Origin: a virus
Direction: 5' to 3' (one strand)
Length of the DNA stretch: 23,039 nucleotides
Virus record (IMG/VR): IMGVR_UViG_3300042509_000402
Coordinates: 1-23,039 of that record
Below are positions 1 through 23,039 of the stretch, one piece after another. The notes beneath the pieces were generated by a model. It was not told where the DNA came from. It did no database searches and was given only the letters and a program-made list of their open reading frames with translations. The position numbers and the translations under genes are program-made. Numbering within the stretch: the first letter of the stretch is position 1; each line of letters begins with the position of its first letter.

Positions 1-5
1 GCTAG

Positions 6-78
6 TGGGAAATCACAGATTCGAACTGTGGACTTTCTGCGTGTAAAGCAGACACTCTAACCACTGAGTTAATCTCCC
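6..78 (-). tRNA. tRNA-Val (anticodon TAC)
   Basis: A complete cloverleaf reads on the minus strand. The acceptor stem GGGAGAT pairs with ATTTCCC, the anticodon stem TCTGC/GCAGA is perfect, the loop is TTTACAC, and the T-arm is CACAG/CTGTG. The anticodon TAC gives valine (GUA codons). No CCA is encoded: the discriminator A is followed by CTAGC. It lies 3 nt downstream of tRNA-Gly and is probably co-transcribed with it from the promoter at 162-190. Confidence 0.95.
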
Positions 79-81
79 TGG

Positions 82-153
82 AGCGGACAATCGGATTCGA
101 ACCGACGACATCTAACTTGGAAGGATATCGTTCTACCACTGAACTATGTCCGC
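82..153 (-). tRNA. tRNA-Gly (anticodon TCC), imperfect anticodon stem
   Basis: The acceptor GCGGACA/TGTCCGC and the D and T arms are intact. The loop CTTCCAA gives anticodon TCC (glycine, GGA codons). The anticodon stem ATATC/GTTAG has two non-pairs by my fold, A27-G43 and U30-U40, which is unusual and may mean a weakened or drifting gene. Discriminator U, no encoded CCA. A sigma70-type promoter ends 2 nt upstream of the tRNA 5' end. Confidence 0.9.
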
Positions 154-161
154 ATTATTTG

Positions 162-190
162 ATTGTAAGACAGAATCAAAATTCTGTCAA
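162..190 (-). promoter_or_regulatory. sigma70-type promoter for tRNA-Gly and tRNA-Val
   Basis: On the minus strand the -35 TTGACA (185-190) is followed by a 17-bp spacer and the -10 TACAAT (162-167). The predicted start is A155, two nucleotides before the tRNA-Gly 5' end. The -35 overlaps the last base of tRNA-Thr. The same arrangement recurs before tRNA-Ser and tRNA-Leu. Confidence 0.75.
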
Positions 191-261
191 GCCCCCGACA
201 AGATTTGAACTTGCGACCAATGGTTTACAAAACCATTGCTCTACCACTGAGCTACAAGGGC
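190..261 (-). tRNA. tRNA-Thr (anticodon TGT)
   Basis: The acceptor GCCCTTG pairs with CGGGGGC using two G-U pairs. The anticodon stem ATGGT/ACCAT is perfect with loop TTTGTAA, giving anticodon TGT (threonine, ACA codons). The T-arm is GCAAG/CTTGT. It follows tRNA-Ser by 21 nt; that spacer contains a small hairpin (GCTCC TTAT GGAGC at 266-279) that could aid processing. No CCA is encoded. Confidence 0.95.
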
Positions 262-282
262 ATTATGCTCCATAAGGAGCAA

Positions 283-367
283 CGGAAGTGGTAGGATTCG
301 AACCCACGATGGCTTTCACCATGCTTGTTTTCAAGACAAGTTCCTTCAACCACTCGGACACACTTCC
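283..367 (-). tRNA. tRNA-Ser (anticodon TGA)
   Basis: This is an 85-nt class II tRNA with a long variable arm. The acceptor GGAAGTG/CACTTCC, the anticodon stem CTTGT/ACAAG and the loop CTTGAAA give anticodon TGA (serine, UCA codons). The discriminator is G, as is usual for serine. Its promoter (376-404) lies inside the 3' end of the dam gene. Confidence 0.95.
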
Positions 368-373
368 ATTCAT

Positions 374-415
374 CAATTATACACTATCTATACAACGGAG
401 TCAAGTGTATAATTG
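374..415. repeat. 12-bp perfect inverted repeat at the dam stop codon
   Basis: CAATTATACACT at 374-385 is the exact reverse complement of AGTGTATAATTG at 404-415, with an 18-nt spacer. It brackets the dam stop codon and the tRNA-Ser promoter. It may form an mRNA-end hairpin or be an operator for the tRNA promoter; there is no U-run, so it is not a classical terminator. Confidence 0.6.
376..404 (-). promoter_or_regulatory. sigma70-type promoter for tRNA-Ser, inside the dam 3' end
   Basis: The minus strand shows the -35 TTGACT (399-404), a 17-bp spacer, and the -10 TATAAT (376-381). The predicted start is A369, two nucleotides before the tRNA-Ser 5' end. The -35 overlaps the last codons of dam. 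A perfect 12-bp inverted repeat (374-385 with 404-415) spans the element, so it could also fold as a hairpin in the dam mRNA. Confidence 0.75.
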
Positions 416-1227
416 GTAATGAGCAACTCAGTCTTTACATTGTCCTGAGTTCCTTTCTCACCACGATGAACCATCGAATACCTTAACTTCCATTCATTTA
501 GATTATACTCTTTATAACGACTCAATAACCAATCATTGAGATTGTAAGTAATCATAAAACGATGAGGACATTTATCCACATCATCAGCAAATCTTTCGTG
601 AGAGAATGATGAGTGAAGTTTTCTTCCAGTTCCATAAAGGAAGTCCTTAATATCATAAGGTGGGTCAAGAAATACAAACACATCATCACCCTCTGCGTTC
701 ATCACTTCTTCATAGTCAATGTTTGTAATCCTCCAGTCCTTAATAATATAAGAATACCTAGGAAGTTTATCAATACCAACCAATGAGAAGTTAGAACGTG
801 ATGCTTGAACTGAAAATGTTGAGTTCTCTGTAAGACCAGAATAAGAACACTTATTCATTACAAAGAACGCAACTGCTTGGTCGATTGGTTCAAGATTACC
901 AATCGTGTGAGAGTAATCATCAAAGAGTTCTCGGTGTGCATTATCATCACCATTCACTTCTTCTTTGATTGCTCTCAACTTATCTTTAAGAACTTGTCCG
1001 TCATCACGAAGTTGAACCCAAAAGTTATACAAGTAATAATACTTGTCATTGACCCAGATGGGAACTTTTGGATAGTTTTGTGATACCATTAAAGAAATGC
1101 TTCCACCACCCAAGAAGGGTTCACGGAACTCTTTGAAGTCACTTGGAAACCAAGGAGCAAGAGTTTTTAATGCTTTACTCTTGCCTCCAGGGTAACGGAG
1201 CATTGTCTTTAACGGAAATTGTTTCAT
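388..1227 (-). CDS. dam: DNA adenine-N6 methyltransferase (Dam / D12 class)
   Basis: Predicted to transfer a methyl group from S-adenosylmethionine to N6 of adenine in DNA. The 279-aa protein shows the D12-class (alpha) order: an N-terminal RYPGGK (residues 11-16), the SAM-binding motif FREPFLGGGS (34-43), and the catalytic motif DPPY (188-191), followed by a C-terminal region. The length is typical of T4-like Dam enzymes (about 260-280 aa). The start overlaps the stop of the upstream 193-aa gene by 4 bp (ATGA), so the two are translationally coupled. Likely roles are protection from host restriction or marking of phage DNA. The target sequence (perhaps GATC) cannot be read from the protein. 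The 3' end carries the promoter of tRNA-Ser. Confidence 0.93.
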   Translation of the reverse strand: MKQFPLKTMLRYPGGKSKALKTLAPWFPSDFKEFREPFLGGGSISLMVSQNYPKVPIWVNDKYYYLYNFWVQLRDDGQVLKDKLRAIKEEVNGDDNAHRELFDDYSHTIGNLEPIDQAVAFFVMNKCSYSGLTENSTFSVQASRSNFSLVGIDKLPRYSYIIKDWRITNIDYEEVMNAEGDDVFVFLDPPYDIKDFLYGTGRKLHSSFSHERFADDVDKCPHRFMITYNLNDWLLSRYKEYNLNEWKLRYSMVHRGEKGTQDNVKTELLITNYTLDSVV

Positions 1228-1805
1228 CGGTTCTTAATCCAGTTATTCATCGTTTCACGAAGAAGGTCAGACAGTCTATCAGGAGACGCAGGAAAAGTAA
1301 AGTTAGCAATATCCAAATCAAGAACAGTGAGTTCATTGATAGGAAATTGAACCATTACCCCATCACCTTTGCTTACATAATACTTCTGTGCTGTCTCACG
1401 AGAAGCAATAGCAACTCGATAAGCATCACGGTCGATAATCATTACATAATCAAACTTGTCTTCTGTTTTGAACCGATTGAATGCAACTTCACTCACATCT
1501 CCTCGGTAGTTTTTCATCTTAACATCTTTGCAGGTTCCATCTTTTTTGAAGAAACCTTTGAGGAACTTTGCTTCAATACGAACAAGTTCTTCAAGAACTT
1601 TCAAGAGAAAATCAACACCATCTTCGTCAATATATTCAACCTGTGAAAAACAAGCAATAGCAAGTTCAAATACTTTTGCTCTCAAAAAGTTATCTGAATT
1701 ACTCTTAAATCCTTTATCAGAATAAGCATCTTTAACTGCCCCAAAGATAAGGTTCCAGTCAAATTCAGTTTCACAGATGTTTTTAAATTCAGTAGTCGTA
1801 ATCAT
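1224..1805 (-). CDS. unknown protein coupled to dam; possible PD-(D/E)xK nuclease-like fold
   Basis: I do not recognise this 193-aa protein securely. It is transcribed first and its stop overlaps the dam start (ATGA). A strand-like segment LVRIEAKF (about residue 74) holds an E-x-K pair, with an acidic residue about 20 aa upstream (GVDFLL). A later segment, FDYVMIIDRDAYRVAIA, resembles the strand pair often seen after the active site in restriction endonucleases. These features fit a PD-(D/E)xK nuclease, and pairing with a methylase would make a compact restriction-modification unit, but this is inference. It could equally be an unrelated phage protein. The ATG at 1805 has only a weak ribosome site. 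Confidence 0.75.
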   Translation of the reverse strand: MITTTEFKNICETEFDWNLIFGAVKDAYSDKGFKSNSDNFLRAKVFELAIACFSQVEYIDEDGVDFLLKVLEELVRIEAKFLKGFFKKDGTCKDVKMKNYRGDVSEVAFNRFKTEDKFDYVMIIDRDAYRVAIASRETAQKYYVSKGDGVMVQFPINELTVLDLDIANFTFPASPDRLSDLLRETMNNWIKNR

Positions 1806-1855
1806 AAGTTAGATAATTCTATAAGTTAGAGTTTACGATTTGCCCTTTCGGGCAA

Positions 1856-1939
1856 TAGGAGTAGGGAGACTTGAACTCCCACGACCTTAAGGTCAACAGA
1901 TTTTAAGTCTGGTGTGTCTACCGATTCCACCATACTCCC
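1856..1939 (-). tRNA. tRNA-Leu (anticodon TAA)
   Basis: This is an 84-nt class II tRNA. The acceptor GGGAGTA/TACTCCT closes with a G1-U72 pair, the anticodon stem is CCAGA/TCTGT, and the loop CTTAAAA gives anticodon TAA (leucine, UUA codons). It has a long variable arm and discriminator A. It has its own consensus promoter at 1948-1976 with a 2-nt leader. Confidence 0.95.
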
Positions 1940-1947
1940 ATAAGACA

Positions 1948-1976
1948 ATCATACCACAGAGAGTTGTGATTGTCAA
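1948..1976 (-). promoter_or_regulatory. sigma70 consensus promoter for tRNA-Leu
   Basis: The minus strand carries the -35 TTGACA (1971-1976), an exact 17-bp spacer and the -10 TATGAT (1948-1953). The predicted start A1941 is two nucleotides before the tRNA-Leu 5' end. It lies in the 122-bp gap between tRNA-Met and tRNA-Leu; nothing else is visible in that gap. Confidence 0.85.
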
Positions 1977-2061
1977 GGGTTGCCGTGTGGTTGTGAGTCT
2001 AAATCAAAACTCTTTGATAAATGCCCCACTGGATTTTATCTAAAGTCTTGAACCACGGCGA

Positions 2062-2135
2062 TGCTCGCCAAGGGAATTGAACCCTTCTCCGCCAAATTAT
2101 GAGTTTGGAGCATTCTACCAGATTGCTAGACGAGC
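2062..2135 (-). tRNA. tRNA with anticodon CAT (Met or Ile2)
   Basis: The acceptor GCTCGTC/GGCGAGC, anticodon stem CCAAA/TTTGG, loop CTCATAA and T-arm AAGGG/CCCTT form a full cloverleaf with discriminator A. The anticodon CAT means methionine, or isoleucine-AUA if the C is lysidine-modified; the sequence alone does not decide. AUA decoding would fit the A-ending bias of the other tRNAs. No promoter like those of the other tRNAs is seen; its first 10 nt are the end of the HNH gene, so it is probably cut from that transcript. Confidence 0.92.
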
Positions 2136-2557
2136 GTTTGTAAGAACTCTTCCCAACTATTACCATAATGTAATATATGATGACAATTGTGACAAAGAAG
2201 ATCACATTTGTCAACTTCTTCTTTAATGGTTTTCCATTTCCTATTCGCAAATGATCTCCCATCAAGTTTTAATTCTTTTTGGGAAGGGTCCCTATGATGA
2301 AAGCATAGAGTTGCTGGTCTATTTTCTCCACAAGATTGGCACTTACCACCTTTATATTGAAGAGATTTCCATTTGTTGGAATAACCTCTTGCTTTTTGTT
2401 CGGTATAAGTGTTTCTGTTCACGATATTTTCATCATTTTTATAACGCCATTTCTGTCTACAAGCATTACTACACCATTTTTTTAGTCGTCCTTTTGTCAT
2501 TCTTTCATTAAGAATGTCGCATCTACAACCTTGACAAGTAGTAATAGTGGTAAACAT
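2126..2557 (-). CDS. HNH homing-type endonuclease with N-terminal zinc finger
   Basis: A 143-aa putative DNA endonuclease. The N-terminus has a treble-clef-like zinc site (C8, C11, C29, C33). The core has CQSC (73-76), then FHHRDP (86-91), and ends with CDLLCHNCHH (118-127), the Cys-flanked HNH (beta-beta-alpha metal) pattern. This is the size and layout of free-standing phage HNH homing enzymes. I chose the first ATG (2557); the frame is open to a GTG at 2584. The stop codon TAG lies at positions 8-10 of tRNA-Met, so gene and tRNA overlap by 10 bp on the same strand. Probable role: a mobile gene that spreads by cutting phages lacking it, near the tRNA locus. Confidence 0.88.
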   Translation of the reverse strand: MFTTITTCQGCRCDILNERMTKGRLKKWCSNACRQKWRYKNDENIVNRNTYTEQKARGYSNKWKSLQYKGGKCQSCGENRPATLCFHHRDPSQKELKLDGRSFANRKWKTIKEEVDKCDLLCHNCHHILHYGNSWEEFLQTLV

Positions 2558-2609
2558 AATGGTGTTATGGTGATATACATACACCTATTTAGCATAAAAA
2601 GATGAGAAC

Positions 2610-2849
2610 TTACACACTCATCAGCATACCATCTTTCTTCATTTGAGAAATCATTTTACCTACACTTTCTCCATTATCAAAAGCAGTATAAAGACTGTCT
2701 TTGAAACCATCAATGCTATCACATTTGAAGATATAAAACTTATCAGGTTTGTAAGTGTAAGCAACACCGACTTCACTGGTTTCTTGATTAAAAGAAACTT
2801 TAGCAACAGCAGAGGAGTTTGTCACTTCAAGGACTTCCATTTGCCTCAT
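2610..2849 (-). CDS. KTSC-like small protein
   Basis: A 79-aa protein whose pattern (V-x-N/S-S-A near the N-terminus, a short beta strand pair with Y-x-Y, a middle helix and a C-terminal amphipathic segment ending near G-x-S-V-G-K-M-I) resembles the KTSC domain, a small fold common in phages and of uncertain function. An alternative start three codons in (2840) has a better ribosome site, GAGG at 5 nt. The upstream region holds an extended -10 (2868-2876) overlapped by a dyad. Similarity is by eye only. Confidence 0.75.
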   Translation of the reverse strand: MRQMEVLEVTNSSAVAKVSFNQETSEVGVAYTYKPDKFYIFKCDSIDGFKDSLYTAFDNGESVGKMISQMKKDGMLMSV

Positions 2850-2855
2850 TCATTT

Positions 2856-2876
2856 GATTACCTTGCAATCATAGCA
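2856..2876 (-). promoter_or_regulatory. extended -10 promoter with overlapping dyad
   Basis: The minus strand reads TGC then TATGAT (2868-2876), an extended -10. A TTGCCA sits 18 bp upstream as a possible -35. Just downstream, and overlapping the -10, the sequence GATTGC-AAG-GTAATC (2856-2870) is a near-perfect dyad. The same arrangement, with a perfect dyad, lies in front of cobS (13613-13633), so the pair may share a regulator or a 5' hairpin. Confidence 0.55.
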
Positions 2877-2900
2877 CGGGTTCTGGGGTCTTGGCAAGGG

Positions 2901-3311
2901 TCAGGGACGGTTCAGCAACTGTCTCATCCCTGTCCTTTTCACAAAAGATTCAAGTCCTTGATTGATGGGACGCACTTTCACATAAATTTCTTCAGGAACT
3001 TCACCAAAGTATCCTTGTAACCAAGGACACAGCCACACAGGAATACAAAGTGTCGTATCACTATAAGTCGTTCCTTCTTCATCAGATACTTCTTTTACAA
3101 GCAAAGTATCATAATCATCAGGTTCTTCTGTATTCAAACTGATTTCCATTTGGTCTTCTGCAACTGCGTGTCGTCCAGTTTCAAAATAAAAGTGCTCGTC
3201 AATTGCTTCTTCGGTTCCATTCATCAAGAGTTCTTGAACCGTATTATTATGTGGATGGTCGAATGCCCACAATCCATCTTCAAGTTTGTAAGCAAGTACA
3301 GTCAGTTCCAT
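2901..3311 (-). CDS. conserved phage-type protein of unknown function
   Basis: A 136-aa acidic soluble protein that I do not recognise with certainty. It has a compact N-terminal beta segment (MELTVLAYKLEDGLWAFDHP), an acidic middle (EDQMEISLNTEEPDDYD), and a tryptophan-rich segment IPVWLCPWLQGYFGEVP near residue 90 that is likely the conserved core. It has no signal peptide or membrane span. The preceding gene's terminator (3342-3367) and an extended -10 (3332-3340) mean it starts its own transcript. It is probably an early or middle gene given the promoter type. Confidence 0.82.
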   Translation of the reverse strand: MELTVLAYKLEDGLWAFDHPHNNTVQELLMNGTEEAIDEHFYFETGRHAVAEDQMEISLNTEEPDDYDTLLVKEVSDEEGTTYSDTTLCIPVWLCPWLQGYFGEVPEEIYVKVRPINQGLESFVKRTGMRQLLNRP

Positions 3312-3331
3312 AGTCTTCTTGGATTTCCAAT

Positions 3332-3340
3332 ATCATAGCA
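3332..3340 (-). promoter_or_regulatory. extended -10 promoter (TGCTATGAT)
   Basis: TGC-TATGAT on the minus strand, 20 bp upstream of the ATG at 3311 and immediately after the terminator U-run. No -35 matching TTGACA is present at 17 bp. The same nonamer precedes the KTSC-like gene and cobS, and TGTTATGAT precedes the VWA gene. Confidence 0.55.
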
Positions 3341-3341
3341 T

Positions 3342-3367
3342 AAAAAAAGGTGCCTTTGGGGCACCTT
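3342..3367 (-). terminator. intrinsic terminator after the 185-aa late gene
   Basis: On the minus strand AAGGTGCC, a 5-nt loop, and GGCACCTT form a perfect 8-bp stem followed directly by a run of seven T. It ends the transcript of the gene at 3390-3947 and insulates the next promoter. Confidence 0.88.
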
Positions 3368-3389
3368 GGGACGGTTTGGGAAGTGGTCC

Positions 3390-3947
3390 TCAACCGATGA
3401 TGCTATCTCTCCACTCTTCACTCATATTTGACATAATTGCAATTGCTGCTTCTTGAGTATCAGCATATCCTTCATCAAGAAGATGCGAAAGAATTAAATC
3501 AAACATATCAAAATCTTCTTTCTTAGTTCCTTTTCTTGGATATGTAACTGCTTGTGGTTCTCCAGCACCTTTGACAACACGAGTAACTTCAGCAGCATGA
3601 CGGCTACCATACTCTCTTGCCATTTGACCTGTCATTCTCTTCACATAAGGCTTTTCTCTATTCATTCTTTGAGAAACTGTTTCTTCAGTTCCATCCTTTC
3701 TCTTACTTTTTGAAGATGGAGTTGCACGAAGTTTCCAATCACTTTTGAACTTCTCTTCAGGACCGTAACCTGATTTATCTTTACCAGCATCTGCTTTTTT
3801 CTTTGCTGCTTTCTTTTCGTCTGCTCTAATTTCTGCTTGAGTTCGACTTGGTTTATAAGGTTTTACACCAGGTGCTCTCTCTTCATCAAGTTCATTATAA
3901 ACTTGAGTATAAGCTTCTTGGAGATTGTAAAGGTCTTTTGAGTTCAT
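3390..3947 (-). CDS. late head-associated protein with internal-protein-like leader
   Basis: A 185-aa, Lys/Arg-rich protein driven by a perfect T4-type late promoter (TATAAATA at 3969-3976). The N-terminus MNSKDLYNLQEAY contains LQE|A, matching the T4 prohead protease (gp21) consensus, a hydrophobic residue two before Glu and a small residue after it. The centre is charged and low in hydrophobics. The C-terminus (about 148-185) is a helical module, DLILSHLLDEGYAD...MSNMSEEWRDSIIG, a type I associate with cyanophage structural proteins. Likely packaged in or scaffolding the head; function unknown. It is the last gene before the terminator at 3342-3367. Confidence 0.85.
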   Translation of the reverse strand: MNSKDLYNLQEAYTQVYNELDEERAPGVKPYKPSRTQAEIRADEKKAAKKKADAGKDKSGYGPEEKFKSDWKLRATPSSKSKRKDGTEETVSQRMNREKPYVKRMTGQMAREYGSRHAAEVTRVVKGAGEPQAVTYPRKGTKKEDFDMFDLILSHLLDEGYADTQEAAIAIMSNMSEEWRDSIIG

Positions 3948-3968
3948 CGTTACAAATCGTTTTGTATT

Positions 3969-3976
3969 TATTTATA
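3969..3976 (-). promoter_or_regulatory. T4-type late promoter TATAAATA
   Basis: An exact match to the T4 late -10 box on the minus strand, 21 nt before the ATG at 3947, in the 41-bp intergenic gap. It implies use of the phage late sigma factor (gp55 type). Confidence 0.8.
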
Positions 3977-3988
3977 TATTATTCAATC

Positions 3989-5083
3989 TTATCTAAATCT
4001 ATGATTAACAATTTTTCCAGTTTCTAATGGATTTTTGTAAAATACATCATAAGAATCTTTTCCATTATTATAATCTTGTTTTCCTGCCATTTGAATTCTT
4101 TTTATTTGCATATCATATTTAATTTCTCTATCTCTCTTTTTTTCAGTTTGTCTTCCTTTTCTCAAATTAGATTGACTTTGACTCAGTTTTCTTATTTGCC
4201 GATTCATTAATTCACCAGGCATTTGCTTAAATTCTTCATCAACTTTACCAGTCATCAATCCAGTTTTTGCGGACTTTTCAGTGCTCCTTTTGCCGAAGAT
4301 TTTCTTATAAAGTTTTGCACGTTTTGCTTCACCAGTCTTCTTGTCTTCACCAGACATCACAGCAGTTGGTTTTCCAATTACAGTATCACCTTTCTTTGCT
4401 CCTGCCCTCTTTAAATGTTTCGGAGTATCTTTAAGTGCCTGAATAAAGTTTCTACCCCTCTCCATTTGTTGGTCTTTATCACCTTTACCAACATCACTAT
4501 CACGATGCATTACATCTACAGTGTGAACTTTACCTCTCTTATTAGCACCTGATTTAGACATACTCTTCTTCAAGTCCTTCACCCTTCTTACACTTTCACT
4601 TGAAGGTGCAGTCTTGAGTTTAGTCATTCCAGTCGCAGTTCTTCCTGCTGATTTGAACTTCTTAATGAGTTGTTCTCCCTTTGCTGCTTTTCTTGCTGAT
4701 GAATATGTGCGGATATAATGGTCTTGCTCAGTGCTTCCATAATCATCTTCAGTATCTTCACTATCATAAGTTGTATAATCTTTTGCTTTGGTTCTCAAAT
4801 CTTTAGTTGAATACTTACCAGTTCCTTTGAGTCCTGCCTTTTTTGCAACTGATGCTGTAGTTCTCTCTTGTCTATCCATATCAGCACCACGACCACGGGC
4901 AAGAGTTACTTTACCTCTGGTTCTTTTACCACTTCTTTCACCACCAGAACTTTCTTCAAGTTCTTCAATATCTTCTTTTACACAACGATTGTAAGTCTTT
5001 CCAAAGAGTTTTTGAGTGCCCTTCTTCTTATATCCAGGCCAACACTTCTTTGCTTCTGAAATAAATTCTTGATAAGTTTTCAT
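3989..5083 (-). CDS. putative internal head protein with T4-like capsid-targeting leader
   Basis: A 364-aa, strongly basic, low-hydrophobicity protein. Its first residues, MKTYQEFISE|A, nearly match the capsid-targeting sequence of T4 internal proteins (MKTYQEFIAE|A), which gp21 protease removes during head maturation. Directly after the cut site comes a Cys-flanked module, CWPGYKKKGTQ...YNRC (residues about 14-34). The rest is Lys/Arg-rich with many TGK/SGK-like stretches and no recognised enzyme fold. It suggests a DNA-bound protein packaged with the genome and perhaps injected into the host. The start overlaps the stop of the 151-aa gene by 4 bp (ATGA), so it is expressed from the late promoter at 5556-5563. 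Confidence 0.88.
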   Translation of the reverse strand: MKTYQEFISEAKKCWPGYKKKGTQKLFGKTYNRCVKEDIEELEESSGGERSGKRTRGKVTLARGRGADMDRQERTTASVAKKAGLKGTGKYSTKDLRTKAKDYTTYDSEDTEDDYGSTEQDHYIRTYSSARKAAKGEQLIKKFKSAGRTATGMTKLKTAPSSESVRRVKDLKKSMSKSGANKRGKVHTVDVMHRDSDVGKGDKDQQMERGRNFIQALKDTPKHLKRAGAKKGDTVIGKPTAVMSGEDKKTGEAKRAKLYKKIFGKRSTEKSAKTGLMTGKVDEEFKQMPGELMNRQIRKLSQSQSNLRKGRQTEKKRDREIKYDMQIKRIQMAGKQDYNNGKDSYDVFYKNPLETGKIVNHRFR

Positions 5084-5535
5084 TTTGATCCCCAGATGGA
5101 ATATCTACCACCATACTGACCTCTCCAAGAATCTGCTGCCTTACGTTTTGCTTGAACTCTATCAGTTGCAGTTGTTCCTGGTTTTGGTGCAGTCTTTGCA
5201 CCTCTCTCCTTCTTCACTCCTCTTCCAGAACCACCTTCACCATGTTCGTGTGGTTTGAATCCCATTGTAGGTCCTCCGTGAGTTCCACCTGCCTGAATTG
5301 CTGGATAACCACCTACTTTACCTTGCTTGTATCTTCCAAGGTCAGCAGTAGGGTTGATTTGCTTTTTCTCAACAGTTTTTGTTTCCCACTTTTTACCACT
5401 ACCTTCTGGTGCTTTTTGCACAGTTTTATATTTCTTAGTTAGATAAAGAGGAGTCTTCTTCTTTCCAGCAACTTTATCCTCTTTACGCATCTCAACGAGA
5501 TATGCTTCTTCTAAGAACTCTCTGAAGGTCTTCAT
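5080..5535 (-). CDS. putative internal head protein with capsid-targeting leader
   Basis: A 151-aa basic, Gly/Lys-rich protein. The N-terminus MKTFREFLEE|AY fits the T4 capsid-targeting and gp21-cleavage pattern (L-E-E|A). The remainder, with runs such as GGTHGGPTMG and GEGGSGRG, looks unstructured and nucleic-acid binding; no catalytic motif is seen. The late element AATAAATA lies 20 nt before the ATG, and the stop codon overlaps the next gene's ATG, giving a two-gene late unit. The product is probably cleaved during head maturation and retained inside the capsid. Confidence 0.85.
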   Translation of the reverse strand: MKTFREFLEEAYLVEMRKEDKVAGKKKTPLYLTKKYKTVQKAPEGSGKKWETKTVEKKQINPTADLGRYKQGKVGGYPAIQAGGTHGGPTMGFKPHEHGEGGSGRGVKKERGAKTAPKPGTTATDRVQAKRKAADSWRGQYGGRYSIWGSK

Positions 5536-5554
5536 CTTTTTCTAACTTTTATTT

Positions 5555-6370
5555 TTATTTATTTGCTTTTCTCTTTGCTCTTCTTGCTGCAGCAGCAAGA
5601 AGTTCTTTGTGACTAATTGCAGACTCTCTACTTCCTGGTCCAGAAACAATATCTTTTGTCTTTCCTTCAAGTTCGTGTGCTCCACCAGCACGATGGTAAA
5701 TTCCAGGTTTATCTGCTGGGTCAGTGGATTTCTTTGTGCCCATCACATTCTTCGGATGATGCCCGTGATAAACACCAATCTTTGCATCTCTTGCTTTTCT
5801 TGCTTCCCACTCAGCATCACTCATAGATGCTTTTAATTTTGCAGAATGATGTGTTGGAGTAATATGATGTGCTTCTAATCCTTTTGCTTTTAACTTTCTT
5901 ACTTTAGTATCTGCCGATTCTCTTTCTGATGAAGAACTTAGACTTGCAATTCTTTCTGCTCTTGCTTGTCTTTCCTTAACACCACCTTCTTTTGGTTTTA
6001 ATCTCCACTTTGGATTTTCAGTGCTGCCAGCATTGTTTGCATAATATCCAGATGGAATTCCACCGTGATGTTTTTCAAGTTCTGCTCTACTTGAAAAATG
6101 TCTTTGTGCTTCACTAATATATGATTCTTCTACAAACTCTTTGAATGTTTTTTTCTTGCGATTTCTTGCTGGATGTGAAACTCTTCCACTATCTAAGTTT
6201 CTCTCTGCTTCACCTCTTTTCTTTGCCCACATTTGCATCAAAGCAGTTCCAGGTGCTTCAATGTGTCCAGTTTTCACAAAATCCTTTGGTGATTGTGCAG
6301 CAGATGCTGCCATTGTTGCTGCTAAAAATGCATTAGCAACTTTCTCTCTTTTCTTTGCTTCTTGGAGCAT
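5555..6370 (-). CDS. putative packaged AHH/HNH-type nuclease with internal capsid-targeting motif
   Basis: A 271-aa basic protein. The C-terminal third holds EAHHITPTHH (166-175), a helical stretch, VYHGHHPKNVMG (200-211) and further histidines (H226, H232). This resembles the AHH family of HNH/endonuclease VII-like nucleases known from bacterial toxins. Residues 72-88 (KKKTFKEFVEESYISEA) match the leader of its neighbours, with possible gp21 cuts at VEE|S and ISE|A; a shorter LQE|A sits at residues 2-5. So a leader motif is internal, after about 70 extra N-terminal residues, as if a new start was fused upstream. The late element GATAAATA lies 23 nt before the ATG. The domain call is by motif only; the nuclease may be inactive. 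Confidence 0.8.
   Translation of the reverse strand: MLQEAKKREKVANAFLAATMAASAAQSPKDFVKTGHIEAPGTALMQMWAKKRGEAERNLDSGRVSHPARNRKKKTFKEFVEESYISEAQRHFSSRAELEKHHGGIPSGYYANNAGSTENPKWRLKPKEGGVKERQARAERIASLSSSSERESADTKVRKLKAKGLEAHHITPTHHSAKLKASMSDAEWEARKARDAKIGVYHGHHPKNVMGTKKSTDPADKPGIYHRAGGAHELEGKTKDIVSGPGSRESAISHKELLAAAARRAKRKANK
5556..5563 (-). promoter_or_regulatory. T4-type late promoter AATAAATA
   Basis: It lies 20 nt upstream of the ATG at 5535 and overlaps the stop codon of the preceding gene. A similar A-rich leader follows the late element before the 58-aa gene at 10176. Confidence 0.6.
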
Positions 6371-6392
6371 TTAGACACAAAAATATCTCTGA

Positions 6393-6548
6393 TTATTTAT
6401 CATATATGGGAGAATCAACATAAGAAAGAGACTTGACGAAGAGTTCAGTAAATCGTTCTTGCTTTTCTGGATGCACATATGCTGGATTTTGCGAAATTGC
6501 TTTGCGTAAAACATCCATTTCTTCAAATTCTTCTTTACTTAAACTCAT
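6393..6548 (-). CDS. small unknown protein (51 aa)
   Basis: It starts MSLSKEEFEEMDVLRKAISQ and ends VDSPIYDK. A strong GGGGAG ribosome site lies 8 nt before the ATG. The 51-aa protein is helical and acidic at the N-terminus, with no membrane span or recognised domain. Its stop codon overlaps the late promoter of the next gene (6394-6401). A possible extended -10 (TGTTAGAAT) sits at 6576-6584. The clear ribosome site and the fit into the gap make it a real gene. Confidence 0.78.
   Translation of the reverse strand: MSLSKEEFEEMDVLRKAISQNPAYVHPEKQERFTELFVKSLSYVDSPIYDK
6394..6401 (-). promoter_or_regulatory. T4-type late promoter GATAAATA
   Basis: It lies 23 nt before the ATG at 6370 and matches the NATAAATA form of the late box. 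It overlaps the end of the 51-aa gene. Confidence 0.65.
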
Positions 6549-6575
6549 CGAAAACTCCCCTACTCTTATATTAGC

Positions 6576-6584
6576 ATTCTAACA
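6576..6584 (-). promoter_or_regulatory. possible extended -10 promoter (TGTTAGAAT)
   Basis: TGT-TAGAAT on the minus strand, 27 bp before the ATG at 6548. Only a poor -35 (ACGACA, 18 bp) is seen. It lies in the 73-bp gap after the 122-aa gene. Confidence 0.4.
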
Positions 6585-6621
6585 CACTATCTAGGTACAT
6601 GTCGTTTCCTTAAGGATGTCT

Positions 6622-6990
6622 TCAGGTTTCCGTAAAGTCTCGTAACAATTGAATTTCTCGGTCTAACTCAGCATCATTTTTACGTTTATGAAATTCAGAC
6701 CACAAAGAATTATGAACGTCCATTAGTTCTGAAATCCAAAATCCTTCAGGATAGATACCCAAAGCATCTTGAAGACCACGATGACTGGTTCCTTCTTTTT
6801 CTGCTTTACACATAATATGACAGATTGCTTGGACCATATCATACTTATCTTCAGAGGAAAGCATATGATACTTTCCTACTGCTTTTTGAACTGATTGTTC
6901 TGATGCTTCTTGTAGTTTTTTACAAGCATCAGAATCCCACCATTCTTGTAGTGCTTTACCAAATTCGTTAGGTTGTTTTTCAGTCATCAT
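6622..6990 (-). CDS. unknown phage protein (122 aa)
   Basis: A soluble, mostly helical 122-aa protein (MMTEKQPNEFGKALQEWW...) with no motif I recognise. Two adjacent ATGs are possible starts; the first forms an ATGA overlap with the stop of the 74-aa gene, so they are coupled. It lies at the end of the operon 8777 to 6622. The sequence GLQDALGIYPEGFWISELMD near residue 75 could be a helix-turn-helix-like or docking segment but is not diagnostic. Confidence 0.8.
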   Translation of the reverse strand: MMTEKQPNEFGKALQEWWDSDACKKLQEASEQSVQKAVGKYHMLSSEDKYDMVQAICHIMCKAEKEGTSHRGLQDALGIYPEGFWISELMDVHNSLWSEFHKRKNDAELDREIQLLRDFTET

Positions 6991-7211
6991 TCTCCAAACA
7001 TAGTTCCGAAAAAACCACTACTTCCTGGTTTTCGTGATTCCAGTTTATCCAATAAAGAATCAGTGTGTATTACACTATCAATACGACTAATTAAATCAGC
7101 AATCACACTACAAACCATTGGTCGTTCTGTTCTTGCAGCAAAAGCAAGGGAATTGCGAAGTGATTCTTGTGCTTCTTTAAGTGATTCTTCTACTTGTGTT
7201 CCCAGTGCCAT
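6987..7211 (-). CDS. unknown small protein (74 aa)
   Basis: MALGTQVEESLKEAQESLRN... gives a helical 74-aa protein ending in a Gly/Phe-rich tail (SSGFFGTMFGE). AAGGAG lies 8 nt before the ATG, a clear ribosome site. It overlaps the next gene by 4 bp and follows the AbrB-like gene by 2 bp. No known domain was recognised. Confidence 0.8.
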   Translation of the reverse strand: MALGTQVEESLKEAQESLRNSLAFAARTERPMVCSVIADLISRIDSVIHTDSLLDKLESRKPGSSGFFGTMFGE

Positions 7212-7213
7212 TT

Positions 7214-7804
7214 TTAGTTCTCCTTTTTAATCAGTTTAAATGAACCATCACCTTGATTGTGCCATTCAATTGCATCACCTGCTTTCCAATTAATTTGTTC
7301 TAAAAGGTCTTCTGGAAATGTGACATTGTAGTCATCATCAACAGGAACCACCCAAGTTTTCACTTTGTTTTTTGCTTCAGCAGCATCACACATTGCATCC
7401 AGTTCTTCATCAGTATAACGAAGTGCTTTCATATCATTGTGACCACAAGGACGCACACCATTATCTTTTACTTCTTCTGGATAATGAGATTCTTCCCCAA
7501 CTTTCCAAAAATCATTCCAGGATTTCTTACATTCGGGTGATAAATCATCCTTATCACATACAAGATTTTCTTTTTTATCAACATATTCATCATATGCTGG
7601 AATATGACCTTTACCATTACCATTCAGAAGAGCAAGAAGTTCATAGCATCGTCCTGTGTGATGTTTGAAATAATGGTAGTTTTCTTCGGTTGCTTTTTTA
7701 ATTACATCATATATTTCTTGTGGAGATGCCTCCGAAGACAAAAGAGCATCATTCATCCACTCTTCAAGTCTTTCAAGAGAATGCTTCTTGTAGTCAAAGT
7801 TCAT
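7214..7804 (-). CDS. unknown protein with C-terminal AbrB/SpoVT-like domain
   Basis: A 196-aa protein. The N-terminal 60 residues are helical (LERLEEWMNDALLSS...YHYFKHHTGRCYELLALL) followed by NGNGKGHIPAYDEYV. The C-terminal 45 residues, TWVVPVDDDYNVTFPEDLLE...KAGDAIEW, have the pattern of a swapped-hairpin AbrB/MazE domain, a DNA-binding or dimerisation fold. Two central Cys (PECKK, RPCGHN) could bind metal. It may be a transcription factor or assembly protein of the phage; the exact role is unknown. It overlaps the 60-aa gene by 11 bp. Confidence 0.82.
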   Translation of the reverse strand: MNFDYKKHSLERLEEWMNDALLSSEASPQEIYDVIKKATEENYHYFKHHTGRCYELLALLNGNGKGHIPAYDEYVDKKENLVCDKDDLSPECKKSWNDFWKVGEESHYPEEVKDNGVRPCGHNDMKALRYTDEELDAMCDAAEAKNKVKTWVVPVDDDYNVTFPEDLLEQINWKAGDAIEWHNQGDGSFKLIKKEN

Positions 7805-7976
7805 TATTAAAGTCCTTGATTGCTTGTTCCATAATAACCTGTATCTCTTTGGAAGTCAATCCATTCAACCACTTCCAATTTGGGTCTTCCTTGTCCCAGT
7901 CCATAGTATAAGACCCATCTTCATTTTGAGTAATCTTTAAAGTATCAATCTTTTGGTTTGGGTTTGTTGCACTCAT
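7794..7976 (-). CDS. small acidic unknown protein (60 aa)
   Basis: MSATNPNQKIDTLKITQNEDGSYTMDWDKED... The pattern suggests an N-terminal beta hairpin (ITQNEDGSYTMDWD) and a C-terminal helix. It starts inside the end of the zinc-ribbon gene (32-bp overlap in another frame) and overlaps the next gene by 11 bp. Composition and coupling support a real gene; no function is known. Confidence 0.75.
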   Translation of the reverse strand: MSATNPNQKIDTLKITQNEDGSYTMDWDKEDPNWKWLNGLTSKEIQVIMEQAIKDFNNEL

Positions 7977-8163
7977 TGCAGTAATATGAATATCCGTGTT
8001 TAAATGATTTTACAACTTGATAATACTCTTTGTCTAATGGTTTTTCTTCATTACATTTAGAGCACTTTCGTAGTTCCGATGCCCGTATTGCCCCAGATAC
8101 GTCTTTCTTTTTTACGCAGTTTCTTAAGGTCTTTATAGAGTTCTTTAATTTGTTGATAAGCAT
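7945..8163 (-). CDS. zinc-ribbon-like small protein, start uncertain
   Basis: The well-formed part of this frame is CSKCNEEKPLD...YYCNECNKPK, with two CxxC pairs about 23 residues apart, a zinc ribbon or treble-clef pattern. The first ATG is at 8163 (72 aa; the frame stays open to a TTG at 8223), but the first 30 residues are encoded opposite the real 69-aa gene in another frame and look arbitrary. No ATG occurs nearer to the zinc part. Either it starts inside the upstream gene, uses a non-ATG codon, or is joined to it by a +1 frameshift. Probably binds nucleic acid or protein. Confidence 0.6.
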   Translation of the reverse strand: MLINKLKNSIKTLRNCVKKKDVSGAIRASELRKCSKCNEEKPLDKEYYQVVKSFKHGYSYYCNECNKPKPKD

Positions 8164-8266
8164 CTTCAGGTGAAAGTTTTCCACTAATTTCAAATCCCGC
8201 AATAAGTCCAACTTTATCTCCAAAACGTGCTAGTGCTCTTTCGTATTGAGAAAGATTTTCATACAT
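8057..8266 (-). CDS. small helical unknown protein (69 aa)
   Basis: [20 protein letters not shown]...KKLRKKERRIWGN is a charged helical protein, with a Lys/Arg-rich helix from about residue 40 and a possible coiled coil (QQIKELYKDLKKLRKKERR). I chose the ATG at 8266 because it overlaps the ferredoxin stop by one base (TGATG); the frame is open further upstream. The C-terminal residues (after about 57) overlap the zinc-ribbon frame. Confidence 0.8.
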   Translation of the reverse strand: MYENLSQYERALARFGDKVGLIAGFEISGKLSPEDAYQQIKELYKDLKKLRKKERRIWGNTGIGTTKVL

Positions 8267-8556
8267 CAGAGATTCTCCTCTTGCTCCGTAAGAATTACAC
8301 AATCACTCAGAGGATATGCAACACAAAGCATAGAGAAACCCTCATTCATTTGGTCATCATCAAGGAAAGATTGTTCAGAATTATCCACTTCACCTTCCAC
8401 AACCTTACCAGCACAAGCAGAGCAAGCACCAGCACGGCAACTGGAAGGAAGGTCAATACCTGCATATTCAGCAGCATCAAGAATGTATTGGTCTTCGGGA
8501 CACTGGATAGTTTGTTCGGTTCCATCAGCGGAACGGAGAGTTACATTAAAAGTCAT
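8266..8556 (-). CDS. petF: plant-type [2Fe-2S] ferredoxin
   Basis: A 96-aa soluble electron carrier. The cluster-binding cysteines follow the plant/cyanobacterial pattern: C-R-A-G-A-C-S-A-C (residues 40-48) with the fourth Cys at about 77 (MLCVAYP). The beta-grasp start ([16 protein letters not shown]) and length match cyanobacterial PetF. In cyanophages such ferredoxins are host-derived auxiliary genes thought to supply electrons to reductases such as phage bilin reductases. It is the second gene of an overlapping string: its ATG overlaps the stop of the 74-aa coiled-coil gene, and its stop overlaps the next ATG. Confidence 0.95.
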
Positions 8557-8777
8557 TTGTCAAGAGTATAATTACTTAGATTATAAGTTACGGGGTGAAT
8601 ATTGTCAATCTTTGCTTGTAGTCTGTTTTCAATTTCATACAGAGAATTTATAAGTTCTACATTCTCCTGTTCCAATTTTACGATACGTTCTTCTAACATA
8701 ACAATTTTTTGAAACATAGAACTATCAGATATTGAAACTTGATACGGTTTGAGAAAATTATCAATCCACCTAAACAT
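8553..8777 (-). CDS. small coiled-coil protein (74 aa)
   Basis: [17 protein letters not shown]... has heptad-like repeats in the middle ([20 protein letters not shown]), a likely coiled coil, then a short polar tail. Its ATG at 8777 overlaps the stop of the upstream (split) gene by 1 bp, and its stop overlaps the ferredoxin ATG by 4 bp. No enzymatic motif; perhaps a dimeric adaptor. Confidence 0.78.
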
Positions 8778-9017
8778 TAGATTACTCCTATTTCTTTAAG
8801 ATATGCTTGGTATCTCATAAATCCTTGAATACGAATTGGTCTTTCTAAACTATTACAACATTCAACATAACTGTTGAATTCAAACCACGGCGTTGTTGGG
8901 TCTAGTTGGGGGAATTGGCTCTTTTGTGTGCAATTTTTTAATGAACTTAGAAAGTTCTGCAGTTTCTTCCCATTCCCAAACTGTTCCATCTTTTTGCGTA
9001 TAAGTTCTTTTAGTCAT
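8777..9017 (-). pseudogene. split small gene, frameshift at a C5 run
   Basis: The frame from ATG 9017 reads MTKRTYTQKDGTVWEWEETA... and stops at 8880 after 45 aa. The +1 frame then continues as TPWFEFNSYVECCNSLERPI...YLKEIGVI and ends at 8777. Removing one C from the CCCCC run (plus-strand GGGGG at 8908-8912) would join the two into one protein of about 79 aa, with a natural junction (KEPIPQLDPTTPWFEF). So this is one gene interrupted by an indel, a sequencing slip, or a programmed +1 shift at CCC-CCA. A restart at ATG 8989 in the second frame is possible but gives an arbitrary N-terminus. Confidence 0.6.
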
Positions 9018-9223
9018 ATTTTTTTAAAGCATACACTATTAAAATTACCATAAACTCCTCTCAAAGTCAATTTTGTATGTTGAGAGTGAATTTTTATTGT
9101 TTCTACAAAATATGCAGTATTTTCAAATAAAATTTTTCTTGGGTCATCATTGTTTCCCCAATTAATTTGGTCTTGAGTACAACCAATATAAATTACTTTA
9201 TCCCCATGTTTAAAGTTTTCCAC
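9014..9223 (-). CDS. small beta-rich unknown protein (69 aa), GTG start
   Basis: ENFKHGDKVIYIGCTQDQIN... begins with a strand pattern typical of SH3-like or KOW-like small barrels (GDKVIYIG). The start is GTG at 9223, with GAGG about 10 nt upstream, inside the end of the 73-aa gene. The stop overlaps the next ATG (ATGA). The segment HTKLTLRGVYGNFNSVCF looks like the closing strands. Function unknown. Confidence 0.75.
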   Translation of the reverse strand: MENFKHGDKVIYIGCTQDQINWGNNDDPRKILFENTAYFVETIKIHSQHTKLTLRGVYGNFNSVCFKKI

Positions 9224-9431
9224 CCACTGTGCCCTCGTAGGAAACTCCTACATCATTTAGGCTGCCTTCTTGTTTCCACTTCAAATAATATCTTGTAGCC
9301 CTAACACAATTATCTTCAGTCAATGAAGTAATAATTGGTTTGCCATCTTTATCGTAACTGCCCCAAGTTCCCCATTTCTTTTGCTTTACATAAAAGCAAT
9401 CATCATAAAGTTGTTCCACTTTGAACTCCAT
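9210..9431 (-). CDS. unknown small protein (73 aa)
   Basis: I placed the start at ATG 9431 (MEFKVEQLYDDCFYVKQ); the frame opens earlier but those residues overlap the membrane-protein gene. The pattern WGTWGSYDKDGKPIITSLTEDNC suggests a beta-rich N-terminus and then a helix (CVRATRYYLKWKQEG). No domain is recognised. It overlaps neighbours on both sides by 29 and 14 bp. Confidence 0.72.
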   Translation of the reverse strand: MEFKVEQLYDDCFYVKQKKWGTWGSYDKDGKPIITSLTEDNCVRATRYYLKWKQEGSLNDVGVSYEGTVGGKL

Positions 9432-9609
9432 CGACTTGAATATAAATTGTGGTTTCATCATTCCAATGACGAATGACCCCAGCACATATGAATATGTTGG
9501 TAATCAAATAAGTTGCAAACAGAATTGTTCTGATAAGTGCAATCTTATCTGCTTCTCTATTGTTTTTTCCTACTTTTTCTCCCAGTGCCTTGCACCACAG
9601 TCTCCACAT
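9403..9609 (-). CDS. small single-span membrane protein (68 aa)
   Basis: MWRLWCKALGEKVGKNNREADKIALIRTIL begins with a charged amphipathic helix followed by one hydrophobic span (about residues 27-46, ILFATYLITNIFICAGVI) and a short tail starting RHWND. It probably sits in the host inner membrane with the basic N-terminus inside. The 3' end overlaps the next gene by 29 bp and the 5' end overlaps the 80-aa gene by 53 bp. Role unknown. Confidence 0.78.
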   Translation of the reverse strand: MWRLWCKALGEKVGKNNREADKIALIRTILFATYLITNIFICAGVIRHWNDETTIYIQVDGVQSGTTL

Positions 9610-9799
9610 TTGTTCCAGGTTTAATGAATAGTTGATAATCTTTTTGTTTCAATTTACACTTAGAGATGTATTTCTCTGCGTGATTCATATTTTGAAAATA
9701 ACACTTTTTAGTGTCTTTCAATTCCTTTCCATCTTTATGTATAACAAGAATAGGAAACTGTACGTGAGGGAACTCAATCGTTTCTGATTTCTTTTTCAT
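9557..9799 (-). CDS. small basic unknown protein (80 aa)
   Basis: MKKKSETIEFPHVQFPILVI... is a Lys-rich soluble protein with an alternating beta/alpha pattern (FPILVIHKDGKE, NHAEKYISKCKL, YQLFIKPG). Its start overlaps the stop of the 40-aa gene by 4 bp (ATGA). The last 17 residues overlap the membrane-protein gene in another frame and end in a basic tail. No function is recognised. Confidence 0.72.
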   Translation of the reverse strand: MKKKSETIEFPHVQFPILVIHKDGKELKDTKKCYFQNMNHAEKYISKCKLKQKDYQLFIKPGTNVETVVQGTGRKSRKKQ

Positions 9800-9918
9800 T
9801 TGGTTTCATCTTCTTCGATTGTTTCTTCTACTTGTTGATTTCCCTTCTCTCGTTGTGCTGCAATTTCCAGCATTTCTTCGTGAGTCAGATAAACATAACT
9901 AGTGTTTTCTTCGGGCAT
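9796..9918 (-). CDS. very small acidic protein (40 aa)
   Basis: MPEENTSYVYLTHEEMLEIA... ends EETIEEDETK. A good ribosome site (AGGAG, 8 nt) and an ATGA overlap with the next gene support it. An extended -10 (9944-9952) lies 25 bp upstream. The protein is a single acidic helix; function unknown. Confidence 0.72.
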   Translation of the reverse strand: MPEENTSYVYLTHEEMLEIAAQREKGNQQVEETIEEDETK

Positions 9919-9943
9919 AGTGGTGCTCCTGGGTTCTCTCCAT

Positions 9944-9952
9944 ATTATAACA
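9944..9952 (-). promoter_or_regulatory. extended -10 promoter (TGTTATAAT)
   Basis: TGT-TATAAT on the minus strand directly after the terminator hairpin 9951-9978, 25 bp before the ATG at 9918. It has no good -35. This is the same terminator-then-promoter arrangement as at 3332-3367 and 15889-15920. Confidence 0.5.
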
Positions 9953-9999
9953 CCCTTTCCCAAGAACGGGAAAGGGTGAGGGACACTTTGTGAAGTGTC
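9951..9999 (-). terminator. two tandem hairpins after the 58-aa late gene
   Basis: The first stem, GACACTT/AAGTGTC (9982-9999), starts at the stop codon. The second is a perfect 11-bp stem CACCCTTTCCC/GGGAAAGGGTG (9951-9978, 6-nt loop). Only a short AT tail follows, so termination may be partial. Confidence 0.65.
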
Positions 10000-10176
10000 T
10001 CACATCATATTTTTTTCAACTTTTTGTTTTTGTGCTAGCTCTCTATGAACATGAGCTCTATGTCTCATACCAGCACGAACTTGTGTTTTTGCATAATCAA
10101 TAGAACGTTCTTTAGATGCAAGTGCTCTTTTTTGTGCTTCTTCTACTTGCTCTTGAAACTCTCTAAAAGATTTCAT
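10000..10176 (-). CDS. small late protein with internal-protein-like leader (58 aa)
   Basis: The protein starts MKSFREFQEQVEEA, clearly related to the leaders at 5535 and 5083. A possible gp21-like cut is VEE|A at residues 11-14, although the position is offset by three residues. The rest is a basic amphipathic helix rich in Arg, His and Lys (AQKRALASKERSIDYAKTQ, RHRAHVHRELAQKQK). The late element AATAAATA lies 16 nt before the ATG, and two hairpins follow the stop. It is likely packaged inside the head. Confidence 0.78.
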   Translation of the reverse strand: MKSFREFQEQVEEAQKRALASKERSIDYAKTQVRAGMRHRAHVHRELAQKQKVEKNMM

Positions 10177-10192
10177 CTTAAACTTTTTCTTT

Positions 10193-10200
10193 TATTTATT
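10193..10200 (-). promoter_or_regulatory. T4-type late promoter AATAAATA
   Basis: It lies 16 nt before the ATG at 10176. It abuts the stop codon of the 108-aa late gene. Confidence 0.6.
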
Positions 10201-10525
10201 AATCTCTTTGTCTCCAATCATCTGGTTTATCTCTACCTTCACTAAAGAAATCAATAATATCATCGACACTATCAAATCCACCGATACCAAATCTTTCATT
10301 GCCAGTTCCTCCAATATCAAGTTGATTTAAAAAATCATCAAGGTCTCCTTTTTGCATATTGGGATTTTCTGCGGTTCTTCTTGCTTGCCTAAGCATTGTT
10401 CCAGCAGTGCGATTTGCTTTTGCAAGTTTCTCCGACCAAATCATATCTTCCAGACTAACTTCTTCACGATGTATAATTTTTGAACAAATTGCTTCAAGAC
10501 GCAAACGATACTGTGTTGAAAGCAT
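10199..10525 (-). CDS. late protein of unknown function (108 aa)
   Basis: MLSTQYRLRLEAICSKIIHR... has a helical first half, ending in a basic stretch (MLRQARRTAENPN), and an acidic Gly-rich second half (DIGGTGNERFGIGGFDSVDD). It has a late element (AATAAATA, 10548-10555) 22 nt upstream, and lies next to a leader-bearing late gene, so it is probably a virion or assembly factor. It has no capsid-targeting motif of its own. I do not recognise a family. Confidence 0.82.
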   Translation of the reverse strand: MLSTQYRLRLEAICSKIIHREEVSLEDMIWSEKLAKANRTAGTMLRQARRTAENPNMQKGDLDDFLNQLDIGGTGNERFGIGGFDSVDDIIDFFSEGRDKPDDWRQRD

Positions 10526-10547
10526 TATAAAATCCCAGATATAGTGT

Positions 10548-10555
10548 TATTTATT
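10548..10555 (-). promoter_or_regulatory. T4-type late promoter AATAAATA
   Basis: It lies 22 nt before the ATG at 10525 and overlaps the stop codon of the upstream 63-aa gene. Confidence 0.62.
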
Positions 10556-10742
10556 GAACGTTTTTCTCTTCTTTCTTTTTCTTAAAATACTCTTTATAAT
10601 ACTTTTCTTTTAATTTTTCTATGTATTTAAAATCTTCTGCTTCGTCTAAACAATCCAAAATATAAGAAACGCCCTCTAATTCTGAGATTAGACGGGCGAC
10701 AGTGATTGCTGATTGTGGATTAACGTTCCACTTATTCTTCAT
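10551..10742 (-). CDS. small helical unknown protein (63 aa)
   Basis: The start at ATG 10742 (MKNKWNVNPQSAITVARL) is preferred because GAGG lies 5 nt upstream; the frame opens 7 codons earlier. It is helical and ends in a strongly basic tail (YKEYFKKKKEEKN). It overlaps the previous gene's end by 11 bp. Function unknown. Confidence 0.75.
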   Translation of the reverse strand: MKNKWNVNPQSAITVARLISELEGVSYILDCLDEAEDFKYIEKLKEKYYKEYFKKKKEEKNVQ

Positions 10743-10956
10743 AATCCTCTTGATAATACCCACTCACAACTTTGTCATTCCAAGCAGTCGGCAAATTATG
10801 CTCTCTTGCTCTCATATGATTTAAACCTGAAACAGGAAGACCCTCCAAGTCTTCTTCGTGTAATACTCCATCCAGTTGACGTATTTCATTGAATGTATGC
10901 GGAAAACGAAGTGCTCCGCTATTCATTCCTTCAAGATTGCGATGAGTTCTAGACAT
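10732..10956 (-). CDS. unknown small protein (74 aa)
   Basis: The start is ATG 10956 (MSRTHRNLEGMNSGALRFPH). The sequence holds a conserved-looking centre (EIRQLDGVLHEEDLEGLPVSG) and RAREHNLPTAWNDKV near the C-terminus. It is driven by the consensus promoter at 10983-11011, whose start is predicted at 10976, leaving a 20-nt leader with little ribosome site. No family is recognised. Confidence 0.77.
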   Translation of the reverse strand: MSRTHRNLEGMNSGALRFPHTFNEIRQLDGVLHEEDLEGLPVSGLNHMRAREHNLPTAWNDKVVSGYYQEDYEE

Positions 10957-10982
10957 AATGTTTGTGAATAAACACAATACTA

Positions 10983-11011
10983 ATTATATCACTTCTTAAA
11001 TTCTTTTTCAA
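10983..11011 (-). promoter_or_regulatory. sigma70-type promoter (TTGAAA / 17 bp / TATAAT)
   Basis: -35 TTGAAA (11006-11011), 17-bp spacer, -10 TATAAT (10983-10988) preceded by TG at the extended -10 position. It sits in the 3' end of the 76-aa membrane gene. It drives the 74-aa gene and probably those after it. Confidence 0.78.
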
Positions 11012-11219
11012 GTTCTTTTGCAAGTTTCAATGCTCTTTTCCACATCAACCACTTCACCACTGGATTTCTCGGATTATTCAACAACCACCACTTTGTTTTT
11101 TCGTATTGAAACTTTATAATTTTAGAAACCAATAAGAAAGCATAAGCAACACTATCATCCGTTGCTACAAGGTAGAAGACAAAGATAAAAATCCCAAACC
11201 AAAGGTAATAGGATGTCAT
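10989..11219 (-). CDS. small membrane protein (76 aa)
   Basis: MTSYYLWFGIFIFVFYLVATDD begins with one hydrophobic span (about residues 4-19), then a basic, Trp-rich segment (YEKTKWWLLNNPRNPVVKW) and a charged C-terminal helix. ATG 11219 forms an ATGA overlap with the upstream 53-aa gene. The protein is likely anchored in the host membrane by its N-terminus. Its role is unknown; an inner-membrane partner of the nearby lipoprotein (spanin-like) is possible but not shown. Confidence 0.77.
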   Translation of the reverse strand: MTSYYLWFGIFIFVFYLVATDDSVAYAFLLVSKIIKFQYEKTKWWLLNNPRNPVVKWLMWKRALKLAKELEKEFKK

Positions 11220-11377
11220 TGTTTTAAGGAATAAAGATATTCTATAAGATTTATTTTCAAATCTTCCAACTCCTCTTCGCAACCAAGTTCTTTTGCTGTC
11301 ATTCGAATTTCAATATTTTTTGTATGAAGGTCTTCAAGCATCAGGTCAATTGCTTGATTTTTTGATTGGTTTGGCAT
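11216..11377 (-). CDS. small unknown protein (53 aa)
   Basis: MPNQSKNQAIDLMLEDLHTK... ends IEYLYSLKQ. It is an acidic helical protein. It starts inside the lipoprotein gene (32-bp overlap) and its stop overlaps the next ATG by 4 bp. No ribosome site is clear, so it probably relies on translational coupling. Confidence 0.7.
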   Translation of the reverse strand: MPNQSKNQAIDLMLEDLHTKNIEIRMTAKELGCEEELEDLKINLIEYLYSLKQ

Positions 11378-11546
11378 TTTTATTTTCTTTTACAATAACT
11401 GGACAGGATGGGACAATCTTTTTTATTTCTTTAATGATTTCTGTTTTTTGTTGATTATTCAAACCAACCACATTTACTACATTATCAATCAATTGAATTG
11501 CTTGCGAACAAGATATAATGGTTGTTGAAAGTATCAGAGCAACCAT
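11346..11546 (-). CDS. small lipoprotein (66 aa)
   Basis: The N-terminus MVALILSTTIISC is a short hydrophobic signal ending in a lipobox-like I-I-S-C, so Cys13 would be lipid-modified and the mature 54-aa chain anchored to a membrane. The mature part is helical and Lys-rich (QQKTEIIKEIKKIV...). The signal lacks the usual N-terminal Lys/Arg, which weakens the call. AGGAG lies 7 nt before the ATG. Possible roles are an outer-membrane spanin or a superinfection factor; the sequence does not decide. Confidence 0.72.
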   Translation of the reverse strand: MVALILSTTIISCSQAIQLIDNVVNVVGLNNQQKTEIIKEIKKIVPSCPVIVKENKNAKPIKKSSN

Positions 11547-11572
11547 AACCCTACTCCTAATTCTATATCTAT

Positions 11573-11836
11573 CTAATCAGTAAATCCCAGATTGCAATCA
11601 CTAGTGTCTACAATTTTCCAATCAAGGTAAAGTTCATTTAGATAATCAAGCAAAGCATCTTCATCTTTAGGAATAACTTCATCTTCATCCAGTTCAAAAC
11701 TTGCTTCACAAAGTGCTGGACCATATTCTGGTGGGTCATAAAGAGTAGCAGGATAAATCTCAATTACATCTTCCACAATACCACGAACATAGATTTCATT
11801 TTCGTTTTGTTGAAAGGTTTCAATTACACTAATCAT
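11573..11836 (-). CDS. acidic unknown protein (87 aa)
   Basis: MISVIETFQQNENEIYVRGI... has an N-terminal beta segment, YPATLYDPPEYGPALCEASF in the middle, and an acidic helix (EDEVIPKDEDALLDYLNELYLDW). It is strongly acidic, as expected of some phage inhibitors or DNA mimics, but no family is recognised. ATG 11836 forms an ATGA overlap with the preceding gene. Confidence 0.78.
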   Translation of the reverse strand: MISVIETFQQNENEIYVRGIVEDVIEIYPATLYDPPEYGPALCEASFELDEDEVIPKDEDALLDYLNELYLDWKIVDTSDCNLGFTD

Positions 11837-12000
11837 TTTTTTCTACGAGTTTCCTTTTGAATAAATTTCTTTGCGGTTTCAAGGGAATGATGAACACATA
11901 TTTGTTCTCCATTATAAATGGAGATATACTTATTTTTGTGCCAGGGCACTGCTGCCCACATCCCATCACTGCTAATGTATCCGTCAGTGTTCATAAGCAT
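11833..12000 (-). CDS. small unknown protein (55 aa)
   Basis: Possible starts are ATG 12000 (MLMNTDGYISS) or ATG 11994; neither has a good ribosome site. The sequence YISSDGMWAAVPWHKNKYIS then a helix (LETAKKFIQKETRRKK) suggests a small beta-beta-alpha protein with a basic tail. It follows tRNA-Arg by 15 bp and probably shares its transcript. Function unknown. Confidence 0.72.
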   Translation of the reverse strand: MLMNTDGYISSDGMWAAVPWHKNKYISIYNGEQICVHHSLETAKKFIQKETRRKK

Positions 12001-12015
12001 TATAAAGTAAACAAA

Positions 12016-12088
12016 CAGGCACGGCTGGACTCGAACCAGCAATAGACAACTTAGAAGGTTGGTGCATTATCCATTATGCTACGTGCCC
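12016..12088 (-). tRNA. tRNA-Arg (anticodon TCT)
   Basis: The acceptor GGGCACG/CGTGCCT closes with a G1-U72 pair, the anticodon loop is CTTCTAA, and the T-arm GCTGG/CCAGC is perfect. Anticodon TCT reads AGA arginine codons, rare in GC-rich hosts. Discriminator G, no CCA. A sigma70-type promoter lies at 12117-12145; the hairpin at 12091-12113 lies between it and the tRNA. Confidence 0.95.
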
Positions 12089-12090
12089 AT

Positions 12091-12113
12091 AAAAAAGAGA
12101 GGAACTCTCTCTT
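12091..12113 (-). terminator. hairpin with U-run just before tRNA-Arg
   Basis: On the minus strand AAGAGAG, loop AGTTC and CTCTCTT form a 7-bp stem, then T-rich sequence (six T in total, partly in the stem). It looks like a terminator for the 50-aa gene, but also sits 2 nt before the tRNA and could be a processing hairpin. Confidence 0.55.
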
Positions 12114-12116
12114 CAA

Positions 12117-12145
12117 ATTTTACCTCGACCAATCATCAAAGTCAA
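12117..12145 (-). promoter_or_regulatory. sigma70-type promoter for tRNA-Arg, inside the 50-aa gene
   Basis: -35 TTGACT (12140-12145), 17-bp spacer, -10 TAAAAT (12117-12122). Both boxes lie at the 3' end of the 50-aa gene. The predicted start is 12110, 22 nt before tRNA-Arg, so the transcript would begin with the hairpin at 12091-12113. Confidence 0.6.
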
Positions 12146-12272
12146 TATCTTCGTTTTGAATCTTATGATGAAGTTGGTAAAGGTCTTCATAATCAATCCC
12201 AAGATATTCTGCGAAACTTTCTAGGTCTTCGTGTTTATCAAGATTGACTAAATCCTTGGTTTCTTGAGTCAT
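12120..12272 (-). CDS. small acidic unknown protein (50 aa)
   Basis: MTQETKDLVNLDKHEDLESF... ends DFDDWSR. GGAGG lies 8 nt before this ATG (12272); another ATG 6 nt earlier is too close to the ribosome site. It is strongly acidic and helical with no recognised fold. Its 3' end carries the tRNA-Arg promoter. Confidence 0.75.
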   Translation of the reverse strand: MTQETKDLVNLDKHEDLESFAEYLGIDYEDLYQLHHKIQNEDIDFDDWSR

Positions 12273-12286
12273 TTTCATTCCTCCAT

Positions 12287-12421
12287 TCAATAGCCGTATC
12301 TTGAAATCATTTGGTCCATTCTATCCTCTCTATACTCTTCTTCTTGATTGTCCTCGATGTTATTTTCTTGGAGCTCTTCGTAGATTGTATCTGCGTCTTT
12401 ATCTAGAAAAAGTTGAGTCAT
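12287..12421 (-). CDS. small acidic unknown protein (44 aa)
   Basis: The start is ATG 12421 (MTQLFLDKDADTIYEELQEN). The earlier open frame comes from a GTG inside the cobS end. The protein is very acidic and helical, with a YREDRMDQMISRYGY tail. It follows cobS by 47 bp. Function unknown. Confidence 0.68.
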   Translation of the reverse strand: MTQLFLDKDADTIYEELQENNIEDNQEEEYREDRMDQMISRYGY

Positions 12422-12454
12422 AGGAAGAAAAAGGGCAAAGTTTGTTCTATATAT

Positions 12455-12484
12455 CACAGAAAAGGGAATCACCCCTCTTCTGTG
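12455..12484 (-). other. 12-bp hairpin with the cobS stop codon in its loop
   Basis: On the minus strand CACAGAAGAGGG (12473-12484) pairs with CCCTTTTCTGTG (12455-12466), with one G-U pair, around a 6-nt loop. The loop contains the TGA stop of cobS (12469-12471). No U-run follows, so it may stabilise the mRNA end or slow ribosomes rather than terminate. Confidence 0.6.
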
Positions 12485-13602
12485 TTGTTTTGTTGAAATT
12501 CTGCGTCAATTTTGTCGTAGAGTTCAACAAATGTTGCTTTCGTCTCATCATCAAAACGATTCAGACAAACTTTGAGTGCTTTGTCTTTCTTACCAAAGAT
12601 AGAATATGCTTTGATAATATGAACCAGACGACGAGTAGAAATCACTTCATCAATACCACCATCAGCAAAGGTCTTACGAATAATCTCAGACCAAGTGCAG
12701 AGGTGTTTGATGAAATCGGTGTGCTCACCAATCATAGGAATATTAAGTGATTCTGCCACCTTTGTCAAGATTTTGGTTTCCACAGAAATAGTAGGATATT
12801 CCTGCTCGAAGGTAATCGGGAATCGTTCCAAGAATGCTTCATTCAGCACATTGGTGCCGATGAAACGACCATCATCAGAACCTTTACCTTTGGTGTTTGC
12901 AGTTGCAATCACATTGAATCCTGCCTTTGGAGCAACGTGCTTGCCAATCTTCTTCAGAAAGACACCTTTACCTTCCAGAACAGATTGCAGACACATAATC
13001 TTGTTAGATGCCAGGTCAATCTCATCCAGAAGAAGAATTGCACCACGTTCCATTGCTTCAACCACAGGACCATTGTGCCATACAGTTTCCCCATTCACAA
13101 GCCTAAATCCACCAATCAGGTCATCCTCATCAGTTTCAACGGTGATATTGACACGAATCAGTTCCCGATTAAGTTGGGCACAAGACTGTTCCACACCGAA
13201 AGTTTTTCCGTTGCCAGAAAGACCAGTGATGAAAGAAGGATAGAATAGACCAGACTGAATAACTTTCTTAATATCCGAAAAGTTACCAAAGCTGACGAAG
13301 GTAGCATCTTTTTTGGGAATAAGGTTTTGAATAACAGAGGTCATAGTTGCCACACCAGGAACCGTATCGGAACCTTCTGCAGCAGGAGAGTTGTAAGTTT
13401 CTTCAAGTTCTTGCACGGTTGCCTCCAGATTCCATTTACCACGACCCACCTTATATTGATTCAGATACTTGGAAAGAGTCGCATAAGTTGTATTGAGTTG
13501 CGTTGCAACTTCTTTAACGGCATCAGCACCAAACTCGGTGCCAAACTTTTCTTTCAGAATAGAGATTGCTTGGTCGGTCATAATGTTAGATTTGCTAGGC
13601 AT
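12469..13602 (-). CDS. cobS: CobS-like (MoxR-type) AAA+ ATPase
   Basis: A 377-aa protein with Walker A GLSGNGKT (127-134), Walker B ILLLDEID (189-196) and sensor-1-like IATANT (232-237), fitting the CobS/MoxR branch of AAA+ ATPases. The N-terminal 60 residues (AVKEVATQLNTTYATLSKYL) look like a helix-turn-helix, an addition to the core. Cellular CobS works with CobT and CobN to insert cobalt; here no CobN is in the window, so chaperone or remodelling of a partner is more likely. The VWA gene directly upstream is the likely partner. cobS homologues are typical of T4-like cyanophages. Promoter: extended -10 at 13625-13633. Confidence 0.9.
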   Translation of the reverse strand: MPSKSNIMTDQAISILKEKFGTEFGADAVKEVATQLNTTYATLSKYLNQYKVGRGKWNLEATVQELEETYNSPAAEGSDTVPGVATMTSVIQNLIPKKDATFVSFGNFSDIKKVIQSGLFYPSFITGLSGNGKTFGVEQSCAQLNRELIRVNITVETDEDDLIGGFRLVNGETVWHNGPVVEAMERGAILLLDEIDLASNKIMCLQSVLEGKGVFLKKIGKHVAPKAGFNVIATANTKGKGSDDGRFIGTNVLNEAFLERFPITFEQEYPTISVETKILTKVAESLNIPMIGEHTDFIKHLCTWSEIIRKTFADGGIDEVISTRRLVHIIKAYSIFGKKDKALKVCLNRFDDETKATFVELYDKIDAEFQQNNTEEG

Positions 13603-13612
13603 CGGTTGGTTT

Positions 13613-13633
13613 GATTACTTCGTAATCATAGCA
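13613..13633 (-). promoter_or_regulatory. extended -10 promoter with perfect GATTAC dyad, cobS
   Basis: The minus strand shows TGC-TATGAT (13625-13633). Overlapping the -10 and +1, GATTAC-GAA-GTAATC (13613-13627) is a perfect 6-bp dyad. A near-copy stands before the KTSC-like gene. It could be an operator or a 5' RNA hairpin. Confidence 0.6.
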
Positions 13634-13649
13634 GGGATTTGGGGGGTTT

Positions 13650-13670
13650 GGGGTGCCTTAGGGACACCCC
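13650..13670 (-). terminator. weak hairpin after the VWA gene
   Basis: GGGGTG/CACCCC plus two inner pairs, with one bulge, 10 bp downstream of the VWA stop. No U-run follows, so termination is uncertain; it separates the VWA gene from the cobS promoter. Confidence 0.45.
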
Positions 13671-13680
13671 GCAAAGTGGT

Positions 13681-15864
13681 CTAGGCAATCATTTCAACAA
13701 AAGAACCCAGAAGTTTTTTGTTAGTCCTTTTCTTGCCAAGAACTTTAGTGAAGGCAGATTTGATTTGTGCCTTGGTCGCATTCTCGGGAACAGAGAACTC
13801 CTCTTCTTGTGCAAGAGAACTAGAAGCAATCACATTGAATTGGTCAAATCCAGTATTATCAAAACGAACACATTGGTTCTTTTTGTATTCTGATTTCACA
13901 CTATCATAGTTGTTATAATCACCACCATACCAACGATAGCAGGTTTGAAAATCACGACTAGGAGTGATACGGAAATTGATGAGATTCACAGTTGGAAACT
14001 TATCCTTTACCGTTTGAAGAAGAACTTTCGCATAACGAGGGAAATTATCATAATTCAGGGGAGGATAAATCCGACCAGATTTACGATCACGAATTGCAGT
14101 ACGATTGTACTTTGTATGACCGATATAAGAATCACTATCATACTTTTTACGTTCAACCGTCACAGAATTTTGATACCCTTCACCATCAGTCAGAAAAATA
14201 ACATTGACCTTCTGCAGTTTATTCTTTGCCTGAAAATCAGGAATCAAAGAATGAAGAGCAATGATACTTTCACCAATCGGAGAACCAGACAGGTCAAGAT
14301 GAGGAGGAACAGCACCAGACCGTTTCTGATAAGAATAGCAAGCAACCCAAATGTTCTTGAGTTGTTCTTCAAGAACACGATTATTGGTCTTGCTGGTGAA
14401 AAAATTCATCAGACGGAAAGAGTTTTCAGGTGCAAGAACACCAGCAACTTTTTCATAAACAGGAGGATGATTCGGTTGCAGTTCCACATAAGAATTGCAA
14501 TCTACAGTAAAGGCATAAACCTCAAAAGGAATATTTACTTTACGGCAAAACCAAATGAGATTTAGAAGTTGCTTATAAGCATCCAGAATGAATTCATTCA
14601 TTGAACCAGACCAGTCAAGAATAAAAATGAGACCGTGATTCTTACCATCAGGAACCACAGAGACCTTCTTAAACAGGTCTTCATTGAACTTATAGGTATG
14701 AAGTTTCTGTGTATCCAGAACACCAGTACGAGCGGTGCTAGAACGAGCATACTGGTCTGCAGATTTCTTACACTCAAACTCTTTTACAAGATAAGAAACT
14801 TCTTTTTCTGCAGACTTCTTGTAAATATTGTATTCTTTACAAGCAGCATCATAGGAATCACGAATCCAACTATTATTATTTGTATAGAACTCCTTTGCTT
14901 TACGATGAATAAACTCATTCGGAATCACCATCGTTTCAAGATTCATTTTGGGAAGTTCCACATAATGAGTTTCATGAGCATACTTATCCACAAGGTCCTG
15001 AGACTTCTCATCAAAAGAACGAGAAGTTTTGGATTTCAATTCATCTTTATTAGTTTCTCCGTGCTGATTACTTGCTTCCTGACCAAAACCACCACCATTT
15101 GGTGCTTCCAGAGACTTATTCATCTCATCACCAAAGGATTCACCATCAGTTTGAGACTGTCCCTGAGAATCTTGTTCTAGTTCAGTTTTATTCTGTCCGT
15201 CCTGATTCTCACCATCTTCAGAAGATTGCGATTGAGGAGTTTCAACTTCTTCCCCACCAGAACCAGACATTTCATCTTCACCACCAGCACTGGGCATAGA
15301 ATCTACCTTCTGACGTTTGTATTGCACGAACTCGGTAATTTCACGAGCAAGTTGCAGCACTTCATCAAAGGTTTCGGTACAAGAAGCACGAGTCAGAAAC
15401 TCATTTTCTTCATCACCGAAAGCAATGTTATGAAATGCACCGATCTTGAAGTACAGATTGATTCGGTCAATAAAACTCAAATCATCCAGTTTCTCATCCT
15501 TAGTGGAGAAGAAATCATCGTTGTTGAGTTCATTATAACCATTATAGAAAGTCCGAGAAAGACCAGGATACTTTTTCTTCATCAGACGTTCTACACGAAC
15601 ATCTTCCAGAACATTCACGAAGTCTTTAGGAACTTCAGGATATTCTTCAGTCCAGTCAATATTATCGGTATAAAGTGCGTGACCCACTTCATGACCAACA
15701 AGAAGGTCATAAACAATCGCAGATGCTTTATCCCAGGTAGGAAGAGTCAACACACGACGATCCACATCAAACATTGCAGTCGGAACTTTTTTGTGCTCGA
15801 TGATAAGATTCTCAGTTGCCAGACATTTGGCAAGAGAACCCTTGACTTCTAGATTTACGGACAT
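13681..15864 (-). CDS. VWA-domain protein with HExxH metallopeptidase-like N-terminus (CobT-like)
   Basis: A 727-aa protein. The N-terminal part has HEVGH (58-62) and, 25 residues on, NVLEDVRVERL (84-94), the layout of a zinc metallopeptidase with a Glu third ligand. An acidic Gln/Gly/Ser-rich linker spans about 190-290. The C-terminal VWA domain has the metal-ion-dependent adhesion motif DWSGS (417-421) and TDG at about 560. CobT-type proteins pair with CobS-type ATPases, and cobS lies next downstream with a 78-bp gap. Whether the peptidase site is active, and what it acts on, is unknown. Its own extended -10 (15889-15897) follows the terminator at 15899-15920. Confidence 0.88.
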   Translation of the reverse strand: MSVNLEVKGSLAKCLATENLIIEHKKVPTAMFDVDRRVLTLPTWDKASAIVYDLLVGHEVGHALYTDNIDWTEEYPEVPKDFVNVLEDVRVERLMKKKYPGLSRTFYNGYNELNNDDFFSTKDEKLDDLSFIDRINLYFKIGAFHNIAFGDEENEFLTRASCTETFDEVLQLAREITEFVQYKRQKVDSMPSAGGEDEMSGSGGEEVETPQSQSSEDGENQDGQNKTELEQDSQGQSQTDGESFGDEMNKSLEAPNGGGFGQEASNQHGETNKDELKSKTSRSFDEKSQDLVDKYAHETHYVELPKMNLETMVIPNEFIHRKAKEFYTNNNSWIRDSYDAACKEYNIYKKSAEKEVSYLVKEFECKKSADQYARSSTARTGVLDTQKLHTYKFNEDLFKKVSVVPDGKNHGLIFILDWSGSMNEFILDAYKQLLNLIWFCRKVNIPFEVYAFTVDCNSYVELQPNHPPVYEKVAGVLAPENSFRLMNFFTSKTNNRVLEEQLKNIWVACYSYQKRSGAVPPHLDLSGSPIGESIIALHSLIPDFQAKNKLQKVNVIFLTDGEGYQNSVTVERKKYDSDSYIGHTKYNRTAIRDRKSGRIYPPLNYDNFPRYAKVLLQTVKDKFPTVNLINFRITPSRDFQTCYRWYGGDYNNYDSVKSEYKKNQCVRFDNTGFDQFNVIASSSLAQEEEFSVPENATKAQIKSAFTKVLGKKRTNKKLLGSFVEMIA

Positions 15865-15888
15865 CTGGTTTGCTTTTGAACTTCTAGT

Positions 15889-15897
15889 ATCATAACA
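15889..15897 (-). promoter_or_regulatory. extended -10 promoter (TGTTATGAT) of the VWA gene
   Basis: TGT-TATGAT on the minus strand, 24 bp before the ATG at 15864 and immediately downstream of the terminator U-run. No matching -35 is seen. Confidence 0.55.
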
Positions 15898-15898
15898 G

Positions 15899-15920
15899 AA
15901 AAAAGGGGGCAGTTGCCCCC
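15899..15920 (-). terminator. intrinsic terminator of the putative small RNA
   Basis: On the minus strand GGGGGC, loop AACT and GCCCCC form a perfect GC stem, directly followed by six T. It is the strongest terminator in the window. Confidence 0.9.
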
Positions 15921-15993
15921 CAATGTTCCACCTCGAAAACCGTCCCCACCACAGAACGGGTCTTACAACTCAAAGATACAAAGTTGTGAAGAC
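15899..15993 (-). ncRNA. putative 95-nt structured small RNA
   Basis: A consensus promoter (16000-16028) predicts a start at G15993, and an intrinsic terminator ends at 15899; no open frame of note lies between. The RNA would begin with a hairpin, GTCTT and ACAACT pairing with AGTTGT and AAGAC (15960-15993, 11 bp with one bulged base), then a short imperfect stem (CCGTTC/GGACGG), a single-stranded GAGGTGGAAC segment, and the terminator stem. It is either a free-standing regulatory RNA or an attenuated leader of the VWA gene. Prediction only. Confidence 0.55.
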
Positions 15994-15999
15994 TTATTC

Positions 16000-16028
16000 A
16001 TCATACATCAAACAATTTTAGGTGTCAA
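16000..16028 (-). promoter_or_regulatory. leftward sigma70 consensus promoter
   Basis: -35 TTGACA (16023-16028), 17-bp spacer, -10 TATGAT (16000-16005). Predicted start G15993. It faces the terminator at 15899 with no gene between. Its -35 forms a dyad with that of the opposite promoter. Confidence 0.78.
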
Positions 16029-16031
16029 GTG

Positions 16032-16060
16032 TTGACAAGATATCAAAATCTACCTAAAAT
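16032..16060 (+). promoter_or_regulatory. rightward sigma70-type promoter, divergent and antisense to genes
   Basis: On the plus strand -35 TTGACA (16032-16037), 17-bp spacer, -10 TAAAAT (16055-16060), predicted start G16067. It is the only strong plus-strand promoter I see. A transcript would run antisense to the 148-aa gene. The two -35 boxes form TGTCAA-GTG-TTGACA. A 9-bp inverted repeat ATTTTAGGT/ACCTAAAAT (16015-16023 and 16052-16060) frames the region. Confidence 0.5.
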
Positions 16061-16084
16061 CACTCTGTTGGGTTTGAAGATAAA

Positions 16085-16531
16085 TTATATCTCAGTATCT
16101 ATAGGTCTTTCCCATTCAGTACCTTCTTGAACTATACCATCTCCATCACCATCCCTTGCGTCAGGGTTATAACCATCAGCAATTTTTTCTTCTAATGTTT
16201 GTTCTATAGAAACATTCTCCCAAGGAAGAGGCAATGAAATGATCGGAGGATTGTGTTGTGATGCGATTTCATTTGAAAGTCTCATTTGCAAATAATCAAC
16301 ATCAAGGTTACTTTCTAACCAACCAATCACAGTTTCTTTTGTTAAAGTTGAGTAATCAAAAAATTCTTCTGAACTTGGTGATGAGAGAGGATAAGAATTA
16401 GAACATTCTGCAGAATATCCATTCTCATCTTGTGCTTTTAGTCCCCAATTGATAACTTTTACTACGTTCGTCAATCCATTTTCCGATGGGGCACAATCCA
16501 ATCTAGAAATACTCCAAGTATAAGTAATCAT
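16085..16531 (-). CDS. phage structural-type protein with C-terminal EF-hand-like motif
   Basis: A 148-aa protein. The start MITYTWSISRLDCAPSENGL and the later NPPIISLPLPW resemble a small family of T4-like phage proteins found near tail and neck genes (the DUF7936 type, by memory). The last 30 residues, DGYNPDARDGDGDGIVQEGT, form an acidic D-x-D-x-D-G calcium-binding-like loop followed by EWERP, an add-on outside that core. It ends the string that begins with the fibre genes, after the dioxygenase. Likely a virion or tail-associated protein. Confidence 0.8.
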   Translation of the reverse strand: MITYTWSISRLDCAPSENGLTNVVKVINWGLKAQDENGYSAECSNSYPLSSPSSEEFFDYSTLTKETVIGWLESNLDVDYLQMRLSNEIASQHNPPIISLPLPWENVSIEQTLEEKIADGYNPDARDGDGDGIVQEGTEWERPIDTEI

Positions 16532-16537
16532 TCTTCT

Positions 16538-17188
16538 TTAGCACACTCCATATTTAGATTTGAGGTTATTGGATTGTGTTTCTAAACTTTCAAATCCTTT
16601 TACAGTCATCCAAGTCACCATTGAGTATCGGTTTCCTTTAGTGACTGGTTCTACACCGTGACGATAATACCTATTGGAAGGAAAACATACTAAAAGACCA
16701 GGTTCAGGACGAACACGAATATGAAGGTCTGGAAATACAAAATCTCCACCCTCAAATCCATCATTCAAATATAAGACCATTGACAAATCACGATCTACTG
16801 TCTTTCTCCAGAGTTGTGTTTGGTCTGGTGCAGTCCATACACCCTCACCATCAATATGGGGTTGGTAATGTCCTCCTACACCATAGCAAAGTAGTTGTGG
16901 AACTTCACTACTATCAACTTCAAACTGATAAAAAGGATTAATAACTTGCTTTACAATGTGATGCATCAGTTCATTGACCTGTGGAAATACAGGTTCAATG
17001 GGTGCAATTTGAGTATCTCTTGTTTTCTTATCAGTAATCCATTCAGTTCCTCGTGTCTGATTGGATTTGTCTGGGTCAAATACTGAAAGGTCTTCTGTTT
17101 TTGAAGTTTTCATATGATGAACCAATGCATCAATACCTTCTTGACTGATGACTTTTGGTGCAATCAAAATTTTTGATAATAAATTCAT
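16538..17188 (-). CDS. 2-oxoglutarate/Fe(II)-dependent dioxygenase (prolyl-4-hydroxylase-like)
   Basis: A 216-aa enzyme of the P4H-like double-stranded beta-helix family. The iron ligands fit H-x-D in YQPHIDGEG (about 106-114) and the distal His in YYRHGVEPV (about 175), with the 2-oxoglutarate-binding basic residue in KGNRYSMVTW. It would oxidise a protein or small-molecule side chain using 2-oxoglutarate, O2 and Fe(II). A late element (GATAAATA) lies 21 nt upstream, so it is made with virion proteins; its position beside the fibres suggests fibre hydroxylation, but this is inference. Such enzymes are frequent in cyanophages. Confidence 0.9.
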   Translation of the reverse strand: MNLLSKILIAPKVISQEGIDALVHHMKTSKTEDLSVFDPDKSNQTRGTEWITDKKTRDTQIAPIEPVFPQVNELMHHIVKQVINPFYQFEVDSSEVPQLLCYGVGGHYQPHIDGEGVWTAPDQTQLWRKTVDRDLSMVLYLNDGFEGGDFVFPDLHIRVRPEPGLLVCFPSNRYYRHGVEPVTKGNRYSMVTWMTVKGFESLETQSNNLKSKYGVC

Positions 17189-17209
17189 TAGTAATAATGT
17201 AGTTTGAAG

Positions 17210-17217
17210 TATTTATC
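17210..17217 (-). promoter_or_regulatory. T4-type late promoter GATAAATA
   Basis: It lies 21 nt before the ATG at 17188 and overlaps the stop codon of the 736-aa fibre gene (17213-17215), giving the dioxygenase its own late start. Confidence 0.62.
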
Positions 17218-19423
17218 CTATTGGTGTATTGGCAGTTGCTGCTAATTGACTTCTCGCTAAACTTAATGGTCCTCTTGGTGATGCTTGAACTGAATCATTA
17301 GAGAAATCTAAACGGTTTACTGTTGCTACTGTTGTTGGAGTAGATCCTCCACCAAACCAACCATAGTTAGAGTTTCCTGATGCTGCTAAATCATCGGTTG
17401 CAGCAATAAATGAAGATCTAACTGATGCTGCTACGGAATCATTAGAGAAATTTATACGGTCTATTCTTGTGGATCTTGTTGCTATAACAATCCCACCACC
17501 AAACCATCCATAATCATAGTTTCCTGTTGCTGCTAAAGATCTTCTTCCTTGAGATAAACTGCCTCTAGTTGATAATGAATTTACATCATTTGAAAAATCC
17601 AAACGATTAACACCATTACTAGCAAACCAACCATAATTAAAGTTTCCAACTGCTGCTTCATTAACTTGAATTAATGGACTTGAATTTCTAATATTTATTC
17701 TTGTATCATTAGAAAAATTAATTCTATCTATTCTTGATATAGTTGACGGAGTTGATCCAGGATTAAGACCACCAGCAAACCAACCATAATTAGAATTGCT
17801 TACTGCTGCAGTTACGGCTCTTTCTATAGTTAATGGACTTCTCACAGATGCAGTTACAGAATCATTAGAGAAATTTATACGTTCCACTGTTGATACTGGT
17901 GTTGGTACAGCAGTTCTTCCACCACCAATCCAACCATAGTTAGAGTTTCCTGTTGCTGCTAAATATCCTCTTCCCGCAGTCAATGAACCTCTAGGTGATG
18001 CTGTCGCAGAATCATTAGAGAAATCTATACGATCTACTACTGCTGAAAATGTTGGAGATATAAAACCACCACCAAACCAGCCATAAGTTCCAGTTTTTGG
18101 AATAGTAGTACTGCGAGATCTTGCCTGTCCTGATGTTGCCCCCCCACTACCTTTTGCTGAACTTAATGGACCTCTTATATTTGCAGTTCCAGTATCATTT
18201 GAGAAATCTATACGATCTACTGATGATAATGGTGTTGTCTCTCCTGTTTTACCACCAAACCATCCATAGTTAGAGTTTCCTGTTGCTGTTAAATTATATC
18301 TTTCTTGACTCAATGGACCTCTCACTGATGCTGTTGCAGAATCATTGGAAAAATCTATACGGTCTACTATTGATGCTTGAGGTGCTGGAGTATAACCACC
18401 ACCAAACCAACCATAATTAGAGTTTCCTGTTGCTGCCATTCGACTTCTTTCTGAACTTAATGGACCTCTAACGGATGCTGTTGAGGAATCATTGGAAAAA
18501 TCTATACGGTCTACTACTGATACTGGTCCAGGAGCACCACCACCAAACCAACCATAGTTAGAGTTTCCTGTTGCTGCTAAAGAATCTTTTGCTAAACTTA
18601 ATGAACCTCTTGCGGATGCCGTTGAAGAATCATTAGAGAAATCTATACGATCTACTACTGATGAAAATGTTGGAGATGTACTACCACCAAACCAACCATA
18701 GTTAGAGTTTCCTGTTGCTGCTAATCTATGTCTTGTTGAACTTAATGGACCTCTAACGGATGCTGTTGAGGAATCATTAGAAAAATCTATACGGTCTACT
18801 GTTGATACTGCTGGAGATGCCTCAGGAGCACCACCACCGAACCAACCATAATTAGAGTTTCCTGTTGCTGCTAATCTATGTCTTGTTGAACTTAATGGAC
18901 CTCTAACGGATGCTGTTGAGGAATCATTAGAAAAATCTATACGGTCTACTGTTGATACTATTGCTGGTCCTGTGGTATAACCACCACCAAACCATCCGTG
19001 AGTTTGATTACTACTCCATGTTGTATTTGTAACAGTAGTATCAGTCACTAACATTACCAAACCAGTTGTGGTAATACCAGCAATCACAGAACCAACATAA
19101 CCAGTAGTTGCATAAGAAACTGTTGTAGTTCCTGCAAATCCTGTGACTACAAAATTTCCATTATATCCAGTATATGCAACACCAGCAGCATCTGCAAGAC
19201 CAGAAACTGCAATCTTTACACCAGTATAAAAAGGTGTAGTAGAAAGACCAGCAGTAGTAGAAAGAGTCAGAGTTGCAATACCAGCAGTAGTATCTAAAGT
19301 TCCACTTACAACTGTAATACCAGCACCAGCAGCAGTAGAATTAATATCTACAGCAGAAACCGTAACTGGATTTGATACATTTAGAAAAAATCCATCAAGA
19401 CCAAATACGTCTCCTGCTGGCAT
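17213..19423 (-). CDS. Kelch-like repeat fibre protein (12 repeats, 6+6)
   Basis: A 736-aa protein. Residues 1 to about 140 are Thr/Ser/Gly/Ala-rich beta sequence (Ig- or fibre-like: TTAGIATLTLSTTAG). Then follow 12 repeats of about 50 aa on the plan YGWFGGG...VDRIDFSND..TAS.RGPLS..R..LAATGNSN. The GG, V-D-R and R...A pattern fits a Kelch beta-propeller blade. Repeat 6 ends in an irregular insert (SGQARSRSTTIPKTGT), splitting the array 6+6. Repeats 1 and 2 share 108 identical bases. AAGGAG lies 7 nt before the ATG. Likely a tail fibre or adhesin on the virion binding host sugars; it follows the glycosyltransferase gene by 11 bp. Confidence 0.85.
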   Translation of the reverse strand: MPAGDVFGLDGFFLNVSNPVTVSAVDINSTAAGAGITVVSGTLDTTAGIATLTLSTTAGLSTTPFYTGVKIAVSGLADAAGVAYTGYNGNFVVTGFAGTTTVSYATTGYVGSVIAGITTTGLVMLVTDTTVTNTTWSSNQTHGWFGGGYTTGPAIVSTVDRIDFSNDSSTASVRGPLSSTRHRLAATGNSNYGWFGGGAPEASPAVSTVDRIDFSNDSSTASVRGPLSSTRHRLAATGNSNYGWFGGSTSPTFSSVVDRIDFSNDSSTASARGSLSLAKDSLAATGNSNYGWFGGGAPGPVSVVDRIDFSNDSSTASVRGPLSSERSRMAATGNSNYGWFGGGYTPAPQASIVDRIDFSNDSATASVRGPLSQERYNLTATGNSNYGWFGGKTGETTPLSSVDRIDFSNDTGTANIRGPLSSAKGSGGATSGQARSRSTTIPKTGTYGWFGGGFISPTFSAVVDRIDFSNDSATASPRGSLTAGRGYLAATGNSNYGWIGGGRTAVPTPVSTVERINFSNDSVTASVRSPLTIERAVTAAVSNSNYGWFAGGLNPGSTPSTISRIDRINFSNDTRINIRNSSPLIQVNEAAVGNFNYGWFASNGVNRLDFSNDVNSLSTRGSLSQGRRSLAATGNYDYGWFGGGIVIATRSTRIDRINFSNDSVAASVRSSFIAATDDLAASGNSNYGWFGGGSTPTTVATVNRLDFSNDSVQASPRGPLSLARSQLAATANTPIG
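18702..18959. repeat. 108-bp exact tandem repeat, period 150 bp
   Basis: 18702-18809 and 18852-18959 are identical over 108 bp, covering most of repeats 2 and 1 of the fibre gene. The period, 150 bp, is one 50-aa blade. It marks a recent blade duplication or gene conversion. Confidence 0.85.
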
Positions 19424-19434
19424 CTACTTTCTCC

Positions 19435-21168
19435 TTATTGATTTCTGGATTCTAAAAGTTGCTGATGTTGTTCGGTTCCAGGTGCAAGCAAACCAAGGTC
19501 AGTATTTGTAACTTCTTCAATACCACGGAGAACTTTTTCCTGTAAGGTATTTAGGAATCTATCGGGGTCATTAATCGCATCGGCAAGTGAACCATAACCA
19601 TTCTTGATTCTGTTTGTATCATCACTCACAAGAGTAGGTGCAGTTCCTCTTCTCATTGAGTGAAGATTACCGATACTAATACCAGTCTTGGAACTTACCA
19701 TTTCATCCAGAGATTGCTCTGCAAAACGACGTTCCCAATAAACGTGGTCTTCTGCCTCAAACTGTTCTTTAGTAACTGTCTTGCCACCATTCAGTTCAAT
19801 CAAACGATTAATAATCTTATCAAAGAAATTCATCTGCTGAATGCGGTCACGAATCTCCAACTCACAAGACTTCAGATAGTTTTGAGTTGAAATTGAATCT
19901 AAATCGTGCCAATAAAGTTTTGTGGAACCACCATTTGGTCCTGAAGTATGCCACTCTACAGGTTCATCAGTATTCTTACCTTTCCAACGATACTCAAACT
20001 CACGAACCTTCTCTTTCATCTCAATCAGTTTCTGCATATATCCTTCGGCAAGAATACGACGATTCTTAATTGCTGCCTGGAATGCTGCAGGAACTGTGTA
20101 TTGCTCTAGAAGAAAGAACTTTTCAATCTGGAAATTGGTTCTACCTTGTGCCAGTTCTTTATCTGCTTCTTCCCAACGAAGTACTTCTTGAAATGCCTGT
20201 TGTAAATATTCTTCGTTACTTACTGCTTCCTCTGGGGAAATAATTTGCAGTTGGTTACAATTTTCAGTCATAGTGTTTTTACTAAATGGTTCTAATGTTT
20301 GTTTCCAAACGTTTGCAATTTTTTTCCAATCATAAGTTTCAGTAGCATAATGTGAAACAGATTGTGAAATTTGGTCGTAGTATTGCCTATCAGTATCAAA
20401 GAAATATAATGCAGATTTGCAGGCATCTATAAAGTTATTTAGGAAGTTGTCTGTAACTTGATAACCTTTTGTAGTTCTGATTCCTTCCATTGGAACAATA
20501 TTTGCAATCTCATTAGAAACTTCTGGAAGTGCTCCAATATCAGTCAGAATTGGAAAACATCCACAAGACATTGCTTCTGCAAGAGAAACGCAGAATGTTT
20601 CTTCCCATATATTGGGATGAATAAAGAATGCAGCATCTTGTAGGTGCCATATCAGTTCTGCTTGGTCTACTGCTGGTGAGTAGATTACATTTGGAAATGA
20701 TTTGATATACTCATAAAGTTCTGTATATGGGTCTTCTTCAATGTCATAAAGATTCATCGCAGAGAAAATCTTAAATGTTGCCTCTGGAATATGAGGAATG
20801 ATTTGTGCTAATACTTCAAGACCTTTATATGGTATAGAAGTATAAATGAATGTCTTTGATTTTTTGCTGGAGTATGTGAATTGTTTTGATACACCTGTTG
20901 GAATTGTGACGATTTTATCTTCGGGAATGTGATGATACTTAATGAATTGTTCTCTACACCAGTTAGATGGAGAGACAATTAAATCACAAATTGAAAAATC
21001 AAAGTTAAGATAAACTGGTTGGTCGTAAGAATGCTGCGACCATAAGATTTTTATTGGTTTATTTGATTGTTGAAGTTCTTGTGGTAAATGAGAAACTATA
21101 ATGTTTTCTGGAAACTTATAATATTCTTCAAGAAAAAAATAAGAACTTTCACTTGCTCCTGATTTCAT
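19435..21168 (-). CDS. GT-B glycosyltransferase fused to a C-terminal phage domain
   Basis: A 577-aa protein. Residues 1 to about 290 have a GT4-type GT-B pattern: IVSPSNWCREQF then IPTGV at the interdomain hinge (about 64-93), TSIPYKGLEVL, and the donor-binding E-x7-E in EETFCVSLAE (189-198). The N-terminal Rossmann half is short, beginning after its usual first strands. Residues 300-577 are a separate helical, charged domain of unknown role, starting near an internal ATG (20271, MTENCNQLQIISPEEA). Lying between two fibre genes, it probably modifies a virion or surface protein. It starts 3 bp after the stop of the 615-aa fibre gene. Confidence 0.87.
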   Translation of the reverse strand: MKSGASESSYFFLEEYYKFPENIIVSHLPQELQQSNKPIKILWSQHSYDQPVYLNFDFSICDLIVSPSNWCREQFIKYHHIPEDKIVTIPTGVSKQFTYSSKKSKTFIYTSIPYKGLEVLAQIIPHIPEATFKIFSAMNLYDIEEDPYTELYEYIKSFPNVIYSPAVDQAELIWHLQDAAFFIHPNIWEETFCVSLAEAMSCGCFPILTDIGALPEVSNEIANIVPMEGIRTTKGYQVTDNFLNNFIDACKSALYFFDTDRQYYDQISQSVSHYATETYDWKKIANVWKQTLEPFSKNTMTENCNQLQIISPEEAVSNEEYLQQAFQEVLRWEEADKELAQGRTNFQIEKFFLLEQYTVPAAFQAAIKNRRILAEGYMQKLIEMKEKVREFEYRWKGKNTDEPVEWHTSGPNGGSTKLYWHDLDSISTQNYLKSCELEIRDRIQQMNFFDKIINRLIELNGGKTVTKEQFEAEDHVYWERRFAEQSLDEMVSSKTGISIGNLHSMRRGTAPTLVSDDTNRIKNGYGSLADAINDPDRFLNTLQEKVLRGIEEVTNTDLGLLAPGTEQHQQLLESRNQ

Positions 21169-21171
21169 AAA

Positions 21172-23019
21172 TTACCTTGTTGTGTTGGAGGTTGCATCTA
21201 AATTATCTCTTGCCAAAGTTAATGGATTTCTTATTGCTATTGTTGCTAAATCATTCGAGAAATCTATACGGTCTACTGTTGATATACGTGTTGGAGTAGA
21301 ACCACCACCAAACCAACCATAGTTAGAGTTTCCTGTTGCTCCCATTCTACCTTTTGCGAGAGATAATGTTGCTCTTCTCAATGGAACTGCTAAATCATTT
21401 GCAAAATCTATACGGTCTACAACTGACGTATGACTTGGAGACCCACCACCAAACCAACCATAGTTAGAGTTTCCTGTTGCTGCGTCATTAAATCGTGATT
21501 CTAAAAATGAACCTCTTGGTGATGGTGATGTTAAATCATTTGAAAAATTAATACGCCGCACAACAACAGAAAGTCCCCCACCAAACCAACCATAGTTAGA
21601 GTTTCCTGTTGCTGATAAACCAGGAGCTGCAGCAGGAAATGCAGTTCTTACCGATGCTGTTGCTAAATCATTCGAGAAATCTATACGGTCTACTCTACCT
21701 ATTGGAGAATCTCCACCACCAAACCAACCATAGTTAGAATTTCCTGTTGCTGCTAAAAAATCTCTTGCTAAACTCAATGAACCTCTTTGTGATGCTGTGG
21801 GAGAATCATTTGAAAAATCTATACGTTCTACTGTAGATTTTGATCCTGGACCACCACCACCAAACCAACCATAATTAGAGTTTCCTGTTGCTGCCATATA
21901 ATATCTGGATGCATTCAATGAACCTCTTAGTGATGCTGCTGATAAATCATTCGAGAAATTTATGCGGTCTATTGTTGATACTGCTGGTAATAATCCACCA
22001 CCAAACCAACCAAAATTCCCTGCTTTTTGTCTGCGAATATTGAGAACTCCTGAGGTTGCTGCTAAATTACCTCTTGCAGTAAATAATAAACCTCTTGGTG
22101 ATGCTGATAATAAGTCATTTGAAAAATCAATACGATCCACTGTTGATACAAATGCTGGAGATTCTGCACCACCAAACCAACCATAATTAGAGTTTCCTGT
22201 TGCTGCCATAGTTGCTTTTGCCGACACCAATGAACCTCTTACAGATGCAGTTACAGAATCATTAGAGAAATCTATACGGTCTACTGTTGCTACTGATGCT
22301 GGACCAGGAATGAGACCTCCACCAAACCAACCATAGTTAGAGTTTCCTACTGCTGAAGATTTTTGTCTTGCCAAACTTAATGGACTTCTTGGTGTTAATA
22401 TTGCAAAATCATTTGAAAAATCTATGCGATCTACTGTCGAATAAACTGTAGGTGCAATATATCCACCACCAAACCAACCATAGTTAGAATTTCCTACCGA
22501 TGATAATCTTTCTCTTGCCAAACTTAACGAACCTCTTGGTGATGCTGTTGCAGAATCATTTGAGAAATCTATACGGTCTACTGTTGATACTACTGCTGGA
22601 GTTGTAATAGACCCACCACCAAACCAAGCATAATTAGAGTTTCCAGTTGATGCTAAATCTGCTTTTGCCAGATTTAATGAACCTTTTGTCGATGCTGTTA
22701 CAGAATCATTAGAGAAATCTATACGATTAACCGTTGATACTGAAGGAAATCCACCACCAAACCAACCATAATTAGAGTTTCCTGTTGCTGATAAACTTCG
22801 GTTTATTGAACTTAATGAACCTCTAGACTGTGCTGTTACAGAATCATTAGAGAAGTCTATACGATCTACTGATGATACATTTCCTGGTGTAATAAGTCCA
22901 CCACCAAACCAACCATAATTCGCAACGGATTCTTTATTCAACCAATCACCAGTCAGTCGTCCACTACGAACTTCTCCAAGTGTAAATGCTCCAAATATAT
23001 TGTTATTATTGATTGTCAT
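21172..23019 (-). CDS. Kelch-like repeat fibre protein (12 repeats, 6+6)
   Basis: A 615-aa protein with a short head (MTINNNNIFGAFTLGEVRSG, to about residue 34) followed by 12 Kelch-like blades of 43-57 aa on the same plan as the 736-aa protein. Again repeat 6 ends in an irregular insert (SGVLNIRRQKAGN) before repeat 7, so the array is 6+6. Several blades deviate (for example repeat 10, SVVVRRINFSND). It lacks the long beta-rich N-terminus of its paralogue. The ATG is 20 bp from the window end, so its promoter is not visible. Likely a tail fibre or capsid-surface adhesin. Confidence 0.85.
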   Translation of the reverse strand: MTINNNNIFGAFTLGEVRSGRLTGDWLNKESVANYGWFGGGLITPGNVSSVDRIDFSNDSVTAQSRGSLSSINRSLSATGNSNYGWFGGGFPSVSTVNRIDFSNDSVTASTKGSLNLAKADLASTGNSNYAWFGGGSITTPAVVSTVDRIDFSNDSATASPRGSLSLARERLSSVGNSNYGWFGGGYIAPTVYSTVDRIDFSNDFAILTPRSPLSLARQKSSAVGNSNYGWFGGGLIPGPASVATVDRIDFSNDSVTASVRGSLVSAKATMAATGNSNYGWFGGAESPAFVSTVDRIDFSNDLLSASPRGLLFTARGNLAATSGVLNIRRQKAGNFGWFGGGLLPAVSTIDRINFSNDLSAASLRGSLNASRYYMAATGNSNYGWFGGGGPGSKSTVERIDFSNDSPTASQRGSLSLARDFLAATGNSNYGWFGGGDSPIGRVDRIDFSNDLATASVRTAFPAAAPGLSATGNSNYGWFGGGLSVVVRRINFSNDLTSPSPRGSFLESRFNDAATGNSNYGWFGGGSPSHTSVVDRIDFANDLAVPLRRATLSLAKGRMGATGNSNYGWFGGGSTPTRISTVDRIDFSNDLATIAIRNPLTLARDNLDATSNTTR

Positions 23020-23039
23020 TTACTTAGATAAACAAACTG

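Follow-up and report, generated by a model that had tools for sequence, protein, structure and literature searches.

A predicted HNH-like nuclease behind an internal T4-type capsid-targeting leader: a candidate head-delivered cargo of uncultivated T4-like cyanophages

The window, by which we mean the whole 23,039-nucleotide stretch of viral DNA that was analysed, is a 23-kb IMG/VR fragment carrying cyanomyovirus genes, such as those for a CobS-like ATPase and a CobT-like peptidase. On its minus strand, positions 5555-6370 encode a protein of 271 aa composed of an N-domain (aa 1-72), a leader (aa 73-88) and a histidine-rich C-terminal domain containing the motifs EAHHITPTHH (aa 166-175), VYHGHHPKN (aa 200-208) and HRAGGAHE (aa 226-233). 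The open reading frame is a genuine gene, with about 40 distinct relatives, all from uncultivated viruses (IMG/VR), and with dN/dS values of 0.23-0.44 in the nuclease part that indicate purifying selection, to which the N-domain is also subject. The gene, its promoter and its neighbours are arranged as follows, slashes marking the predicted cleavage points of leaders.

6394-6401, minus strand: T4-type late promoter GATAAATA, a direct match some 31 nt ahead of the start codon
6155-6370, minus strand: N-domain, aa 1-72, predicted helical (alignment of 60 loci with several cargo types)
6107-6154, minus strand: internal leader KKTFKEFVEE/SYISE/A, aa 73-88 (conservation; T4 leader from NC_000866)
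5645-6103, minus strand: predicted HNH/EndoVII-like nuclease domain, aa 90-242 (alignments, AlphaFold2, weak HNH_2/AHH Pfam matches)
5864-5869, minus strand: invariant H168-H169, predicted metal ligand and general base (36 sequences)
5747-5770, minus strand: YHGHHPKN, aa 201-208, with Y201, H202, G203 and N208 invariant (36 sequences)
5693-5695, minus strand: invariant H226, predicted second metal ligand, before helix 231-238 (36 sequences)
5080-5535, minus strand: adjacent cargo gene of RKEDKV type, leader MKTFREFLEE/A (leader motif)
3989-5083, minus strand: next cargo gene, leader MKTYQEFISE/A, 9/10 identical to T4 IPII/IPIII, with a KCWPGY module
3390-3947, minus strand: further candidate virion protein (MNSKDLYNLQEAY), similar to S-SCSM1 ORF89, an annotated virion protein

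A preliminary description of this DNA had proposed a capsid-targeting motif lying inside the protein, behind a fusion of about 70 residues, and both points hold: KKTFKEFVEE occupies aa 73-82 behind an N-terminal fusion of about 72 aa, it is kept at the functional positions, and it matches T4 IPII and IPIII, which both begin MKTYQEFIAE/A (NC_000866). Within the T4 leader, residues 4 and 7 serve targeting and residues 8 and 10 processing (PMC9026906), and window-type leaders agree with T4 IPII/IPIII at each position important in T4. K74, T75, F76, F79 and E82, each more than 90% conserved in an alignment of 33 relatives, correspond to T4 positions 2, 3, 4, 7 and 10, and the window leader itself has aromatic F76 at 4, F79 at 7, hydrophobic V80 at 8, E82 at 10 and small S83 at P1'. 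When leaders were gathered by a pattern that fixed the conserved positions, a small P1' residue (A/S/C/T) was found in 109 of 112 distinct leaders. The motif occurs in three adjacent ORFs of the window, where residue shuffling gives an expectation of 0.1, and several times per contig in each of three relatives' contigs. Characterised T4 leaders sit at the N-terminus and the one in the window starts at aa 73; relatives with N-terminal leaders are the nucleases of L029 (MKTFKEFILEA), L077 (MKTFQKFIAEA), L051, L069, L074 and L075. The possibility that the start is mis-called and translation opens at the leader was rejected for the window: codon 73 encodes Lys, the N-domain is under purifying selection and the promoter fits the N-domain ATG. 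The prohead protease gp21 is predicted to cut after E82 and possibly E87, and E4, invariant in the N-domain start M[LI]xE/[GA], perhaps marks another gp21 site.

Of 35 related loci, 27 have the promoter element NATAAATA, published as the late promoter of cyanomyoviruses (PMC2984593), between -28 and -33, against a background of 2.2% in random 90-nt stretches; where it is missing, the nuclease is mostly a downstream gene. The ORF is accordingly placed among genes predicted to be expressed late. Around the late promoter, eight loci (L011, L033, L056, L070, L082, L084, L088 and L093) have a strong hairpin and T-run with the promoter in the loop, for example GACCTCTGATAAATAATCAGAGGTCTTTTT; it looks like a terminator and late promoter in one element, and is weak in the window (6385-6415).

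The CobT-like peptidase of the window has at most 47.5% identity to sequenced phages, the best match being Synechococcus phage DSL-LC02, so the lineage is without a close member among sequenced phage records. Scans of IMG/VR with the nuclease returned 34, 48 and 47 loci in overlapping sets, and with the N-domain 60 loci. The region for gp21 and gp23 falls outside the 23-kb window, and among 12 partial contigs from relatives 5 encode them; gp23 of family-bearing phages has LME/A- or LYE/T-like sites, and long contigs bearing the nuclease family carry psbA/psbD-type photosystem reaction-centre genes. Together, gp21, gp23 and the photosystem genes identify the carriers as T4-like cyanophages, and the host group of the window virus appears to be water-dwelling cyanobacteria. 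Neither the nuclease nor the N-domain has a relative in 50,697 phage records, sequenced cyanomyoviruses included. Two scans of GTDB genomes likewise found no relative of the nuclease, on which ground a cellular or prophage origin was rejected, and a BFVD match to S-CBP4 M1NXR4 was set aside as showing neither profile similarity nor an HH motif. Relatives without a leader occur in podovirus-type cyanophage contigs (L076, L184, L185); those of L184 and L185 follow a fused Gly-rich hydrophobic N-terminal region, and the one of L185 stands directly upstream of a large terminase gene and a transaldolase-like gene.

Downstream of the nuclease gene, the KCWPGY module of the 3989-5083 gene is common to S-CREM2 ORF160, which is virion-detected, and the 3390-3947 product matches S-SCSM1 ORF89 at E 7e-8 in a two-sequence comparison. 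Beyond the cargo cluster lie a D12-class adenine methyltransferase (388-1227) and a free-standing HNH endonuclease (2126-2584). The Dam methylase was considered as a self-protection partner and rejected, as no specific link was found and Dam genes are annotated in S-CREM2 and S-SCSM1 too. Elsewhere in the window, 17213-19423 and 21172-23019 encode two large repeat proteins (VDRIDFSNDS.TAS.RG.LS..R..LAATGNSNYGWFGGG), which are kelch-like and consist of many repeats, and are probably tail fibre or adhesin proteins.

The N-domain, with the pattern MLxE..KR..ANA.L..AAQSP...NLD.., occurs with several different cargoes. Counted as distinct proteins, N-domain and leader precede the nuclease in 27, RKEDK in 11 and a second HNH-like cargo (TGTKHVVDHNQP...SSN) in two, with others besides; seven further distinct nucleases start with the leader itself. 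The second HNH-like cargo (TGTKHVVDHNQPQ...SSN...NL; L088 5001-5792 and L138 5001-5861) is unrelated to the nuclease and has the same N-domain and leader. RKEDKV-type cargo is fused to N-domain and leader in L035, L089 and L093-L098. Four loci (L089, L093, L097 and L098) have the N-domain fused to RKEDK, with leader plus nuclease as the next gene; the window is their mirror image, with N-domain, leader and nuclease followed by a leader-tagged RKEDKV-type gene. To judge from these gene arrangements, this is a reciprocal cargo swap at the leader between nuclease and RKEDK types. Divergence of the two parts is discordant: N-domain and nuclease have dN of 0.04 and 0.21 between window and L027, and of 0.48 and 0.18 between window and L013, a sign of recombination at or close to the leader. 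In L020 the nuclease is fused to a module also found in S-CREM2 ORF160. Proteins of about 540-700 aa in L123, L126 and L142 chain RKEDK, KCWPGY and CPAGKYWC modules behind the N-domain, like a head-cargo polyprotein.

Virion proteomes of cultured cyanophages bear on whether such leaders accompany head packaging. Mass spectrometry of S-CREM2 virions identified 52 proteins (Table 3, PMC10665884), among them all four annotated S-CREM2 proteins that bear a leader: ORF6 SAM hydrolase, ORF13, ORF14 kinase and ORF154 cytidylyltransferase. The association has P=0.003, or P=0.0004 without named structural proteins, for a leader pattern looser than the window type that was written after ORF154 had been seen and before the other three; a fifth match was left uncounted, as it is an internal start inside the annotated DNA polymerase gene. 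The same virions contain ORF12, an HNH-motif protein annotated Cas9/Csn1 (PMC10665884), which has a leader-like segment, PLRFASFMAE/A, near its N-terminus. Its Cas9 name looks doubtful; ORF12 (L237 7704-10313) has an HNH-like motif only, PKTFRDFL at the C-terminus and no Pfam match. Scanning 6-135 kb of S-SCSM1 gave two leader-bearing ORFs, only one of which is marked a virion protein, the NMNAT beginning MKSFLQFLKE/A. A leader start of this kind is common to the NMNAT (L241 33820-35001, MKSFLQFLKEA) and an ORF of L159, of the window-type lineage (G001 83702-84901, MKSFAQFVKEA). The authors of the S-CREM2 study consider that non-structural virion proteins may be carry-over. Head packaging is well supported by the presence of leader-bearing and HNH proteins in S-CREM2 virions. 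These detections belong to other cyanophage proteins; packaging of the window protein itself we regard as highly probable.

The C-terminal domain had been described as an AHH/HNH-type nuclease on the strength of its histidines, and these fall into two groups across 36 sequences: H168, H169, H202 and H226 are invariant, while H174, H175, H204 and H205 vary. Ten residues are invariant down to 28% identity (R137, K156, H168, H169, S176, Y201, H202, G203, N208 and H226), with histidine over-represented among them (P=0.003), and H168, H169, N208 and H226 form the HH-N-H pattern of HNH/EndoVII nucleases. This wider arrangement is supported, the pattern being strictly conserved; membership of the Pfam AHH family was rejected on scores under the curated cut-off. 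The window protein has no match to Pfam AHH (PF14412), and the best relative, L076, reaches E 0.0008 and 19.8 bits against a cut-off of 22.3. Tox-AHH proteins are defined by [AG]HH, N, H, H and Y (PMC3482391); in the window family HH, N and the first H are invariant, the second H (H232) is present in 24 of 36, the residue preceding HH varies, and there is no conserved Tyr after the last His, Y201 preceding N208. A tblastn search of plasmids for sequences from which to build an AHH profile found nothing. HNH_2 gives weak matches in 7 of 33 relatives, the best 0.036 and below the curated cut-off, and of the HNH PHROGs none is matched by the window protein and one by a single relative, at E 0.08.

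Structure prediction by AlphaFold2 (pLDDT 83) places strands at 166-169, which includes HH, and at 209-213, with a helix at 231-238 after H226. This is the order expected for a beta-beta-alpha metal fold, with N208 opening the second strand. Foldseek against the PDB found no HNH structure for either AlphaFold2 model, and profile searches of PDB sequences found no HNH match; a PDB phmmer match to lysyl-tRNA ligase and matches to mL86 were judged chance. On the residue pattern and the strand and helix order, nuclease activity is likely.

The reading that we prefer, at a probability of roughly 0.6, is that the protein is a head cargo resembling the T4 internal proteins, probably a DNase, and delivered with the genome, with cleavage, catalysis, injection and target all deduced. 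A head-cargo precursor would be transcribed late and brought into the prohead core by its internal leader, where gp21 would cut after E82 (perhaps also E87 and E4), separating the N-domain from an HNH/EndoVII-type nuclease of about 185 aa. The nuclease would remain in the head through DNA filling, be ejected with the genome into a new cell and there, most likely, cut the DNA of the host or a competitor. Injection with subsequent cleavage of host or rival DNA we hold to be an even bet. Against the preferred reading we count the absence of HNH fold matches, Pfam scores below cut-offs, the internal position of the leader, possible virion carry-over and the second leader-bearing ORF of S-SCSM1, which is not marked as a virion protein, as well as the need of a DNase in a DNA-filled head for a silencing mechanism. 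T4 heads into which staphylococcal nuclease has been packaged tolerate it for as long as calcium is not added (PMC9026906), and withholding of metal is thus a workable precedent for protection of the genome.

Such silencing would be unnecessary if the cargo were packaged and did not cut, acting as an anti-restriction or DNA-binding protein like T4 Ip1-3. All three of those characterised proteins are inhibitors and not enzymes (PMC12373910), and the missing Foldseek match in the PDB to an HNH fold is in keeping with this. However, 36 divergent sequences, leaderless podovirus-type relatives included, all keep the predicted catalytic HH, N and H, and binding alone does not obviously require them, which makes a non-cutting cargo unlikely. 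Somewhat less likely still is a packaged nuclease that acts in the prohead or in DNA packaging and genome trimming, and not in the new host. HNH proteins have packaging roles in other phages, and the position of the distant L185 relative beside the terminase gene would suit such a role, but the T4-like phages have the gene in a cluster of leader-bearing cargo genes, and its absence from sequenced cyanomyoviruses argues against a core packaging factor.

Homing HNH genes are frequent in phages of this kind, the window itself having an HNH gene at 2126-2584; yet a free-standing homing-type endonuclease lying near structural genes by chance is very improbable for a protein outside the HNH PHROGs whose leader is conserved at functional positions, whose domain is swapped at the leader and which has a late promoter. 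A coincidental leader match in an unpackaged protein is just as hard to credit, for although the virion detections concern S-CREM2 and S-SCSM1 and not the window lineage, the three adjacent motif-bearing ORFs, the near-identity of the leaders to T4 IPII/IPIII and the S-CREM2 virion data all argue otherwise.

More broadly, T4-like cyanophages may exchange their injected effectors by a natural system, in which a precursor made late joins a conserved N-domain and a prohead-protease leader to interchangeable cargo, including an injected HNH/AHH-like DNase, a proposal to which we give equal odds for and against. Cyanophages are among the most abundant viruses, and to our knowledge the proteins that they inject are nearly unknown. 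The leader makes discovery of cyanophage cargo a sequence search and predicts virion cargo in cultured phages, and it offers a reason for the NMNAT, SAM hydrolase, kinase and Cas9-named HNH protein in S-CREM2 and S-SCSM1 virions. If this proposal is true, the family would be the first of natural nucleases to be linked with the T4 capsid-targeting signal, and would raise the questions of how the phage silences a DNase beside its packed genome and what the DNase cuts in the next host.

The closest known system is that of the T4 internal proteins, which have the leader alone in common while the cargo varies (PMC3012670, PMC12373910), and of which Ip1-3 inhibit GmrSD restriction enzymes (PMC12373910). 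The window protein shares their leader chemistry and predicted cleavage (MKTYQEFIAE/A against KKTFKEFVEE/S) and the combination of a conserved leader with unrelated cargo, T4 ipII and ipIII also adjoining; it differs in having the leader behind a conserved N-domain and in carrying a nuclease-like cargo in place of a small inhibitor. The preliminary description knew of no described head-delivered AHH nuclease in phages, a statement softened by two cases of head nucleases or nuclease-like proteins. One is the T4 phage with staphylococcal nuclease behind the capsid-targeting sequence (PMC9026906), likewise a head-carried nuclease and inactive until metal is added, but man-made and with another nuclease, whereas the window arrangement is natural. 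The other, S-CREM2 ORF12 (PMC10665884), is a virion protein of a cyanomyovirus and combines a classical HNH-like motif with a leader-like segment, yet it is three times longer and has no sequence relation to the window family detectable by hhalign. Tox-AHH (PF14412) shares the HH, N, H pattern, most closely with the divergent L076, but the window family stays under the 22.3 cut-off, has no such Tyr and no toxin delivery context. Polyvalent proteins are phage proteins of several domains whose early delivery into the host has been proposed (PMC5512222), and resemble the window type in both respects, delivery being proposed here; window-type proteins are shorter and built around a T4 leader, and signature polyvalent Pfam domains are absent from the window protein and nine cargo proteins of the window and related phages. 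Our literature search, with subscription papers outside it, found no paper applying the capsid-targeting concept to cyanophage cargo. New here are the nuclease-type cargo family, the placing of the leader inside the protein after an exchangeable N-domain, and the connection of this leader with published cyanophage virion proteomes.

Follow-up and report, generated by a model that had tools for sequence, protein, structure and literature searches.

Trans-acting small RNAs of phages are represented by PreS of phage lambda (~88 nt) and VpdS of phage VP882, both Hfq-dependent and both from temperate phages (PMC12197685). For T4-like cyanophages, the non-coding RNAs in the literature that we searched amount to a single cis-antisense RNA plus a handful of Rfam elements. 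The antisense RNA, CfrI of cyanophage S-PM2, is about 225 nt long and is cis-antisense to psbA and a homing endonuclease (PMC2984593), and abiF RNA (RF03085) and the glutamine, wcaG and manA RNAs have been reported in cyanophages (PMC9964418). A review of phage small RNAs names, for cyanophages, CfrI and Rfam elements of S-CREM1 (PMC12197685). The RNA described here is neither CfrI nor one of the S-CREM1 elements and constitutes a new family of phage-encoded small RNA. It resembles PreS and VpdS as a short phage RNA with a predicted action in trans, but it belongs to T4-like cyanophages and we found no link in sequence or structure. It shares with CfrI the status of a non-coding RNA of T4-like cyanophages, but it is not antisense to a gene, and S-PM2 has no convincing copy by our model R1, described below. 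Like the abiF, glutamine, wcaG and manA RNAs, it is a structured RNA of this phage group, with abiF and glutamine RNAs found in related loci, but none of their Rfam models matches it.

We studied a 23-kb DNA fragment (the window) from an uncultured virus (IMGVR_UViG_3300042509_000402, 23,039 nt). The features of the locus are as follows.

16032–16085, plus strand: divergent promoter TTGACA-17-TAAAAT (16032–16060) with conserved start ACTCTGTTGGGTTTGAAGATAA, adjoining the RNA promoter
16000–16028, minus strand: sigma70-type promoter of the small RNA, −35 TTGACA (16028–16023), 17-bp spacer, −10 TATGAT (16005–16000)
15899–15993, minus strand: small RNA gene, 95 nt, three hairpins, 94.6 bits against model R1
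15960–15993, minus strand: hairpin P1, loop CUUUGUAUCUUUGAG at 15983–15969, with compensatory changes
15940–15959, minus strand: hairpin P2, CCGUUCU-GUGGUG-GGGACGG, loop at 15952–15947
15928–15932, minus strand: second unpaired GGUGG site, in the linker (GAGGUGGAAC)
15899–15921, minus strand: P3, the intrinsic terminator, GGGGGGC-AACU-GCCCCCU plus U-run, stem covarying in subgroup B
15889–15897, minus strand: extended −10-like element TGTTATGAT in the interval between terminator and peptidase gene, retained whether or not a locus carries the RNA, probably a separate peptidase promoter
13681–15864, minus strand: VWA peptidase (phrog_459), 727 aa, downstream of the small RNA
12469–13602, minus strand: cobS-like AAA+ ATPase (phrog_249)

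The sequence-only reading had placed a 95-nt RNA with a strong promoter before it and a strong terminator at its end, and all three lie where it put them on the minus strand: a TTGACA-17-TATGAT promoter matching the consensus at 11 of 12 positions, the RNA itself from 15993 to 15899, and a GC-rich terminator stem followed by six T. Its predicted start, G15993, is indeed the first base of hairpin 1 and lies 6 nt past the −10 element. The RNA is intergenic, between 16085 and 15864, and antisense to no open reading frame that is a gene. The earlier statement that no open reading frame fits also holds: reading the copies directly, we found none conserved across the indels of the RNA, and the GTG frame of the window copy, considered as a self-contained reading frame, is visibly broken in relatives. 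The peptidase and the ATPase of the window have matches in T4-like cyanophages. Elsewhere the window carries seven tRNA genes (at 1–368, 1855–2135 and 12015–12089) and, at 17213–19423 and 21172–23019 on the minus strand, two large proteins on either side of a glycosyltransferase, both assigned to the uncharacterised phrog_19111.

Relatives of the RNA were sought in 80 IMG/VR loci gathered by the peptidase protein and thus blind to the RNA. Some 38 of the 80 have the same RNA upstream of the peptidase, and two subgroups stand out. Subgroup A, the window type, has P1 GUCUUCACAAC..GUUGUAAGAC, P2 CCGUC..GACGG and a linker with GGUGGAAC; subgroup B has P1 GUCUUGAGG.., P2 often CUGUC..GACAG, and GUGGUG in the terminator loop. 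Model R1, built from peptidase-locus copies only, finds one convincing copy per contig and also recovers a copy in the isolate Synechococcus phage S-SRM01 (MW015081.1, 10977–11077, E = 4.8e-11). That copy is unannotated; it is flanked by a hypothetical gene and a glutaredoxin gene and lies 136 kb away from the phage's own peptidase; its P2, CCUCUUC-GGUGGUGU-GAAGAGG, has a wholly different stem and an unchanged loop. The passages of the S-SRM01 paper returned by a term search report tRNA genes and no other RNA gene (PMC8557907).

Pattern scans that followed the S-SRM01 match yielded further copies, and a second model, R2, was built from those at glutaredoxin loci. R1 detects nearly all glutaredoxin-locus copies at E values of 1e-9 to 1e-14, and R2 detects the peptidase-locus copy of contig G001 at 1.9e-11. 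Because each model recovers the other locus's copies, the RNAs of the two loci form one family. We count 115 distinct copies, from contigs of uncultured T4-like cyanophages and the one isolate, a large and strongly covarying family in freshwater cyanophages, the viruses of freshwater picocyanobacteria. We ran R1, R2 or both over the full length of 16 phage records from cultures or single cells; S-SRM01 alone carries the RNA, and BLAST returned no other isolate. As S-SRM01 is an isolated phage, expression, targets and the effects of deletion are directly testable in it.

Direct BLAST of the window RNA against phage records gave chance matches only, and weak model matches in S-PM2, ACG-2014h and S-CRM01 were rejected on inspection as coding or terminator matches. 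No Rfam 15 family matches the small RNA at gathering or permissive thresholds, and the window as a whole matches tRNAs only. A host origin was considered and set aside, a strict pattern in genome_contigs and a model search of 300 Cyanobiaceae genomes, run without a positive control, having returned no copy. In contig L301 we observed a second, truncated copy (12585–12649, minus strand), about 11 kb from the full one, that runs into glycine-rich coding-like sequence past hairpin 2; in contigs such as L010–L013 seemingly the 3′ end of the RNA alone is left.

Folded alone, the window RNA forms three hairpins at a minimum free energy of −35.8 kcal/mol (z = −2.97 against dinucleotide shuffles), P1 pairing as GUCUU.ACAAC/GUUGU-AAGAC around a large loop and P2 as CCGUUCU/GGGACGG. 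This single sequence's fold is moderately unusual only. Comparison of homologues, by contrast, shows through paired changes that the structure lies far beyond chance. Subgroup A has 97% of cells paired and 4 pairs altered on both sides; subgroup B has 97% and 7 pairs, among them four in the terminator and one P2 pair with 11 compensatory sequences; and the glutaredoxin-locus subgroup has 87% and 8 pairs, all of these being counts over related, not independent, sequences. The main measures exceed all or nearly all shuffles and every slid register in all three subgroups, which is why we place the structure beyond chance; the covariation check proposed with the sequence-only reading thus came out positive. 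All three hairpins are present in the minimum-energy fold of 93 of the 115 copies, and the structure is conserved whatever the neighbouring gene, as in a stand-alone small RNA.

The signals that enclose the RNA are conserved with it. The full set of 115 copies was chosen on promoter geometry, so promoter conservation is read from the 52 copies gathered by loop patterns or protein homology. Each of the 52 has TTGACA spaced 17 bp from its −10 element; in the 50 whose RNA begins with GTC, the ones that could be scored, the RNA start lies 6 nt past that element. This conserved promoter appears to be of early type. Its own promoter and terminator thus enclose a short non-coding RNA, the arrangement of a stand-alone small RNA gene. 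An element acting as DNA, a recombination or homing target or a transcription insulator that forms hairpins by happenstance, might be suspected where homing endonuclease genes have been inserted beside the RNA in several phages and the locus is rearranged among phages. We consider it very improbable: the stems vary with pairing kept while the loops stay constant, whereas DNA target sites would retain sequence, and the fixed promoter-to-start distance, one-sided U-run and strand-specific promoter all speak of RNA.

The family has invariant unpaired parts. Over the 115 copies the P1 loop reads C-Y-U-U-G-U-A-N-C-U-U-U-G-R-G, that is C-Y-UUGUANCUUUG-R-G, and its closing Y-R pair is U-A in 67 copies and C-G in 48, with no mixed case. 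P2 presents the loop GUGGUG or GGUGG on 47 different complementary stems; GUGGUG accounts for 72 of the 115 copies and a GGUGG variant for most of the remainder. Two or more GGUGG-like sites, apart from one another, are present in 108 of 115 copies; subgroup A and the glutaredoxin-type RNAs have the second one in the linker, subgroup B in the loop of the terminator. Many copies were found with patterns fixing part of the P1 loop or the promoter, so those features are partly conserved by construction; in one set of copies from the pattern scans, neither the P2 loop nor the second GGUGG site had been part of the pattern. The single-stranded G-rich segment between hairpins, earlier put forward as a possible target-binding site, survives in part: two of the three subgroups conserve the linker GGUGG, yet conservation is stronger in the unpaired P1 and P2 loops.

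We next consider what lies downstream. The gene that follows the RNA is glutaredoxin in 58 copies, the peptidase in 42 and another gene, mostly an endonuclease, in 11; in 4 copies it was not resolved. Several contigs have an endonuclease gene of GIY-YIG or HNH type (names assigned from sequence, without a family search) between the RNA and the peptidase, and these endonuclease-bearing contigs have a T4-late-type TATAAATA after the RNA terminator. Behind the terminator, 103 of the 115 copies have a promoter-like site, and contig G031 has a complete second promoter between small RNA and peptidase.

These observations bear on the proposal that the RNA is a 5′ leader and that its terminator attenuates the genes behind it (peptidase and cobS here), with read-through controlled by a ligand, a protein or translation. 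The 42 copies that immediately precede a same-strand peptidase gene and end in a terminator would suit such a leader, and the confinement of copies to few loci leaves room for a locus-linked role. We nonetheless judge it improbable. In 69 copies the gene behind the RNA is glutaredoxin, a homing endonuclease or some other gene, so that no one downstream gene or pathway is common to all; a separate promoter-like element lies behind the terminator; and the three hairpins can coexist, as they do in most folds, and no terminator-opening alternative pairing was noticed in the folds inspected. Since unrelated genes follow the same RNA in different phages, it is maintained in its own right rather than as a leader. 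The sequence-only reading had left the choice between a free small RNA and a premature-termination leader of the VWA/cobS pair; the first option is favoured by the RNA's own promoter, terminator and conserved hairpins, and the second is not supported, given the copies before glutaredoxin and homing endonuclease genes and the peptidase's own promoter-like element. The RNA is also not essential, because close relatives (L008, L014 and L016) do without it; some close relatives that lack it keep the element TGNTATNNT before the peptidase.

Taken together, sequence and comparison indicate that this is probably a stand-alone, structured, trans-acting small RNA of T4-like cyanophages (Kyanoviridae), transcribed by host sigma70. 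The near-consensus promoter would be read by the host's RNA polymerase under its housekeeping sigma factor, presumably early in infection, with transcription running from the first base of hairpin 1 to the terminator formed by hairpin 3; the conserved geometry predicts a free RNA of about 95 nt. It would act in trans through its invariant unpaired parts, the P1 loop YUUGUANCUUUGR and the two GGUGG displays.

Within this stand-alone reading, we give about an even chance to base pairing with C-rich (CACCAC/CCACC-type) sites in host RNAs early in infection, which we prefer because a short G-rich loop held on a stable stem could act as a seed display. Comparison with the window's 27 translation starts gave no convincing pairing, and host RNAs are therefore the likelier partners. 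A pairing by eye of the P1 loop with the divergent leader (ACUCUGU..GUUUGAAG) was discarded, as it is broken in subgroup B.

Binding to an RNA-binding protein early in infection has a clearly smaller share within the stand-alone reading, yet it is a serious rival because the P1 loop has a free position and the second GGUGG can move. RNAs of the CsrB/RsmZ type titrate proteins, CsrB titrating CsrA, through a repeated short G-rich GGA motif in loops. The present RNA likewise shows a repeated short G-rich motif in loops, but the motif is GGUGG/GUGGUG and not GGA, and two sites stand in place of multiple GGA motifs. A decoy of this kind would use the P1 loop together with the GGUGG pair to titrate an RNA-binding protein or RNase of the host. 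It would explain why both sites are kept although the second shifts between linker and terminator loop, and a P1 loop whose shape is kept with one free position suits protein recognition; with only two sites per RNA, we regard such a decoy as rather unlikely. More broadly, and as a tentative suggestion that we hold with considerable doubt, the paired GGUGG displays and fixed P1 loop of the stand-alone RNA may titrate a host post-transcriptional regulator, either a protein or a small RNA, early in infection. If so, this widespread cyanophage RNA class would be an RNA-based tool of host take-over for lytic T4-like phages.

Several further elements were observed around these loci. In two loci without the RNA (L046:2284–2400 and L055:2878–2990), the peptidase is preceded by a different promoter with a leader and a terminator (..GGACACTTTGGGAACTG..), and this replacement element is possibly a second small RNA. 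An abiF RNA (RF03085) lies directly before a tRNA gene, downstream of peptidase and cobS, in L052:6684–6720 and L055:6789–6825. A glutamine riboswitch (RF01739) occurs in contigs with the glutaredoxin-locus RNA (L316:1830–1876 and L331:3330–3433, both minus strand). A divergent TTGACA-17-TANNAT promoter with the conserved transcript start ACTCTGTYRGGKTTGAAGAWA abuts the RNA promoter in the window (16032–16085, plus strand), in L116:320–400 and in L235, L236 and L238. In the cultured phages DSL-LC02 and ACG-2014h and in other contigs, gp55, which encodes the late sigma factor, has a similar element upstream, and an element like it faces the peptidase gene in L046, L047 and L055.
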